Assembly (NCBI GenBank): GCA_947478465.1
Contig: CANJWH010000013.1
Coordinates: forward strand, 1-61,290
Source of the DNA: Bacteroidota bacterium
GTDB taxonomy: Bacteria > Bacteroidota > Bacteroidia > SXHM01
DNA: 61,290 nt
Reading direction: 5' to 3'
Shown: positions 1-61,290 of the stretch, piece after piece
Position numbering within the stretch: position 1 is the stretch's first letter
Layout: every line of letters begins with the position of its first letter
Position numbers and translations under genes: made by a program
The notes under the pieces: generated by a model
Told to the model about the DNA's origin: nothing
Databases searched by the model: none
Seen by the model: only the letters and a program-made list of their open reading frames with translations

Positions 1-2
1 AC

Positions 3-1175
3 CGTTATTTCCTTTCAGCGGGCTTATCAGTTGGTGTTCCGCTGCCGCTGGGTACCGGAGCCGATAAAAAAGCTGTTGCAGCGCAGGCTGATTTAATGCG
101 CTTTGATCAGAGAAATTCATCAGAACAACAGAATGTTGATTTGCTCAACACCGTTTATGAATACCGTTATAAATTAAAGCAGTACAATAATTTTGCTGAA
201 AAACATAAGAAGTATGAGGAGTTGCTGCGCATAGAACGTGTAAAAGAAAAGCTGCAATACTTTGAGTTTAACCCTATCTCGGCTTTAAACCTGCTTGACG
301 ATATGCTTTCCATAGAAGTGGAAATGCTGGATCTGCAACAGGAAATGTATCTGAGCCTGCTTGATATCGTAACCAAAACTCCGGGCACCGAAGCCATTAA
401 CGTTATTCAGCCAATAGCAAATGCTCAAACGAAAGAAAACAATAGCCAACCCTCAAGCCTTGTGAACGAAAAACTGGATAAAGCAATGTACATCTGGAGC
501 GAATCCCTTGCCAACCGCACCGATGCCTATATTGAAGAATACCTGAACCTTAACAATATTAAAACAGCGGTTATCAGCACCGGTAAAACCGATAAAGCCA
601 AAGCAGCTAAACTATTCAGCGTGTTGAAGGCAAGCGGTATCTCGGTTGAACTGATGATAGGCAGCAACAAACTTCTTTTCAATGCAAACCCTGCAGCGTA
701 TTTAGATTCGGCAACAGCAGGCCTTAACTGGTCTGACATTTCAGCATTACATCTGGATGTTGAGCCTCAGGCACTGGATAACTGGGAGAAAGACAAAACC
801 AGTCTGCTTGAAAAATATGTAAACCTGGTTAAGCAGGCTCAGGCTTATTGCAAATCTAAAAATGTAAAACTGAGTGTATCTGTTCCGGTTTTTTATCCCG
901 AAACTACTCTTACCGAAATTTATGCAGCCTGCGACAAGGTTTACATAATGGCTTATGAGCATACCGATGCATTCTTTATTATGAAAAAAGTAAAAGAAGA
1001 ACTGGCTATCAGTCAGGAAAAAACGGTAATTGCCCTGCGCGCCAAAGACTTTGGAACACGCAGCGAATTTGAGAAATTTTTAAATGAACTGAGCGTGGCA
1101 TTGAATACCAAAACATTTGCTCTCCACGATCTGGAAACATTTACAAAGCTTGACGAATTAAACTCCGGAAAATAA
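3..1175 (+). CDS. TolC-like outer-membrane protein fused to a glycosidase-like TIM barrel (5' partial)
   Basis: The reading frame is open from the left edge, so the true start lies outside the window; the first ATG at 96 is internal. The first visible residues form an amphipathic strand (GLSVGVPLPLG) followed by long helices, which resembles the second half of a TolC-family outer-membrane factor (barrel strand, then coiled-coil hairpin). After a linker at roughly residue 105-125 from the ATG at 96, a different domain begins. Strands such as ISALHLDVEP and DKVYIMAY look like strands 4 and 6 of a GH18-type (beta/alpha)8 barrel, with D221 and E223 in the position of catalytic acids. The gene precedes a HlyD-like adaptor by 24 bases and is the first visible gene of an exopolysaccharide gene run. 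The barrel could bind or trim the exported glycan. The TolC half is judged by pattern only and the fusion by the continuous frame; activity is inferred. Confidence 0.65.
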   Translation, partial: RYFLSAGLSVGVPLPLGTGADKKAVAAQADLMRFDQRNSSEQQNVDLLNTVYEYRYKLKQYNNFAEKHKKYEELLRIERVKEKLQYFEFNPISALNLLDDMLSIEVEMLDLQQEMYLSLLDIVTKTPGTEAINVIQPIANAQTKENNSQPSSLVNEKLDKAMYIWSESLANRTDAYIEEYLNLNNIKTAVISTGKTDKAKAAKLFSVLKASGISVELMIGSNKLLFNANPAAYLDSATAGLNWSDISALHLDVEPQALDNWEKDKTSLLEKYVNLVKQAQAYCKSKNVKLSVSVPVFYPETTLTEIYAACDKVYIMAYEHTDAFFIMKKVKEELAISQEKTVIALRAKDFGTRSEFEKFLNELSVALNTKTFALHDLETFTKLDELNSGK

Positions 1176-1199
1176 TTAATAAACTAAAAACCAAAAGTC

Positions 1200-2288
1200 T
1201 TGAATAGTATAGATTTTAAACAAAAAACCTCAGTTATCAGGGTGCTGAGTGACGAGAACGGTCGAAAAAGCTTCAACTGGGATCGTGTCATTTACATTGT
1301 GTTCCTTATCCTGTTGTTCGGCTTTTTAGCATATTATGCCTTCAACAAAATATTCTTTATCAAAGCCCAGGGACAGGTATCCTTTGAAAACATTGATATC
1401 CGCATTCCTGATGATTGCAGAATTCTGGAATATCAGGTTGCTGAGGATGATTCGGTAAACATAGGCGATTCATTGTTTATCTATTCGCTGGATGATGATA
1501 ATCTTAATGTGGGGGGAAATACTCTTGTGGTTGCTCAATCAGAAGAGACAGGTTTTAGTAATCAGCTTACCTGGATTGACAGAGAGAAGTTTACGTTGGA
1601 GAAGAAAATTGCAATGAACAACATTGATAAAGTTCGCGCAAAAGAATTACAGAAAAGTTTTGAAAACGAATTACAGCATTTTGAAAATGCCATCATTCTT
1701 GACGTGCTGCCAACCGACAGATATGAATATGCTAAAAGCGAGATACTGCGTCTTAAAACAGAAATAGCAAAGCTTGAATCAGAGAACAGACAGAATAATG
1801 CCTACATAGCTGAACTGAATGAACTTGCAGAAAAGCCTGTTGTAAAACAGATGGGTGCATCATCTTCGGGAAGCGGAAATGGTGGAGACGGAGAAACTAT
1901 ATTACCCCAGGTTTTTTATTCACCTATAAGCGGCAACGTAACAAGACTTTTTACTCACCAGTTTGAAGTAGCCCTTAAGCAAGATGTTATCATGTCTATT
2001 CACAGCGACCGCCCTATGTATATTAAGGCATTCTTTGAGCAAGAGGACATAGCATTTTTCAATGAAGGTGATATCGTTAATATTAAATTCCCTGATGGCA
2101 GAAGCAGCAAAGGTTTTGTAAAACGCTTCAATTACTCAACCTTCCAACTGCCAACAGAATTTCAAAAACGCTACGAGCCAACAACACGCACCGTGGCAGC
2201 TGATATTTTCCCTGTCAGCAAGGACGACTATGCACTTTGGAGAGGCTTTTATAAAATGAGCGTTACCATTACAAAATATAAATACTGA
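1200..2288 (+). CDS. HlyD-like membrane fusion (periplasmic adaptor) protein
   Basis: A short cytoplasmic tail is followed by one transmembrane helix at about residues 29-51 and a periplasmic part with a lipoyl-like half motif (DIRIPDDCRI), a coiled-coil hairpin at about residues 125-215, a glycine/serine-rich linker, the second lipoyl half (SPISGNVTRLF) and a beta-barrel segment ending near the C terminus. This is the layout of HlyD/AcrA adaptors. The most upstream start in frame is TTG at 1200; a stop lies at 1185-1187 and no ATG occurs nearby, so TTG is the likely initiator. It sits between a TolC-like gene and a GT2 synthase with no ABC, RND or MFS pump visible, so it probably couples the synthase to the outer-membrane channel, as Alg44 does for alginate. 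Family confidence is high; the polysaccharide role rests on context. Confidence 0.75.
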   Translation: MNSIDFKQKTSVIRVLSDENGRKSFNWDRVIYIVFLILLFGFLAYYAFNKIFFIKAQGQVSFENIDIRIPDDCRILEYQVAEDDSVNIGDSLFIYSLDDDNLNVGGNTLVVAQSEETGFSNQLTWIDREKFTLEKKIAMNNIDKVRAKELQKSFENELQHFENAIILDVLPTDRYEYAKSEILRLKTEIAKLESENRQNNAYIAELNELAEKPVVKQMGASSSGSGNGGDGETILPQVFYSPISGNVTRLFTHQFEVALKQDVIMSIHSDRPMYIKAFFEQEDIAFFNEGDIVNIKFPDGRSSKGFVKRFNYSTFQLPTEFQKRYEPTTRTVAADIFPVSKDDYALWRGFYKMSVTITKYKY

Positions 2289-2296
2289 AAAAGGAA

Positions 2297-3733
2297 ATGG
2301 CAATGAATACATCAACCGAAAACATAAAAGTAGTTGACCATAAAATCAACTACAACAATCTTGTCTTTTACGTAATAGACACTACCAACAGCATCCTGAA
2401 TATTGACCATACCATGGGTTACGATGCTCTTATTCTGGATGCATCTGATCCGGAGTATGCACGTATTGTGTTGAAAAAAATACGTTCGCATTACAATCCT
2501 GAGTTTTACCTCAAGCCTGTGTTTTTGCTTAATTTCAAAGAAACAAAAGACCCCTTGTTGAATAACATGCACGATGGGTTAATGACTTCTTATGATCAGG
2601 TGGTGACTATGTCTGAAACAGCAAAACGTATTTTCTTAAAAACTACTCAGCTTGATAATCAGCTTATTCCTTCTTTTGAAGGACAGACAGTAAAGAAGGT
2701 TTTGAATTACATGTACACCCGCGATATTCGTACACTGAAACCTATTGTTGATTTGAATTCAAGTATCGGTTATACTTATCCTGAATTGTCAATCAATTTT
2801 ACAAATACTGAAGAGCCGCAGGTACTTGAAATACTGGAATGGGCAGATCGCGAAGGTCTTATCTGGCCTGATTTTTACGAGCGTGTTTACCTGTGTAATA
2901 ATTGCAACAGCGGTGCTTTAAGCTATCGCGAGGTTTGTCCGCATTGTAACTCATCCAATTCAAAATCAGAAGATCTGGTTCACCATTTTCCGTGTGCCTA
3001 TATCGGACCAATTTCTGATTTTCAAAACAATATTGATAATTCACTCAACTGTCCAAAGTGTAACAAAACACTTCGCCACATTGGTATCGATTATGATAAA
3101 CCATCTGTAATTCACCATTGCAACAACTGCGACCAGAATTATCAGGATGCTTTTATTAAATCTAAATGCCTGTCTTGTGAAGATGACATTGATGTAAAAT
3201 ACCTTGTTCCAAGAACTGTAAATATTTACAAACTGACCAGAAAAGGACGTTCTGCTGCAACCAGCGGATTCCTTTCTTCAAGTCAGGAGGTAGATGATAT
3301 TTTTGGTACAATCAATATGCAGACATTGAAAATTATGCTGCATTATGAATTGGAAAAAGTAAAAGAATCACCTGCTCAAAAAACATCAATAGCGCTGGTT
3401 CATCTGGAGAACGTTTTTGAACTGTACAACAAAATTGGTAAAAAAGGAGAACGCAAACTACTTGAAGAGTTGGTAGCAGTTGTGAGAGAGAATATTAAAT
3501 CTTCTGATGTTATCGCTTTTGAAAGTTCGTCAACGCTTTACCTGATGCTTACTAATACAGCTTCAGAAAATGCTGAACAGAAATTGAAAAACCTGAGCGC
3601 TCTTACCGAAAACCTGATTAAGAAAAATTTTAACGGCTTTAAAGCAAATCTGCTTCATAAAGTTAAAATGCTTGACACCGATAAAAAGGCAGAGGTTCAG
3701 TTACAGGAACTTTCAAAAGACTTTTTTGCATAA
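2297..3733 (+). CDS. Regulatory protein: receiver-like N domain, zinc-ribbon CxxC region, degenerate GGDEF domain
   Basis: The 478-residue protein has no signal peptide or membrane helix and should be cytoplasmic. Residues 10-115 look like a diverged receiver domain (LVFYVID, YDALILDA). Residues 198-297 carry five CxxC pairs (C200/C203, C214/C217, C252/C255, C275/C278, C291/C294) plus C233, typical of zinc ribbons and resembling the TackOD1 output domain described next to receiver domains. Residues 340-478 match a GGDEF fold (LKIMLHYELEKVKES, SDVIAF, LYLMLTNT), but the GGDEF signature is replaced by ESSST at 409-413 and the I-site RxxD by KSSD at 401-404, so it should not make c-di-GMP. A ligand-sensing or scaffolding role like PelD is plausible. 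ATG codons at 2297 and 2303 compete; an AGGA at 2292-2295 is better spaced for 2303. Its stop overlaps the synthase start (TAATG), which implies coupled translation. Confidence 0.7.
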   Translation: MAMNTSTENIKVVDHKINYNNLVFYVIDTTNSILNIDHTMGYDALILDASDPEYARIVLKKIRSHYNPEFYLKPVFLLNFKETKDPLLNNMHDGLMTSYDQVVTMSETAKRIFLKTTQLDNQLIPSFEGQTVKKVLNYMYTRDIRTLKPIVDLNSSIGYTYPELSINFTNTEEPQVLEILEWADREGLIWPDFYERVYLCNNCNSGALSYREVCPHCNSSNSKSEDLVHHFPCAYIGPISDFQNNIDNSLNCPKCNKTLRHIGIDYDKPSVIHHCNNCDQNYQDAFIKSKCLSCEDDIDVKYLVPRTVNIYKLTRKGRSAATSGFLSSSQEVDDIFGTINMQTLKIMLHYELEKVKESPAQKTSIALVHLENVFELYNKIGKKGERKLLEELVAVVRENIKSSDVIAFESSSTLYLMLTNTASENAEQKLKNLSALTENLIKKNFNGFKANLLHKVKMLDTDKKAEVQLQELSKDFFA

Positions 3734-5040
3734 TGGATTATTTGGATGAATTCTTTAATTACATTTCATCTGTAAGTCCGGCTAAATTAGTTCGGGTATT
3801 CTGGTTTTTCTTCTTTTTTGAATTTGTCCGTTTCTTTCTTGTCGATTTTACAACAGTATTATTGTGGAAATTAACTGCAGTATTCCGCAAGCAAAGAGTT
3901 AGAGAAGGTCGCAACCTTTTCTGGGCTGAAAAACCTCTTATTTCTATTATTGTTCCCGGAAAAAATGAGGGGAAGCATATTTTTAAACTGGCCAATTCTC
4001 TTAAAGAGCAGACCTATCAGAACTTTGAACTTATTGTTATTGATGATGGCTCTGATGATGAAACCCGTACTATTTGCAACAGCTTAAAAAAGAACGGGCT
4101 TATTGATATTTTTCTTAGCAATGATGTGCGCGGAGGAAAAGCATCTGCTGCAAATCTTGGATTGCGTTACTCTTCAGGAAAATATATCATCCATATGGAT
4201 GCCGATTGCTCCTACGACAGGGATGCAGTAGAAAATATTATTGTGCCTTTTTATTACGATGAAAAATTAGGTGCTGTTGGTGGCGATGTTCAGGTTCGTA
4301 ACTACAGAGAAAGTTTATGTGCTTCACTTCAGGCAATTGAATACACCGATACTATTTCAATCGGAAGGATTTCGCAAAGCCAGTTGGGTATTTACAGGAT
4401 TATTTCAGGTGCATTTGGTGCATTTAAAAAAGACGCTCTTGACAGTGTAGGAGGGTGGGATATAGGTCCGGGACTTGATGGAGATATTACTGTTAAAGTC
4501 CGTAAAATGGGTTATGAAATCCATTTTGAACCAACAGCTATTTGTCAAACCAATGTTCCGGTAACATTTAAAGCATTGATTAAACAAAGATTGCGTTGGG
4601 ATAAATCACTGATCCGTTTTCGTTTAAGGAAGCACAGAGATGTATTCTATCCCAATGAATCATTCCGTATATCCAATTTTGTATCGTTTGTTGAAAATAT
4701 CACCTACAGTTTAGTACTTAACTTTAAATGGTATTTCTATTTAATCGATATGGTTCTGAATTTTACTTCGCGGTTGATATTTATCATTCCGATGAATTTT
4801 ATTCTTTACACCATCAATAACTATTTTAAGTTCATTGTATTTTCATTGTTCCGCCAACGAAAAAATGTAAAAGCTGAATACTTTATGCTCTACATGCCTT
4901 TGATGGCACTGTATTTTGGTTATTTCTTGCGTTTAGTAAGAACCTATGCTTACCTTCAGGAATTAATTTTCAGAAGATCTTATGAAGATAGCTGGAACCC
5001 TGAAAAGTCTTCGAGACAGGCAAAATCTTTAAAATTATAG
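3733..5040 (+). CDS. Membrane-bound GT2 processive polysaccharide synthase
   Basis: An N-terminal membrane segment (about residues 18-50) precedes a GT-A domain, and hydrophobic helices follow from about residue 310 to 410. All marks of a processive beta-glycosyltransferase are present: DD at 104-105 in IDDGSDD, DxD at 156-158 in HMDADC, an acidic GLDGDIT at 247-253 in the position of the TED/catalytic base motif, and QRLRW at 285-289 (QxxRW). This places it with the BcsA, PgaC and hyaluronan synthase-like enzymes that polymerise and translocate a glycan across the inner membrane from a nucleotide sugar. The substrate cannot be read from the sequence; the deacetylase at 7758-9884 suggests an N-acetylated sugar, as an inference. 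No PilZ domain is visible, so regulation may come through the degenerate-GGDEF protein encoded immediately upstream with a one-base overlap. Confidence 0.85.
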   Translation: MDYLDEFFNYISSVSPAKLVRVFWFFFFFEFVRFFLVDFTTVLLWKLTAVFRKQRVREGRNLFWAEKPLISIIVPGKNEGKHIFKLANSLKEQTYQNFELIVIDDGSDDETRTICNSLKKNGLIDIFLSNDVRGGKASAANLGLRYSSGKYIIHMDADCSYDRDAVENIIVPFYYDEKLGAVGGDVQVRNYRESLCASLQAIEYTDTISIGRISQSQLGIYRIISGAFGAFKKDALDSVGGWDIGPGLDGDITVKVRKMGYEIHFEPTAICQTNVPVTFKALIKQRLRWDKSLIRFRLRKHRDVFYPNESFRISNFVSFVENITYSLVLNFKWYFYLIDMVLNFTSRLIFIIPMNFILYTINNYFKFIVFSLFRQRKNVKAEYFMLYMPLMALYFGYFLRLVRTYAYLQELIFRRSYEDSWNPEKSSRQAKSLKL

Positions 5041-5082
5041 AACAAAAAAATTCTTCATTCGTATTGTGGTCTTTATAAGCGA

Positions 5083-7731
5083 ATGTTATTTAGGGTTTTT
5101 CCATTATTTTTTGTATTTATCTCTGCTCTTGCAAATGCACAGACCTTAAATGCTTTGCAGCTTTCATCACCTGCAGGATTTTATGCTGATTCAATTTATG
5201 TTACAATTTCATCTATAGATGATAACGTTGCAATCCGTTATACACTTAACGGTGATGAGCCTACTGAATCATCACAACTCTATACAGATTCAATTTTAAT
5301 TAAAAGCAGAATAGGGGAATTGGATAATTATTCAACCATTCCAACTAATCCGGGTTTTAATTACCCAATCAACGGCTATGATTCAATAAAAGCAAACACC
5401 CGTGGATGGTTGCCACCTTATACAGAGACATATAAATCAACGGTTTTAAAAGCCAAGGCATTTGGAAATGGTAATCTTTCAAGCCCTACAGTTGTTGCCA
5501 CTTATTTTATTGATCCGCTAATGAGCAGCAGGTTCTCTCTTCCTGTTCTTTCTTTAACAACAGATAGTGTGAATCTTTTTTCAAATGAAACAGGAATTTA
5601 TGTTTACGGTAATGACACAATTGAAGGTGGAAATTATAATATGCCAGATGCAGAAAGAGAAGTTCACATAGAGTTTTTCGAATCGGATGGCACGCTTGGT
5701 TTTTCACAAAATTGTGGAATTATTAATCATGGAGGTGGCGGGAAGCTTGCTCCTCAGAAATCATTTAAAGTTGTTGCGCGGTCATCCTATGGTTCTAATT
5801 CATTTGATTACCCATTGTTTACTGATAAGAACACCAATGAATTCAAGAGTTTTTTATTGCGAAACGGAGGGCATAGGCCGGATTGCTATCCAAGAGATGA
5901 CCTTGCAGGTCAAATTGTGAAGAATATGAATTTTGAAGTTCAGTACACACGTCATGTTATCGTTTTTATAAATGGCGAATATTGGGGAATACAAAGCATT
6001 AAAGACATTTTTGATGAACATTATCTGCAAAATAAGTACAATGTCAGCGATGCAGATGTGGCGGTGCTTGTTTATGACGCTATAGTTGATGATGGTTTGC
6101 CTACTGATAATCAGCATTATTTAAACATGCGGAGTTTTGCAGTTAATAATGATATGACTGATACAAATAATTACAATTACATCAACACCCAGATGGATAT
6201 TGAAAATTTTGTGGATTATCAGACATCTGAAATTTATTTTGGTAATGGCGACTGGCCTCATAACAATATAAAATTCTGGCGTAAGCGTATTCCTTCTTTT
6301 AATCCTGTTGCCGGTGTAAATCTTGATGGCCGTTGGCGCTGGATGATGTATGACCTTGATGCAGGTTTTGGAGGTGATTGTACAGGAATTTATTATGCAT
6401 ATAATTCATTATCTAAAGCAGTATCTCCTTCTACGGGGAATTACACACTTCTTCTTCGTTCACTTTTGGTAAGTAATAAATTCAATAATTTATTTATAAA
6501 CCGTTGCGCAGACCTTCTTAATACCGAGTTTCTTCCGTCAAGAGTTTCGGGTATTGCTGCCGGTACAAACAATGAAATTACTCCTGAAATGATGGAACAC
6601 GTAAACCGCTGGAAGTATCCTTCTGTTTCAACTAATCTTGCGAACAGAGCTTTAGAGGTACCTTCACTAACCAAATGGAATTCTATAAATAGCGGTCTTC
6701 AAACATTTATTAGCAGAAGGCCATCAAAAATACGTCAGCATTATATGGCTTATTTTTCATTGCCAGATACTGTTAATGTTTCTGTTAACGTTTCTGATAC
6801 TGCAGCGGGTAGAGTAAAATTCAGTACGCTTATTATTGATGAGAATACTGTTGGTATAACCGGCCCGGCTTACCCATGGACAGGAAAATATTTTACAACT
6901 ATTGAAATTCCGATTAAGGCAATGGCCAGACCGGGATACCGTTTTGTAAACTGGCTTAATACAAGTATTACAAATCCTGATACTGTTGTTGTTGTAAATG
7001 CCGACACTTCATTTACAGCTGTTTTTGAAGTTGACCCCAATTTTATTCCTTTTCATCATCTGTATATTAATGAACTGTCAGCTTCCAACACAAATAATGT
7101 AGCTGATGAATACAATGAATATGATGACTGGTTTGAAATATACAACCCTAATAATTTTGCCGTAGATTTAGATGGATATTATGTAACCGATTCCTTAAAT
7201 AATAAAACCAAATACAGGTTTGCAAGCGGAAACAGCAGAACCATTATTCCTGCAAACGGATTTATTATGATATGGGCAGATGAACAAAATCCGCAAGGTG
7301 TTTTGCATTCAACCTTTAAGTTGAATTCTGCCGGTGAGGAACTAGCACTTATTTTGCCTGATGGACATACTGTAGTAGATTCAGTTGTTTTATGGCCACA
7401 ATTAACTACCGATCACTCATGGGGAAGACAAACAGATGGAGACGAGACATGGTTTGATTTCAACTATACTACCCCGGGATTTTCAAATAATCAAACAGTA
7501 GGAATTGATGCGCCAATATCTGCTCTTGCATTTGCAGTATACCCTAACCCTGCAAAGAATACCGAGCAAATTTATTTTAATAAAGTTGTTTCTGTATTTA
7601 TTTACGATGCATTGGGACAAGAGATTTCTTCATCTATGAATATTCAGTCTTTTAATATATCCGCATTAAACTCGGGAGTTTATTTTATTAAAACAAATAC
7701 AGGAGAACTACTTAAATTTGTTAAGTTATAA
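5083..7731 (+). CDS. Secreted CotH-family protein with lamin-tail domain and T9SS type A signal
   Basis: A signal peptide (cleavage near ANAQ, residue 20) is followed by a chitobiase-C-like segment (YTLNGDEPTESSQLY, residues 53-67), a CotH kinase-like domain (about 150-540), a stretch like the bacterial InlB-type repeat (about 580-655), a lamin tail domain (INELSASN to about 800) and a T9SS type A tail with YPNP near residue 820. CotH landmarks are QKSFKV at 225-230, GEYWGIQ at 298-304, NGDWPHNNIKFWR at 388-400 and RWMMYDLDAGF near 419-429. CotH proteins of Bacillus are atypical secreted protein kinases. Here the protein should be exported by T9SS to the cell surface, where it might phosphorylate or organise matrix components. 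It lies 42 bases after the GT2 gene on the same strand, so co-expression is likely. Family assignment is firm; kinase activity and partner are unknown. Confidence 0.85.
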   Translation: MLFRVFPLFFVFISALANAQTLNALQLSSPAGFYADSIYVTISSIDDNVAIRYTLNGDEPTESSQLYTDSILIKSRIGELDNYSTIPTNPGFNYPINGYDSIKANTRGWLPPYTETYKSTVLKAKAFGNGNLSSPTVVATYFIDPLMSSRFSLPVLSLTTDSVNLFSNETGIYVYGNDTIEGGNYNMPDAEREVHIEFFESDGTLGFSQNCGIINHGGGGKLAPQKSFKVVARSSYGSNSFDYPLFTDKNTNEFKSFLLRNGGHRPDCYPRDDLAGQIVKNMNFEVQYTRHVIVFINGEYWGIQSIKDIFDEHYLQNKYNVSDADVAVLVYDAIVDDGLPTDNQHYLNMRSFAVNNDMTDTNNYNYINTQMDIENFVDYQTSEIYFGNGDWPHNNIKFWRKRIPSFNPVAGVNLDGRWRWMMYDLDAGFGGDCTGIYYAYNSLSKAVSPSTGNYTLLLRSLLVSNKFNNLFINRCADLLNTEFLPSRVSGIAAGTNNEITPEMMEHVNRWKYPSVSTNLANRALEVPSLTKWNSINSGLQTFISRRPSKIRQHYMAYFSLPDTVNVSVNVSDTAAGRVKFSTLIIDENTVGITGPAYPWTGKYFTTIEIPIKAMARPGYRFVNWLNTSITNPDTVVVVNADTSFTAVFEVDPNFIPFHHLYINELSASNTNNVADEYNEYDDWFEIYNPNNFAVDLDGYYVTDSLNNKTKYRFASGNSRTIIPANGFIMIWADEQNPQGVLHSTFKLNSAGEELALILPDGHTVVDSVVLWPQLTTDHSWGRQTDGDETWFDFNYTTPGFSNNQTVGIDAPISALAFAVYPNPAKNTEQIYFNKVVSVFIYDALGQEISSSMNIQSFNISALNSGVYFIKTNTGELLKFVKL

Positions 7732-7757
7732 TTATATGCATCTCCCTGTTCTTCGCC

Positions 7758-9884
7758 ATGCGCTATAAACAATCCTTTATTGGTAAAATTGAAATAGCTC
7801 TTGTTGTTTTCGTTCTACTCATATCGCAGTTTTCATCAGCTGAAATAATTGATTCAAGAACAGTTGCAGTGCTTGATCTTACAATAAACAATTCAGAAAC
7901 TTCTGATGTTGAATTGTATTCTATCAAACATATTTTAAAAGTTGCAGGCCTGCCTTTTATTGTAACAGATAATGTTGATTCCGCTATTCAATATCAAATT
8001 GTTATAACTTCTTCAAAACTGGAATCTTCAACATTGAATACTGTTGAAAAGGATTCATTGATTAGCTATGTTGCAAATGGAGGATGTTTAATTGCCCCAA
8101 GTGTAAGAGACCCTTATCTGTACTCGGTTTTTGGTATTTCTGACGATGTGAGTTCAACTTCTAACTTCAGTATGTCTTTTAATACAGGGCTTAATGATCT
8201 TTCGTTTAGATGGCTTAATGATACGCTTGAGCAAACTGTTAGCCTTGGAAATTCAGTGCAGTACACTACATTTTTAAATACACGCAATTATGTTACATCC
8301 GGTGCAACAATACTTGCAGTATTTAATGACTCAACAACAGCAATTACTAAATTCAATTATGGTTTAGGAAAAGCCTATGCTCTAGGCTTCTCATTCAGAA
8401 ATTTGATTACTATGAATCAGACAAACAGAGATTATAACGCACAAAGAATTTATTCTAATGGGTTTGAACCTACCAGTGATGCAATAATATTATTTATAAA
8501 GGCTATTTGTACTGAAACTATTTCAAATTCAGTTTGGCTGCATACGAGTCTTTTTGATAGTCATTCAACACTTATGATTACTCATGATATTGATGCAACA
8601 TCCTCTTTTGATACAATGCATTACTATTCAGATTATGAAAATTCTATTGGAATTTCAGGTACATACCTTATTACCACTCATTATCTGGATGATGGTTGTA
8701 TGGCTGATTATTTTATTCCATCAAACTATTCAAAAGTTCAGCAATTGCTTGATAAAGGACATAAACTAGCTAGTCATTCTGTAGGGCATTTCAACGATTT
8801 TGATGATGAAACGGTAGCTTCTTACGGAAATCTTGGAAATACTCCATCTAACTATCTTCCTTACGATTCATGCACAACTTACCCAACAATAGGTTCAACA
8901 GTACTTGGTGAGACTGAAGTTTCAAAAAATCTTCTCGAAAGTTTATTCGGAGTATCTATTCGAACATTTCGTGCAGGTTATTTGTGTTTTAATGACAAAC
9001 TTACCAATGCCCTTGATACACTTGGATACCAATATAACACAACAGCTTCCGCAAGTGATGTACTCACTAATTTTCCATATCGGGCACACAAAGACAGAAT
9101 AAGTAGTGGAAGTTTATCAAACGTATGGGAAATACCTATGACAATATCAGATGTGTTTCATGATGATTTGATGAGTGCAACAAATTATTCAGAAAAAGTG
9201 GCCATCTGGATGGATGTTATTTTAAGAAACAAAGCGAATTATGCTCCCAATGTTTTACTTATTCATCCTACGCGTTTGTTTAAATTACAGGCAGAACAGG
9301 ATTTGTTTAATCAGCTTCCGGATGATATGATGGTGTGTGATTTAGAAACGTATGCTGATTACTGGAAAGGCAGGGATAATATTGAGTTTAGAACAATATT
9401 GAATAATGATACATTGACCATTATTATTCCTCACAGCCTTTTGCCACTTGACTCTGCAATAAGTTTTGTTGTAGATAATGGGCAAAGTTTGGAGCTTATA
9501 AAAGCAGAGGATGACTTAGGAAATCCGGTAAGCATTATTCAATCTGAATGGGATGATAATGGCATAATTCTTCATTTTGGATATTTAACTCCATTATCCA
9601 TTAAAAATGAAAATATAGAGGGCGATATTGCAACTGTTACATGTTACCCCAATCCCTTTTCTTCGGAAGTTACAATTGAGATAAATCTAACCGAAAGAAA
9701 CAGAGTTAATCTTTCAATTAATAACTTGACAGGGCAACAGATAAAGCTATTTAACCAGGATTATCTTCAGCCTGGAACGTATCGTTATCAGTGGAACCCA
9801 TTGAATTTATCTGGGGGAATTTATGTTTGCAAGTTGAATGTTGGAGATAAAACATTCTTCAAAAAAGTGGTCTATACAAAATAA
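7758..9884 (+). CDS. Secreted NodB-like polysaccharide deacetylase with T9SS type A signal
   Basis: A signal peptide (to about residue 28) leads into a region resembling a class I glutamine-amidotransferase-like fold (about 35-250), then a NodB/WalW-type deacetylase domain (about 265-510). Catalytic marks are THDID at 275-279 (base and metal aspartates), HSVGH at 340-344 (metal histidines), RAGY at 405-408 and LLIHP at 500-504 (general acid histidine). The last 80 residues form a T9SS tail with YPNP and a terminal KKVVYTK. It follows the CotH gene by 26 bases and closes the exopolysaccharide gene run; the next gene is convergent, 15 bases away. PgaB and PelA are deacetylases that act on nascent exopolysaccharide, so an equivalent but surface-exposed role is inferred. 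The function of the amidotransferase-like region is unclear; it may only be a binding module. Confidence 0.85.
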   Translation: MRYKQSFIGKIEIALVVFVLLISQFSSAEIIDSRTVAVLDLTINNSETSDVELYSIKHILKVAGLPFIVTDNVDSAIQYQIVITSSKLESSTLNTVEKDSLISYVANGGCLIAPSVRDPYLYSVFGISDDVSSTSNFSMSFNTGLNDLSFRWLNDTLEQTVSLGNSVQYTTFLNTRNYVTSGATILAVFNDSTTAITKFNYGLGKAYALGFSFRNLITMNQTNRDYNAQRIYSNGFEPTSDAIILFIKAICTETISNSVWLHTSLFDSHSTLMITHDIDATSSFDTMHYYSDYENSIGISGTYLITTHYLDDGCMADYFIPSNYSKVQQLLDKGHKLASHSVGHFNDFDDETVASYGNLGNTPSNYLPYDSCTTYPTIGSTVLGETEVSKNLLESLFGVSIRTFRAGYLCFNDKLTNALDTLGYQYNTTASASDVLTNFPYRAHKDRISSGSLSNVWEIPMTISDVFHDDLMSATNYSEKVAIWMDVILRNKANYAPNVLLIHPTRLFKLQAEQDLFNQLPDDMMVCDLETYADYWKGRDNIEFRTILNNDTLTIIIPHSLLPLDSAISFVVDNGQSLELIKAEDDLGNPVSIIQSEWDDNGIILHFGYLTPLSIKNENIEGDIATVTCYPNPFSSEVTIEINLTERNRVNLSINNLTGQQIKLFNQDYLQPGTYRYQWNPLNLSGGIYVCKLNVGDKTFFKKVVYTK

Positions 9885-9899
9885 GATTCCCGGGGAATT

Positions 9900-11546
9900 T
9901 TAAAGCCCCAAAACTTCTGTCCCCTGCTCAAATACAATATCAACAGGGATTCCAAGTCCTGAAAGTTTATCTAATTCTTTTTGCAGGTCAGGCCCAATAC
10001 TTCCTTTTTCCTCCATAAGTTTTGTAACGCTATCATAATCACCATTGCCTTGCAGTGTAATTATTAAAGTAGAAAGCGAATTCATAGCTTCTTTCATTTT
10101 TTCAAAATCAACGCTGTAAGTTCCGGTAGCTGCATCGCGGGTAAATGCACCCTTCTCAGCAAAATAATTAAAGCGTAACATGTTTGCTTTACCATGTGCG
10201 CTGCTTGCTCCAAACCGTACCGAACGAAAAATACCCGCAAGAAAAGTAACATAGGTATCCATAACTTCACCTTCCTTTATCTCACCTTTCTCATATAGTT
10301 TGGTTTCCATGTAAAGGCCAAGAATATCAGCTTTACCTTCTTCAAGGGCCGAAAATTTATCTTTCAATGCTTCGCGAACTGAGCCTTTGCCATTAATGGT
10401 TTGCTTGATTCCTAAACCATGCGCTACTTCGTGAAACATGGTGTTGCCAAAGAATGCATCAAAGGTTATGTGTTTTCGTTGGTTTTCGGAAATAAGTGTG
10501 TTTGCAATGGGTACAAGAATCTTATCAAACTTTGCGCGCATGGCGTTTTTTAGTTGTGAACGTCTGGTTCCTTTTTTTACCTGAATATCTTCATCGTTTG
10601 GAAGATTAACCGCAATGGTTTTGCTTCCTGCATTGCAATCGCCAGCATAATAAACTACATCATATGCATTCAGTTCTGAATCTGTTCCCGGGCTTTCTTT
10701 CTTATATTTTGCATCAACAGGGAGTGAGGCTTGTAATTCAGGAAGAAATGATACGTAATGCTCTAATTTTTTGCTCCATTCTTTATCCTTGATAAAAACA
10801 TACGCTTCGTTAGATGCCTTGTATCCGTATATTTTGTCCTCATAGCTTTCTATCGGGCCAATTACAATGTCGATTCCGTTTGTTTTCATATCAAGCCATG
10901 CGTAATCGCTTGCTGTATAATCATCAGTAAGTAATGCTTCTGAGCGAAGTGTCAAGTATTTTTTTAGTCCGGCATCTTCAGCAAGTTCTGCAGCCTGCTT
11001 TAGTAGCTCTGCCGCTTTTTCTACATGTTCTTTATAAGCAATATGATATGGAATAGTAATCAGTTCACCTTTTTCGTTTCTACCCAATACTGTATAAAGA
11101 CTTTTTTTGTCATCGGATTTAAATGCTTCAAATTCTTCCTTAGTCATGTTGGCAGGATAGAAATTTGCTCCATCGGATTTTGCTCCGATACCTTCAACAA
11201 ATGAACTGTCGCCATTTAGTCTGTCCCATGGCCCATAGTTTATTTTCACTAATTCGCGTGTTGCTGAATCAGAAATGGTAGCAAGAAGAGAGTCTAAATT
11301 TCCATAAGCTTGTTTTTTGAAAATCTCATTCATTTCTTTTGCAGCTTCAATAAAAAGCGCAACCATTTTCTTTTCATTAGCACTCAAATGGCTAAGATCT
11401 GAAGTGAGTTTTACCGGAGCATAAATCTTTAATCTTTCTGCATTTGGGTTTGATTTTTCAGTTTCTTCTGCATGTTTCTGATTATTAGAACAAGAAAATA
11501 TGGTGAATAGGAAGCAACAGGTAGTAAGGAGTTTTATAGATTTCAT
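9900..11546 (-). CDS. Lipoprotein zinc peptidase related to dipeptidyl-peptidase III (M49-like)
   Basis: The N terminus is a lipoprotein signal with lipobox FSCS (cysteine at about residue 19). The body resembles the dipeptidyl-peptidase III family: a zinc motif HEVAHG near residue 370 and a downstream EEGKADILG that supplies the third zinc ligand (family pattern EExxAD). Classical M49 enzymes have HExxGH with an extra residue; this protein has plain HExxH followed by G, as in the DPP III-like domain of plant NUDT3-type proteins, so substrate range may differ. It is probably anchored in the outer membrane and processes short peptides. A TAnnTTTG box lies on the minus strand at 11572-11579, 25 bases ahead of the ATG, so it may be transcribed on its own. 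Family call is good; dipeptidyl-peptidase activity is not proven. Confidence 0.75.
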   Translation of the reverse strand: MKSIKLLTTCCFLFTIFSCSNNQKHAEETEKSNPNAERLKIYAPVKLTSDLSHLSANEKKMVALFIEAAKEMNEIFKKQAYGNLDSLLATISDSATRELVKINYGPWDRLNGDSSFVEGIGAKSDGANFYPANMTKEEFEAFKSDDKKSLYTVLGRNEKGELITIPYHIAYKEHVEKAAELLKQAAELAEDAGLKKYLTLRSEALLTDDYTASDYAWLDMKTNGIDIVIGPIESYEDKIYGYKASNEAYVFIKDKEWSKKLEHYVSFLPELQASLPVDAKYKKESPGTDSELNAYDVVYYAGDCNAGSKTIAVNLPNDEDIQVKKGTRRSQLKNAMRAKFDKILVPIANTLISENQRKHITFDAFFGNTMFHEVAHGLGIKQTINGKGSVREALKDKFSALEEGKADILGLYMETKLYEKGEIKEGEVMDTYVTFLAGIFRSVRFGASSAHGKANMLRFNYFAEKGAFTRDAATGTYSVDFEKMKEAMNSLSTLIITLQGNGDYDSVTKLMEEKGSIGPDLQKELDKLSGLGIPVDIVFEQGTEVLGL

Positions 11547-11597
11547 TAGTTTGGTATTATTGAATGTACGGCAAAGATATTCGGATATTATAAATAT

Positions 11598-11624
11598 AAA
11601 AGTCCCGAATAATTCGGGACTTTT
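11598..11624 (-). terminator. Intrinsic terminator for the small lipoprotein gene
   Basis: A perfect hairpin (AGTCCCGAAT, one-base loop, ATTCGGGACT) flanked by A and T runs lies just after the stop of the minus-strand lipoprotein gene at 11649. It reads as a terminator on both strands, but only the minus strand has a gene ending here. Confidence 0.8.
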
Positions 11625-11648
11625 ATGTAATTGAAAATGTTTTTAATC

Positions 11649-12251
11649 TTAAGTGTTTGCTCCAACAATTAGTAAAATCAAGCCAAAGATACAACCGCTT
11701 ACAAAGGTGATAAGCAATGTAACGGAAGCCCAGTTTGAAAATAACATAACAGCCAGCGCAAGTAGACAACCTCCTCCAATAACAGCTCCAAGAAACTTGA
11801 AGAAGTTAAACTGCATTGTTTGATTGGTGCCTGCAGTGTTTTTCTTAATCACTAATTTATCTAAACTGTGCTTTGTAGTTGCTTTAATCGTTGAACCAGT
11901 AAAGTGTTTAAGTATTGGATTTTGGAAAAATTTGCTCTTCTCTTTTGTGGTTTTTTCAACAGAAGCAACAGTTGCTTTTTCTTCAACAAACTTTATTGCG
12001 CTTTTTGTTTCAGGCAGAGCGGTGTATGATGTTTCGATACTTTCTGTTATAATTTCTTCTGCTTCTATAGTTTTTGCATTCGCAAAATTGTCATTAGTTA
12101 GAGAGTTTATTTTTCTCTCGTTTTTTTTTGCAAAATCAACATAATAGCCTTTAGTGTACCTGCGTTTTTCAAACGACATCAACTTTGAGGTGCAGCCGGA
12201 ATTAACTACAATAGCAGCAGAAATAATTATAAAAAGTAAAATGTTTTTCAT
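11649..12251 (-). CDS. Small lipoprotein with two C-terminal membrane helices, unknown function
   Basis: I do not recognise a named family. The 200-residue protein has a lipoprotein signal (NSGC, cysteine at residue 20), a basic KRRYTKGYYVDFAKK motif often seen after the lipobox in short Bacteroidota lipoproteins, a low-complexity charged middle rich in Lys, Thr and Glu, and two hydrophobic segments at about residues 153-172 and 175-197 that probably form a membrane hairpin. It has its own terminator downstream and lies about 65 bases from the end of the upstream outer-membrane protein gene, on the same strand. No catalytic motif is visible. Confidence 0.7.
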   Translation of the reverse strand: MKNILLFIIISAAIVVNSGCTSKLMSFEKRRYTKGYYVDFAKKNERKINSLTNDNFANAKTIEAEEIITESIETSYTALPETKSAIKFVEEKATVASVEKTTKEKSKFFQNPILKHFTGSTIKATTKHSLDKLVIKKNTAGTNQTMQFNFFKFLGAVIGGGCLLALAVMLFSNWASVTLLITFVSGCIFGLILLIVGANT

Positions 12252-12315
12252 GTTCGGATGATTTTTTACAAACCTATAAAAAATATTAACGCCTTATTAA
12301 TGTTGTAAAAATCTA

Positions 12316-13974
12316 CTATTCTTTTTCAAAAAACTCAAGAGCATCTTCCACTGAAATAGGTTTATCGTTCAGGTATGATTTTACTTTTAGTTTGCTGATA
12401 CCACGCTTTGTTAATTCACTTTGTAGTTTCTGAGCATCGTTGTAATTATCAAACGAACCGAAGGTATAAATCTTTAAACCACCTGTTGTAGTCTGCATTT
12501 GCATTCCGTAATTAGAAATAACATCAGCGAATTTTTTTACATCAAATTCTCCTCGGTACTCCTCTGTTTGTACTTTGAAAGTAAGTACATCGACACCCAA
12601 TGTGTTTTTATATTGTGCTTTCAGTTCGGGATTTGATTTAATTAGTTTGTCTAATTTGGCAGTTACTTCTTTTACTTTATTTTCTTTCAGTCCGAATGCA
12701 TCGTTAAGACCTTGCTGTATCAACTGGTTCTGTATTTTTTCAGCATCTTCAAATTTTTCGTAAGAACCAATTGTGAAAATAGTAATTGAATCATTAACCT
12801 TAGATTGAACAATTCCAGGGATTTCGTCTATTTTTTTCTGAATTTCCTGCGGAACATTTCTTCCGTATGCACCAACCTGTACGGTAAAGTTTCCGCCCTT
12901 TTCACCTTTACTACCCTCTGCCTGCATAACAGTACTATTTACGTTTTTGCGGTTATAAGCCTTCATAGATTCAAACTCTTCGTCTGTAGGTTGCACGTAA
13001 TTTGATTTTGGTGCTGTCACTGGTTCTATTTTGTCAAGTTCACTTACATCACCTAGATCAGCATCATTGTAATAATCTTTTGGTAATTTATATTTTTCAA
13101 CGTCTTTGCTTTTGGTGCTTTTTGAAGAAAACGGTTCTTCGCTCCACAGTGCATAGCTAAACCCAATACTGGTAAACATGAAATTATCCTTTGCTGAATT
13201 TCCTTTGCGTGCGCCAACACCTGCATCTGAAATATTATCAATCAAATCAGTGAAGTTGAGGAAATAGGTTGTTGATAGTTTCATCCCGAAACGGTCGCTC
13301 ACCTTAATATTAACGCCTGCACCAAGCGGAACACTGAATGCAAACTGTTTGTATTTACCCAAACCGTCAAGGTTTTGTTCACGCAAATCAGTTTCGTAAT
13401 CGTAATCACGTTGAAGTTTAACCGCATTTTCAGCATTTACATCACCCTGATCAAGGTCGCGTATAGTTCCATCATTCCAGTAATGATATTGAATACCTGT
13501 TGCACTATATAAATCAGTTTTGGAACTGAAACTAAGATACGCCACACCAGCAGAAATGAAAGGTTGGAGTACGCGTTGTTTCTTGTACAACCCTGAGAAG
13601 TTGTAAACGAGGTTGGCGCTTCCGTTCCATACCTCTGACTTAAAATTAAAGTTGTTACCTGCACCGCGCTCATTAACGCTAAGGTTACCATAAATAACTC
13701 TTAAATCAACGCCAAAAGAATTAGAAATATTTCGAGAAACTGTTAGTTCATACCCCATGCTGCTGGTAAATAGGTGCGAAAAACTATTGTCGCGCACTTC
13801 GCCAAAGTAAGTGAACACGCCTGCGCCTAAAGCAATTTTAGGTTTATGTGTAGCGTCTTTCTTTTCAGGGTTTATTTTAGCCTGAGGTGTAGCTTTGGTT
13901 TCGCCTTCCTGAGCGGTTGCGGTGATGGCTTGTACCAGAAACAGCGAACTGATGAGGAGTAAATTTTTTACCAT
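12316..13974 (-). CDS. Outer-membrane beta-barrel protein with C-terminal SPOR-like repeats
   Basis: The most likely start is the ATG at 13974, which is followed directly by a signal peptide ending near ATATAQ; the frame stays open for 18 more residues upstream but those are not signal-like. Residues 40-300 alternate in the manner of an OmpA-type outer-membrane barrel (IALGAGVFTYFGEV, FGVDLRVIYGNLS, MKLSTTYFLNF). The C-terminal part has two SPOR-like modules (FTVQVGAYGRNVPQEIQKKI to FTIGSYEKFEDAEKIQNQL, and FKVQTEEYRGEFDVKKF to IYTFGSFDNYNDAQKLQSEL). SPOR domains bind denuded peptidoglycan at division sites in other bacteria, so the protein may tie the outer membrane to the wall. It is followed on the same strand by the small lipoprotein gene. 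The barrel and SPOR assignments are from pattern only. Confidence 0.7.
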   Translation of the reverse strand: MVKNLLLISSLFLVQAITATAQEGETKATPQAKINPEKKDATHKPKIALGAGVFTYFGEVRDNSFSHLFTSSMGYELTVSRNISNSFGVDLRVIYGNLSVNERGAGNNFNFKSEVWNGSANLVYNFSGLYKKQRVLQPFISAGVAYLSFSSKTDLYSATGIQYHYWNDGTIRDLDQGDVNAENAVKLQRDYDYETDLREQNLDGLGKYKQFAFSVPLGAGVNIKVSDRFGMKLSTTYFLNFTDLIDNISDAGVGARKGNSAKDNFMFTSIGFSYALWSEEPFSSKSTKSKDVEKYKLPKDYYNDADLGDVSELDKIEPVTAPKSNYVQPTDEEFESMKAYNRKNVNSTVMQAEGSKGEKGGNFTVQVGAYGRNVPQEIQKKIDEIPGIVQSKVNDSITIFTIGSYEKFEDAEKIQNQLIQQGLNDAFGLKENKVKEVTAKLDKLIKSNPELKAQYKNTLGVDVLTFKVQTEEYRGEFDVKKFADVISNYGMQMQTTTGGLKIYTFGSFDNYNDAQKLQSELTKRGISKLKVKSYLNDKPISVEDALEFFEKE

Positions 13975-14129
13975 AATTGTGTTGTTTATTATTACAATGT
14001 TAGGTGAACACGGTTGTAAAACGTCCATAAATGTAAAGATATTTTGTGCTTGAAGTTAATAGCTGATAAAATACTTGCTAAATTCACGCTGTTAAAAACT
14101 TAACGGATTACTAATATTTAATTCAATTA

Positions 14130-15953
14130 ATGAAAAAATTATTTACCCTCGTATCTATTTTATTTGTTGCTGATGCAATGGCCCAAACGTTTACAGCAAC
14201 GCCTAATGGCGCTATTCCTGATGCAGGAGCTGAGGTTTGTTTTGATCTGAGTGTTTCGGGTTTGCCTAATGCAGCCAATGCTTCATGGGGAGTTACTACT
14301 GCTTGTATTGATATTACTCATACATGGGATGGTGACTTACGTATAACACTTCGTTCGCCATTAGGATTTGAAGCCATTCTGTCTAACACGCGTGGTGGTG
14401 ATGGTGATAATTTTACTGCTACCTGTTTCAGAGAAGATGCTGAAAATGGTTATATTGCTAATGGTGCAGCGCCATTTAGCGGAACATACATTCCCGACCA
14501 AAGTCTTAATGCTTATAATATAGGTATGAATCCTAATGGAACTTGGCAGTTGTGTGTTCAGGATTTGGCTGGTGCTGATGTAGGAACTGTAAATAGTTTC
14601 AGCATTACCTTCGGAGCTAATCCTCCGGCTGATCCGCTGCCGCCTCCGGGGCCTTGCGGTTTGGCAAATGCAGGTAACTGCCTTTGTCCTGACGGTAGTG
14701 ATACATGCGACCTTATTCCTGATATGACGGCCAGCGCTGCTATTATTGCCGCAGAGCATACAGAGTATGTGGGCTACATGCGTTTGAGTAATGCAACACC
14801 CAATATTGGCTGGGGACCTATGGAAATACATGGTGTTGATTCATGCTTTTGCGGCACTCAACCGGTTCCCTGTTCAACTACTCAGTGTCCTGATTTAAGT
14901 TATCCTAAGCAACGTATTCACCAGACTATTTACCGCAGAGAAGGAAATACAATGACATCGTACACTCGCCCTGCCGGCACTATGACATATCACCCGGCTC
15001 ATGGTCACGTTCACGTTGATGACTGGGCAGCTTTTTCGGTGCGCAGAGATAATGGCGACCCTAATCCGCTGAACTGGGATATTGTTGCCGAGGGTGCAAA
15101 GGTTAGTTTTTGCCTTATTAATCTTGGCGATTGCAGCCAAAACTACGGTTGGTGTATTGATAATGGTGATACGCTTACCCTTGCTGATATTCCTAACTCA
15201 CCGTTTGGTGTGGTAAGTGGTTGCGGTAATGATCAGGGTATTTATACCGGCAGCCTTGATATTTACAGTCAGGGGTTGGAGGGTATGGACATTCAGTTTC
15301 CTACGGACATTTGCAACGGTGATTATTATGTGGTTTCAACTACCGACCCTAACAACAATTTTTTAGAAACCAATGAAAACAACAACACCGTAGTAGCACC
15401 TATTACACTAACCCAACAAACAGAGCCTACGCCTCCGGTGGCGCAGTTCTCGTATTCGGTGAGTGGTTCTACAGTTCACTTTTTTAATACACCCGATGTA
15501 AATGGTATTTTCAATTGGGATTTTGGTGACGGTACTTCTTCATCGGCACAAAACCCAACGCACGTTTACCCGGTGGATGGCAACTATGATGTTACCCTTA
15601 CGGTTACCAACCATTGCAGCGGTATTACGGATACGGTTACTTATGATGTAAATATCTTTACTACCGGCATTGAAGCCTATGAGCAGCGCACAAGTTTGCT
15701 CGCTGCTTATCCTAATCCTTACCGCAATGCTACTACCATTGCATATTTTTCGGATGGCAAAAGCCCGGTGGTGTTAGAGGTGTTTAACATTGTAGGCGAG
15801 CGGGTGGCTACTTTGGTAAACGGCATGCAAAGCGTAGGCCGCCACGAGCTGAACTTCAGCGCCAGAGCCAGTGGCATGAGCGCGGGTGTTTATATGGTGC
15901 GTTTGCTTAGCAACGAGCGCAGTGTTACCCTTAAGATTTCGGAGATAGAGTAG
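14130..15953 (+). CDS. Secreted lysyl-oxidase-like protein with P domain, PKD domain and T9SS signal
   Basis: The signal peptide ends at about residue 19 (DAMAQ). Residues 25-162 match a proprotein-convertase P domain (HTWDGDLRITLRSP, NPNGTWQLCVQD). Residues 195-428 match lysyl oxidase: the copper-binding cluster YHPAHGHVHVDDW has His at 288, 291, 293 and 295; AEGAKVSFCL contains K324, aligned with the lysine of the lysine tyrosylquinone cofactor; and LDIYSQG contains Y379, aligned with the cofactor tyrosine; NGDYYVVSTTDPNNNFLETN matches the family C-terminal signature. A PKD domain (WDFGDGTSS, about 435-510) and a T9SS type A tail (YPNPYRN) follow. It should be exported and could oxidise primary amines such as protein lysines. 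It stands alone between a divergent and a convergent gene and has a strong terminator. The family call is strong; the substrate is unknown. Confidence 0.88.
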   Translation: MKKLFTLVSILFVADAMAQTFTATPNGAIPDAGAEVCFDLSVSGLPNAANASWGVTTACIDITHTWDGDLRITLRSPLGFEAILSNTRGGDGDNFTATCFREDAENGYIANGAAPFSGTYIPDQSLNAYNIGMNPNGTWQLCVQDLAGADVGTVNSFSITFGANPPADPLPPPGPCGLANAGNCLCPDGSDTCDLIPDMTASAAIIAAEHTEYVGYMRLSNATPNIGWGPMEIHGVDSCFCGTQPVPCSTTQCPDLSYPKQRIHQTIYRREGNTMTSYTRPAGTMTYHPAHGHVHVDDWAAFSVRRDNGDPNPLNWDIVAEGAKVSFCLINLGDCSQNYGWCIDNGDTLTLADIPNSPFGVVSGCGNDQGIYTGSLDIYSQGLEGMDIQFPTDICNGDYYVVSTTDPNNNFLETNENNNTVVAPITLTQQTEPTPPVAQFSYSVSGSTVHFFNTPDVNGIFNWDFGDGTSSSAQNPTHVYPVDGNYDVTLTVTNHCSGITDTVTYDVNIFTTGIEAYEQRTSLLAAYPNPYRNATTIAYFSDGKSPVVLEVFNIVGERVATLVNGMQSVGRHELNFSARASGMSAGVYMVRLLSNERSVTLKISEIE

Positions 15954-15980
15954 GAGTTGATTAGCTTATGAGATGATAAA

Positions 15981-16023
15981 CAGAAGCCCCCACGCCTAAG
16001 GCGTGGGGGCTTCTGTCTTTTTG
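15981..16023 (+). terminator. Strong intrinsic terminator after the lysyl-oxidase-like gene
   Basis: Two perfect 16-base arms (15981-15996 and 16000-16015) around a TAA loop form a very GC-rich hairpin followed by TCTTTTT. It lies 27 bases after the stop codon. Confidence 0.9.
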
Positions 16024-16102
16024 GCACTATAAATCTGTACTTAATCACACGCATGTATAAAAGCAAAAAATCCTATAGAATGGGCTTTTTTTATATCGTA
16101 GG

Positions 16103-16422
16103 TGACGGGCAATTGAAACAAATAATGCTCTTTGCTTCAATATCCCGCGAAAGGTTGTCATCATGAGGTTTCTTTGCTTAAATAGCTCGCGAGACATTCA
16201 ATCAGAGACTGTTTTTCACTTCAATGGCTTGCGTGGCATTCAACCGATGAAGCTTCTTTGCCTTAATAGCTCGCGTCCTATTTAAGCAAAGAAGCTTCAT
16301 CACTTCAATAGGTTACGGGCATGCGTATAGAAGAAGAAAATCGGTTCATTTAGGTCGTGACCTATTGAGGCAAAGAAGCTTCACCGGCAAGATGTATCGC
16401 GACCTATTGAACCAAAGAAATG
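16103..16422. repeat. Cluster of about ten degenerate 20-base repeats in both orientations
   Basis: This fills most of the only gene-free gap longer than 300 bases (15954-16436). The unit is close to TTCTTTGCTTCAATAGGTCG. Forward copies lie near 16128-16149, 16170-16191, 16214-16233, 16254-16275, 16301-16319 and 16343-16359; reverse copies near 16103-16127, 16272-16293, 16356-16377 and 16398-16419. The pair 16247-16269 and 16278-16300 forms a 23-base stem with two mismatches and an 8-base loop containing CGCG. Spacing is irregular, no long frame crosses it, and the flanking genes are convergent. I do not recognise the element. Confidence 0.75.
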
Positions 16423-16436
16423 TTATTGTTTGAGGA

Positions 16437-17189
16437 TCACTTCCCCCTTTGCCTTACTGCCTCGTACAGCACCACCCCGGCCGAAACCGATACATTAAGT
16501 GATGATATTTCGCCAGCCAAAGGAATGGCAACTAATTTATCGGCATTGCGCAGGATGTCGTTGGAGATACCCGTTTCCTCAGAGCCCATTACAAAAGCCG
16601 TAGGCAGGGTATAATCCACAGCGGTATAAGTGTCTTTGGTTTTTTCGGTACAGGCTACTACTTGCAGTCCGCTGTTGCGCAGCAGCTGCACTACCTCTTT
16701 CAATGACGAAGCACGGCAAATAGGTATTTTAAACATAGCCCCTGCCGAAGCTTTAATAGAATGTGAATTAATTTGTGCAGAGCCCTTGTCGGGAATAATA
16801 ATGGCGTGAACCCCGGCACACTCGGCCGTACGCACAATAGCACCCATGTTACCCACATCCGTAATGCCGTCAAGAATAACAAGAAGAGGAGTTTCGCCAC
16901 GTTCAAATATTTCGGGCAAAACATTCTCTAATTTATGATAGACCACAGGCGACATAATAGCCACTACCCCCTGATGGTTTTTAAACGTAATGCGGTTAAT
17001 GCGCTCCAGCGGAACATACTGAAAAGGTATGTTGGCTGTTTTAATCAATTGATGCAGGTCTGCCATCTGCGGGCTTTTAACCCCGTTCTGTAAAACAATT
17101 TTATCAATCTCTTTACCCGATTTTATTGCTTCAATAACCGGGTGAATACCGAAAACAATCTCGGTTTTGCGTGTTGGTGATAGTTCCAT
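16437..17189 (-). CDS. rlmB: 23S rRNA 2'-O-ribose methyltransferase, RlmB/TrmH family
   Basis: The protein (250 residues) has an N-terminal substrate-binding domain (FGIHPVIEAIKSGKEIDKI) and a SPOUT methyltransferase domain with the three family motifs: DVGNMGAIVRTAECAGV, FVMGSEETGIS and IPLAGEISSLNVSVSAGVV. The knotted SPOUT fold binds S-adenosylmethionine and methylates a ribose 2'-OH in RNA; RlmB modifies G2251 of 23S rRNA, and the N-terminal domain supports RlmB over the shorter TrmL-type enzymes. The ATG at 17189 is preceded on the minus strand by a TATCTTTG promoter box at 17195-17202, only five bases away, which suggests a leaderless or nearly leaderless message. The gene points toward the repeat cluster and has no clear terminator of its own. 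Confidence 0.9.
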   Translation of the reverse strand: MELSPTRKTEIVFGIHPVIEAIKSGKEIDKIVLQNGVKSPQMADLHQLIKTANIPFQYVPLERINRITFKNHQGVVAIMSPVVYHKLENVLPEIFERGETPLLVILDGITDVGNMGAIVRTAECAGVHAIIIPDKGSAQINSHSIKASAGAMFKIPICRASSLKEVVQLLRNSGLQVVACTEKTKDTYTAVDYTLPTAFVMGSEETGISNDILRNADKLVAIPLAGEISSLNVSVSAGVVLYEAVRQRGK

Positions 17190-17213
17190 GGTGGCAAAGA
17201 TATTTTAAAATAA

Positions 17214-17239
17214 CAAGCCCCGCAGTATTGCGGGGCTTG
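17214..17239 (-). terminator. Intrinsic terminator after gap
   Basis: Perfect 11-base arms (CAAGCCCCGCA and its complement) with a 4-base loop, followed on the minus strand by a TTATTTTA stretch, lie 20 bases beyond the gap stop codon. Confidence 0.85.
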
Positions 17240-17258
17240 TCAAACATTTAATTAATGA

Positions 17259-18743
17259 TTAGTAATACCTCAAACGAATAACGTCAGCAAGGTATTTTGA
17301 AAGACGGATAACCTGGCGGGTATAGCCATACTCGTTATCATACCATACATAAATAACGGTGCTTTTTTTGTCATCCGAAATAAGTGTTGCAGGGCTGTCA
17401 ACCACCGAAGCGCAATGGTTTCCGATTACGTCAGAAGAAACCAATTCGTTGGAATACGAATACTGAATTTGCTCTACCAAATCACCGTTCAATGAAGCCT
17501 CACGCAAAATTGCGTTTACTTCTTCTTTGCTGGTTTCGCGGTTCACGGTAAGATTTAAAATAGCCAGTGAAACGTTAGGGGTTGGTACGCGCACAGCGTT
17601 GGCAGTAAACTTACCTTTCAATCCAGGAATAACTTTAGTAATGGCACTTCCCGCACCGGTTTCGGTAATAACCATGTTCAAAGCAGCGGAGCGGCCTCTG
17701 CGGTATTTTTTGTGATAGTTGTCTAGCAGGTTTTGGTCGTTTGTATAAGAGTGGATAGTTTCAATATGGCCGTGGTGAATACCCAATGTATCCTCAATCA
17801 CTTTCAATACAGGAACAATTGCATTGGTTGTGCACGAAGCAGCTGAAAAAATATTTTCTTTCTTAATGTCAAATTTTTCCTGATTAACACCGTGAACAAT
17901 ATTTGGAATATCACCTTTGCCCGGAGCAGTCAATAAAACCTGAGCCACACCTTTTGCTTTCAGGTGTTTGCCCAGACCATCGCGGTCGCGACTTACGCCT
18001 GTGTTGTCAATCACTAAAGCATTGTCAATTCCATGAGCGGTGTAATCAATTTCTTCGGGAGTTTTTGCAGCAATCATCTGTACATAATGCCCGTTGATGA
18101 TAAGCGCTTTGTTTTCTGAGTCAACATCAATAGTTCCGGGAAAAGGTCCGTGAACCGAATCGGTTCTCAGCAAATCAGCACGTTTAATAATATCAGCATC
18201 GCTGTTGCTGCGGGTAACAATAGCGCGAAGGCGCAGTTGTTCGCCTTTGCCAGCTTGTGTAATTAATTCACGTGCAGCTAATCTTCCAATCCTTCCGAAA
18301 CCATAAAGCACCACATCTTTTGGTTCCAATACACGTTTTTCTTTTCCGATGAAATCAGACAGTTTGTTAGTTACAAAGGTTGTTTCATTTTCAAATTTTG
18401 TTTTTTCCTGTATCCACTCGTTGGTGAGTTTTCCCAAGTCAATACGGGCAGGGGAGAGGTCAAGTTTTGCAATTTCTTTAGCAATCAGCAGCGTATCCAT
18501 AATGCTGATGGGCTTGCGCACAATTTTATTAGCGTAATCATGGATGTCCAGAATTTCGCTGATGCTTTTGTTGTAAAGCTCGCGTCTGAAAACAATCAGT
18601 TCAACGCTTTTGTCTAGCCATAAATCACAAACTGTTTTAATCAGTTCGGTAGCGGCTTTCTCGTAGCGTATCCATTCTTTTAGTTCGGCTTCATAGCCTT
18701 TTTTAGAGGTTCTGTTTACAGATGCAGTTGTTTCAGTTGACAT
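17259..18743 (-). CDS. gap: Glyceraldehyde-3-phosphate dehydrogenase, long form
   Basis: The catalytic part is unmistakable: a Rossmann start VVLYGFGRIGRLAAREL, the active-site ASCTTN, the partner histidine region ETIHSYTNDQNLLD, and the C-terminal NEYGYTRQVIRLSKYLADV. At 494 residues it is about 160 longer than the usual 330-340 because of an N-terminal extension of roughly 130 residues that is mostly helical and has no recognisable motif. Long GAPDHs of this kind occur in Bacteroidota and some other bacteria. The enzyme oxidises glyceraldehyde-3-phosphate with NAD(P) in glycolysis or the reverse reaction in gluconeogenesis; which direction this form favours is not visible. The gene lies 99 bases downstream of rpoD but is separated from it by a terminator. 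Confidence 0.92.
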   Translation of the reverse strand: MSTETTASVNRTSKKGYEAELKEWIRYEKAATELIKTVCDLWLDKSVELIVFRRELYNKSISEILDIHDYANKIVRKPISIMDTLLIAKEIAKLDLSPARIDLGKLTNEWIQEKTKFENETTFVTNKLSDFIGKEKRVLEPKDVVLYGFGRIGRLAARELITQAGKGEQLRLRAIVTRSNSDADIIKRADLLRTDSVHGPFPGTIDVDSENKALIINGHYVQMIAAKTPEEIDYTAHGIDNALVIDNTGVSRDRDGLGKHLKAKGVAQVLLTAPGKGDIPNIVHGVNQEKFDIKKENIFSAASCTTNAIVPVLKVIEDTLGIHHGHIETIHSYTNDQNLLDNYHKKYRRGRSAALNMVITETGAGSAITKVIPGLKGKFTANAVRVPTPNVSLAILNLTVNRETSKEEVNAILREASLNGDLVEQIQYSYSNELVSSDVIGNHCASVVDSPATLISDDKKSTVIYVWYDNEYGYTRQVIRLSKYLADVIRLRYY

Positions 18744-18774
18744 GTGTTTTTGTTTGTTGTGTTTTTATTAAAAT

Positions 18775-18820
18775 AAATAGGCACAGATAAAACTAGCTGT
18801 AGTTTTTTCTGTGCCTATTT
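18775..18820 (-). terminator. Intrinsic terminator after rpoD
   Basis: Arms of 21 bases (18775-18795 and 18800-18820) with one mismatch enclose a GCTG loop between rpoD and gap. On the minus strand the hairpin is followed by an AT-rich TATTTTAAT stretch. Confidence 0.8.
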
Positions 18821-18842
18821 TTATAATCATTTCGGTTGAATA

Positions 18843-19706
18843 TTAGCCGAGGTATGCTTTCAGGTGTTTGCTTCTTGAAGTGTGGCGCAGTCTGCGTATA
18901 GCTTTCTCCTTAATTTGACGAACACGCTCACGGGTTAAGTCAAATTTAGCCCCTATTTCTTCCAAAGTTAGTCCGTGAGGAATTCCAATGCCGAAGAACA
19001 AACGAACCACATCACTTTCTCTTTCCGTTAAAGTTGAAAGCGAGCGCTCAATTTCTTTTTGCAATGACTCGGTCATCAAAAAACTGTCGGTTTTTGGTGC
19101 ATCAGGATTTACCAATACATCCAGCAGGTTGTTGTCTTCACCAACTTGAAAAGGCGCATCCATTGATACGTGACGACCAGAAACGCGCATGGTGTCAGCT
19201 ACTTTATCTTCAGGGATTTCAAGAAGTTTTGCCAACTCCTCTGCTGTGGGAGCGCGCTCAAATTCCTGTTCTAATTTTGAAAATGCTTTATTGATTTTGT
19301 TCAGTGAACCAACCTGATTCAGCGGCAAACGAACAATACGAGATTGTTCAGCTAATGCCTGAAGAATAGATTGACGAATCCACCAAACAGCGTAAGAAAT
19401 AAATTTAAAACCTCTTGTTTCATCAAAACGGGTTGCCGCTTTAATCAAACCAAGATTTCCTTCGTTAATCAAATCGGGAAGACTTAATCCCTGGTTCTGG
19501 TATTGTTTAGCTACCGAAACCACAAAACGCAAGTTTGATTTGGTCAACTTCTCCAAAGCGGCCTGGTCGCCATCACGGATTTTCTTCGCTAGAATTACTT
19601 CTTCTTCTGCTGTGATAAGTTCCTCACGTCCTATTTCCTGTAAATATTTGTCTAACGACTGGCTTTCGCGGTTGGTAATGGATTTGGTAATCTTTAGCTG
19701 CCTCAT
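18843..19706 (-). CDS. rpoD: Primary RNA polymerase sigma factor (RpoD/SigA)
   Basis: The 287-residue protein has region 1.2 ([15 protein letters not shown]), region 2 ([50 protein letters not shown]), region 3 and region 4 ([19 protein letters not shown]) but no long region 1.1. This short form is the primary sigma factor of Bacteroidota and recognises the phylum's TTG/TAnnTTTG promoters, several of which occur in this window, including one upstream of this gene. Length and sequence fit the phylum norm, and the ATG at 19706 starts directly before the conserved [18 protein letters not shown] leader. Confidence 0.95.
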
Positions 19707-19780
19707 TGAGAAATCTCCTTTGCTTTTAAATTAGTGGTAAGAACTATGTTAACTGATTGTAAATCCTTTTTTAGGGAGCA

Positions 19781-19810
19781 CAAAAGTATAAAATTATACT
19801 TATGATACAA
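19781..19810 (-). promoter_or_regulatory. Bacteroidota-type promoter for rpoD
   Basis: On the minus strand TTG (19808-19810) is followed after 19 bases by TACTTTTG (19781-19788), matching the TTG-N19-TAnnTTTG consensus. The leader to the rpoD ATG is about 70 bases. Confidence 0.75.
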
Positions 19811-19850
19811 CACCCAAATTAAGGTTAATGTTTAAACAGTATAAAAATGA

Positions 19851-19878
19851 GAAAGGCCCCACTTTAGCAGAGCCTTTC
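19851..19878 (-). terminator. Probable terminator after the DegP-like gene
   Basis: Seven-base arms GAAAGGC/GCCTTTC lie 20 bases past the protease stop codon and are followed on the minus strand by TCATTTTTAT. The stem is short and the loop long, so confidence is moderate. Confidence 0.6.
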
Positions 19879-19897
19879 CCGACTTTAAAACAGAAAT

Positions 19898-21349
19898 TTA
19901 CAAACCAAAACCATAATATGTCTTAAAGCCATTAGGATAAATACCTTCTATCAAAACTCCTCCCTTTTTATTTTCCAGCGCCAGGCTGATATCTTCTTTT
20001 GTTTTAATCGGTTTGCCATCTATTTTGGTGATGATAAAACCTTCTTTTATTCCTGCGCTTCTCAGTTTTCCACCTGTAAGCCCAATTACTTTCATGCCTT
20101 TGTCAATTTTTAGTTTTGACATTTCTTCCTTACTCACCGGCTCAAAGTTTGCTCCAAGAACAGTAATGTTTTCGTTCAGGTCTTTTACAATCCTTTCGGT
20201 ATCACCATTTTTATTTCTAAGAACGACTGTAAATGTTTTCTCTTTTCCATCCCTCAAAACCGTTACCGGAATTTTGTCCCCTGGACGGTAGCGGGCTATC
20301 ATTTCCTGCAGTTGTGGCACATTGTCTGAAGCATGTTCTCCAATATAAGTGATAATATCACCTTCTATTATACCAGCTTCTGCTGCTGCCCCACCATCTG
20401 TAAGTCCATTAACATAAACACCTTTCTGTACACTAATGTTTTTCTCGTCAGCTAATTGTGAGTCTATGTCTCTGATACTTACACCAATAAAAGCACGCTG
20501 AACTTCACCAAACTCCATTAAATCGTCCACTACTTTGCGGGCAATATTTACAGGTATAGCAAAAGAATAGCCCGAATATGAACCAGTATTGGATGCTATA
20601 GCAGTATTAATTCCTACCAACTCACCCTGACTGTTTACCAATGCACCACCGCTGTTTCCGGGATTTACAGCAGCATCAGTTTGAATAAATGATTCAATTG
20701 CAAACTGCTCTTGGTTAATGTTGATGTTTCTTTCCTTTGCACTCACAATTCCTGCTGTAACGGTTGAAGTCAGGTTAAAAGGATTTCCAACTGCAAGCAC
20801 CCATTGACCTACTTTTAGATCATCAGAGTTTCCATAAGTAACAAAGGGTAATCCATGCGCATCTACTTTAAGTAGTGCTAAATCTGTTGTTGGATCGGTT
20901 CCAATCACTTTTGCCTGATACTTTTTGTTGTCATTTAAAGTAATTTCAACTTGATCGGCACCTTCCACAACGTGATTATTTGTAACTACAAAACCATCTT
21001 CAGAAATAATAACTCCAGAACCGCTTGCTACCTGAGGTTGAAATTTAGGTTGTTGTCCACCATGCCCTCGAAAGAAATCACGAAACGGATCATAAAAATC
21101 AAAATAATTATTTACTTCTTGTTGATACATAGTTTGTACGTGAACTACGCCATGAACTGACATTTCTGCAGCAGTTGTAAAATCAATACCCACTTCCGGT
21201 GGAGTAACTGCAAAGTTTACAGCCTTAGCGTTCTGAACGCTACCAGTAGTATAATAAGCGCTGTGTTGTGGATTTACATAGTTATAAATGCTTAATGATG
21301 CAAAGCCTCCGGCAATTGCAGCTATAAATAAACTCAGGAACTTTTTCAT
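19898..21349 (-). CDS. degP: DegP/HtrA-like periplasmic serine protease with PDZ domains
   Basis: A signal or anchor helix at residues 4-25 is followed by a trypsin-like domain with the catalytic triad H126 (TNNHVVEG), D156 (TTDLALLKVD) and S233 (NPGNSGGALVN), then two PDZ domains (about 285-385 and 395-483). The sequence YPGFGHGG-like flexible part around residues 85-105 corresponds to the LA-loop region that is variable in this family. DegP proteases degrade or hold misfolded envelope proteins. The gene has its own terminator and is transcribed divergently from dapF; a TAATTTTG box on the minus strand at 21400-21407 may be its promoter. The exact paralogue (DegP, DegQ or DegS-like) cannot be decided, though two PDZ domains argue against DegS. 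Confidence 0.9.
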   Translation of the reverse strand: MKKFLSLFIAAIAGGFASLSIYNYVNPQHSAYYTTGSVQNAKAVNFAVTPPEVGIDFTTAAEMSVHGVVHVQTMYQQEVNNYFDFYDPFRDFFRGHGGQQPKFQPQVASGSGVIISEDGFVVTNNHVVEGADQVEITLNDNKKYQAKVIGTDPTTDLALLKVDAHGLPFVTYGNSDDLKVGQWVLAVGNPFNLTSTVTAGIVSAKERNININQEQFAIESFIQTDAAVNPGNSGGALVNSQGELVGINTAIASNTGSYSGYSFAIPVNIARKVVDDLMEFGEVQRAFIGVSIRDIDSQLADEKNISVQKGVYVNGLTDGGAAAEAGIIEGDIITYIGEHASDNVPQLQEMIARYRPGDKIPVTVLRDGKEKTFTVVLRNKNGDTERIVKDLNENITVLGANFEPVSKEEMSKLKIDKGMKVIGLTGGKLRSAGIKEGFIITKIDGKPIKTKEDISLALENKKGGVLIEGIYPNGFKTYYGFGL

Positions 21350-21474
21350 GTGCTATATTTATTTTAAGGTTTAACTTTGGACTTTATTTTTTGTGATTGC
21401 AAAATTAACAAGAAGCGTGCCGTTGGGTTCTGATGTCAGTCTTAAAAAATGTTAATGAATAATAGGTTTGTATT

Positions 21475-22251
21475 ATGATTACTTTCTATAAATATCAAGG
21501 CACGGGAAATGATTTTATCATGATAGATAACCGTGATAAAAAATTTAATTCTGATTTGTCTGGTATAAAAAAACTGTGCGACAGAAGGTTTGGCATTGGT
21601 GCTGATGGCTTGATTTTATTAGAGAACGTAAAAGACTATGACTTTAGTATGGTTTATTTTAATTCCGATGGAAATGAAAGTACGATGTGTGGAAATGGAG
21701 GGCGCTGTATTACTGCATTCGCAGCGTTTTTAGGTGTGATAAAAATCAGTGCAAAATTTATTGCTATAGATGGCGAACACGAAGCTAAAATATTTGAGAA
21801 CGGAATTGTAAGCCTGAAAATGAAAGATGTTTCAGTAATTGAAAAGTCAGGAAACGATTTTATTTTAGATACAGGTTCACCACATTTTGTCAGATTTGTT
21901 GACAAAGTTTCCGATTTAGATGTATTTTCTGAAGGTAGAAAAATCAGAAGAAGTGAGCGATTTTCGGCAAAAGGAATTAACGTAAATTTTGTAGAATTAA
22001 AAGATGGAACGTTGAACGTTCGAACTTATGAGCGAGGAGTAGAAGACGAAACTCTTTCCTGCGGAACAGGCGTTACTGCTTCCGCTTTAGCTGTGGCTTC
22101 TGCAGGATTGGTAAGTGGTAAAACAGAATGTAGAATTGCTGTTCCGGGCGGAAGTTTAAAAGTGAAATATAAATTGCAGAATAAAAATTCATTTACAGAT
22201 GTTTGGCTGGAAGGTCCGGCAGAATTTGTATTTAAAGGAGAAATAGAATAA
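21475..22251 (+). CDS. dapF: Diaminopimelate epimerase
   Basis: All family marks are present: YQGTGNDFIMIDNR near the N terminus, the first active-site cysteine in STMCGNGGRC, ERGVEDETLSCGTG with the second, and TGSPHFV. The enzyme interconverts LL- and meso-diaminopimelate by a two-cysteine, cofactor-free mechanism, feeding peptidoglycan and lysine synthesis. Length (258 residues) is slightly short but complete. A TAGGTTTG box at 21463-21470 ends only four bases before the ATG, implying a leaderless transcript. The GNAT gene starts 3 bases after the stop and mltG follows it, so the three genes probably form an operon. Confidence 0.95.
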   Translation: MITFYKYQGTGNDFIMIDNRDKKFNSDLSGIKKLCDRRFGIGADGLILLENVKDYDFSMVYFNSDGNESTMCGNGGRCITAFAAFLGVIKISAKFIAIDGEHEAKIFENGIVSLKMKDVSVIEKSGNDFILDTGSPHFVRFVDKVSDLDVFSEGRKIRRSERFSAKGINVNFVELKDGTLNVRTYERGVEDETLSCGTGVTASALAVASAGLVSGKTECRIAVPGGSLKVKYKLQNKNSFTDVWLEGPAEFVFKGEIE

Positions 22252-22254
22252 TAA

Positions 22255-22776
22255 ATGATTTTAAAAGGAGAAAGAATAAAGTTGCGAGCCATTGAGCCGT
22301 CTGATGGAAACCTGCTATATGAGTGGGAAAATGATACTACTGTTTGGCATGTTAGTAATACCATTGCACCATTTTCAAAAGAGGTGATAAAGCAATATTT
22401 GTCAAGTGCTCATTTAGATATTTATACAACTAAGCAGTTGCGATTAATTATAGAAACTGAAAATAAAAACGCAATTGGTTGTATTGATTTGTATGATTTT
22501 AATCCCTTGCATCTTAGGGCGGGTATTGGTATTCTAATATCAGCTGCTGAACACCGAAGAAAAGGTTATGCTGATGAAGCATTGGGTGTGCTGATTAAAT
22601 ATGCTTTCAATACATTAAACTTAAATCAGCTTTATTGTGACATTGGTATAGAGAATAAAGGCAGTATTGCACTATTTAAAAAACATAAATTTTCTATTGT
22701 TGGCACAAAAAAGAATTGGGTTAAGAATGGAAAAAACTGGAGCGATGTTCATTTTTTACAGTTGCTAAACAATTGA
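22255..22776 (+). CDS. GNAT-family N-acetyltransferase
   Basis: The 173-residue protein has the GNAT core: LRAIEPSDGNLLYEWEND at the start, the CoA-binding loop in AEHRRKGYADEALGVL (R/QxxGxG/A-type) and the C-terminal NKGSIALFKKHKFSIVG. It is closest in pattern to the RimJ/SpeG-like group that acetylates protein N termini, polyamines or aminosugars, but the acceptor cannot be told from the sequence. It starts three bases after dapF and ends five bases before mltG, so it is co-transcribed with wall-related genes; a wall-sugar or precursor substrate is possible but speculative. Confidence 0.85.
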   Translation: MILKGERIKLRAIEPSDGNLLYEWENDTTVWHVSNTIAPFSKEVIKQYLSSAHLDIYTTKQLRLIIETENKNAIGCIDLYDFNPLHLRAGIGILISAAEHRRKGYADEALGVLIKYAFNTLNLNQLYCDIGIENKGSIALFKKHKFSIVGTKKNWVKNGKNWSDVHFLQLLNN

Positions 22777-22781
22777 AATAA

Positions 22782-23846
22782 ATGACTGCAAAAAAAAAAG
22801 GAAAGTCCTCCTTCCTGAAAAAAGTAGTAATCATTTTTGTTTTGCTTTTGCTTGCGGGAGGAGGAATAACAGGTTGGGAATTTTATAAAATAATTTATCA
22901 GCCAAATGTTTCACTGCAAGGAGAGAAATCAACTTTTATTTTCATTCCAACAGGAGCAGATATTAATACCGTCAAGAATATTCTGAGTAAAAAAGGAATT
23001 GTGGTTGACATTAATTCATTTGAGTGGGTTGCAGAAAGAAAAAATTATAAGGACAAAATTTATCCGGGAAAATATTTGATTAAAGCGGGAATGAGTAATA
23101 ATGAGTTAGTTAATTTGCTTCGCTCAGGCAAACAGGTTCCTGTTAAGTTGGTGATTAATAATATCAGAAGAAAAGAAGAAATTATTTCACTGGTTGGAAA
23201 ACAATTGGAAGCAGATTCACTAAGTCTTTCTGCTATTTTTAAAGATGAAGCATTTTTGAAAAAATATGGTTTGGATATTGAAAATGCCGGTACACTTTTT
23301 ATTCCAAATACCTATGAGTTTAACTGGAATACAAGTGCAGAACAATTTATTGAACGGATGAGAAAAGAGCATCAGAAATTCTGGACAGATGACAAAATTT
23401 CAAAAGCAAAAGCATTGAATTTATCTCAGGCAGATGTTGCAATACTTGCATCAATAGTTGAAAAGGAAACCCGCAAAAGGTATGAAATGCCGACTATAGC
23501 AGGTGTTTATTTGAACAGGCTAAAAAAGGGGATGTTATTGCAAGCTGATCCAACCTTGGTTTTCGCTTCCGGAAATTTCAATATCACCAGAGTTTTAAAC
23601 ATCCATAAAGAAATCGATTCGCCATATAATACATACAAGTATGCAGGTTTGCCACCTGGACCAATTTGTATTCCTGATGCACGTTCTATCGAAGCAGTTT
23701 TGAATTACGAGAAACATGATTACCTTTATTTTTGTGCCAATCCTGATATGTCTTTTACGCATGTATTTGCGAAATCATACGATCAGCATTTGGCTAATGC
23801 CCGAAAGTTTCAACAAGAGTTGAATAAGAGAAAAATAATGAACTAG
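22782..23846 (+). CDS. mltG: Endolytic murein transglycosylase MltG
   Basis: A single N-terminal membrane helix (about residues 12-30) anchors a periplasmic LysM-like region and the YceG domain. The catalytic signature is ILASIVEKETRKRYEMPTIA, with the conserved glutamate in VEKET, followed by LNRLKKGMLLQADPT and YNTYKYAGLPPGPICIP, all typical of MltG. The enzyme cuts nascent glycan strands inside the chain and is thought to release them from the synthesis machinery. Length (354) fits the family. It is the third gene of the dapF cluster. Confidence 0.92.
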   Translation: MTAKKKGKSSFLKKVVIIFVLLLLAGGGITGWEFYKIIYQPNVSLQGEKSTFIFIPTGADINTVKNILSKKGIVVDINSFEWVAERKNYKDKIYPGKYLIKAGMSNNELVNLLRSGKQVPVKLVINNIRRKEEIISLVGKQLEADSLSLSAIFKDEAFLKKYGLDIENAGTLFIPNTYEFNWNTSAEQFIERMRKEHQKFWTDDKISKAKALNLSQADVAILASIVEKETRKRYEMPTIAGVYLNRLKKGMLLQADPTLVFASGNFNITRVLNIHKEIDSPYNTYKYAGLPPGPICIPDARSIEAVLNYEKHDYLYFCANPDMSFTHVFAKSYDQHLANARKFQQELNKRKIMN

Positions 23847-23861
23847 TTTTTAGTAGAGTAA

Positions 23862-25211
23862 ATGGAAAATTTTATTACTGTGTGGGATTTTGTATTATTT
23901 CCGATTTACTTTCTAATAGTGTATGCTTTCGCAAATGCAATAAAAAATAGCAATATAGAAACTAATAAAGCCTATGAATACTATGTAAAAGGGATTTTAG
24001 CCAAAATATTAGGCGGATTTATTTTCTGCTGTATTTATATCTTTTATTACAAAGGAGGAGATTCTATTGCTTATTGGAAGTTTTCAGGTTGTTTAGTTAA
24101 ATTGATGTCAAAAAATTTTTCAATTTACCTTGATATTTTGTCAGGCAATCTTACAATGTCAAATTATTATTACTTCGATAGTACAACAGGTTTTCCTGAA
24201 TATTGGAAAGATGCACAATCGTTTTCAACTATTAGATTTATTAGTCCGCTATATCTCTTAAGTATTCAAAGTTATTTCACATGTACATTGTTACTTTCTG
24301 CTCTTTCTTATGCGGGAGTATGGAGGTTGTATTTGTTATTTACCAGAGAGTTTCCAGGGCTTGAAAAGCAATTTGCAATTGCCATTTTATTTTTTCCTTC
24401 TTTGCTTTTTTGGGGTTCAGGAATTATGAAAGATACTTACACATTGTCAGCAGCATGTTGGTTCACCTATTCTATTTACATGGTTTTTATAAAGAGGGAG
24501 AAAATTATGCCTAATATTTTTTGGTTAATTATAACAACTTTTGTAATGATATCATTTAAGCCATATATTTTTATTGCGCTGTTACCAGGATCATTGGTTT
24601 GGGTCAGTTTTAAACGAATTCAGGCAGTAAAAAGCCCTGTTATAAAAATCCTTGTAGCGCCTGTAATAATAGTTGTATTTATGCTTTTAGGAACTGTTGT
24701 TTTTAGTTCACTTTCATCAAACCTTAAACAGTATTCTTCTGTTGATAATATGCTTAACAAAGCAGTAGTGAGTCAAAATGATTTAAAACAGGACTATTAT
24801 CAAGGAAACTCTTTTGATATTGGAGAATTTGATGGCTCCATTGGAGGCGTATTTTCAAAATTTCCGCTTGCTGTTATGGCAGGATTGTTCAGGCCATTTA
24901 TTTTTGAAGCAAGAAATCCTGTAATGTTTATTTCAGGAGTTGAAAATACATTCTTATTAATTTTTACTATAATATTTTTATTTCGTGTTGGTCCAATTAA
25001 AGTGATAAAGTATATTCTCAAGGAACCCTTGCTATTATTTTCACTGACTTTTGCTGTTTTTTTTGCCTTTGGGATTGGGCTTTCAACGTCTAATTTTGGG
25101 GCTTTAGTAAGGTATAAAATACCTTGTATTCCCTTTTATCTCTCATCATTATATATTATCAGAGAGTATTTTGAAAAACAAGAAATTGTTAATGATAAAA
25201 AGGTAGGCTAA
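23862..25211 (+). CDS. Polytopic membrane protein, possibly a surface-polysaccharide polymerase
   Basis: The 449-residue protein has about ten hydrophobic segments. One stretch, FPSLLFWGSGIMKDTYTL, resembles a segment common in Wzy/EpsG-like polymerases and their uncharacterised Bacteroidota relatives (P-S-L-x-FW-S-S/G-G-x-x-KD). A soluble loop lies at about residues 295-335. It begins 15 bases after mltG and is convergent with an operon of surface-sugar genes at 25232-28933, so a role in joining O-antigen or capsule repeat units is plausible. This call rests on topology and context; an unrelated transport role cannot be excluded. Confidence 0.5.
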   Translation: MENFITVWDFVLFPIYFLIVYAFANAIKNSNIETNKAYEYYVKGILAKILGGFIFCCIYIFYYKGGDSIAYWKFSGCLVKLMSKNFSIYLDILSGNLTMSNYYYFDSTTGFPEYWKDAQSFSTIRFISPLYLLSIQSYFTCTLLLSALSYAGVWRLYLLFTREFPGLEKQFAIAILFFPSLLFWGSGIMKDTYTLSAACWFTYSIYMVFIKREKIMPNIFWLIITTFVMISFKPYIFIALLPGSLVWVSFKRIQAVKSPVIKILVAPVIIVVFMLLGTVVFSSLSSNLKQYSSVDNMLNKAVVSQNDLKQDYYQGNSFDIGEFDGSIGGVFSKFPLAVMAGLFRPFIFEARNPVMFISGVENTFLLIFTIIFLFRVGPIKVIKYILKEPLLLFSLTFAVFFAFGIGLSTSNFGALVRYKIPCIPFYLSSLYIIREYFEKQEIVNDKKVG

Positions 25212-25231
25212 TTTGAATTCCTTTAATGCTA

Positions 25232-25915
25232 TCATTTAGTAATTCCAGTTTTTGAAATGGAATAGTAAAGTAGATTCTCTGAAAAAAAAACAATCTTCTT
25301 TTGAAAAGTCCATCCTGATTTTCCTTTTAGCCTTTTCTCTTTAGTGTAATTTAAGATTGATGTCTCAGATTGTAAATCTATAAGACGATAAAATAAATTG
25401 CAGTTTCTGATTGACTTTATTTGCAATTTCGGTATTAATGATTTGTCAAATAAAACATAATCAAAAGCTCCTTTAGGGGCTCTTCTAACAAATAAAATTC
25501 TCATAATGTTATGAAATAATTTTGAAAATGCTGGCATTGGGTTGTTCTTAATTGCTAGGACAAGTTTGCCCCCCTTCTTCCATTCCATAAACATCTTGTA
25601 GCTTAATTCTGGCGGATCTTGTAAATCAGCAGCCATTATAATCACACAATCACCAGTTACATAATTTAAGCCTTTAAAAACTGCTTTGTGAGAACCAATA
25701 TTTTTATTGAGTTCAACAACTTTTATCTGATAAGTGCTATTCCCCTGCCACTTCTTGAGCACTTCAATAGTTTTATCTTTTGATGCATCATCTATCATTA
25801 CGTATTCAAAGCAAACTTCATGAAATTGCTTTTCATTCTCAAATAATGCATTAAACAGGTCATCAATATTTTCTTCGTTATTGAAGCATGGAATTACAAA
25901 GGAAATTTTATTCAT
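25232..25915 (-). CDS. GT2 glycosyltransferase, DPM1/GtrB-like
   Basis: The start is best placed at the ATG at 25915, which overlaps the upstream stop as TAATG; an earlier ATG at 25936 would overlap the neighbour by 22 bases. The protein begins ISFVIPCFNNEENI and contains MIDDASKDKT, NIGSHKAVFKGL and the DxD-region ADLQDPP, characteristic of the dolichyl-phosphate-mannose synthase/GtrB group. Those enzymes usually transfer a sugar to a polyprenyl phosphate; this one is about 227 residues and lacks the two C-terminal membrane helices of GtrB, so it may act on a lipid-linked oligosaccharide directly. It is the last gene of the asnB operon. Confidence 0.85.
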   Translation of the reverse strand: MNKISFVIPCFNNEENIDDLFNALFENEKQFHEVCFEYVMIDDASKDKTIEVLKKWQGNSTYQIKVVELNKNIGSHKAVFKGLNYVTGDCVIIMAADLQDPPELSYKMFMEWKKGGKLVLAIKNNPMPAFSKLFHNIMRILFVRRAPKGAFDYVLFDKSLIPKLQIKSIRNCNLFYRLIDLQSETSILNYTKEKRLKGKSGWTFQKKIVFFSENLLYYSISKTGITK

Positions 25916-26682
25916 TACCCTTTTTTCTGTTGCCATTTCTCAAACCCAATCTTTCCCCAAGGCATTCCTTTACTGAAATTTTTCATCCAGGGATAATGCA
26001 TTCCCGATACTTGTTTTGATTTTATTTTTCTGATATCAGAAATTTTTTCGGCTGGACTTCCACCAAACACTGAAAAATCAGGCATATCTGATTTAATAAA
26101 TGAGTTGGCGGCAACCAAGCAATTGCTGCCGATTTTCACCTCGGAATTAATGATTGAACTTACCGCAATCTGTGTAAAATTTCCAATTTTTGGCCCTTTC
26201 CAAACTGTTGAAGGAGGGTGTGGGTCATTAGTAAAAACAACGAAGGGGTATATGAATACAAAATTTCCAATTTCAGAGTACTGACAAATGTGAACACTAC
26301 TATGAAGTCGACAATAATCTCCAAATTTTACATAACCCTGAATGTCACTCATAGTTCCTATCATGCAGTAATCTCCAAACTTGCTTTTTTCTCTTATTGT
26401 AACTCTATGTCCAGTGCTGAAATTGGTTCCGGTTTTAACAGAAGCATAAATAATAGTATGGCTTCGTATCAGTGAGTTTACACCAATTTTAGTTTTTGGG
26501 TTTTTGTAGTTCTTATTGGTGTAATAATCTTTTGTAGGCTCTCCAATTATGCAATTATTGCAAACGGTTGTATTGTCTGCAATATCTACGTTGTCATAAA
26601 TTACTGTATTGTCTCCAATCCTGACATTCTTGCCAAGTTTTACATTTTTCCCTAAGCTGATGTTTTTACCTTTAAACTTCAA
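25915..26682 (-). CDS. Hexapeptide-repeat (left-handed beta-helix) acyltransferase
   Basis: From residue 6 to about 200 the sequence follows the [LIV]-G-x4 hexapeptide pattern (ISLGKNVKLGKNVRIGDNTVIYDNVDIADNT), which folds as a left-handed beta-helix trimer. KIGSNCLVAANSFIKSDMPD and FGGSPAEKI near the end are typical of O- and N-acetyltransferases of surface-sugar pathways. It overlaps both neighbours (ATGA with the FdtA-like gene, TAATG with the GT2 gene), so all four genes are one transcription unit. In the FdtA/FdtC pathway an enzyme of this fold N-acetylates the 3-amino sugar; here the acceptor is not known. The 255-residue length is longer than FdtC-type enzymes. Confidence 0.85.
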   Translation of the reverse strand: MKFKGKNISLGKNVKLGKNVRIGDNTVIYDNVDIADNTTVCNNCIIGEPTKDYYTNKNYKNPKTKIGVNSLIRSHTIIYASVKTGTNFSTGHRVTIREKSKFGDYCMIGTMSDIQGYVKFGDYCRLHSSVHICQYSEIGNFVFIYPFVVFTNDPHPPSTVWKGPKIGNFTQIAVSSIINSEVKIGSNCLVAANSFIKSDMPDFSVFGGSPAEKISDIRKIKSKQVSGMHYPWMKNFSKGMPWGKIGFEKWQQKKG

Positions 26683-27074
26683 ATTTTTTTAAATTCGTTA
26701 TAATCTCTAATATAATCTGTTGGCTCATATTCTTTAGAAGAAAAACTCAACAAGGCTGCATTATTTGTAAACTCTATTTTATTCCAGCATAATGAAGGAA
26801 TATAAAGGCCTTTGTGTTTTTTATCAAGTATAAAATCTACTTTGTCACCTTCTGAATTTTCAGTTGAAATTTTAATTACACCTTGCAAAGCGACAAGAAC
26901 CTGTTCTGAATTTCTGTGGGCATGTTCCCCTGCAATTCTATTGTCTTGTCCTTCAAATATCCAGAATATACGCTTTATTTCAAAAGGTATTTTCGAAGTA
27001 TTTGCCACTGAAAAAATTCCTTTTTCATTATTATCAATATTGTCAAATAAAATCAGGCGAGGCTTTAGTTTCAT
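26679..27074 (-). CDS. FdtA/WxcM-like cupin sugar isomerase
   Basis: The 131-residue cupin contains IAGEHAHRNSEQVLVAL with the two histidines used in catalysis by FdtA-type 3,4-ketoisomerases, and ends with the family signature EYEPTDYIRDYNEF. FdtA and QdtA convert dTDP-4-keto-6-deoxyglucose to the 3-keto isomer on the way to 3-amino-3,6-dideoxyhexoses. No aminotransferase follows in this cluster, so either the partner is encoded elsewhere or the protein acts on another sugar. It overlaps asnB by four bases and the acyltransferase gene by four bases. Confidence 0.85.
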   Translation of the reverse strand: MKLKPRLILFDNIDNNEKGIFSVANTSKIPFEIKRIFWIFEGQDNRIAGEHAHRNSEQVLVALQGVIKISTENSEGDKVDFILDKKHKGLYIPSLCWNKIEFTNNAALLSFSSKEYEPTDYIRDYNEFKKI

Positions 27075-28933
27075 TTCATATATTTATTATACCACATCTG
27101 AAATATTATCAAAGCCCAAATTCTTTTGTAATGAAAAGCTTCACCCTTTCTGAATTTAGTGATTATCGTATTGACAAAATCAGAATTGAAAAGTTGATGT
27201 TTATTTAGTTCATCTTTGTTCAAATATTTATCAATGAGATAACCCATTTCTGACTGTAGCCATGTTCCTACTGGTGCAGGAAATCCCCATTTTTTTCGAT
27301 AAATTAAATCATTGGGCAAATAATTTTCTAATGATTTTTTCATAAGGTATTTCTGCTCTCTGTTCTTTATTTTGAATTCCAATGGAACATTCAATGCAAA
27401 TTCAACTAAGTTATGGTCAAGATATGGTACACGCACCTCCAAGCTTGATGACATTGAAGCAACATCCATTTTATATAAAAGATTATCGGCTAGATAATTT
27501 TTTATGTCAAACAATGCAATTTGTTCAAATGGCTGAATATTCATTGCACTTATTTTATTCCATTCAGTGCTAAGGGTTGAATGCTTGTATTCAGTATTAA
27601 ATAAGTTACTTATTTCTTTTTCAGAAAACATATATTGTTCCTGACTCCATATGTGCAGCCAACTGTTGTCGTTTTCACGATAATCAAAAATCCTTGCAGC
27701 TCGTTTACTCCTGTTGTCGAGAACCCCGAGTAATGATACAGCAATTTTTCGTGCTGGATAACCGCCTATCGAATTTATTTTTTCAATTCTTTTGTGCCAG
27801 TTATAGTAACCATAACCCATGAAAAGTTCATCTCCGCCATCTCCGCTCAATGCTACAGTTACACTATACTTTGCTTTTTTGCAGACAATATAGCTTGGAA
27901 TTCCAGAAGGCACTGCAAATGGCTGGTCATAAAAATCGCACAAGTGCTCCACTAATTCCATTCCCTCACTTTCACCAACACGAGTGAGACTATGATTGGT
28001 TTTTAAAATTTCAGCAACCCTTCCCGCATAAGCAGTTTCGTCAAATTCCTTGACATCAAAACCAATAGTAAAGGTATTTACAGGTTGTGTGTTTTGTTCC
28101 TGAAAAACTGCGCAGATTAGAGAGGAATCTGTACCGCCACTTAAAAATGCACCAATAGGAACATCGCTTATGCTCTGGTATTTTACTGATTTTTTTAATT
28201 GTTCAATAAACCCTTCTTTGTAGAAGTCTTCTGTGTTTGTGCTATTCTCAGTATATTTATCTGCAATATCATAATACTGTTTTTTCTCTAAGCCTTGCTC
28301 AGATATTTTCAAATAATATCCGGCTGAAAGTTTTCGTATACTTTTAAAAATTGTTTGTTCTCCAGGAATGTATTCAAGAAAAAAATAATCTTTAAGTGCA
28401 TTCAAATCAAGAGATTTGTCAAGGCCAATTTTAGTCAGAGCTTTTATCTCTGATGCAAACGCAAAATTTTTCCCATCGTAATGATAGTATACAGGCTTAA
28501 TTCCCATTCTGTCGCGAAAAAGCAAAAGTGATTTCTCATCACGGTCATAAACGGCAATTGTAAACATTCCGTTTAGTTTGTGAACGAAATCAATTCCCCA
28601 AACAGCAAATGCTTCAGTGACTATTTCCGTATCGGAAGTTGTTTTAGGCTGAAAATTCGGGTCTCTTAATTTTAGTTCAGCTTCAATCTCTTTGTAGTTA
28701 TAAATCTCACCGTTAAATATCAGAGCATATCTATTGTTGCGTGAAAAAAAGGGTTGGTTAGCAGACTCGCTCAGGTCAATAATACTCAGTCTTCTGTGTC
28801 CCAGTCCAACTGCATTTTCAATGAAATAACCGGCAGCATCCGGTCCGCGATGAGCCAGCGCTGTGGTAATTGTTTCTAAATCCTGTTTTTTAAAACGCCC
28901 TTCGGGTGAGAAGTATCCTGCTATTCCGCACAT
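27071..28933 (-). CDS. asnB: Glutamine-hydrolysing asparagine synthetase-like amidotransferase
   Basis: The N-terminal cysteine nucleophile is exposed in MCGIAGYFSP and the glutaminase domain continues with ALAHRGPDAAGYF and FNGEIYNYKEIE. The synthetase domain has the pyrophosphate loop GAFLSGGTDSSLICAVF and VALSGDGGDELFMGY. Length (620) fits AsnB. Because it leads an operon of sugar-modifying genes, it may amidate a uronic acid or similar in a surface polysaccharide, as WbpS-type proteins are thought to do, rather than make asparagine; the sequence alone does not separate these. A TATCTTTG box on the minus strand at 28939-28946 ends five bases before the ATG. Confidence 0.9.
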   Translation of the reverse strand: MCGIAGYFSPEGRFKKQDLETITTALAHRGPDAAGYFIENAVGLGHRRLSIIDLSESANQPFFSRNNRYALIFNGEIYNYKEIEAELKLRDPNFQPKTTSDTEIVTEAFAVWGIDFVHKLNGMFTIAVYDRDEKSLLLFRDRMGIKPVYYHYDGKNFAFASEIKALTKIGLDKSLDLNALKDYFFLEYIPGEQTIFKSIRKLSAGYYLKISEQGLEKKQYYDIADKYTENSTNTEDFYKEGFIEQLKKSVKYQSISDVPIGAFLSGGTDSSLICAVFQEQNTQPVNTFTIGFDVKEFDETAYAGRVAEILKTNHSLTRVGESEGMELVEHLCDFYDQPFAVPSGIPSYIVCKKAKYSVTVALSGDGGDELFMGYGYYNWHKRIEKINSIGGYPARKIAVSLLGVLDNRSKRAARIFDYRENDNSWLHIWSQEQYMFSEKEISNLFNTEYKHSTLSTEWNKISAMNIQPFEQIALFDIKNYLADNLLYKMDVASMSSSLEVRVPYLDHNLVEFALNVPLEFKIKNREQKYLMKKSLENYLPNDLIYRKKWGFPAPVGTWLQSEMGYLIDKYLNKDELNKHQLFNSDFVNTIITKFRKGEAFHYKRIWALIIFQMWYNKYMK

Positions 28934-28964
28934 AGCTGCAAAGATAGCAGTTTGGTTAAAGTTA

Positions 28965-31900
28965 TTACTTTACTACCGTAACCATTCCTCTTTTGTTGCC
29001 ATTGCTGTCGTCTACGCCTACATAGTTTACTACATAAACATACACATCATTAGGAACTTCAACACCATTGAAAGTGCCATCCCAACCTACGTTTATATCC
29101 TGAGAACGGAACAGATATTCACCCCAACGATTGAATATTATCATTTCAAATTCTGCTATTCCTTCGCCATAAGCATAGAAGATATCGTTTCTGCGATTGC
29201 TGTTTGGTGTAAATGCGTTTGGAATATAAAGTGTAACTACAGGTGTTATTACTACATCGTGTGTTATTTCATCTGTGCATCCAAACTGATTTACAACTAA
29301 TAGTCTTGCAGTATACGTACCCTGTTGTGTGGCCGGGTATACATGTTCAGGAGTTGTAATCAAATTGTTTAATGAATCTCCGTCTCCAAAATACCAATAC
29401 CATTCTGTTGCTCCATTGCTTTGGTCTCCAAACTGAATTGTAGGGTCAAGAATGCTTGCTGTTGGTGGTGTAAAATTGAAATTAGCAACCGGCAAAGGGT
29501 TAACAGTAATATAGTCCAGTTTTGTAAGTTTAGTAACGCAATTATGATCTGATGTTGCAGTAAGTTCAACTGTAAAAGTTCCTGTATCATTATAACAATG
29601 GCTGAACGATGTTAATGTTTGGGTGCCATTGCCTAATTCCCAGAAATAACTTGTAATACTTCCTGAAGAAATACTACTGTTGTTAGTGAAATCAACACAA
29701 AGAGGTTTGCAGCCAACTGTATCACTTGCCGAAAAATCAACTACTGGATTTGGATAAACTGTTACGGTAATTGTTTCATCATCTGTGCATCCTAGCGAAG
29801 TCCCGGTTATGGTATATGTAGTAGTAATAATTGGATTTGCTGTTACATTGCTTCCCGTTGTTGCACTTAGACCTGTTGCTGGTGTCCATACATACGTATT
29901 AGCTCCATAAGCTTCAAGATCAATTGAACCGCCTTCGCAATAAGAATAAGTAAGTGGAAGAATTCCTATTGTTGGTGTAGGATTTACAGTAACTGTCACA
30001 TCTGCGGTAGATGAACAGTTATTGCTTGTTCCTGTTACAGTATATGTTGTTGTTGTATTAGGGTTAGCAGTAACATTTGGATTTGTTCCAGAACTTAAAT
30101 CGGTAGTTGGCGACCAAATGTAAGTAGTTGCTCCTCCTGCTACCAATGGTGTTGAAGTTCCGCTGCAAATAGTAACATCCGGACTAACAGTTGTTACAGG
30201 AACAGGATTTACTGTTAACGTTACATCAATAGTATCATTACAGCCTGCGTTTGAGCCTATGATTTCATAAGTAGTAGTTGCTAACGGACTTGCATCAACA
30301 CTTGCTCCTGTTGTTGCACTTAATCCTGTTGCAGGAGACCATGTAAAGGTGTTTGCTCCGCTTGCCGTAAATGTTTGTGTTTCACCTTCGCATATGGATG
30401 CGCTTGCTGGTAAGACATTTATTACAGGATATGGGTTTACAGTTACATCAATCGTACCTGTAAAGTTGCAAACATTTCCTATTGCTGTTATTGTATAAGT
30501 TGTGGTTGCAGCAGGTGTTGCATCTACACTTGTTCCTGTTGTTGCACTCAAGCCTGTTGCCGGTGACCATGAATAAGAATTTGCGCCTGTTCCGCCTGCA
30601 GTTAATGTTGTGGTTTGTCCTTCACAAATGGTTACATCAGGACTAAGAACAAGAGTAGGAGTGGGGTCAATAATAAAGTCTGAGGTTGCAGTTGCCGTGC
30701 AACCATTATTATCACCTGTAACGGTGTAAGTAGTATTTACCAAAGGAGTAGCATCAACTATAGCACCAGTTGTTGCACTTAGTCCGGTAGCAGGAGACCA
30801 GTTATATGAAGACGCACCAGCTGCAGTTAACGTAGTGGTTACACCTGCACAAATAGTTGTTGTGGTTGGGTTTACTGTTACATTTGGAATTGTATTTATT
30901 GTAACTGTAACTGTTGCTGTTCCATCGCACCCTGCTGCCGTTCCGGTAACTGTGTAAGTTGTAGTTATGGCCGGAGTAGCTGTAACTGTTGCGCCTGTTA
31001 CAGCGCTTAGTCCGATAGCAGGCGACCATGCATATGAAGTAGCATTTGCTGCTGTAAGCGTTGTGCTTTGTCCAACACAAATTCCTATATCCGGACTAAC
31101 TGTTACAGGTGGGAAAGGATTAACAACAACCTGTTGAGTTGTTAAAGGTGAAGAGCATGAACCTACAGTAACCGTAAGTGTAATATTTTTTGTTCCTCCA
31201 GTCAGCCAACTGATTTGATAAGGTCCTTGTCCGCTTCCGGAGACAACCGTTCCGCCATCAAAATCCCACGCGTAAGTTGCGTTTGGTGGGGCATTACCTG
31301 TATAAGTTATCGTTGAAGAAATTCCTGCACAAACTGGAGTTGTTACAGTAAATGTTGAAGTTGGATTTGAAATGACAGTAACGTTAATAATTGTATCATC
31401 TAAACATGGAGGCCATGAAATCAGTAAACGCACAGGATACGTTCCGGTTGAGCCAAATGCAAATGCCGGATTTTGGGTTGTTGCATCAGGAGTATTGTCG
31501 CCATTAAAATCCCACCACCATTGTGTTATAGAGCCACTAGGCGTTGAAGCATCAGTAAATTGTATCGGGTCGCCTGCACAGGCTGAAGTAGCAGTAAAAT
31601 TAGCAACAGGATTACCAGGGCTGCCAGGAATAATTGTATCTAATGAAAAAGTGCACGGAACATTACCGAAAGTTGTCATGGTAACAGTATAACTTCCAGC
31701 AAGTGTAATTGTAGCTTGTTGCGTGTTTGTGGGAGGTGTAAGGCCTGGTCCTGTCCATGAATAAGTTGCAGCTCCTATAGGTGCACTTAGGGTAACATTT
31801 TGCCCTCCGCAAACGGTAGGTGAAGAAGAAATAATTTCAAGTGGACCGCAAGTTGCATCAATATAGGCATATGCGAAGTGGCTGCCTCCGCTGGCAAAAC

Positions 31901-32594
31901 AATCGCGTGTGATGAATTTTATGGTTACGTTTTGCCCCATATAATTATTCAGTGGAATAAAGACCGATGTCCATGGTTTGTAGAAAATATCGCCAGGTAA
32001 AGTAACGAAGCCACCTATCGTAGGTGCAGTGGTGGCATCCACATCGTATGTGGCACAATCAATTTGATTGCCATTTCCATCAGTCATTCGTATCTGAAAA
32101 TAGGGTGATTCGCTGGCCGGATGTCCGCCATCATTTATAACAACAGCATAGTGATATGTGAAATTGCAATTGGTGGGTGTTACCACAAAAGAGTAGCTAA
32201 CCGATTCGCCCCCATCCTCTGCCTGTGCATTCCCTAAGCGCATGGAATAATTTCCTCCTCCCGGAAAAACTACTGGTATTCCTGCTCCTGCAATAGGATC
32301 ATTTCCTCCAGTCATAATAAAATGATTGTTTTCGGGAAGGGCATCTGCTGCCTGATTGTTTGCTCCCTGATTTAGTCCTGGGTAGTGAAAAGGATTGGGT
32401 CCGGTAGCACCAATACATAATCCGAAAAGAGTTCCTCCATGACAATCGCTATCAGTATTTTCCCAGGTTCCTGTCCAACCGTTGAAGTTGCCGTTTTCAA
32501 ATCCTGCATTATTGCATTGAGAAATAGCTTGCTTAGTAAATGAAAAGAATAAGATACTGAAGCAGCAGAGTACTAAGGGTAAACGTTTTACCAT
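28965..32594 (-). CDS. Giant secreted protein with PKD and repeated Ig-like domains, T9SS type B signal
   Basis: The 1209-residue protein has a signal peptide (cleavage near QAISQ, residue 25), a jellyroll-like N-terminal domain to about residue 250, PKD domains (WWDFNGDNTPD, YAWDFDGG), then about eight tandem modules of 75-80 residues, each with the pattern SYxWSPATGLSATTG followed by TTTYTVTG and a Cys-containing turn, then two more PKD domains (YFWELGNGT, WYWYFGDGDS) and the gliding-motility type B tail (LYIPNAFTPNSNRRNDIF to the C terminus). Such proteins are exported by T9SS and act as surface adhesins or matrix fibres. The repeats are also visible in DNA between about 29750 and 31110. 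It stands alone; its start is 226 bases from the divergent SiaB-like gene. Confidence 0.88.
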   Translation of the reverse strand: MVKRLPLVLCCFSILFFSFTKQAISQCNNAGFENGNFNGWTGTWENTDSDCHGGTLFGLCIGATGPNPFHYPGLNQGANNQAADALPENNHFIMTGGNDPIAGAGIPVVFPGGGNYSMRLGNAQAEDGGESVSYSFVVTPTNCNFTYHYAVVINDGGHPASESPYFQIRMTDGNGNQIDCATYDVDATTAPTIGGFVTLPGDIFYKPWTSVFIPLNNYMGQNVTIKFITRDCFASGGSHFAYAYIDATCGPLEIISSSPTVCGGQNVTLSAPIGAATYSWTGPGLTPPTNTQQATITLAGSYTVTMTTFGNVPCTFSLDTIIPGSPGNPVANFTATSACAGDPIQFTDASTPSGSITQWWWDFNGDNTPDATTQNPAFAFGSTGTYPVRLLISWPPCLDDTIINVTVISNPTSTFTVTTPVCAGISSTITYTGNAPPNATYAWDFDGGTVVSGSGQGPYQISWLTGGTKNITLTVTVGSCSSPLTTQQVVVNPFPPVTVSPDIGICVGQSTTLTAANATSYAWSPAIGLSAVTGATVTATPAITTTYTVTGTAAGCDGTATVTVTINTIPNVTVNPTTTTICAGVTTTLTAAGASSYNWSPATGLSATTGAIVDATPLVNTTYTVTGDNNGCTATATSDFIIDPTPTLVLSPDVTICEGQTTTLTAGGTGANSYSWSPATGLSATTGTSVDATPAATTTYTITAIGNVCNFTGTIDVTVNPYPVINVLPASASICEGETQTFTASGANTFTWSPATGLSATTGASVDASPLATTTYEIIGSNAGCNDTIDVTLTVNPVPVTTVSPDVTICSGTSTPLVAGGATTYIWSPTTDLSSGTNPNVTANPNTTTTYTVTGTSNNCSSTADVTVTVNPTPTIGILPLTYSYCEGGSIDLEAYGANTYVWTPATGLSATTGSNVTANPIITTTYTITGTSLGCTDDETITVTVYPNPVVDFSASDTVGCKPLCVDFTNNSSISSGSITSYFWELGNGTQTLTSFSHCYNDTGTFTVELTATSDHNCVTKLTKLDYITVNPLPVANFNFTPPTASILDPTIQFGDQSNGATEWYWYFGDGDSLNNLITTPEHVYPATQQGTYTARLLVVNQFGCTDEITHDVVITPVVTLYIPNAFTPNSNRRNDIFYAYGEGIAEFEMIIFNRWGEYLFRSQDINVGWDGTFNGVEVPNDVYVYVVNYVGVDDSNGNKRGMVTVVK

Positions 32595-32820
32595 GAAATT
32601 AATAATAAAGCAAAAAATGTTTTGTCATGCTCCTTGTCTTGGCGAAAGGTATGTATTATTTCGAATAAGTCAAATTTAATGAAGATTAAATTTATAACCA
32701 CAGTTGAAAAGTATTGCTGATTGTTAAAAATGCAGAACATTATTTCAAGTGCTTGTAATCCTCTTAGTGAAACTTTATCTTCTTTTTTACTTATAAGGGG
32801 CTTAATTTCAAATTAAATAT

Positions 32821-33407
32821 ATGCCTGAAATTCTTGACGTTCCTGTGAAAAAATCAAAAGCACTTACAAAAGAGATTGCTGAAATCAGTCAGGTAATGAT
32901 CGATCACGAGTTGCTTTTTGTATATCAGGATGCAGTAAATTCAAAGACTTCAGAGAGTATTTTGTCTATTACAGAAATACGATTAAATATTTCAGGTGCA
33001 GATAAAAAGTAAAACGTAAAGTGTTTAATGTTCTTGTTGAATGCTTACAAAATATCAGCCATCACACAGAAATTTCTGCTGCTGAAAGTTTGAAGCGACC
33101 TTCTGTGGTAGTTTTGGGCAAAAGCGATAATCATTTTTTTATTACTACAGGAAACCTGATACATAATGATAATGCTTCTTGGCTTAAGGAAAAAATTGAA
33201 GTGCTGAATAAGCTTGATAAAATGGGCTTAAAAGAAATTTATAAAGACACTATGGTAAATACCGGCTTTTCGCCTAAAGGAGGTGCGGGTTTGGGTTTGA
33301 TAGATATACTTCGCAAATCAGGAAATAAAGTACAGGCTGAGTTTGAAAAAATTAATAATGAGCTTTCATTCTTTACAATGAAAGCTATTATTGCAGCAAC
33401 AGTTTAA
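32821..33407 (+). pseudogene. SiaB-family protein kinase-like gene interrupted by a -1 frameshift
   Basis: Two adjacent frames, 32821-33012 and 33021-33407, together read as one SiaB-family (DUF6272) protein of about 195 residues. The first half ends GADKK then TAA; the second frame reads KVKRKVFNVLVECLQNISHH across the same place, exactly the continuation expected. Adding a single base to the A5 run at 33004-33008 restores one frame. The C-terminal part is well preserved (GGAGLGLIDILRKSGNK, a GHKL-type ATP-binding glycine loop). SiaB-type proteins are anti-anti-sigma kinases of the SiaABCD signalling pathway, where they regulate adhesion. The break may be a real recent mutation, a sequencing error in a homopolymer, or frameshifting; the run is not a perfect slippery heptamer. 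Confidence 0.75.
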
Positions 33408-33411
33408 AAAT

Positions 33412-34623
33412 TTATTTTTCGGGGTAAAGATTTAGAGCAGGAAGCACAGTGCCTTCGCAATCAAACATTGGCATTCCACTTACTTTAGCAGCAAGGTTGT
33501 AGAATGTTAGATTTCGATTATTTTTTACGCAAATCTCTTTTCCTGTTTTCAGTTTTCCGTTTTCAAGGTATGCTGGATTAAAATCTCCATCGCTTATAGC
33601 AAGCGGCAAATCATTGCCAAACATCTGATACATCATTTTCCCAAATTGGCGGGATGTGTCAGGTATACTTTTGCTTCGCTCAATTACATTATCATGAACA
33701 TAAATAGAAGAAGGGAATTTGTCAAACAATGAATCTTTGGTTTGCCTACCCATGGTATTTAGACTTAAAATTGAAAGGGCCACAGTATTATTATCTTTTA
33801 CAGTATTTCCAAATGCTTCCACATTCTGACAAGCCATAAATAACAAACCTGTTCCCGATGGAACCATTGAAACCGAAATTCCCATTGCAGAAAAATTGTA
33901 ATGATTATTGCCGATAATTTCATTATTAAAAACTCGGATATGTGTTCCGTTTTTCTTTGGCAAGTCAGGCAAATCGAAAATCATAATTCCGCCTGTATTG
34001 TTGATGGCTTTATTTTCATACACGTCAGCATATTTGGTGTTTTCTATTTCAATTCCTGCAACATTTTTTTCCACTCTGTTTCTGCGCACAACTCCGTTTT
34101 CGCTTTGTCCCAGATAAATTCCTGCATCCGAAGCGCCAATGGAAACGCACTCTTCCATCAATATATTTTTGCACTGAACAGGATATAAACCATAAGCACC
34201 GTTGGTACTGTCAGGCTCACCTGTCCACTCTGTGCGTATTCTGCGAATAATTACATTCTCGCTTGCCTGCACTTTTATTCCATCGCCTTTTGCATCTTCA
34301 ATACCTATATCCTGAATAGTGAAATTGTTGGCTTTAGCATACACACCTTGCGCCCCTTCGGTTTGCCCTGCAAAAGAAAAGATGGTTTTATCCATTCCTG
34401 CACCTATGATGGTTACGCTGTCAATGCCTTCTAACGAAACGGTGTTGCGGAATTTAAATACACCTTCGCCAAAGCGAATGGTGTCGCCAGGTTTGGCGTT
34501 TATAAAAGCTTCCTGAACGGTTTTATCATCATTTTCTCCTGGATGTATTGCTGAGTTTTTTTTAGTGTTGGTGCATGCTGCAATTAAAGCAACACCAGTA
34601 ATGAAGAGCAATAGTTTTTTCAT
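33412..34623 (-). CDS. Parallel beta-helix lipoprotein
   Basis: The ATG at 34623 begins a clear lipoprotein signal (LIAAC, cysteine at about residue 17); the frame extends seven residues upstream but those are not part of it. Residues 40-340 follow the right-handed parallel beta-helix pattern, with repeats such as VTIIGAGMDKTIFSF, VIIRRIRTEW, NGVVRRNRVEKNVAGIEIE and YENKAINNTGGIMI. Folds of this kind occur in polysaccharide lyases, epimerases (NosD/mannuronan epimerase-like) and adhesins. The N-terminal TVQEAFINAKPGDTIRFGEG is typical of the pectate-lyase-like superfamily. No catalytic set is obvious to me, so I do not assign an activity. In related genomes such proteins often neighbour a dihaem cytochrome c, which is not present here. 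Confidence 0.8.
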   Translation of the reverse strand: MKKLLLFITGVALIAACTNTKKNSAIHPGENDDKTVQEAFINAKPGDTIRFGEGVFKFRNTVSLEGIDSVTIIGAGMDKTIFSFAGQTEGAQGVYAKANNFTIQDIGIEDAKGDGIKVQASENVIIRRIRTEWTGEPDSTNGAYGLYPVQCKNILMEECVSIGASDAGIYLGQSENGVVRRNRVEKNVAGIEIENTKYADVYENKAINNTGGIMIFDLPDLPKKNGTHIRVFNNEIIGNNHYNFSAMGISVSMVPSGTGLLFMACQNVEAFGNTVKDNNTVALSILSLNTMGRQTKDSLFDKFPSSIYVHDNVIERSKSIPDTSRQFGKMMYQMFGNDLPLAISDGDFNPAYLENGKLKTGKEICVKNNRNLTFYNLAAKVSGMPMFDCEGTVLPALNLYPEK

Positions 34624-34669
34624 AAAGAGAAATTCGTAGGACACAAATATATACTTATTGATTTCAGTT

Positions 34670-36031
34670 TTATCCGCGCAAGTGGTAGGCTTTTGGATGT
34701 GTGAACGCTCGAATCCCCAAATGAGAAAGCGTGCTTCCTATTCCTGAGTTTTTTCTTCCGCTCCAGGGTAGGTTAGGACTAACACGGTCGCAGCAGTTCC
34801 AGTAAACGGTTCCGGTATTTAGTTTGCGCATCATGTTTTCTGCGCGCTCTCTACTGGAAGAATAAACAGCAGCGGTTAATCCGTATTCGGTATCCTGCAT
34901 CAGTTGCAGTGCTTCTTCATCGTCTTTTACTTTTTGTATGCCTACAACGGGACCAAAACTTTCTTCAGTCATAATGCGCATGTTATGGTTTACGTTTGTT
35001 AAAACGGTTGGCTGAAAGAAATAGCCTTTGCCATCAACAATGTGCCCGCCAGCCAGAAGTTTTGCACCTTTTGCAACGGCATCTTTCACCTGAGCATCAA
35101 GAAATGATAATTGCTCCGGACGGCTCATAGCGCCAATATCTGGCGATTCCATTGGATTCCCAACTTTCATTCTTTTGTTTTCAGCAACATAGGCTTCTAC
35201 AAACTTGTCAAAGATGTTTTCCTGCACATAAATGCGTTCTACCGCACAGCAGCTTTGTCCGTTGTTATAGACAACGCCTTCTACAGCAGAAGCTGCCACT
35301 TTAGCAATATCAGCAATGTCATCGGCAACATACATAGGGTCTTTGCCGCCTAATTCCAAACCAACTGGAACCATTTTCCCTGCTACTTTCTCGGCAATGT
35401 ATTTTCCTGTTTTGTAAGAGCCGGTGAAGAAGTAACCGTTAAAAGGCAATGCTAACAGGGCTTCACCAACAGCACGTGCACCAATACCAACATGGAAAAC
35501 ATCATCAGGTATTCCTGCTTTCTTAAGCAAACGTTCAACATGTAAACCGGTAAGGGTTGTGTATTCCGATGGTTTGTATAATACGGTGTTACCTGCTATA
35601 AGTGCAGGGATATAAGCGTTAACACCAACAAGGTATGGATAGTTCCATGCAGATATATTGCAGATAATTCCCAGTGCTTCGTAGCTTATTTTTTCTTTGG
35701 TATCGCCTTCGGTAACTACCCATTCATCGGCTAAGTATTTCTCTGAATTCTCTACAAAGAACTTGATGCGGTTGCGCGCTCCGTTCAACTCGTTGTTGCT
35801 TTGGTTGAGGGGTTTTCCCATTTCCTGCGTGAGCGTTTTGGCTAACTCATCTTTTTCTTCGGCCAGTAAATCCGAGAAGCGTTTGATTATGGCAATCCGC
35901 TCTGACAAAGGCTTTGCAGCCCATGCAGGTTGTGAAGCATGCAGCTTGTTAAACTTTGTCTGAAGCATTTGTGCGCTGTCTTCAGCTACTTCGGTAATTA
36001 CTTCTTCGGTGGCGGGGTTTATTATTTTCAT
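34670..36031 (-). CDS. NAD(P)-dependent aldehyde dehydrogenase
   Basis: The protein has the ALDH superfamily marks: NISAWNYPYLVGVNAYIPAL for cofactor binding, FTGSYKTGKYIAEK, the general-base glutamate in LELGGKDP, the catalytic cysteine in NGQSCCAVERIYV, and EESFGPVVGI. At 453 residues it is at the short end and resembles succinate-semialdehyde dehydrogenase-like enzymes. It follows a gamma-glutamyl-GABA hydrolase-like gene on the same strand with 43 bases between, so a role in polyamine or GABA breakdown (PuuC/PuuD-like) is suggested by context. Three copies of a 7-base repeat lie directly before its start. Confidence 0.88.
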   Translation of the reverse strand: MKIINPATEEVITEVAEDSAQMLQTKFNKLHASQPAWAAKPLSERIAIIKRFSDLLAEEKDELAKTLTQEMGKPLNQSNNELNGARNRIKFFVENSEKYLADEWVVTEGDTKEKISYEALGIICNISAWNYPYLVGVNAYIPALIAGNTVLYKPSEYTTLTGLHVERLLKKAGIPDDVFHVGIGARAVGEALLALPFNGYFFTGSYKTGKYIAEKVAGKMVPVGLELGGKDPMYVADDIADIAKVAASAVEGVVYNNGQSCCAVERIYVQENIFDKFVEAYVAENKRMKVGNPMESPDIGAMSRPEQLSFLDAQVKDAVAKGAKLLAGGHIVDGKGYFFQPTVLTNVNHNMRIMTEESFGPVVGIQKVKDDEEALQLMQDTEYGLTAAVYSSSRERAENMMRKLNTGTVYWNCCDRVSPNLPWSGRKNSGIGSTLSHLGIRAFTHPKAYHLRG

Positions 36032-36036
36032 TGTTT

Positions 36037-36057
36037 GCTATGTGCTATGTGCTATGT
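36037..36057. repeat. Three tandem 7-base repeats (GCTATGT) upstream of the aldehyde dehydrogenase
   Basis: Exactly three copies of GCTATGT lie 6 bases ahead of the minus-strand start at 36031, inside the 43-base gap after the hydrolase gene. Copy-number change would alter spacing between the two genes. Confidence 0.85.
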
Positions 36058-36074
36058 GCCTTGTGGCTAATTGG

Positions 36075-36824
36075 CTATTTATTTAAAAAACTTAAAAAGT
36101 GCAGATATACCTTGTCGGCATCTATCAATTTTTCCTTTATAGTATGGAAAAACTCGGGGTGCCATTGTACGCCCATCACTTTTCCTTCGGGGGCTTTGGT
36201 GTAGGTAAAGGCTTCAACCATATTATCATTGGGGCAAACAGCTAATACTTTCAAATCTTTTCCCAAATCTTTCACTCCCTGGTGGTGCACAGAATTTACG
36301 TGTGGATTTTTCTCATCGGCAAACATTCTTTCAAACAGTTCGCCTTTAGTAAATACTACTTCGTGGTTAACACGGTCATATACTTCGGCATCGCGGTGCT
36401 TAAGTGAATCGCTTTTCTGGGTGAGCAAGTCCTGATACAAGGTTCCACCGAAATAAACGTTCATCAGTTGAAAGCCGCGGCAGATTGCCAAAATAGGTTT
36501 ATCGTTCTTTACGGCATAATCCATAATGCGCAGTTCATAAGCATCGCGCTCGGGGTCGCCTTTCCACTTGCCATCCAGTATTGGTTGCTCGCCATAGGTT
36601 TCGGGTGCAATATCAGCGCCACCCTGAAATACAAAGCCATCCATTTCGCCCAGAAACTCAAGGAGGTTATCGCCTTCAAGGTCGGGAATAAGGATGGGCA
36701 TAACGCCTTTGCGGGCAAGGTAGCGCGACATGTCGCGCTCAAAGTAGGTAAGCGTCTTTTTTCCGTGCGAGGTGCGGTTTACATCGGGATAGAGGAAACC
36801 GGCTGAAACACCAATCTTTATCAT
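36075..36824 (-). CDS. Class I glutamine amidotransferase, gamma-glutamyl-GABA hydrolase-like (peptidase C26)
   Basis: The nucleophile elbow AICRGFQLMNVYFGGTLYQD holds the catalytic cysteine, and VQWHPEF supplies the histidine and glutamate of the triad. HHQGVKDLG and MDGFVFQGGADIAPETYG fit the PuuD group, which hydrolyses gamma-glutamyl-gamma-aminobutyrate in putrescine degradation. The neighbouring aldehyde dehydrogenase would act on the step before or after in that route, but no glutamylputrescine synthetase or oxidase is in this window. Related proteins also act on other gamma-glutamyl amides, so the substrate is tentative. Confidence 0.85.
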   Translation of the reverse strand: MIKIGVSAGFLYPDVNRTSHGKKTLTYFERDMSRYLARKGVMPILIPDLEGDNLLEFLGEMDGFVFQGGADIAPETYGEQPILDGKWKGDPERDAYELRIMDYAVKNDKPILAICRGFQLMNVYFGGTLYQDLLTQKSDSLKHRDAEVYDRVNHEVVFTKGELFERMFADEKNPHVNSVHHQGVKDLGKDLKVLAVCPNDNMVEAFTYTKAPEGKVMGVQWHPEFFHTIKEKLIDADKVYLHFLSFLNK

Positions 36825-36888
36825 GGTTCAATTTTTGAGTTGGCGAAATTATGAAAATAAATCCCGCGTTTTTGCGTTACTTTGAAAT

Positions 36889-38202
36889 ATGGGACGCTTG
36901 TTATTAGTTATTGGTTATTGGTTATTGGTTGCGAGTTATTCCGCACTTGCTCAGCAGGTGAAGTGGGAAAGTAGAACTCATGACTTTGGTGTGGTAACTG
37001 ACTGGAACTCGCCTCCCGCAGTGTTTAAATTCACCAACACAAGCAATGAGAAGATTATGTTTCTTCCAATGTTTTATCAGCGCGAGATGTATGTGGAAAT
37101 TCCAAAGCGCAAAATTGAGCCTGGCGAATCGGCTGAGGTAAAGGTGTACCTCTATACCAACGAGACAGGGGCGTTCAGTAAAAAGGCAACGGTGTGGATT
37201 GACAAGAGCAACGACCCGATGGAGCTTACTGTGCGCGGAAACATTAAGTCCCTTTACAAAAATGCGCTCACGGCTTGTCCATCATTCTGGAATCATAAGC
37301 CCGATGAGGAAACGCCACAGGTTGTTTTTATTCCCAAGCCAAGTAATGCGGGGTATGGCGGACCTGAGAAATATGATACTACCAAGACCTCACCCCCGGC
37401 CCCTCTCCTGAAGGAGAGGGGAGCAGAGCTACCTCCTGCTGCCGAAACGTTTGAGAGTAATGTAAACGAACAGTATGATGAAACAGACATTATATCCAGT
37501 AATATAAATGACCAGTATGATGAGCAACTCACGGACCTCAGCCCCGACCCCTCTCCTAAAATAGGAGAAGGGGGACTGACTGCCCTCACAGATACTGCTG
37601 TTTCCGTAACTGAAAAACCTACTGAACTTTCGCGTGACAAGTTTGGCGTTAATAACATCGTATTCCTTATTGATGAATCGGGTTCTATGAAACGCGACAA
37701 AAAGATGGAGATGCTGAAGGCTGCTATTAAGGAGTTGGTAAAAGTGATGCGCGGGGTGGATAAGATAACCATCATTACCTATGCCGCCAGTGCTGAGGTG
37801 TTGTTGCCTACCACTACTGCCGATAAAAAAGACGAGATATATGCGCTCATTGACAGCCTTACACCTTATGGCTGGACCAACGGTGTAAGCGGTATGAACA
37901 CAGCTTACGAAACCATTGACGCACATTATATACCCGATGGCAATAACCAGTTGTTTCTTGCTACGGATGGAGAGTTTAACCAGGGCGATGTTACCGAAGG
38001 TAGTTTTACCGACATGGTAAAACTGAATGCTGCCAAAGGAACCAAACTAAGTATTGTTGGTTTCGGGCAAAACGAAAAAGCCGTGAAGCTGATGAAGAAG
38101 ATGGCCGACAGCGGACAGGGTAATTTCTTACAGATACTTCCCGGCAGCACCAATACCGATGTATTGGTGGAGGAGATTAAGCGGAACTCGGAGCGGAAAT
38201 AA
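36889..38202 (+). CDS. Secreted DUF1573/VWA-domain protein carrying two inserted palindromic elements
   Basis: A signal peptide (to about residue 21) contains three tandem 7-base DNA repeats. Residues 23-125 look like a DUF1573 immunoglobulin-like domain (RTHDFGVVTDWNSPPAVFKF). Residues 250-437 form a von Willebrand A domain with the metal site DESGSM, the threonine in TNGVSG and the aspartate in LATDGEFN. Between them lies a low-complexity linker in which two short palindromic DNA elements are translated in frame, as PPAPLLKERG (near residues 168-177) and LSPDPSPKIGEGG (near 217-229), flanking a duplicated SN[VI]N[ED]QYDE unit. VWA domains bind protein ligands through a metal ion; the partner is unknown. 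A TTACTTTG box ends four bases before the ATG. Confidence 0.8.
   Translation: MGRLLLVIGYWLLVASYSALAQQVKWESRTHDFGVVTDWNSPPAVFKFTNTSNEKIMFLPMFYQREMYVEIPKRKIEPGESAEVKVYLYTNETGAFSKKATVWIDKSNDPMELTVRGNIKSLYKNALTACPSFWNHKPDEETPQVVFIPKPSNAGYGGPEKYDTTKTSPPAPLLKERGAELPPAAETFESNVNEQYDETDIISSNINDQYDEQLTDLSPDPSPKIGEGGLTALTDTAVSVTEKPTELSRDKFGVNNIVFLIDESGSMKRDKKMEMLKAAIKELVKVMRGVDKITIITYAASAEVLLPTTTADKKDEIYALIDSLTPYGWTNGVSGMNTAYETIDAHYIPDGNNQLFLATDGEFNQGDVTEGSFTDMVKLNAAKGTKLSIVGFGQNEKAVKLMKKMADSGQGNFLQILPGSTNTDVLVEEIKRNSERK
36907..36927. repeat. Three tandem 7-base repeats (GTTATTG) inside a signal-peptide coding region
   Basis: Three exact copies lie at codons 7-13 of the VWA gene. Because 7 is not a multiple of 3, a change in copy number would shift the frame and switch the gene off. 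Confidence 0.85.
37400..37421. repeat. Palindromic element 1 inserted in the VWA gene
   Basis: Perfect 10-base arms (CCCCTCTCCT and its complement) with a 2-base loop, preceded by ACCTCACCCCCGG. It is translated as PPAPLLKERG, a peptide I recognise from many unrelated Bacteroidota proteins. Confidence 0.8.
37548..37574. repeat. Palindromic element 2 inserted in the VWA gene
   Basis: CCCCTCTCCTA pairs with TAGGAGAAGGGG across a short A-rich loop with one bulge. It is translated as LSPDPSPKIGEGG and lies about 127 bases after element 1. Confidence 0.75.
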
Positions 38203-38207
38203 CTATT

Positions 38208-38258
38208 TTATGACAATTATCAATTCTTTCTTTGATAGTTGTCATAATTATTTTTTTT
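38208..38258 (+). terminator. Intrinsic terminator after the VWA gene
   Basis: Sixteen-base arms (38208-38223 and 38232-38247) with one G-U pair are followed by TTATTTTTTTTTA. It starts five bases after the stop codon. Confidence 0.9.
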
Positions 38259-38291
38259 ACTTAGGCATTTCTTTGTAAAAAAATAAACCCT

Positions 38292-38519
38292 ATGGAAAAA
38301 CACGACCTCTTGCACGAATTCCCACAGCACAAAGAAAAAATTCACAACCTGAAAGTAAGCGACCATCACTTCCGCAAACTGTTTGATGAATACGATGCTG
38401 CTAATAACGACATCCACCGCATTGAAACCGGAGCAGAAATAACAACTGATGCTGTGCTTAACGACCTTCGTCTTAAACGCGTTCAGCTCAAAGATCAGCT
38501 TTATGAGTATTTGAAGTAG
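38292..38519 (+). CDS. Small helical protein of the YdcH/DUF465 family
   Basis: The 75-residue protein has the family pattern HDLLHEFPQHKEKIHNLKVSD, then HFRKLFDEYDAANNDIHRIE, and a basic helical C terminus (LNDLRLKRVQLKDQLYEYLK). Members are small coiled-coil proteins widespread in proteobacteria and Bacteroidota, with no established function. It lies between a strong terminator upstream and the lnt gene, and is probably a separate unit. The assignment is from recognisable sequence pattern. Confidence 0.8.
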   Translation: MEKHDLLHEFPQHKEKIHNLKVSDHHFRKLFDEYDAANNDIHRIETGAEITTDAVLNDLRLKRVQLKDQLYEYLK

Positions 38520-38544
38520 GCAGCCTGTAATTTGCCAATTACTT

Positions 38545-38602
38545 AATTTGTCAATTTGACAATGGATACATTTTCATTGTCAAATTGATTCATTGACAAA
38601 TT
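38545..38602. repeat. Inverted repeat of TTGTCAATTTGACAAT type before lnt
   Basis: The left arm at 38545-38564 pairs with 38575-38602, which has an 8-base insertion duplicating TTCATTGA. The unit is AT-rich and could form a stem in front of the lnt promoter; similar repeats are common between genes in this phylum. Confidence 0.65.
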
Positions 38603-38617
38603 GTCTCATTACATTTG
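38585..38617 (+). promoter_or_regulatory. Probable lnt promoter
   Basis: TTG (38585-38587) is followed after 22 bases by TACATTTG (38610-38617). The box ends seven bases before the TTG codon at 38625, which argues for that start rather than the more upstream TTG at 38601. Confidence 0.5.
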
Positions 38618-38624
38618 CCCTGCT

Positions 38625-40241
38625 TTGCAAAAACTTCAAAACCTCAGTCTTTCATTATTAAGTGCTGTGCTGCTTTCGGTGGCATGGCCTGCGGGTGGCT
38701 TTGCGCCTCTGCTCTTTGTGGCGCTGGTTCCCCTGTTGTGGGTTGAGCAAAACGTTGCCTCACAAGGGCACAAGTATTCGGGAATAAAACTCTTTCCGTA
38801 TACATATATCACCTTTCTTACCTGGAATGTATTGACCACCTATTGGGTGTATCATTCCTCTGCCTTTGGCGGTATCATTGCCTTTACGCTTAACTCACTG
38901 TTTCAGGCGCTGGTGTTTCAACTCTTTCATTTTACCAGGAAACATACAGGCGAAAAACTGGGTTATGCTTCGTTAGTGGTTTACTTTATTGTCTGGGAAT
39001 ATTTCCATCTGAAATGGGATTTATCATGGCCCTGGCTCACCTTCGGCAACGGTTTTTCTGAATACTATAAATGGATACAATGGTATGAATATACCGGGGT
39101 GTTTGGAGGCAACATCTGGATTTTTGTAAGCAATATTGTTTTGTTCCTGATTTTGAAAGATGCAATTACGCTCCACAATTATAATCCTGTTGTTTCGAAA
39201 GTAAATTTCTTTTTTCTTTGGATTGCAATACCCATCAGCTTTTCCTTATTTATCTATCATAACTATACTGAAAAAGTTAATCCCGTAAGCATAGTAGTGG
39301 TTCAACCCAACATTGACCCTTACAATGAAAAGTTTGACGGCATGACGGCCAGCGAGCAACTGGAAAAGATGCTAAATCTAGGAAAAGAAAAAATCGACTC
39401 AACTACTGATTATCTGATTGGCCCCGAAACCGCACTAGTTGAAGGCATCTGGGAAAACAAGATAGAAACCAGCAACAGCATACAACGCATCCGCCAGTTT
39501 CTGAAAGACTATCCCCACCTTAAGTTTGTGTTGGGCTTGTCATCTTACAGAATGTACGAAGAAGGCGAGAGGCCATCCGCAACTGCCCGCCCCTGGCGCA
39601 GGAAAAAGAACATGTCGTGGGATGCCTACAACACCGGCATGCAAATGGAAGACGGGCAACCCATACAACTCTATCATAAATCCAAACTTGTTCCGGGTGT
39701 AGAGAAGATGCCCTTCCCTGCGTTATTAAAACCCTTGGAAAAATACGCCATTGACTTAGGCGGCATGCCCGGAAGTTTGGGTGTGCAGGAAGAACGCAGC
39801 GTCTTCACCGCCCACAATGATAAACGCAAGATAGCCCCAGCCATTTGCTACGAAAGCATTTACGGTGAATACTGTGGTGAGTATATCAAGAATGGAGCAG
39901 GCCTTATCTTCATCATCACCAACGATGGCTGGTGGAAAGACACCCCCGGCTACCGTCAGCATTGCAGCTATGCCCGCCTGCGCGCCATTGAAACCCGCAG
40001 AAGCATTGCCCGCTCAGCCAACACCGGAACATCCTGCTTCATCAATCAGCGTGGCGATATAGACCAGCCAACCAACTTCTGGGTGCCGGCAGTTATAAAA
40101 GGAACAATCAATTACAATGAAGAGATTACTTTCTACACCAGACACGGAGACTACATTGTTTGGATATCGACTATTCTTTCCATACTGCTGTTTATATACG
40201 CAGTTGTCAATCGTTTTAAGCCAACGTCTAAAAAAAAGTAG
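38625..40241 (+). CDS. lnt: Apolipoprotein N-acyltransferase
   Basis: Several N-terminal membrane helices (to about residue 210) precede a nitrilase-like periplasmic domain and a final helix. The catalytic triad regions are visible: the glutamate in IGPETAL, the lysine in HKSKLVPGVEKMPF and the cysteine in PAICYESIYG, followed by IITNDGWW. Lnt transfers a third acyl chain to the N terminus of lipoproteins, the last step of maturation, and many lipoproteins are encoded in this window. No ATG opens the frame; TTG at 38601 is possible, but a promoter box at 38610-38617 and the repeat upstream favour TTG at 38625. The gene is convergent with the large adhesin gene. Confidence 0.9.
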   Translation: MQKLQNLSLSLLSAVLLSVAWPAGGFAPLLFVALVPLLWVEQNVASQGHKYSGIKLFPYTYITFLTWNVLTTYWVYHSSAFGGIIAFTLNSLFQALVFQLFHFTRKHTGEKLGYASLVVYFIVWEYFHLKWDLSWPWLTFGNGFSEYYKWIQWYEYTGVFGGNIWIFVSNIVLFLILKDAITLHNYNPVVSKVNFFFLWIAIPISFSLFIYHNYTEKVNPVSIVVVQPNIDPYNEKFDGMTASEQLEKMLNLGKEKIDSTTDYLIGPETALVEGIWENKIETSNSIQRIRQFLKDYPHLKFVLGLSSYRMYEEGERPSATARPWRRKKNMSWDAYNTGMQMEDGQPIQLYHKSKLVPGVEKMPFPALLKPLEKYAIDLGGMPGSLGVQEERSVFTAHNDKRKIAPAICYESIYGEYCGEYIKNGAGLIFIITNDGWWKDTPGYRQHCSYARLRAIETRRSIARSANTGTSCFINQRGDIDQPTNFWVPAVIKGTINYNEEITFYTRHGDYIVWISTILSILLFIYAVVNRFKPTSKKK

Positions 40242-40303
40242 CCCCAACCTTCAGGTCGGGGACTACTTATAATTTTAAAACAGCAGGGCAGGGCTAAAGC
40301 CCT
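40236..40303. terminator. Hairpins between convergent lnt and adhesin genes
   Basis: A stem AAGTAGCCCCAACCT (40236-40250) pairs with 40253-40268 with one bulge and is flanked by A and T runs, overlapping the lnt stop codon. A second small palindrome, AGGGCTAAAGCCCT, lies at 40290-40303. Together they probably end transcription from both sides and may derive from dispersed palindromic repeats. Confidence 0.6.
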
Positions 40304-40315
40304 TTACCGAAAGGC

Positions 40316-43300
40316 TTACCTCACCAATGTAACCGAACCTTTTTGTTCATAGTTCAGATTATCAACGCCCACCGCTTTCAGCGTATAGAAATAAGTTCCG
40401 GCAGGAACAATATTTCCGCTTGGTGTGCGGCCATCCCATCCGCCTTGTGGCATTGTCCAGCCATAAACCTTTTCGCCCCAGCGGTTAAATATTTCACCCT
40501 CAAACTGCACAATGTTGCGTGACTTAGGGTTAAACATATCATTCAAACCATCACCATTAGGTGTAAAAATGTTAGGCACTTCAAAAATAGAAGTAGGTAT
40601 AACATAAACACCACCTGTAACAGAAAGCGTATCGGTACAACCGGTAATTGAATCGTAAGCCACCAATACAATGGTAAATGAACCTGAGTCAACATAAGTG
40701 TGAGTTGGGTTTACATCAGTTGAGGTTTCGCCATCACCAAAGAACCATTCATAAGAACTTGCTCCAACGCTGGTGTTGGTAAAGGTGATAACAAAAGGCT
40801 GCAGCCCAGTGTCGGGGTCAGCTGTAAAGTTGGCCACCAATGGATTTAGTGGCTCGTTGATAATAGCCAGTTCAGAGTCGGTGCAGCCATTAGCATCAGT
40901 AACTAATAAAATATATTCACCGGCTTGTAAGTTGGTAATCGTTGCGTCTGTTGAGCCCGAAGGTGACCAGAAATAAGCATAAGGACCTGTTCCGCCAAAT
41001 GCTCCCCCTGTTGCCTGACCATCATTCCCTCCGTTGCAGTTCACATTCTGAAACGATGCTATGCCTGCTGTTAAAGGTTCAGGTTCTGTAATAGTTATTC
41101 CCGATAAGTTAAAGGTGCAGCCGTTATCATCAGTAACGGTTACATCATAGGTGCCGGGAGGAAGGTTGGTAGCAGTAGCCAGTGTTTGGTTGGAAGGGTC
41201 GTTCCAGTCATATACATATGGAGGAGTTCCGCCTGCGGCATTAATAGTTGCCTGCCCGTTATCATCACCATTGCAAGTAATATTAGTAGATGAACTTAAT
41301 GATACAGCCAATGCAGTTGGTTCAGCAATCTGAACGTTTGAAACGTTTACTTCGCAACCGTTATCATCAGTAATAGTAACTGCATATAGTCCTGCTTCCA
41401 ATCCAGCTGCGGTTTGTCCTGTTTGTGCTAATTGGTCGTTCCATAAATAAATATAAGGTGCTGTTCCGCCAACTGGTGTTACGGTCAATTGTCCGTTATT
41501 GCCTCCGTTGCAGGCAACATCACTGTCAACTATAACAGTTGCGGTAAGTATAGTTGGTTCATCAATCGTAACAGTTGCAGTTCCTGTACACTGATTGTTA
41601 TCGGTTATTGTTACCGTGTAAGTTCCCGCTGGAAGATTTACTACTGTATCATTTGCTGTTGAAGCGTTATCATTCCACTGATAAGTATAACCTGGAGTTC
41701 CGCCACTGCCATTTGCCAGAGCAGAAGCTGTTCCGCCACCGTTGCAAAGAATAGAAACAATTTCTGTTGCCGTTCCGGCAACGGCAGTTGGTTCAGTAAT
41801 ATCAACTGAAACAGAAGATGTACATCCTGCATTATCAGTTATTGCGCATGTAAATGAACCTGCCGGAAGTCCTGTTGCTGTTGCATCTGTTTGTGAGTTG
41901 TCCCAAAGATATTGGTATCCCGGGGTGCCTCCTGTAACAGTAACTGTAGCCTGACCGTCTGCACCTGCGTTGCAGGAAACCTGATTATCTACAACCGATG
42001 ATGCACTGATGGCATCAGGTTGGATTACAGTAACAGTATCTGTTGAGATACATCCGTTAATATCTGTTACGGTTACAGTATAAAATCCTGCATCAAGACC
42101 AATTGCACTTTGAGTTGTTTGTCCGTTATTGTCATCCCAAAGGTAACTGTAGTTGGGTGTTCCACCTGTAACAGTAACATCTGCAACTCCATCACCTGAA
42201 CCATTGCAGGTTAGGTTGGCAACCAGTGAAGCCGTAGCTTTTAATACTGCTGGCTCGGTAACAGTTGCAGTAGCTGTTGCGCTGCACCCGTTATTATCGA
42301 CAATTGTAACATTATATGTTCCTTGTACAAGCCCTGTTGCAAAAGCTGTTGTCTGTGCATTAACATCATCCCATAAATAAGTATAAGGAGGAAGACCTCC
42401 GTTTGCAGTTGCAGTTGCAGTTCCTGTATTTCCACCAAAGCAATCTACATTGCTCGCCACTGCAGCACCTGTAGGAGCTACAATGCCCGGAAGATTTCCA
42501 TAGTGAACACTTCCTGTTGCGGCTGCACCACCATTTCCATTACCACCGCTAAGAAGAACGTTTGCATTGATTACATTATTGCGGCAAGGGTTCTGGAATA
42601 CTTTTACTCTGCCACCACTTCCGCCTCCACCCATAGCGCCATTAGCGCCTGCGTTTGTTGCTCCGCTGTTTCCACTTCCGCAGAAAAATGAACCTCCGTA
42701 ATTACAAGGGCTTGCACCTGCACCACCTTGTCCTCCTAAGCCACCGTTACCACCTTCAGCGCGAATTGTTCCGGTTAAGGTCATATCACCTGTTGCTGAT
42801 ATATAAATACCACCTCCTGATCCGCCTCCAGCGCCACCGCCACCGCCAGCACCGGCAGAGTAAGTAGTTTCATCGCAGCCATCGCAGCCATCAGAGCAGC
42901 AGCGACTTGTTTTGCCACCTGAGCCGCCATTTCCTCCGCTTCCGCCAACACTTCCCTGAGCTGAAATTGTTCCTGCAACCGTTAGTGTTCCGGTAGCATT
43001 CAATACTATTTTTCCACCTCCGGTACCACCGGCATTTCCATTTGCTCCGTCATAAAAGCTTTTTCCACCACCACTTGCTCCTGCCCCACCGCTGCCCATG
43101 TCAATATCATTTCCTGTTGTTGTTCCGTATGCTGCACCGGCTCCACCTCCGCTACCGGCAGGTCCTGCAGTTGGCGAAGAGCATGTTGAAATACTCATAC
43201 CTGTAAAACTTCCTGCAGCTGTTCCTGCGCCACCTGCACCACCTGCATTGGCATTGGCTCCGTAGCTTCCGCCACCACCTGCACCTGCGCCACCACCTGA

Positions 43301-43813
43301 GCCAATCATACCATACTCATCTCCAAAATTCTGGCAACTTTGTTTAGGACCAAATCCTGACCCGCCATTAGTTCCATTAGTTCCTGCACCAGTTCCGTTT
43401 CCTGGTGTGCCCTGTGTTCCGCCACTTACGGTTACTGTATAGCAGTTGTCTTTGTCATCGCAGTTTGCAAGATAAGTTGTGTTGGTTCCCGTAGTAGCTC
43501 CCGATCCACCATTTCCCCCAGTAAATCCTGCTAAATCTGCATTAATCGTTCCCTGAATATTTATAGAAGCTGCATTTATAATTAACTCACCGCAACCATT
43601 AGTTGAATAAGGTGTTACGGTAAGTGTTACACCAGCATCAACCTGAAATAAACCGGTAATATTCCATATTCCGCTAAGTTGTTGGTCTGACGAAATAATT
43701 AAATCGCCAACAACTGGAATAGTTCCACACTGGCTGTAACTTTTATTTGCATAGAAAGTAAGAGTTGCAATTATAAAAAGCGCGGAAAATTTTCGGGTAA
43801 TTAGGTTGTTCAT
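40316..43813 (-). CDS. Giant secreted adhesin with glycine-rich region, SprB repeats and T9SS type B signal
   Basis: The ATG at 43813 starts a signal peptide ending near SYSQ; the frame stays open upstream but is not signal-like. The mature protein has a glycine-rich region (about residues 80-440 of the open frame) dense in GGxGG and GSGGGAG, then about nine SprB-type repeats of 75-80 residues with the core GGTPPYTYLWDDNNGQTT followed by ATGLxAGTYTVTVTDxNGC, one PKD domain (YEWFFGDGETSTD) and a type B gliding tail (FEVPNIFTPNGDGLNDMFNP). SprB is the mobile surface adhesin of Flavobacterium gliding. This protein could serve adhesion or motility, though no gld genes are in the window. The repeats are visible in DNA between about 41070 and 42450. 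Confidence 0.88.
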   Translation of the reverse strand: MNNLITRKFSALFIIATLTFYANKSYSQCGTIPVVGDLIISSDQQLSGIWNITGLFQVDAGVTLTVTPYSTNGCGELIINAASINIQGTINADLAGFTGGNGGSGATTGTNTTYLANCDDKDNCYTVTVSGGTQGTPGNGTGAGTNGTNGGSGFGPKQSCQNFGDEYGMIGSGGGAGAGGGGSYGANANAGGAGGAGTAAGSFTGMSISTCSSPTAGPAGSGGGAGAAYGTTTGNDIDMGSGGAGASGGGKSFYDGANGNAGGTGGGKIVLNATGTLTVAGTISAQGSVGGSGGNGGSGGKTSRCCSDGCDGCDETTYSAGAGGGGGAGGGSGGGIYISATGDMTLTGTIRAEGGNGGLGGQGGAGASPCNYGGSFFCGSGNSGATNAGANGAMGGGGSGGRVKVFQNPCRNNVINANVLLSGGNGNGGAAATGSVHYGNLPGIVAPTGAAVASNVDCFGGNTGTATATANGGLPPYTYLWDDVNAQTTAFATGLVQGTYNVTIVDNNGCSATATATVTEPAVLKATASLVANLTCNGSGDGVADVTVTGGTPNYSYLWDDNNGQTTQSAIGLDAGFYTVTVTDINGCISTDTVTVIQPDAISASSVVDNQVSCNAGADGQATVTVTGGTPGYQYLWDNSQTDATATGLPAGSFTCAITDNAGCTSSVSVDITEPTAVAGTATEIVSILCNGGGTASALANGSGGTPGYTYQWNDNASTANDTVVNLPAGTYTVTITDNNQCTGTATVTIDEPTILTATVIVDSDVACNGGNNGQLTVTPVGGTAPYIYLWNDQLAQTGQTAAGLEAGLYAVTITDDNGCEVNVSNVQIAEPTALAVSLSSSTNITCNGDDNGQATINAAGGTPPYVYDWNDPSNQTLATATNLPPGTYDVTVTDDNGCTFNLSGITITEPEPLTAGIASFQNVNCNGGNDGQATGGAFGGTGPYAYFWSPSGSTDATITNLQAGEYILLVTDANGCTDSELAIINEPLNPLVANFTADPDTGLQPFVITFTNTSVGASSYEWFFGDGETSTDVNPTHTYVDSGSFTIVLVAYDSITGCTDTLSVTGGVYVIPTSIFEVPNIFTPNGDGLNDMFNPKSRNIVQFEGEIFNRWGEKVYGWTMPQGGWDGRTPSGNIVPAGTYFYTLKAVGVDNLNYEQKGSVTLVR

Positions 43814-43918
43814 ATATTTAATTTGATTAGAATGAATTCGGTTCAAAGCGTTCAAAAATAGTAAAATTTCGAGCCGCAAAAGATTATTCGGCTAATTCAC
43901 TTAGGTTTGTATATTATT

Positions 43919-45181
43919 ATGATATTAAAAAGATTTCTTCTCAGTTTAAATGCACTCCTAATAGTCTTTCAAATTAGGGCTCAGCAGGTAAATGAAAATT
44001 TTTCGGTGCAGGTTTTTGCAGATGACTTTTCAGTAGAAACTAATCAGTGGGATTATCTTACTACTTCAGAAAATCTTTTTGTGTTGGACAAAGGTGAATA
44101 TTTCATGCACCGCAGAAATGAAACCAAACCGTATGCATTGGTTACAAACTGGAAAAATGATTTAACAGTTTTTCAGGTAAAAGCTGCATTGAAACTTGGC
44201 CCTGCAACTTCGCCCGAACAAACAATCGGTATCATATTTTACATTCAGAGTGATGGAAAAGGAGCACTCGTTTTTGAAATAAATAAGGATAAGAAATTTC
44301 GCGTCAAACAATTGACCGGAGCATATTATAAATTTCTGACCGGTGAAGTTACAGACGCAGGTTGGGTAAAGTCTAAATTTATAGATATAACAGGAGCTTA
44401 CAATCTTCTGGAAGCAAAATCATCGGCTGGTGTAACTGATTTTTACATCAATGGAAATTATGTTTCATCTGCTACAGTTCAGGATTATGCACCTGGAGCC
44501 ATGGGGATTTTAATTGGACCTGATACCAAGGCAAAAGCAGATTATTTTCATGTTTATGCAACACGTGCTGTAAGCGATGATGTGAATGCCAATAGACAGT
44601 TTGGTGAATTAACACCATCAGAAAAAATTGAATTTCTTTTAGGTGAAAATGAAAAACTAAAACGTCAGATTGCTCAGGATAATGTAGAGTTAATAAAGCA
44701 ACAAGCTGACCTTAAAGTTTCAACTATGGAAGAACAGGTGAGAAAAATAGAATCGGAAAATGAACAGTTAACTATTGAAGTAAACAGTTTGCGTACCTAT
44801 AAAAATGATGTGATTAAAGACATGGATGAAGATGTTTTTCTTACACTTTCCAATTCAGTTAAAGAGCAGGTTGAGGTAAATAAAAAGCTCAATAAATTCA
44901 TTGAGGAAATTCGCGACTCCTTAACTGCTTCTAACAAAAGATATAGCGATTTAAAGATGAAACAGGTCAATGATTTAATTGAGCAACAGAAAAAAATACA
45001 GGCAAAAAAAGAAGCAATTCCCGCAACAAAAGAAGAACAGAAGTCAGAGACAGCAAAGGTCTCAGCTAAAAAAGAAGAAGCAATTAAAATCAGTGATCAA
45101 CCTAAAATGGCAAGCACCGATAAGAAAGTTGAAGCTAAACCTATGCCTGTTAAAACTAGAACAGCAATTAAAAAAGTATAA
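43919..45181 (+). CDS. Secreted protein with LamG-like N domain and long coiled coil, unknown function
   Basis: The ATG at 43919 is preferred over an in-frame TTG at 43907 because a TAGGTTTG promoter box ends at 43909. A signal peptide (to about IRAQ) is followed by a beta-rich domain of about 190 residues (FADDFSVETNQWDYL, YYKFLTGEV, GVTDFYINGNYV, GAMGILIGPDTKAKADYFHV) that resembles concanavalin/LamG-type domains. A long charged coiled coil spans about residues 225-345, and the tail is rich in Lys and Glu with low complexity. It could be a surface or periplasmic scaffolding protein. panB begins three bases after its stop, so the two may share a transcript, but no functional tie is evident. 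Confidence 0.7.
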   Translation: MILKRFLLSLNALLIVFQIRAQQVNENFSVQVFADDFSVETNQWDYLTTSENLFVLDKGEYFMHRRNETKPYALVTNWKNDLTVFQVKAALKLGPATSPEQTIGIIFYIQSDGKGALVFEINKDKKFRVKQLTGAYYKFLTGEVTDAGWVKSKFIDITGAYNLLEAKSSAGVTDFYINGNYVSSATVQDYAPGAMGILIGPDTKAKADYFHVYATRAVSDDVNANRQFGELTPSEKIEFLLGENEKLKRQIAQDNVELIKQQADLKVSTMEEQVRKIESENEQLTIEVNSLRTYKNDVIKDMDEDVFLTLSNSVKEQVEVNKKLNKFIEEIRDSLTASNKRYSDLKMKQVNDLIEQQKKIQAKKEAIPATKEEQKSETAKVSAKKEEAIKISDQPKMASTDKKVEAKPMPVKTRTAIKKV

Positions 45182-45184
45182 CTC

Positions 45185-46000
45185 ATGTCAGTTCACAAAG
45201 TAGTAAAAAAAATCACCACGCATATTTTGCAGGAGATGAAGTTGAAAGGAGAAAAAATCTCTATGCTTACCGCATATGATTTCTCTATGGCAAGAATTGT
45301 GGATGCAGCAGGCATTGATATAATTCTAGTTGGCGATTCAGCTTCAAATGTAATGGCAGGACATGAAACTACATTACCTATTACACTTGACCAAATGATA
45401 TATCATGCGGGTTCAGTAATACGGGCAACAAACAGAGCATTGGTGGTGGTGGATTTGCCCTTTGGTTCTTATCAGGGAAATTCAAAGGAGGCGTTAAATT
45501 CTTCAATCCGTATTATGAAAGAAGCAGAAGCGCATGCAGTAAAATTAGAGGGTGGGAGAGAAGTAAAAGAATCAATTGAGCGTATTTTATCTGCCGGTAT
45601 TCCGGTGATGGGTCACTTGGGTTTAACTCCCCAATCCATTTATAAATTCGGAACATACACCGTTAGGGCAAAAGAAGAAGTAGAAGCAAAACGGCTGATA
45701 GAAGATGCTCACATACTTCAGGAAGCAGGTTGTTTCGCAATTGTTCTGGAAAAAATTCCTTACAAACTTGCAGCACAGGTTGCTGCTGAATTAACTATTC
45801 CGATAATCGGAATAGGTGCAGGAAATGGAGTTGACGGACAAGTTCTGGTTCTACACGATATGCTTGGAATTAACAACGAATTCAGCCCGCGCTTTTTGCG
45901 CAGGTACGCCAATCTTTATGAAGTAATTACTTCTGCTGTTCAGAATTATGTAAAGGATGTGAAAGCGAAAGATTTCCCAAACGACAGTGAGCAATACTAA
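45185..46000 (+). CDS. panB: 3-methyl-2-oxobutanoate hydroxymethyltransferase
   Basis: The 271-residue protein has the PanB landmarks: [40 protein letters not shown] (metal-binding aspartate), [30 protein letters not shown] and [20 protein letters not shown]. It makes ketopantoate from alpha-ketoisovalerate with methylene-tetrahydrofolate, the first committed step of pantothenate and coenzyme A synthesis. Length is standard. It lies three bases after a coiled-coil protein gene and overlaps the following pseudouridine synthase gene by 14 bases. Confidence 0.95.
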
Positions 46001-46682
46001 TTCTCAAATCGAGATTCTTTACGAAGACAATCACATCATTGTCCTCAACAAAAAACCTTCACAAATTGTGCAAGGCGACAAGACGGGCGACAAGCCTCTT
46101 AGTGATTTTGTAAAAGATTACGTCAAAGAAAAATATAACAAACCGGGTGAAGTTTTTATTGGTGTACCACATCGCCTTGACAGACCTGTTAGTGGTGTTG
46201 TTTTATTTGCACGAACATCAAAAGCTTTAGTGCGTTTGAATGAAATGTTGCGCGATAAAACAATAAAAAAAACATATTGGGCCGTTGTTAAAAATAAGCC
46301 TGCAAAAGAAAGTGCAACACTTATTCATTACCTGAAAAAGAACGAGCAGAAAAATATGTCCAAGGCATATGAAAAGGAAATTCCGGATTCGTTGCGCGCA
46401 GAGTTGGATTATAAAATTCTTCTTTCTTCAGATCAATATCATTTGCTGGAAATAAATCTTAAAACAGGCCGTCATCATCAGATACGCTCACAACTAGCAG
46501 CCATCGGTTGCCCCATAAAAGGTGATTTAAAATATGGCTTTCCGCGCTGTAATGAGAATGCAAGTATTCATCTTCATTCGCGCAAAGCGGAATTCATTCA
46601 TCCTGTTTCAAAAGTTGAAATTGTGATTATTGCGTCACCGCCAAAAGATGTTTTGTGGGATTGGTTTTTGCAAAGAGTTTAA
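45987..46682 (+). CDS. RluA-family RNA pseudouridine synthase
   Basis: The catalytic motif [21 protein letters not shown] contains the aspartate that attacks the target uridine; [15 protein letters not shown] and [20 protein letters not shown] are further family blocks. At 231 residues with no S4 domain it is a short single-domain member. Such enzymes modify rRNA or tRNA; the target position cannot be inferred. The start is a GTG at 45987 lying inside the end of panB (14-base overlap), implying translational coupling. Confidence 0.88.
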
Positions 46683-46687
46683 AAGAT

Positions 46688-46716
46688 TTGCAGTTTATTA
46701 AATATTCCTATTTTTG
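46688..46716 (+). promoter_or_regulatory. Promoter for metK
   Basis: TTG (46688-46690), an 18-base spacer and TATTTTTG (46709-46716) match the Bacteroidota promoter. The predicted start of transcription falls just before the SAM-II aptamer. Confidence 0.75.
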
Positions 46717-46721
46717 CCCCG

Positions 46722-46770
46722 CTTTGTGGAACGATTTGATTGCTTGCAACCACGTAAAAAAATGCTAAAA
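46722..46770 (+). promoter_or_regulatory. SAM-II riboswitch aptamer upstream of metK
   Basis: The segment carries the conserved SAM-II blocks in order: GTGG, GATTTG, GCTTGCAACCACGT, an A run and GCTAAA. GTGG (46725-46728) pairs with CCAC (46749-46752) as stem P1, and the A-rich GCTAAA part would form the pseudoknot with the loop. SAM-II binds S-adenosylmethionine and usually blocks translation; here it precedes the enzyme that makes SAM, so feedback control is expected. About 87 bases separate it from the metK ATG, so the expression platform is not obvious; a small GC hairpin lies near 46783-46796. Confidence 0.88.
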
Positions 46771-46857
46771 CCATTTCTTTTACAGGCTTTCCTGCCTCAG
46801 ATTTCCCTACAAGGTTTAAACTTTAGACATTAAACTTTTAAACATTAAACTAAAAAA

Positions 46858-48111
46858 ATGGCTTATTTATTTACATCAGAATCAGTATCGGAAGGACATC
46901 CCGATAAAGTTGCAGACCAGATTTCAGACGCATTAATTGACAATTTTCTTGCCTTCGACCCGCAATCAAAAGTTGCCTGCGAAACATTAGTAACAACAGG
47001 TCAGGTTGTTCTTGCCGGTGAGGTAAAATCAAAAGCATACTTAGATGTTCAAACTATTGCACGCGATGTAATCAAGAAAATTGGTTACACAAAAAGTGAG
47101 TATATGTTTGAAGCAAATTCATGTGGTGTGCTTTCTGCTATTCATGAACAATCATCAGATATTAATCAAGGCGTTGAACGTAAAAAGAAAGAAGAGCAAG
47201 GTGCAGGCGACCAGGGAATGATGTTCGGTTATGCAACCAAAGAAACTGATAACTACATGCCGTTGGCTCTTGATTTGGCTCACGGAATTTTGTTAGAACT
47301 TGCTGCGTTGCGCAGAGAAAATAAAGAGATAAAATATTTGCGTCCGGATGCAAAATCGCAGGTGACATTAGAATACAACGACAACAATGTTCCTGTTCGT
47401 ATTGATGCAATTGTTGTTTCTACACAACACGATGATTTTGATGCTGAAGCAAAGATGCTAGCTAAAATCAAAAAGGATATGATTGAGATTTTAATCCCAC
47501 GTGTTAAAAAGAAATATCCTAAATACGCTCATCTTTTCAATAACAAAATTGCCTACCACATTAACCCAACAGGCAAGTTTGTAATAGGTGGGCCGCATGG
47601 AGATACAGGTTTAACAGGTCGTAAAATAATTGTTGATACTTATGGAGGAAAAGGTGCTCACGGTGGTGGTGCATTCTCTGGAAAAGATCCTTCAAAAGTT
47701 GACCGTTCTGCAGCTTATGCAACCCGTCACATTGCTAAAAATCTAGTGGCGGCAGGTGTTGCCGATGAAGTTTTGGTGCAGGTTTCTTATGCAATAGGTG
47801 TTGCTAAACCAATGGGTATTTATATCAATACCTATGGAACTTCTAAGCTTAAATTAAGTGATGGCGAAATAGCTAAAAAAGTGGAAGCCATTTTTGATAT
47901 GCGTCCGTATTTTATTGAAACACGTTTCAAACTGCGCACTCCTATTTACAGCGAAACAGCTGCTTATGGACACATGGGGCGCAAAAACGAAACCGTTACT
48001 AAAACGTTTAAAGCTCCCGATGGTAAAACCAAAACAATGAAAGTGGAATTGTTTACCTGGGAAAAATTAGACTACGTTGCTAAAGTGAAAAAAGCGTTTG
48101 GTTTGAAATAA
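46858..48111 (+). CDS. metK: S-adenosylmethionine synthetase
   Basis: All family signatures are present: [20 protein letters not shown] (ATP-binding histidine), [32 protein letters not shown] and [19 protein letters not shown]. The enzyme condenses ATP and methionine to SAM, the methyl donor for the several methyltransferases in this window (rlmB, rlmD and the class I enzyme at 53489). It is preceded by its own promoter and a SAM-II riboswitch and followed by a terminator, so it is a single-gene unit. Length (417) is normal. Confidence 0.97.
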
Positions 48112-48134
48112 CTCAGTATTGAATTAAGAAACAG

Positions 48135-48171
48135 AATCCCGGATGAAACCTTTTGTCCGGGATTTTTTTTT
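48135..48171 (+). terminator. Intrinsic terminator after metK
   Basis: Nine-base arms (AATCCCGGA and its complement) with a 12-base loop and an eight-T tail start 24 bases after the metK stop. Confidence 0.9.
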
Positions 48172-48197
48172 AACTAACAAAATAAAACCTATTAATC

Positions 48198-48740
48198 ATG
48201 GAAGACAGAATTGTATCAGTTGGAACTAAAGTTAAACATCCACAGTTCGGAATTGGCAAAGTAGAGCACGTTGCAGAATATCATTACGTAATTAATTTCG
48301 ATTCGCGTGGTATAGTTGATGTTTCAAAAAAATTCGCAGGACTGGAAGTCTTAGGCCCTAAGAATGTTGAATATGAAACGGATCTTGATTCAGATGAAAT
48401 TGAAAAAGCAGTAGAACGCATTCTCCGCAAATGGAATGGAATAGGAGAGGTGGTTCCCCTTGGCGACCGCTGGAGCGGTGGCACACTCTTATTACAACCT
48501 GCCGACCCTTCTCAAAAGCCCAAAGAAATTCCAATTGAAACTTTCTTTCACAAAATTGTAATGCTGCGCGACCGTATGCGAGTTCTGGAACAAAACATAA
48601 ACAGCAACGAAAAACTTTCTGATGAGGATAAAGTAAATCTTCAGCAATACATCACCCGTATTTACGGAAGTCTTACTACGTTTAATGTTCTCTTTAAAAA
48701 TAAAGAACAGCAGTTTGTTGGTGAAAAAGGGAAAGAGTAG
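48198..48740 (+). CDS. Conserved protein with a KOW/Tudor-like N-terminal barrel, unknown function
   Basis: I do not recognise a named family. The first 50 residues (VGTKVKHPQFGIGKVEHVAEYHYVINFD) have the pattern of a small SH3/Tudor-like barrel seen in CarD, UvrD C termini and similar nucleic-acid proteins. The rest (about 60-180) is helical and charged with no catalytic motif. There is no signal peptide, so it is cytoplasmic. Its stop codon directly abuts the stop of the convergent der gene, with no space for a terminator. A nucleic-acid-binding or polymerase-associated role is a guess from the N-terminal fold only. Confidence 0.7.
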   Translation: MEDRIVSVGTKVKHPQFGIGKVEHVAEYHYVINFDSRGIVDVSKKFAGLEVLGPKNVEYETDLDSDEIEKAVERILRKWNGIGEVVPLGDRWSGGTLLLQPADPSQKPKEIPIETFFHKIVMLRDRMRVLEQNINSNEKLSDEDKVNLQQYITRIYGSLTTFNVLFKNKEQQFVGEKGKE

Positions 48741-50048
48741 CTAAACTTTCTTCCTAAAAAAAATCTGTATCGGAACGCCCGTAAAATTAAAGTGTTCCCG
48801 CATTCTATTCTCTATAAAACGCGAATACGATTCAGGAATATACTGCGGTAGATTAGAATAGAAAGCAAAAGTAGGAGCGTGTGTAGGCAACTGCTGAGCA
48901 AACTTAATCTTCACACTTTTTCCTTTGGTTGATGGAGGCGGATAGTGTTCAATAACCGGAATAATATATTCGTTCAATACACGTGTTGGAATTTTCTTCG
49001 TACGGTTTTCATAAACCTCAATAGCAGTTTCCACAGCTTTCATAATCCGTTGTTTGTTCAGTGCAGAAATAAAAAGTATCGGAACATCTTTGAAAGGTGC
49101 CAATTTCGCGCGTATTTCATCTTCCACCTTTTTCATGGTCGAAGTGTCTTTCTCTACTAAGTCCCATTTATTTACCAGAATTACAATTCCTCGGTGGTTC
49201 TTTTGTGCAAGACCAAAAATATTCATGTCCTGCGCCTCAAAACCAAGTTTTGCATCCAGCATCAGTAAACATACATCGCAATTTTCAATGGCTCGCACCG
49301 AGCGCATTACTGAATAATATTCCAGCCCTTCTTCCACCTTCCCTTTCTTGCGGATACCGGCCGTGTCCACCAAAATAAAATCTTTCCCGTAAGCTTTGTA
49401 ATGACTGTGAATGGCATCGCGAGTAGTACCTGCAATATCAGTAACAATATTCCGTTCAACCCCAAGCAGCGCATTTGTCAGCGATGATTTTCCAACATTT
49501 GGTCTTCCTACAATTGCAAATTTCGGAAGTTCATTCTCTTCTCTTTCCGGCTCAACTTCCATAACTTTTGTCATGTCGTCAAGCAATTCGCCAGTACCGC
49601 TTCCGTTGATGGAAGAAATATTGTAAATCTCACCTAATCCTAATGAATAAAATTCAGTAGCGTCATTTTGTAAAGCGTGATTATCTACTTTATTTACTAC
49701 AAGAAATACTTTTTTGCTTGTTTTTCTCAGAAGACTTGCCACCCGCTGGTCATCATCCATTATGCCGTTTTTTACATCCACCACAAACAGAATTATACTG
49801 GCTTCTTCCAGCGCAACGTTTACCTGTTTGCGTATTTCGCCTTCAAAAACATCGTCTGAACCGATAACGTAACCGCCAGTATCAATTACTGAAAATTTCT
49901 TTCCGTTCCATTCACCTTTTCCATAGGTACGGTCGCGTGTAACTCCTGCCGTTTCATCCACAATTGCGTTGCGGCTATCCGTCAATCGGTTAAAAAGCGT
50001 TGACTTACCTACATTTGGTCTTCCTACTATAGCTACTAAATTTCCCAT
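48741..50048 (-). CDS. der: Ribosome-assembly GTPase Der (EngA)
   Basis: Two tandem GTPase domains are visible: [15 protein letters not shown] with DTGGY and NKVD, then [17 protein letters not shown] with [10 protein letters not shown] and NKWD, followed by the KH-like C-terminal domain ([10 protein letters not shown] to the end). Der assists 50S ribosome maturation and is essential in many bacteria. Length (435) is typical. A near-consensus promoter box (TATCTTCG on the minus strand) lies just before it. Confidence 0.96.
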
Positions 50049-50100
50049 CTTTTTTTAATCGAGCGCGAAGATAGTCTATTTAAGCCTTGTTTTCGCGGGA

Positions 50101-50122
50101 TGTCATTCTGAGCGAAGTCGAA
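50101..50122. repeat. Fragment of a dispersed intergenic repeat
   Basis: TGTCATTCTGAGCGAAGTCG, followed by AA, between era and der resembles a short repeat seen between genes in many Bacteroidota genomes. Only one copy is present here, so this rests on recollection. Confidence 0.4.
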
Positions 50123-50175
50123 ACATATTAATTATAGCTTGTTATTTGCCTTTCTACAGCCACAGCCAACTATTT

Positions 50176-51066
50176 TCACTCCAGATATCCATGGGTTTTC
50201 AGATAATTCTCATCGTTGCGCCAGTCCTTTTTCACTTTAACAGTTGTTTCAAGAAAAATCTTCTTCCCGAAAAACTTCTCCATATCCTTTCGTGCTGCCA
50301 TTCCCATTCCTTTTATTGATTTTCCTCCCTGACCAATTAAAATCATCTTTTGGCTTTCGCGTTCCACATAAATTACAGCAGTAATTCTGATAATAGTTGG
50401 TTCATCTTTGAAACTCTCAATATGAACATCTACTGAATAGGGGATTTCCTTTTCATAATATCTCAATATCTTCTCACGAATAATCTCAGCTGCTATAAAG
50501 CGTTCCGACTTATCTGTCAATTGATCTTCTGGAAAAAATGCAGGTCCTTCAGGCAATAATTCTTTTATTCTTTTCAGTAAATAATCTGTATTGAATTTTT
50601 CAGAAGCCGAAACAGGAATTATTTCCGCTTTCGGAAGTTTTTGTTTCCAGAAATCTGCTTTTGCTTCAAGCTTCACGTTATCGAGCAAGTCAATTTTATT
50701 GATAACAACGATAACCGGTATCTCCATTTTTTCCAGGCGTGAAAATGTATCAGCAAATTTCTCGTCCCGGCTTTCATCTTCATCTCCCGGACTTACATAA
50801 ACAATTACATCGGCATCTTTAAATGAAGTATCAACAAATTGCATCATTCCTTCGTGCATCTTGTAGTGCGGGGCAATAATTCCGGGAGTATCAGAAAATA
50901 CTACCTGATAATCTTTATCACTTATAATACCCATAATACGGTGGCGGGTGGTTTGTGCCTTCGCTGTTATTATTGAAATCTTTTCACCAACCAAAGCATT
51001 AGTCAATGTGGATTTACCTGCATTTGGCTTCCCTATAATGTTTACAAATCCAGTTTTATGTGTCAT
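50176..51066 (-). CDS. era: Ribosome-assembly GTPase Era
   Basis: The GTPase domain has IIGKPNAGKSTLTNALVG, SIITAKAQTTRHRI (effector loop), FSDTPGI and VINKIDLLD; the C-terminal KH domain includes RESQKMILIGQGGKSIKGMG. Era binds the 3' end of 16S rRNA and is needed for 30S assembly. At 296 residues it is full length. It is followed on the same strand by der, 127 bases away, so two ribosome-maturation GTPases are neighbours. The start region faces the initiator tRNA gene. Confidence 0.96.
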   Translation of the reverse strand: MTHKTGFVNIIGKPNAGKSTLTNALVGEKISIITAKAQTTRHRIMGIISDKDYQVVFSDTPGIIAPHYKMHEGMMQFVDTSFKDADVIVYVSPGDEDESRDEKFADTFSRLEKMEIPVIVVINKIDLLDNVKLEAKADFWKQKLPKAEIIPVSASEKFNTDYLLKRIKELLPEGPAFFPEDQLTDKSERFIAAEIIREKILRYYEKEIPYSVDVHIESFKDEPTIIRITAVIYVERESQKMILIGQGGKSIKGMGMAARKDMEKFFGKKIFLETTVKVKKDWRNDENYLKTHGYLE

Positions 51067-51080
51067 TTATATTTTTTTTA

Positions 51081-51110
51081 TTGTGCTAAAGGAACAAAAT
51101 TATATCTTTG
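51081..51110 (+). promoter_or_regulatory. Promoter of the initiator tRNA gene
   Basis: TTG (51081-51083), a 19-base spacer and TATCTTTG (51103-51110) give a textbook Bacteroidota promoter. The tRNA begins about 67 bases further on. Confidence 0.85.
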
Positions 51111-51176
51111 CACCCCGTTTCAAAACCAAACAACCAATTCTGCTGGAGTTAATCCGCAGAAATTTTGAAGATATAT

Positions 51177-51249
51177 TGCGGGGTGGAGCAGTTGGTAGCT
51201 CGTCGGGCTCATAACCCGAAGGCCGTAGGTTCGAGTCCTGCCCCCGCTA
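51177..51249 (+). tRNA. Initiator tRNA-fMet (CAT)
   Basis: The cloverleaf folds completely: acceptor GCGGGG with CCCCGC, D arm GAGC/GCTC, anticodon arm TCGGG-CTCATAA-CCCGA, T arm GTAGG-TTCGAGT-CCTGC. The anticodon is CAT. The three G-C pairs (GGG/CCC) in the anticodon stem and the unpaired first position (T1 against T72) are the hallmarks of initiator tRNA rather than elongator Met or Ile-CAU. CCA is not encoded. A promoter lies upstream and a terminator 6 bases downstream, so it is a single-gene unit. Confidence 0.95.
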
Positions 51250-51254
51250 CTAAG

Positions 51255-51290
51255 AAAACCCGTTCATTCTGAACGGGTTTTTCTTTTTTA
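51255..51290 (+). terminator. Intrinsic terminator after the initiator tRNA
   Basis: Perfect 12-base arms (AAAACCCGTTCA and its complement) with a TTC loop are followed by a long T-rich tail. Confidence 0.92.
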
Positions 51291-51316
51291 GTTCTGATTG
51301 AAATAGACAAATCAGT

Positions 51317-51970
51317 TTACATTTTCTTTCCACCTCTGTTGCGATTGTTATTATTACGGTGGCGATTGTTACGATTGCGGTTTTTGTTTTTATTGTTGCT
51401 ATGTTGCTGCTGACGGACAACAGGTAAATCGCTTACCTGAACCAGTTTAGTGTTTGGATCTAGTTGTAGCTGATCCTTTGAAAGTTCTTTTAATTGCTGG
51501 AAAATCACATCATCAGTAACAGAGTCTCTATTCCACATCAGGTAAGATTTCTTCATGGAATTGGCAATCATTTCTGTTAACACATTTTTCTCATCGCCTT
51601 CTTCAAACTCAACGGCTTTCTGAATAATTTTCTCAAGAATTCTTCCGTAGTGGCGGTATTTAATTTTATTATCAGGGTAGCTTACCTTGTCTGGTTTGGT
51701 TTGAAAAGTTGCTGCGTTAGGAATAGGGTATGGCGAATCAACATCTAATTTAAAATCAGCAATAATAAACAAGTGGTCCCAGAGTTTGTGTTTAAAGTCT
51801 GTTACATCGCGCAGATGAGGATTTAGTTGACCCATTACAGAAATAATAGCTCTTGCAACGCGGTTACGCTCTTCACGGTCTTTTACGGAAATTGCAAACT
51901 CTATCATACGTTGAACATTTCTCCCGTATTCGGGAATAGCCATCTTTGCTCGCTCGGTGTTGTATTCCAT
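51317..51970 (-). CDS. DUF4290-domain protein with basic Asn/Arg-rich tail
   Basis: The first 170 residues match the Bacteroidota-specific DUF4290 family (MEYNTERAKMAIPEYGRNVQ, GQLNPHLRDVTDFKHKLWDH, KIKYRHYGRILE). The tail from about residue 185 is almost only Asn, Arg, Lys and His (KNRNRNNRHRNNNNRNRGG), which would be disordered and strongly basic and could bind RNA or DNA. No function is established for the family. The protein is cytoplasmic. The ahcY terminator separates it from the upstream gene. Confidence 0.88.
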   Translation of the reverse strand: MEYNTERAKMAIPEYGRNVQRMIEFAISVKDREERNRVARAIISVMGQLNPHLRDVTDFKHKLWDHLFIIADFKLDVDSPYPIPNAATFQTKPDKVSYPDNKIKYRHYGRILEKIIQKAVEFEEGDEKNVLTEMIANSMKKSYLMWNRDSVTDDVIFQQLKELSKDQLQLDPNTKLVQVSDLPVVRQQQHSNNKNKNRNRNNRHRNNNNRNRGGKKM

Positions 51971-52041
51971 TTATAAAGTTTAGGATTTGAAATTTTAGAG
52001 TTAAGAACTTAACTGTCTAAAATGTTTGAACAAATATAAAA

Positions 52042-52070
52042 AGAAAAGTCCTGCAGGGCAGGACTTTTCT
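52042..52070 (-). terminator. Intrinsic terminator after ahcY
   Basis: Perfect 13-base arms (AGAAAAGTCCTGC and its complement) with a 3-base loop lie 16 bases beyond the ahcY stop, flanked by A and T runs. Confidence 0.88.
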
Positions 52071-52085
52071 TTTTATAATCAATTA

Positions 52086-53405
52086 TTAGTAGCGGTAGTA
52101 TTCAGGTTTGTAAGGACCTGTAGCTTTTACGCCAATGTATTTAGCCTGGTCGTCAGTCAAAGTATCAATCTCAACACCGATTTTTGAAAGGTGAAGACGA
52201 GCAACTTTTTCATCCAACTCTTTAGGCAAAGTGTAAACTTTGTTCTCATATTTGCTTGAGTTACCCCAAAGTTCTAATTGAGCCAAAGTCTGATTAGTAA
52301 AAGAATTTGACATCACAAATGAAGGATGTCCCATTGCGCAACCTAAGTTTACTAAGCGACCTTCAGCAAGAATGATGACATCTTTACCATCAACAGTATA
52401 TTTATCAACCTGAGGCTTTATAACATCTTTTGTTTTTCCGTAGTTATCGTTTAGCCATTTCATATCAATCTCGTTATCGAAGTGACCAATGTTACAAACG
52501 ATAGCATTATTTTTCATTGTTTTGAAATGTTCACCTTTTACAATGTCTTTATTTCCGGTAGCAGTAACAATTATATCAGCTTCTTTCACGGCATCAGCAA
52601 ATTTCTTTACTTCATAACCTTCCATTGCAGCCTGTAAAGCGCAGATAGGGTCAATTTCGGTAACAATTACACGAACTTTAGCTTCTTTTAATGATTCTGC
52701 TGAACCTTTACCTACATCACCGAAGCCAGCTACTACAGCTACTTTACCGGCAAGCATTAAATCAGTTGCTCTGCGGATAGCATCCACCAATGATTCGCGG
52801 CATCCGTATTTATTGTCAAACTTAGATTTAGTAACTGAGTCGTTTACATTTATTGCAGGAATTGGAAGTGTTCCTTTTTCCATGCGCTCATACAAGCGGT
52901 GAACACCTGTTGTAGTTTCTTCAGAAAGACCTTTAATATTTTTAATTAATTCAGGGTAGCGGTCGAAAACCATGTTGGTTAAATCGCCACCGTCATCCAA
53001 TATCATATTCAATGGTTGTTGTTCTTCACCAAAAAATAAGGTTTGTTCAATACACCAGTCAAATTCCTGTTCGTTCATTCCTTTCCATGCATAAACCGAA
53101 ATTCCGGCAGCAGCAATAGCAGCAGCAGCATGATCTTGTGTAGAAAAAATGTTACAAGATGACCATGTAACTTCAGCTCCCAGTTCAACCAATGTTTCAA
53201 TTAAAACAGCGGTTTGTATGGTCATGTGCAGACAGCCTGCAATGCGAGCACCTTTCAAAGGTTTTGTTTTTCCAAACTCTGAGCGAAGTGCCATTAAACC
53301 AGGCATTTCGTCTTCAGCTAATTTTATCTCTTTTCTCCCCCATTCAGCTAGGGAAATGTCTTTTACTTTGTATTTTACAAATTGCTCCACAGATTTTGTT
53401 GACAT
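52086..53405 (-). CDS. ahcY: Adenosylhomocysteinase
   Basis: The protein has the family marks: [17 protein letters not shown], the NAD-binding [31 protein letters not shown] and the C-terminal YKPEYYRY. It splits S-adenosylhomocysteine to adenosine and homocysteine, removing the product inhibitor of SAM-dependent methyltransferases. Length (439) fits the bacterial form. It has its own promoter and terminator. With metK it covers two steps of the methyl cycle within 7 kb, although the genes are not co-transcribed. Confidence 0.97.
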
Positions 53406-53439
53406 AGTTTTTTAATGTTTGTTTTTTTTAATAAGCGTG

Positions 53440-53470
53440 CAAAAGTAGCACATTTTGAAATACTTAACAA
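53440..53470 (-). promoter_or_regulatory. Promoter of ahcY
   Basis: On the minus strand TTG (53468-53470), a 20-base spacer and TACTTTTG (53440-53447) match the consensus; the ATG is 34 bases beyond the box. Confidence 0.75.
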
Positions 53471-53488
53471 GGCAGTTGTCGAATAGTT

Positions 53489-54235
53489 CTAAATCCTCCC
53501 AATTTTAACTGTAATCGGAAAGCTAACTTCTTTTACTGTAGTGGAATTGCCCCAAGATTTCTCAAAATCATTTTTTACCAATTCCAATGGATTTGCCCCA
53601 CTTGTTTTAATGTATTTCTGTACGGCAGACCATGTAGAGAGATAGCCCATGAAGTCATCTAAATTCCACTGCTTCTTCATTTGAAATATTTTTTCTTTCA
53701 CATCATTAAAAGGGAAAGGAATATCACGGTAAGCATTTTCAACGTGCCTGCGCTCATAAGCCCAATACTCCCCAAGTATTTCTTTATATAGTCTGGAAAA
53801 TATTTTATCGATTTCTGCATCAATTTGGCAGGTTTCATAACTCCATATAGCAAGTAATGCATTCGGTTTTGAGACTCTTCTTACTTCTGAATAAAATTTA
53901 TCAAAATCAAACCAATGCAGGGCTTGAGCAACTGTTATCAAATCTATGGATTTGTCAGGTAGAGTTGAATTTTCGGCTGAAGCAATTCGATATTCAATAT
54001 TTTTTTTGAATGATGCGTTTTTTATTTGCTCTGCGCTTGGATCTGTGGCATAAACTTTTTCAAAGTATTCAGAAAGGATAATAGCCGCTTGACCGTTTCC
54101 TGTTCCGCAATCCCAGGCAGTTTTGCGTTCTTTTAATTCTGATAAAATAAAATCATATAATTCCTGAGGATAATCAGGTCTGTATTTAGAATAATCGGAA
54201 GATTGAGTGGAGAAGTGGTCTTTGAAAGAAGACAT
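53489..54235 (-). CDS. Class I SAM-dependent methyltransferase
   Basis: The Rossmann methyltransferase signature is clear: motif I AWDCGTGNGQAAIIL, an acidic end of strand 2 (YATDPSAEQI), and LITVAQALHWFDFDKFYSE as motif IV. The layout and HWFD motif resemble the Saccharomyces trans-aconitate methyltransferase-like and UbiE-like group, which act on small molecules. The substrate cannot be assigned. It starts four bases after the stop of the TPR-like membrane protein gene, so the two form a unit. Confidence 0.85.
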   Translation of the reverse strand: MSSFKDHFSTQSSDYSKYRPDYPQELYDFILSELKERKTAWDCGTGNGQAAIILSEYFEKVYATDPSAEQIKNASFKKNIEYRIASAENSTLPDKSIDLITVAQALHWFDFDKFYSEVRRVSKPNALLAIWSYETCQIDAEIDKIFSRLYKEILGEYWAYERRHVENAYRDIPFPFNDVKEKIFQMKKQWNLDDFMGYLSTWSAVQKYIKTSGANPLELVKNDFEKSWGNSTTVKEVSFPITVKIGRI

Positions 54236-54239
54236 CTTG

Positions 54240-54758
54240 TCAAATTCTCTTCAACCCCATCTCTACCATTTTAAACTGTTCTTTCATCAGATTATGTTCA
54301 TCAGCTTTTTTGGCTTCACTGAGCATATTGATGGCTAGACGTTTTTTGCGTTGTGAGATATAAATTGCTGCAAGATTAAGTTTTGCAACTGCTTCATCCT
54401 GCTTTAAACCTAAACCGATAGAAATTGCTTTCTTGAAATACGTTTCTGCGCTACCTGTGCTGCGACTTTGCGTTGCAGCTAATCCATTCAAATAATAAAA
54501 ATATGCTTCCTGATTTTTACGCAACCCCTCTGGATGTTTCTGCCAATTCAATACCTTTTGTGCTTTTTCCATATTTGATTTTCTGATATACCAGAATGCC
54601 AATAAATTTATTGGGCTTATGAACCAGAAAAAAACAGGAACTCCTGTAAGCAGAACCAATAGAATTCCATTGCCGATATGCACTTTAGCAAATTGCCACA
54701 CTGCAAGCGCTAAAATCACCGCAGCTACTACAAGATATAAATGACGAAGGTGTTTCAT
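54240..54758 (-). CDS. Small membrane protein with TPR-like C-terminal helices, unknown function
   Basis: Two hydrophobic segments at about residues 8-22 and 30-55 form a membrane hairpin. The rest (about 60-172) has the helix-turn-helix spacing of tetratricopeptide repeats (AETYFKKAISIGLGL, KLNLAAIYISQRKKRLAINM), suggesting a protein-binding cytoplasmic domain. I know no specific function. It is directly followed by a methyltransferase gene; a TACATTTG box on the minus strand at 54777-54784 may be the promoter. Confidence 0.65.
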   Translation of the reverse strand: MKHLRHLYLVVAAVILALAVWQFAKVHIGNGILLVLLTGVPVFFWFISPINLLAFWYIRKSNMEKAQKVLNWQKHPEGLRKNQEAYFYYLNGLAATQSRSTGSAETYFKKAISIGLGLKQDEAVAKLNLAAIYISQRKKRLAINMLSEAKKADEHNLMKEQFKMVEMGLKRI

Positions 54759-54792
54759 TATTAAAATTTAGGGGTGCAAATGTAATCAGGAA

Positions 54793-56220
54793 TCATCTCC
54801 TTACAAGCGCCACCACATTTTCAACGTGATGTGTGTGTGGAAACATATCAACCGGTTGTACTTTTTCTACATCATATTTTTCTGAAAGCCAGGCAATATC
54901 TCGCGCCTGTGTTGCAGGATTGCAGCTGACATAAACAATCTTTCGGGGTTCAATTTCTAAAATCCGTTTTACTACATCTTCATGCATTCCGGCTCGTGGT
55001 GGGTCAGTTATAATTACATCGGGCTTTCCATTTTTATCAACAAAATCTGACGAAAGCACATCTTTCATATCACCTGCAAAGAATGTAGTGTTTGTGATAT
55101 TATTCAGTGAGGCATTCTCATTTGCATCTTCTATTGCGGAAGGTACATACTCAATTCCAACAATATTTTTTGCTTTTCCTGCTATAAAACAAGCAATGGT
55201 TCCTGTTCCTGTGTAAAGGTCGTAAACCAGGTCTGTAGATTTTAATTCAGCAAATTCAGCAGCAATCTTATAAAGGCGATAGGCTTGTTGTGTATTGGTT
55301 TGAAAGAATGATTTTGCTCCGATTTTAAATTTTAATTTAGTATGCGATTTAAAGGCTGCCATTTCTTCCATAATAAAGTCTGGTCCTTTATAGCTGTGAA
55401 CATCTAAATCATTAATAGTATCGTTACGTTTCGTATTAATTACATAAAGCAGTGAAGTTATTTCCGGGAATTGAGTAGAAAGGAAGTTTAATAGTCCTTC
55501 TCTTTTCTCTTTGTCTTCTTTTGCAAAAATCACATTCACCATCAGTTCATCTGTAGATGTATTACGGATAATGATATTGCGTAAAAAACCTGTTTGCTCG
55601 CGGGTGTTAAAAAAATCCAAATCATTTTCTACGGCATATTTTTTTACAGCATCTCGGATGGCATTGGAAGGTTCTGGCTGAAGGAAACATTTTTTTATGT
55701 CAAGAATTTTATCAAACATTCCCGGAATGTGAAATCCAAGTGCAGGGCGGTCACCAAAGTTTTCACCCGATTTTATTTCTTCCTCTGTCATCCAACCGCG
55801 ATGCGAAAAAGTGAACTCTAATTTATTGCGGTAGTAGTATTCGTTTTCAGAACCGAGAATTGGGAATATTTCAGGAAGAGGAACTTTTGCAAGTCGCTCC
55901 AAACTGTCTTTCACTTGCTTTTGCTTGTAAAAAAGCTGGTATTGGTAATGCATATTCTGCCATTTACATCCACCACAAACTCCGAAATGACTGCAGGCAG
56001 GCTCTGTTCTTTTATCAGACAATACATGAAAATGTATTGCTTTTGCTTCACGATAATTACTTTTTTTGCGGGTTATTTGTAAGTCGGCAATATCACCGGG
56101 AACAGCATTATCAACAAATACAACCATGTTTTCCACCCTTGCCAAGGCCTTGCCTTCAGCAGCAGCTTCGGTTATGGAAACTTTTTCCATAATGGGTAAA
56201 TCTTTCTTTTTTGCGCGCAT
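54793..56220 (-). CDS. rlmD: 23S rRNA (uracil-C5)-methyltransferase, RlmD/RumA type
   Basis: A TRAM domain (about residues 10-65) is followed by the iron-sulfur cysteines CSHFGVCGGCKWQ, the methyltransferase core (VYDLYTGTGTIACFIAGKA, DPPRAGMH) and the catalytic cysteine in VYVSCNPATQARD. The open frame extends 29 residues upstream of the ATG at 56220, but that part is not family-like and a TACTTTTG box (56227-56234, minus strand) lies six bases before this ATG. Enzymes of this group methylate U1939 of 23S rRNA. It could equally be an RlmCD- or TrmA-like relative with another target; the four-cysteine cluster favours RlmD. Confidence 0.9.
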   Translation of the reverse strand: MRAKKKDLPIMEKVSITEAAAEGKALARVENMVVFVDNAVPGDIADLQITRKKSNYREAKAIHFHVLSDKRTEPACSHFGVCGGCKWQNMHYQYQLFYKQKQVKDSLERLAKVPLPEIFPILGSENEYYYRNKLEFTFSHRGWMTEEEIKSGENFGDRPALGFHIPGMFDKILDIKKCFLQPEPSNAIRDAVKKYAVENDLDFFNTREQTGFLRNIIIRNTSTDELMVNVIFAKEDKEKREGLLNFLSTQFPEITSLLYVINTKRNDTINDLDVHSYKGPDFIMEEMAAFKSHTKLKFKIGAKSFFQTNTQQAYRLYKIAAEFAELKSTDLVYDLYTGTGTIACFIAGKAKNIVGIEYVPSAIEDANENASLNNITNTTFFAGDMKDVLSSDFVDKNGKPDVIITDPPRAGMHEDVVKRILEIEPRKIVYVSCNPATQARDIAWLSEKYDVEKVQPVDMFPHTHHVENVVALVRR

Positions 56221-56258
56221 GGGCGGCAAAAGTAGACAGAATAAGGTAATTGTAAGTT

Positions 56259-56657
56259 TTATTTTTCCAGCATGGCCTTCAATGGTTTCCAGTAATAATC
56301 TTTCCAACCTTGCTCATAATCAGCCTTTACATCAACAGGAATATCGCTATGAGTAAATTGCAGTTCTGTTCCTTCTTTCGTTTTTTTGAATACAAACTCA
56401 ATAGTTGAATAATGTTTTTCAGGCCATCCTTCGTCATAGGCTTTCCAAGTTTGAACAATCTTTTTCCCTGGAATTAATTCAATGTTTACCCCTTCAATAT
56501 ACCCATCGTAGGCAGAATATTTATCTCCTGCTTTTTTGCCTATTACCGCTTTTGTTCCTGTAAAAGCTGAGTGATTTTTTGAATCAATTAAAGTATTATA
56601 AACATCTTCAGGCAAAGCCTTGAAAATTACTTTCTGGCTAAATTGTTTTGTTTTCAT
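56259..56657 (-). CDS. SRPBCC/AHSA1-domain protein
   Basis: The protein is a single helix-grip domain of the activator-of-Hsp90-ATPase-1-like group: FSQKVIFKALPEDVYNTLID at the start, IPGKKIVQTWKAYDEGWPE in the middle and a C-terminal helix DYEQGWKDYYWKPLKAML. The ATG at 56657 is chosen over an upstream in-frame ATG at 56696 because the family starts here; a TATTTTTG box lies at 56681-56688. Such proteins bind hydrophobic ligands or act as co-chaperones; no specific function is evident. It ends 38 bases before the rlmD start on the same strand. Confidence 0.82.
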   Translation of the reverse strand: MKTKQFSQKVIFKALPEDVYNTLIDSKNHSAFTGTKAVIGKKAGDKYSAYDGYIEGVNIELIPGKKIVQTWKAYDEGWPEKHYSTIEFVFKKTKEGTELQFTHSDIPVDVKADYEQGWKDYYWKPLKAMLEK

Positions 56658-56766
56658 ATAACATCGGGTAATTAGTGATGCAAAAATAGCAATCACTGCA
56701 ATTAGCGATATTTAATTTCATTTTCATTTGAACTGTTTTATATTTACTCCATATTTCTCATCAGAA

Positions 56767-57501
56767 ATGAATTGTAAGGTTTTTAATATTTCTATTTTAG
56801 TTATACTTTTTTTAAGCGCATTTTCTGCCTATGCGCAGTTATCCTCCCAATCTCAAGACATTGTTTCACTTACTATGTCAACTGATATAAAAGGATCAAG
56901 TACCACTAAGTTGAATGTGAATGGAAAGAATATGTATAAATGGTTTGATTATCCTGAAACGTATGCACATATTTTAAGTAGTGTTGAAGAAAACGAATTA
57001 AATACACGAACTAATGAAGCTAAAGAACGTGAGCTAATTTTACTTTCAGTTTCAAAAGCTAATACATCGGCCTTTTGCACTTCAGTCGGCAAAATAAGCA
57101 TCAGCATGAAAGATAATTTCAAATCGCTGAAAGGCAAGTTTTTGAATGAATTAGTTTACAAAGTAAGCGAATGCAATGAAAAGATTCCGGGTGCATCAAA
57201 AGCAACTTTACTTGAAGCAGAAACTAATATAAAATGCGAACAGCTTTTTATGAAAACACAGGACTTTAACGAAGCTGTTCTCACTTTCGAAAAACTAAAG
57301 AAAGAATTAGCTCCATGTCATCCGCAAACATGGTTTGTAACCCAAGATTTTCCGGGAATAAAAAGAGGAGATAAAGACAGGTATTTCGGTTTCTATAACG
57401 TACGTTATAAAACCGATCCGGGCCGTATGGATATTGGTCTGGAAATGGTTTTAAATTTCGACACCTACTTTGTTAGAATGGTGTTTAAGAAGAGTAATTA
57501 A
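56767..57501 (+). CDS. Secreted protein of unknown function
   Basis: The ATG at 56767 gives a clean signal peptide (ISILVILFLSAFSAYAQ); an in-frame ATG at 56728 would add 13 residues before it. The mature part of about 220 residues is mixed alpha/beta with Lys- and Glu-rich helices; ISMKDNFKSLKGKFLNELVYK and YFGFYNVRYKTDPGRMDIGLE are the most regular stretches. No motif or family is recognised. It is convergent with the rplT operon and both end at one long palindromic terminator. Confidence 0.7.
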   Translation: MNCKVFNISILVILFLSAFSAYAQLSSQSQDIVSLTMSTDIKGSSTTKLNVNGKNMYKWFDYPETYAHILSSVEENELNTRTNEAKERELILLSVSKANTSAFCTSVGKISISMKDNFKSLKGKFLNELVYKVSECNEKIPGASKATLLEAETNIKCEQLFMKTQDFNEAVLTFEKLKKELAPCHPQTWFVTQDFPGIKRGDKDRYFGFYNVRYKTDPGRMDIGLEMVLNFDTYFVRMVFKKSN

Positions 57502-57506
57502 TCAGA

Positions 57507-57561
57507 TTTACTACAAACAAAAAAGAGAACCATTTTGGTTCTCTTTTTTGTTTGTAGTAAA
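57507..57561. terminator. Bidirectional terminator, 25-base perfect inverted repeat
   Basis: Arms at 57507-57531 and 57537-57561 are exact complements around an ATTTT loop. It sits five bases after the plus-strand gene and ten bases after the rplT stop, with A and T runs inside the stem, and serves both convergent genes. Confidence 0.9.
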
Positions 57562-57570
57562 TACTTAAAT

Positions 57571-57915
57571 CTATTTTACTGAAGCAACCACTGCTTTAAA
57601 AGCTTCTGGTTGATTTGCTGCTAAATCAGCAAGAACCTTGCGATTGATAGTAAGACCTTTTGCATGGATTTTACCCATTAATTCAGAGTAAGAAAGACCT
57701 TCTAGTCTTGCTCCCGCATTGATACGTTGAATCCAAAGAGCGCGGAAATTGCGTTTTTTGGTTTTACGATCACGGTATGCATAACCAAGACCTTTTTCTA
57801 ATGTGTTTTTGGCAACTGTTAATACGTTACCTCTTGCTCCCCAATAACCGCGGGTTTGTTTGAGAACTTTTTTCCTTCTTGCTCTTGAAGCGACTGCGTT
57901 AACCGAACGTGGCAT
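57571..57915 (-). CDS. rplT: Ribosomal protein bL20
   Basis: The protein starts [20 protein letters not shown] and contains [35 protein letters not shown] and [13 protein letters not shown], all diagnostic for L20. It binds 23S rRNA early in 50S assembly. Length (114) is normal. It is the last gene of the conserved thrS-infC-rpmI-rplT order, and L20 represses this operon in other bacteria by binding its mRNA; whether that holds here is not visible. Confidence 0.97.
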
Positions 57916-57997
57916 GTTGTTTTTGTTTTTTGGCTTGAGCGTTCCTTATAGGGAAACTTATATGCTCTTTGCCGGGTTTATAATTGATTGAATTGTA

Positions 57998-58198
57998 TTA
58001 TTTTCCTACTGTCAACATAAATTTCACCTTGCTGATATCTGCGGTGCTAACTATTGTGTCATTAGTCAGGTTACGTTTTCTTTTTGTAGATTTTTTGGTC
58101 AGGATATGGCTTTTGAAAGCATGTTTCCTTTTTACTTTACCCGTTCCTGTGAAAGAAAATCTTTTCTTAGCACCGGAGTGTGTTTTCATTTTCGGCAT
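57998..58198 (-). CDS. rpmI: Ribosomal protein bL35
   Basis: The 66-residue basic protein begins [20 protein letters not shown] and continues with [24 protein letters not shown], the L35 signature. It lies between infC (32 bases upstream) and rplT (82 bases downstream) in the classical order and is a component of the large subunit. Confidence 0.97.
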
Positions 58199-58230
58199 CG
58201 TCTTGCTATTTAATTGTTAATTATTACTCT

Positions 58231-58764
58231 TTATTTTTTCTTCGGTGAAACCATTATAAACATCCTCTTTCCTTCCAGCTTTGGCATCATCTCTACTTTT
58301 GCATATTCTTCTAATCCGCTCGCAAATTTTAAAAGAAGAATTTCTCCTTGCTCTTTATACACTATTGAACGTCCTCTGAAAAATACAAAAGCTCTTACTT
58401 TAGCACCTTCTTCAAGGAATTTTATTGCGTGTTTCAATTTAAAGTTAAAATCATGCTCATCAGTATTTGGTCCGAAGCGTATCTCCTTTACAACTACTTT
58501 TGATTGTTTAGATTTTATCTCTTTCTGTTTCTTTTTCTGCTCGTATAAAAACTTTTTATAGTCTATAATTTTACAAACCGGAGGAACTGCATTTGGTGAT
58601 ATTTCTACCAAATCAAGTCCGGCTTCTTTTGCTAAAGCCAGTGCTTTTGAAATTGAGTAAACGGCTGGTTCTATGCCTTCGCCAACTACTCTGACTTCTG
58701 ATGCTCTTATCCTCTCGTTAATGTTGTGCAAATCCTCTTTCTTGGGTGGCCTTTGGCCTCGCAC
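58231..58764 (-). CDS. infC: Translation initiation factor IF-3 (start codon not AUG)
   Basis: The family blocks are clear: [60 protein letters not shown] and [23 protein letters not shown]-3 binds the 30S subunit and checks start-codon choice. There is no ATG in the 5' part: the frame is open back to a stop at 58813-58815, and the only usual initiator is GTG at 58764. Upstream codons ATC and ATA (58789-58800) precede a Pro/Arg-rich stretch ([19 protein letters not shown]) that resembles the N termini of other Bacteroidota IF-3 proteins. IF-3 genes often use AUU or similar rare starts for self-regulation, so the true start may be one of these. Confidence 0.95.
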
Positions 58765-58823
58765 AAATGGTGGTCGGGATGTTGGTGGTATTATAGAGAT
58801 ACGTTTAAAAGTTTAAGTTAATA

Positions 58824-60749
58824 TTATAATTCAATTTCTTTTTTTATCAATTCGGCAAAGGATTCAACTGTAAATTTACCAATATCACCCTGACCGTGTT
58901 TTCGTGCCGAAACCGTATTTTGCGTCATCTCTTCTTCTCCAACAACCAACATATACGGCACTTTCCGAAGTTCTGCCTCTCTGATTTTCTTGCCTATTTT
59001 TTCGTTCCTTTCGTCAAAGAGGCTGCGAATATCGTAATTATTTAGTAATTGAGAAATATTTTTTGCGTACTCGTTGTATTTCTCACTGATGGGAAGAATA
59101 ATTACCTGATCAGGTGTTAGCCATAAAGGAAAGTTACCCGCGCAATGTTCAATTAACACAGCAACAAATCGTTCAAGGCTTCCAAAGGGCGCACGGTGTA
59201 TCATAACCGGACGGTGTTTCTGGTTGTCGCTGCCGGTGTATTCCAGTTCAAAACGCTCAGGAAGGTTGTAATCTACCTGAATGGTTCCCAATTGCCAGCT
59301 TCTTCCTATTGCATCTTTTACCATGAAATCGAGCTTAGGCCCATAAAAAGCAGCTTCACCCAAAACCTGAGTAGTAATTAAACCTCGTTCATAGGAAGCT
59401 TCAATGATTGCCCGTTCAGCTTTTTCCCAGTTCTCATCTGAACCAATGTATTTAGCTTTATTCTCGGGGTCACGTAACGAAATCTGTGCGGTGAAATTCT
59501 TGAAATCGAGAACTTTTAAAACATAGAGCACAATGTCAATCACTTTCACAAACTCTTCTTTAACCTGGTCTGGCCTGCAGAAAAGGTGAGCGTCATCTTG
59601 TGTAAATCCGCGAACCCTTGTTAAGCCGTGCAATTCACCGCTTTGCTCATATCGGTAAACAGTACCAAACTCAGCCAGACGAACCGGCAAATCTTTGTAA
59701 GAGCGCGGTTTTGACTTGTAAATCTCACAGTGATGCGGGCAGTTCATGGGTTTCAGAAAAAACTCTTCACCTTCTTGTGGAGTTTTAATTGGCTGAAAGG
59801 AATCTTTTCCGTACTTCTCATAATGCCCTGAGGTAATGTAAAGATTTTTGTGCCCGATGTGAGGAGTAATAACTGGTTGATAGCCCGCTTTTATCTGAGC
59901 CTTTTTCAAGAAATTTTCTAAACGCTCACGCAAAGCAGCACCTTTCGGAAGCCACAAAGGCAATCCCATCCCCACTTTTTCTGAAAAAGTAAAAAGCTCC
60001 AGTTCTTTACCAAGTTTACGATGGTCGCGTTTTTGGGCTTCTTCCAACAGAACCAAATAGTCTTTTAAATCCTGTTGTTTAAGAAATGTAACACCGTAAA
60101 CGCGTGTTAATTGTTTTTTAGTTTCATCACCGCGCCAGTAAGCTCCTGCAACTTTTGTGAGTTTTATAGCTTTGATAAAACCAGTATCGGGAATATGCGG
60201 TCCGCGGCATAAGTCAGTAAAATTACCTTGTGTGTAAAAAGTAATAGTGCCGTCATCCAAATCTTTTAACAGGTCAAGTTTGTATTCATCGCCTTTCTCT
60301 TCAAAGTATTTAACAGCTTCGGCCTTTGAAATTTCTTTGCGAACAAACTGATTTTTCTGAGCAGCCAGTTCTGTCATTTTATCTTCTATCTTCTTAAAAT
60401 CTTCGGTTGACAGAGATTTTCCGCCCATATCAATATCGTAATAAAAACCTTTTTCAACAGGAGGACCAATCCCAAATTTAGTTCCTGGGTATAAGGCTTC
60501 CAGTGCCTCGGCCATTAAATGGGCAGAAGAGTGCCACAAAACAGGCATAGATTCTTCATCTTTTCCCGTGAGTAATACAAGATTTGAATCTTCATTAATC
60601 GGGCGCAAAGCATCTCGAACCTCACCATTTACCTTAGCTGCAAGTACATTACGAGCCAATCCTTCACTGATGCTTTTTGCAACATCTAAAGAAGAAGTTC
60701 CTTTTTCATATTCCCTTACAGTGCCATCGGGAAGAGTAATTTTTATCAT
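58824..60749 (-). CDS. thrS: Threonyl-tRNA synthetase
   Basis: The 641-residue protein has the TGS domain ([20 protein letters not shown]), the editing domain with [12 protein letters not shown] and [10 protein letters not shown], the class II core motifs 1-3 including [31 protein letters not shown] and [13 protein letters not shown], and the C-terminal anticodon domain. It charges tRNA-Thr and proofreads serine. It leads the thrS-infC-rpmI-rplT cluster. A TATCTTTG box on the minus strand at 60774-60781 lies 24 bases before its ATG and is the probable operon promoter, although a -33 TTG is not obvious. Confidence 0.97.
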
Positions 60750-60951
60750 AGCAATCTATTTTTCAGAGGGGTGCAAAGATATTAATGGAATGCTGATATT
60801 TTATGTTGTTGCTCAATTTTATCAATGAACTGTTTTGTGGTTATTAACAATCAGTTGTTAGTCGATTAAATAGAGAAATGTATAACCTTAGTTTGAATGA
60901 AGGCGTTAAGGTGGGTGTTTTCAAAATCTAAATATTTAAAAACTCAAACAC

Positions 60952-61248
60952 ATGAAAAATATAAACCTTTCCCCAGCCATTATTGTTGCAGCGATTTTTT
61001 CGATAGTAATCTTTTCAAACTCTGAGGCAAATGCTCAGTCGTCAGTTAAAACTGAAAAAGTAAGTTACTCTAAACAAAGTGTAGCTGCTATTAATTCAGA
61101 AATTCTTGCCTTGGAGCGTGAGCTTGCAAGTCTTGAAGTTGTTGCCCAAAAAAATAATGTTGATTTAGGCAAACCATACGACTATGTGATTTTAAATAAA
61201 ACTGCTTTTGTTGCAGTAGCTGACGAAAAAGCTACAGCTAAGAATTAG
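60952..61248 (+). CDS. Small secreted protein of unknown function
   Basis: The 98-residue protein has a signal peptide ending near ANAQS (residue 30) and a short mature part with one likely amphipathic helix (VAAINSEILALERELASLEVVAQKN). Charged residues dominate and no motif is recognised. A small periplasmic coiled-coil protein is the most that can be said. It is divergent from thrS with about 200 bases between. Confidence 0.6.
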   Translation: MKNINLSPAIIVAAIFSIVIFSNSEANAQSSVKTEKVSYSKQSVAAINSEILALERELASLEVVAQKNNVDLGKPYDYVILNKTAFVAVADEKATAKN

Positions 61249-61290
61249 TAAATTTCCCTTTTGAGGGAAGGATAAAAAAGAGAGAGGCGG

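Follow-up and report, generated by a model that had tools for sequence, protein, structure and literature searches.

A conserved set of four genes, coding for a TolC-like outer-membrane protein, a HlyD-like adaptor, a protein with a TackOD1 domain and a GT2 glycan synthase, is present in many Bacteroidota and partly also in Proteobacteria. Judged by its predicted parts, this set probably serves synthase-dependent exopolysaccharide secretion, in which the polymer would leave the cell via a HlyD/TolC conduit instead of a β-barrel or TPR porin. The set lies at the beginning of a 61,290-nucleotide stretch of DNA of a Bacteroidota bacterium (contig CANJWH010000013.1), which is called the window in the following. 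As deduced from the relatives, the core operon is predicted to encode, in this order, a fusion of TolC with a GH18-like TIM barrel, HlyD, the TackOD1 protein and a PgaC-like GT2. Among the open-access papers listed by literature searches, none describes such a TolC-HlyD-TackOD1-GT2 operon in its title or abstract beginning.

Gene order and co-occurrence

The ORF list of the window shows six collinear ORFs on the + strand between positions 3 and 9884, and their intergenic gaps of 24, 8, -1, 42 and 26 bases exactly reproduce the spacing given in the first-pass annotation. Coordinate 1 of the window is the contig end, the first ORF is open at its 5' end and the TolC gene is cut. A search for the gene order in other Bacteroidota, as proposed in that annotation, revealed that it recurs. 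The order TolC-HlyD-TackOD1-GT2 is visible in 19 of the 22 class loci, with one end gene cut in three of the 19, and the loci G005, G006, and G248 stand outside this count as their contigs end inside the unit. In the 11 further loci of the phylum, HlyD, TackOD1 and GT2 always follow in this order, and the full order with TolC first is found in ten of them, some with extra genes in between, the remaining one being cut. Between HlyD and TackOD1 these loci carry one or two genes (4/11) or a small receiver-like gene (6/11). The contig of L008 is identical with that of G068 in the class set.

Among 395 class genomes, TackOD1 occurs in 22, the GT2 in 23 (G109 was counted for GT2 only) and HlyD in 20, and the genes behind all mismatches lie at the end of a contig or past it. 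Because of these counts, the linkage of the genes is more than chance. The profiles used for this survey (A2, A4) were made from linked members and therefore detect unlinked copies, but are not blind, and per genome up to four candidates were scored for GT2 and up to five for HlyD. TackOD1 matches below the cut-off were excluded, nine in the class survey and seven in another survey; at the two such places that were inspected (G349, G608) the core genes are absent. Beyond Bacteroidota, sampling comprised plasmid records (PLSDB), and in all 13 proteobacterial loci examined a GT2 and a HlyD-like gene come after TackOD1, although in Methylocystis HlyD is matched only weakly. TolC is also present in one Aeromonas operon, placed between the triad genes. 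In 11 of the 13 loci no TolC gene is shown beside the triad, but PLSDB lists genes incompletely, and for one record the region is without any gene table.

Pumps and neighboring genes

HlyD and TolC proteins usually partner with ABC, MFS or RND pumps, and both a HlyD-like adaptor and a TolC-like channel are present within this one operon. The locus could thus also serve efflux or type I secretion with an inner-membrane pump encoded elsewhere, and the GT2 would then be a neighbor whose role is the glycosylation of cargo or envelope. The adaptor (positions 1200-2288, + strand, TTG start) is of the HlyD/EmrA type and periplasmic by prediction, with one N-terminal hydrophobic segment (residues 24-54) and a HlyD_3 match of 24.2 bits (Pfam cut-off 22.2). 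Its nearest solved structure by profile is EmrA (4tko, E 6e-5), the partner of an MFS pump. Furthermore, there are two counter-cases, as in G248 an ABC ATPase gene is located 23 bases downstream of the GT2, and beside the Methylocystis triad divergent genes encode an MFS transporter, an outer-membrane protein and a HlyD protein. However, the constant partner is the GT2 and not a pump, as seen from the near-complete co-occurrence in the 395 genomes and the adjacency in two phyla, and the inner-membrane pump that characterizes type I secretion or MFS/RND tripartite systems was not found in the operon. Moreover, of the 17 class loci in which the left side can be seen, none has a pump as the same-strand left neighbor of TolC. 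We therefore consider efflux or type I secretion quite improbable.

This neighbor survey took only the gene nearest to TolC: in 8 of the 17 loci it is on the opposite strand, and in the other nine, for which the neighbor was identified, it encodes NodB, a small GT2, GT9, YCII or LytTR. On the same grounds, a pump gene hidden immediately beyond the left end of the window was rejected. The GT2-HlyD-TolC unit is thus without a pump of its own, as the first-pass annotation had stated, and neither an ABC or RND pump immediately upstream nor an absence of the combination from relatives, both named there in advance as arguments against the system, was encountered.

The TolC-like protein and its TIM barrel

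The first gene (positions 3-1175, + strand) encodes the C-terminal part of a putative TolC-like outer-membrane channel that continues into a TIM-barrel domain (approximately 490-1160). Its 5' part is beyond the contig start, and the missing N-terminal part was not found elsewhere in the assembly of the same organism. Whereas GT2 and HlyD were confirmed by Pfam within the window itself, the fragment alone is insufficient for recognizing TolC, which was recovered via the relatives. Full-length relatives of the protein have 881-886 amino acids, and of 18 aligned members 13 match the TolC family (OEP) at E≤0.1 and five do not; in L006 the OEP score of 20.6 is under the Pfam cut-off of 22.

For the glycoside hydrolase that had been assigned to this protein, Pfam returned nothing significant in the window, but a TIM barrel is predicted in the relative L007, with block means of pLDDT of 73-92 across residues 471-690, whereas the TolC half of this model is of low confidence (block means mostly <60). 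GH18 chitinases are among the best Foldseek matches of this barrel, which are weak (best E 8e-6) and also comprise unrelated TIM barrels. The domain is not essential, because four relatives (G202, G499, G543, and the first copy of G554) have either a TolC match that stops short of the barrel or a much smaller protein.

These data also bear on an organization like that of alginate or Bgs, in which the HlyD-type protein would be the co-polymerase of the GT2 (compare Alg44-Alg8 and BgsB-BgsA), the polymer would exit by an unlinked route and the TolC-like protein would mainly carry the hydrolase. The 11 proteobacterial triads with no adjacent TolC gene are in line with it, and so are the membrane-fusion domain of Alg44, which binds Alg8 (passages of PMC8461298), and the HlyD-like domain of BgsB (passages of PMC9495663). 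Yet wherever the left side of a Bacteroidota locus is visible, TolC is seen there, the Aeromonas operon has it as well, and the TolC part is kept even where its match stops before the TIM barrel, so that this organization is rather unlikely.

The GT2 synthase

The fourth gene (positions 3733-5040, + strand) overlaps the stop codon of the control-protein gene and encodes a membrane GT2 glycan synthase of the PgaC/IcaA type (Pfam match 94.3 bits, cut-off 23.3) with QRLRW and DAD motifs at residues 285 and 156, respectively. The GT2 domain, the QRLRW motif, the hydrophobic segments at the N- and C-terminus and the PgaC-like profile would fit a putatively processive enzyme. For this GT2 and six relatives PgaC_IcaA is the best NCBIfam model. 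Since the window's score of 184 bits is far under the PgaC equivalog cut-off of 422.3, any linkage or sugar read from this model is tentative.

Our tree included 28 of the TackOD1-linked GT2s, all of which have QxxRW, and the GT2 of the operon falls outside the PgaC/IcaA branch. A strict clade of these 28 was rejected (p-AU 0.006), as a Sinorhizobium medicae GT2 on L155 nests among them, and the resulting branch of 29 has a support of 100/97. The S. medicae gene is followed by a HlyD-like gene, no TackOD1 was seen in the 7.1 kb examined, and an identity as NodC was dismissed (102 bits, cut-off 550).

The GT2 might instead make a lipid-linked or peptidoglycan-related glycan without any exported polymer, the TackOD1 protein then being a scaffold unrelated to export. 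Such a role would agree with the scores far below equivalog cut-offs and with the small second GT2 just upstream of TolC in four class loci (G068, G135, G245, G334) and in L007, of which the one in G135 was scanned with Pfam. It is very improbable in view of the conserved QxxRW motif, a processive synthase as best profile and the constant linkage to HlyD.

Several observations hint at N-acetylhexosamine. Within the operon these are the resemblance of the TIM barrel to GH18 and the NodB-type deacetylase; the G543 operon contains a UDP-GlcNAc-dehydrogenase-like gene, and in Prevotella a GH18-NodB-GT2 fusion is found.

CotH and NodB are lineage add-ons

The two last genes of the window encode a CotH-like protein (positions 5083-7731, + strand), which combines a CotH-like kinase domain (126.7 bits, cut-off 23.8) with a chitobiase C-terminal-like, a lamin-tail and a T9SS sorting domain, and a NodB-type deacetylase (positions 7758-9884, + strand; Polysacc_deac_1, 24.0 bits, cut-off 23.1) with HDID and HSVGH motifs and a T9SS sorting domain. 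The sorting tails (Por_Secre_tail) score 38.6 and 40.1 bits, respectively (cut-off 27), so that the description as two T9SS-exported proteins in the first-pass annotation holds. Their inclusion in the system itself does not: among the 22 class loci, in which both were sought, CotH occurs only in the genus of the window, where its ORF has only 385 amino acids in G001 and is absent in G003, and NodB adjoins the core in five, being upstream of TolC in G046 and G047. Both were therefore ruled out as core parts and are lineage add-ons.

The TackOD1 control protein and c-di-GMP

The third gene (positions 2297-3733, + strand) encodes a putative cytoplasmic control protein with a receiver-like N-terminal domain, a TackOD1 zinc-ribbon (2684-3235) and a degenerate GGDEF-fold domain (approximately 3293-3616). 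The first reading had recognized a degenerate GGDEF protein, and the fold is upheld by profile, but the TackOD1 domain and the receiver-like part had been overlooked. TackOD1 (PF18551) is matched strongly in the window (171.8 bits, Pfam cut-off 32) and in all 18 aligned members, and C200, C203, C233, C252, C255, C291, and C294 are invariant in 21 alignment rows of TackOD1 proteins. A receiver ahead of TackOD1 is matched by Pfam in the Roseibium locus L088 and found by alignment in L106, L107, and L095. The predicted structure of the protein, from an 8-row alignment, has a mean pLDDT of 42.

The GGDEF-fold domain matches the diguanylate cyclase 3ign by profile (E 2e-7), while its Pfam score of 16.8 bits is below the cut-off of 23.8. 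The GG(D/E)EF motif is absent from the window's protein and its I-site reads KSSD, with K replacing the R of RxxD. RxxD is present in 4 of the 18 Bacteroidota rows of alignment A1, and the gammaproteobacterial relatives retain RDTD. Pel-like control by c-di-GMP, as suggested at first for this locus, is unlikely on these sequence features, because among 13 tested carrier genomes only G003, from the same genus as the window, has a GGDEF match over the cut-off and the other 12 have none, a PilZ match is absent from all 13, and the window's protein is without the I-site arginine; for the lineage of the window it was discarded. The test covered 13 of the 32 genomes with TackOD1 over the cut-off, and the genome of the window is 91% complete.

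TackOD1 is known as a Cys-rich output domain behind receivers in archaea, and its function is called obscure in passages of PMC5847659. The domain described here is likewise Cys-rich, but in these bacteria it has a constant place beside a glycan synthase. At three of five archaeal TackOD1 plasmid loci, namely those examined, this synthase is absent.

Proposed mechanism

From gene order, conservation, co-occurrence, family membership and motifs we infer polymerisation, product, coupling to TolC and the role of TackOD1 as follows. The GT2 would build up a polymer with N-acetylhexosamine (PgaC-, chitin- or PNAG-like) and thread this chain through its own membrane channel. On the periplasmic side, the HlyD-type adaptor would take the chain and couple the synthase to the TolC channel, and the GH18-like TIM barrel could trim or clear the chain at the exit. 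In the cytoplasm, the TackOD1 protein may switch the synthase on and off by contact, with phosphorylation as a putative input where the receiver is kept; in gammaproteobacteria the input would be c-di-GMP bound to the I-site, and in the window's lineage another signal. The T9SS-exported NodB and CotH proteins would act as lineage-specific modifiers.

A broader reading, which is tentative and possible rather than probable, is that synthase, adaptor and TolC with a built-in hydrolase form a further general route for glycans across the Gram-negative outer membrane in at least two phyla, that receiver-TackOD1 proteins act directly on the synthase protein as its switch, and that Bacteroidota lost the c-di-GMP input and kept the GGDEF fold. 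If true, TackOD1 would be a glycan-synthase output domain, and a bacterial two-component branch acting on polymer synthesis and not on transcription would be explained. Already the fixed genomic context is a gain for the bacterial branch of a domain of such obscure function (PMC5847659, in part), and a degenerate GGDEF protein is found in hosts that mostly (12/13 tested) have no recognizable diguanylate cyclase. As synthase, HlyD and TolC are locked in one small operon, the proposal is testable in culturable carriers, which for the triad include Roseibium aggregatum and Phyllobacterium zundukense.

Comparison with known systems

Polysaccharide exits listed in passages of a 2022 paper are OPX, β-barrel and composite OPX/β-barrel (PMC9601211). 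Different from the β-barrel/TPR synthase-dependent systems, the outer-membrane gene here is TolC/OEP-like, and the six operon proteins have no TPR family or porin match over the cut-off that would indicate a β-barrel translocon with TPR scaffold. With PNAG (PgaABCD, IcaADBC) the operon shares the closest GT2 model, and PgaB has hydrolase and deacetylase activities by annotation, but PgaA, PgaB, and PgaD were not recognized in scans of the operon proteins. A control protein with a degenerate GGDEF fold is also found in Pel (PelD) and as BcsE (PMC8461298, in part). The RxxD I-site of the PelD type is intact, and the gammaproteobacterial TackOD1 proteins retain RDTD, whereas the window has KSSD; other Pel parts were not recognized in these scans. 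Alginate Alg8-Alg44 likewise combines a GT2 with a partner that has a periplasmic membrane-fusion domain, under post-translational control, but differs in that this control works through PilZ and c-di-GMP and that AlgK and AlgE take part in a periplasmic scaffold (passages of PMC8461298).

The system is not without precedent, since rhizobial GT2-HlyD glucan pairs and the XcsAB-TolC model came before. BgsBA, in which GT2 and HlyD-like protein also share an operon, makes mixed-linkage β-glucan, but BgsA is a cellulose-synthase-type enzyme whose own C-terminus binds c-di-GMP; passages of the paper do not name TackOD1, and the word TolC is absent from its main text (PMC9495663). PMC5567048 does not mention bgsB, HlyD or TolC, and HlyD genes without PilZ are treated in a part of PMC4971617. 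By analogy, the closest precedent is the XcsAB-TolC model for cyanobacterial cellulose (Maeda et al., 2018, via passages of PMC12430437), which is called unvalidated there and in which a synthase-HlyD-TolC route is already formulated. Both sets would comprise a GT2 synthase, a HlyD-like adaptor and a TolC channel, with no pump and with a glycan hydrolase alongside. However, XcsA is a cellulose synthase with PilZ, whereas the GT2 described here is PgaC-like (23.6 bits with the CelA model against 184 with PgaC), has no PilZ match by Pfam and, not being a cellulose-synthase-type GT2 with PilZ or PCR, is accompanied by a separate TackOD1 protein. Moreover, the Xcs genes are scattered in T. vulcanus, whereas here all four genes are in one operon and the hydrolase-like domain is fused to TolC.

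Organization of the operon

Six plus-strand ORFs occupy positions 3-9884 of the window with gaps of 24, 8, -1, 42 and 26 bases, which bears out the six collinear genes and the spacing described in the first-pass annotation. Gene 1, encoding a TolC-like channel fused to a TIM barrel, is without its 5' part because the window and contig C13 of the genome begin at the same base, and a search of the rest of this assembly did not recover the missing part. According to Pfam, gene 2 codes for a HlyD_3 protein, gene 3 for a TackOD1 protein (171.8 bits) with an additional sub-threshold GGDEF match, gene 4 for a GT2 protein, and genes 5 and 6 for a CotH protein and a polysaccharide deacetylase, both with a T9SS tail. 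The right end of the operon is set by a convergent gene for an M49-type (dipeptidyl peptidase III-like) peptidase at 9900-11546 on the minus strand.

The OEP model matches 13 of 18 gene 1 members at E<=0.1. In the structure model of the protein from locus L007, built from six rows, an eight-fold strand-helix repeat is predicted at residues 468-686, with pLDDT block means of 73-92 over 471-690. With this predicted barrel as Foldseek query the top match was chitinase 5jh8 (E 8e-6), the first 50 matches including several GH18 enzymes interspersed with other TIM barrels. Directly after strands 4 and 6 come the conserved stretches LDVEP and MAYE, at places that would correspond to the catalytic Glu and Tyr/Asp of GH18 enzymes. 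A YCF48/BNR-like stretch lies N-terminal to the TolC part in the two full-length proteins of the window's genus (L006:6222-8879 and L005:805-3447) and in genome G047.

Distribution in Bacteroidota

With gene 3 as query seven loci were found. Gene 1 is complete in locus L006 (886 aa), where the adjacent gene at the left is on the opposite strand, and in locus L008 (742 aa), where a small GT2 gene on the same strand precedes it. TackOD1 is present above cut-off in 22 of 395 Bacteroidia genomes with a single match each, and the order TolC, HlyD, TackOD1, GT2 is found in 19 of these 22 loci, a count that includes loci trimmed by contig ends (TolC cut in the window and G004, GT2 cut in G245); in G005, G006 and G248 the contig ends inside the unit and the visible part agrees with the order. 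In the phylum sample 12 of 395 genomes have TackOD1 above cut-off, two of them already known from the class set, and the ten new genomes give 11 loci. All 11 contain HlyD, TackOD1 and GT2 in order and ten contain TolC, the stretch examined in G453 ending short of the TolC position. HlyD and TackOD1 are separated by one or two extra genes in four of the 11 (L102-L105) and by a small receiver-like gene in six (L106-L111). The gene order, which the first-pass annotation had proposed to look for in other Bacteroidota, thus recurs, and its observation is upheld and extends beyond what the window alone could show. The T9SS-tailed modifiers CotH and NodB are optional.

Several loci show further variation. 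G554 carries on contig C116 two diverged operon copies (L102, L110) in opposite orientation with about 15 kb between them; a gene of sugar-dehydrogenase size is present in one and a separate receiver-like gene in the other. A DUF4114 protein of 656 aa is encoded between HlyD and the sugar dehydrogenase at L105:2828-4795; genes of similar size occur in L103 and L104 (one genus), the scan covering the gene of L105. The CotH ORF beside the GT2 gene of G001 (L061:5363-6520) has 385 aa vs about 882 and may be shortened or interrupted. In L106, L107 and L109, from another family, same-strand ORFs of about 398-426 aa lie directly 3' of GT2; a Pfam search at E<=0.001 gave no match for them.

The GT2 and HlyD families go along with TackOD1. 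At E<=1e-70 the GT2 profile detects 23 of the 395 class genomes, namely the 22 TackOD1 carriers and G109, whose match begins at base 2 of a contig; even the weakest of these matches has E 5.8e-171, which at this threshold sets the family off as a discrete one. In the window's own genome the next-best GT2 match reaches 62.9 bits vs 825.9. The HlyD profile at E<=1e-25 detects 20 of the 395 genomes, every one among the 22 carriers, and in the carriers without a match (G006, G248) the contig ends at that point.

Absence of a pump gene upstream

An ABC or RND pump gene directly upstream would have spoken against export by the synthase itself. The left side is visible in 17 class loci. A divergent gene adjoins TolC in eight of them and a same-strand NodB, small GT2, GT9, YCII or LytTR response-regulator gene in nine, so that no such pump occurs among the nine same-strand neighbours, to which the family assignments are confined. 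The left neighbours of L048, L051, L054 and L056 were assigned by Pfam, the other small GT2s and NodBs by similarity. L007, from another collection, likewise has a small GT2 at the left of TolC. Two counter-cases exist: in G248 an ABC ATPase gene lies 23 bases 3' of GT2, and the TackOD1-GT2-HlyD triad of Methylocystis is flanked by a divergent set of genes for an MFS transporter and its own outer-membrane and HlyD proteins. The proposed mechanism, in which the GT2 protein would feed glycan through HlyD and TolC without a pump, is plausible. In G261 the same-strand LytTR gene (L056:14113-14889) is separated from the TolC gene downstream by 7 bases and is another two-component link.

Occurrence beyond Bacteroidota

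A plasmid protein search gave 20 records with TackOD1, 15 bacterial and five archaeal. GT2 and a HlyD-like gene adjoin TackOD1 in all 13 bacterial loci examined of the 15, the HlyD match being weak in Methylocystis (E 2e-5) and the TackOD1 reading frame being divided into two annotated genes in Alisedimentitalea; neither a linked-type GT2 nor HlyD was found at three archaeal loci examined of the five. An Aeromonas caviae plasmid has TackOD1, GT2, TolC and HlyD in a single run. Its TolC (694 aa) aligns at the C-terminus with the operon's TIM-barrel part in a profile comparison (E 9e-4), a likeness that is only suggestive because the probability is 23. The HlyD-like gene of Methylocystis is followed by a TolC gene at a distance of 1.1 kb, and in the remaining 11 of the 13 loci no TolC was found beside the triad. 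When the window's GT2 was compared with plasmids, the 14 top bit scores among the 60 of 822 records listed belong to 14 of the 15 TackOD1-bearing records; the remaining one, from Photobacterium, ranks below a Levilactobacillus GT2.

In the tree, 28 GT2s linked to TackOD1 and one Sinorhizobium medicae GT2 form one branch (support 100/97), separate from E. coli PgaC, a staphylococcal IcaA and seven other GT2s. A clade of the 28 linked GT2s alone was rejected (p-AU 0.006). The S. medicae GT2, included purely as outgroup, is directly followed by a HlyD-like gene on its plasmid (L155:2866-5171), where both are unannotated, and no TackOD1 was found in the 7.1 kb examined.

The putative control protein

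Residues 329-463 of gene 3 match diguanylate cyclases in a profile search, and a GG(D/E)EF motif is absent from 18 Bacteroidota rows and from 21 mixed rows of the alignment. The I-site RxxD is found in four of the 18 Bacteroidota rows, the window having KSSD, in none of four further phylum rows with the domain, and as RDTD in all three gammaproteobacterial rows. Of 13 carrier genomes searched, only G003 (from the same genus as the window; contamination 3%) has GGDEF above cut-off, with two matches, and none has PilZ; in the same searches the controls match in 8 and 5 of 14. Because of this I-site pattern and these counts, c-di-GMP is unlikely to be the signal in the window's lineage and plausible as signal in gammaproteobacteria. 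The analogy to Pel drawn in the first-pass annotation fails on these grounds for the window's lineage.

N-terminal to TackOD1, a Pfam receiver is present in Roseibium (54.8 bits) and a receiver pattern is seen by alignment in L106, L107 and L095. The separate small gene of L106-L111, which belong to one other family, is similar to the N-terminal domain of gene 3 in the window (E 8e-16 to 2e-20); in the one of six loci scanned it gave no Pfam match. We read the architecture of gene 3 as receiver-TackOD1-GGDEF, with a putatively degenerate receiver in the window.

Predicted product

Several hints converge on N-acetylhexosamine as the possible sugar of the product. PgaC_IcaA is the best NCBIfam model for the GT2 of the window and six relatives, with scores far below cut-off, and the resemblance of the TIM barrel to GH18 is counted here as well. 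A NodB-type protein is adjacent in five of 22 class loci, in two of them, from other families, upstream of TolC. The gene between HlyD and TackOD1 in G543 is closest to UDP-GlcNAc 6-dehydrogenase TviB (470 bits vs a cut-off of 592), and L102, L103 and L104 have genes of dehydrogenase-like size, judged by size only, at this position. A 1135-aa Prevotella nigrescens protein (L157:754-4158) is a fusion of GH18, NodB-type deacetylase and GT2 domains and would unite the activities proposed for the window's operon.

Comparison with known systems

In the passages cited here, the outer-membrane exit of synthase systems is a beta-barrel plus TPR protein, OPX and composite systems being described as well (PMC9601211, 2022). 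For cyanobacterial cellulose the cited section of PMC12430437 describes a synthase-HlyD-TolC path as proposed in Maeda 2018, calls it unvalidated and states that its genes form no single operon. A GT2 is paired with a HlyD-like protein in rhizobial BgsBA (cited part of PMC9495663), Alg44, which binds Alg8, contains a membrane-fusion domain, and PelD and BcsE contain degenerate GGDEF domains with an I-site (both in the cited part of PMC8461298). According to the section cited, TackOD1 is an output domain whose function is obscure and which also occurs in some bacteria (PMC5847659). Based on comparison with these published systems, we read the operon as a synthase-dependent export machine, a kind already known, whose exit would differ and whose control protein would be new.
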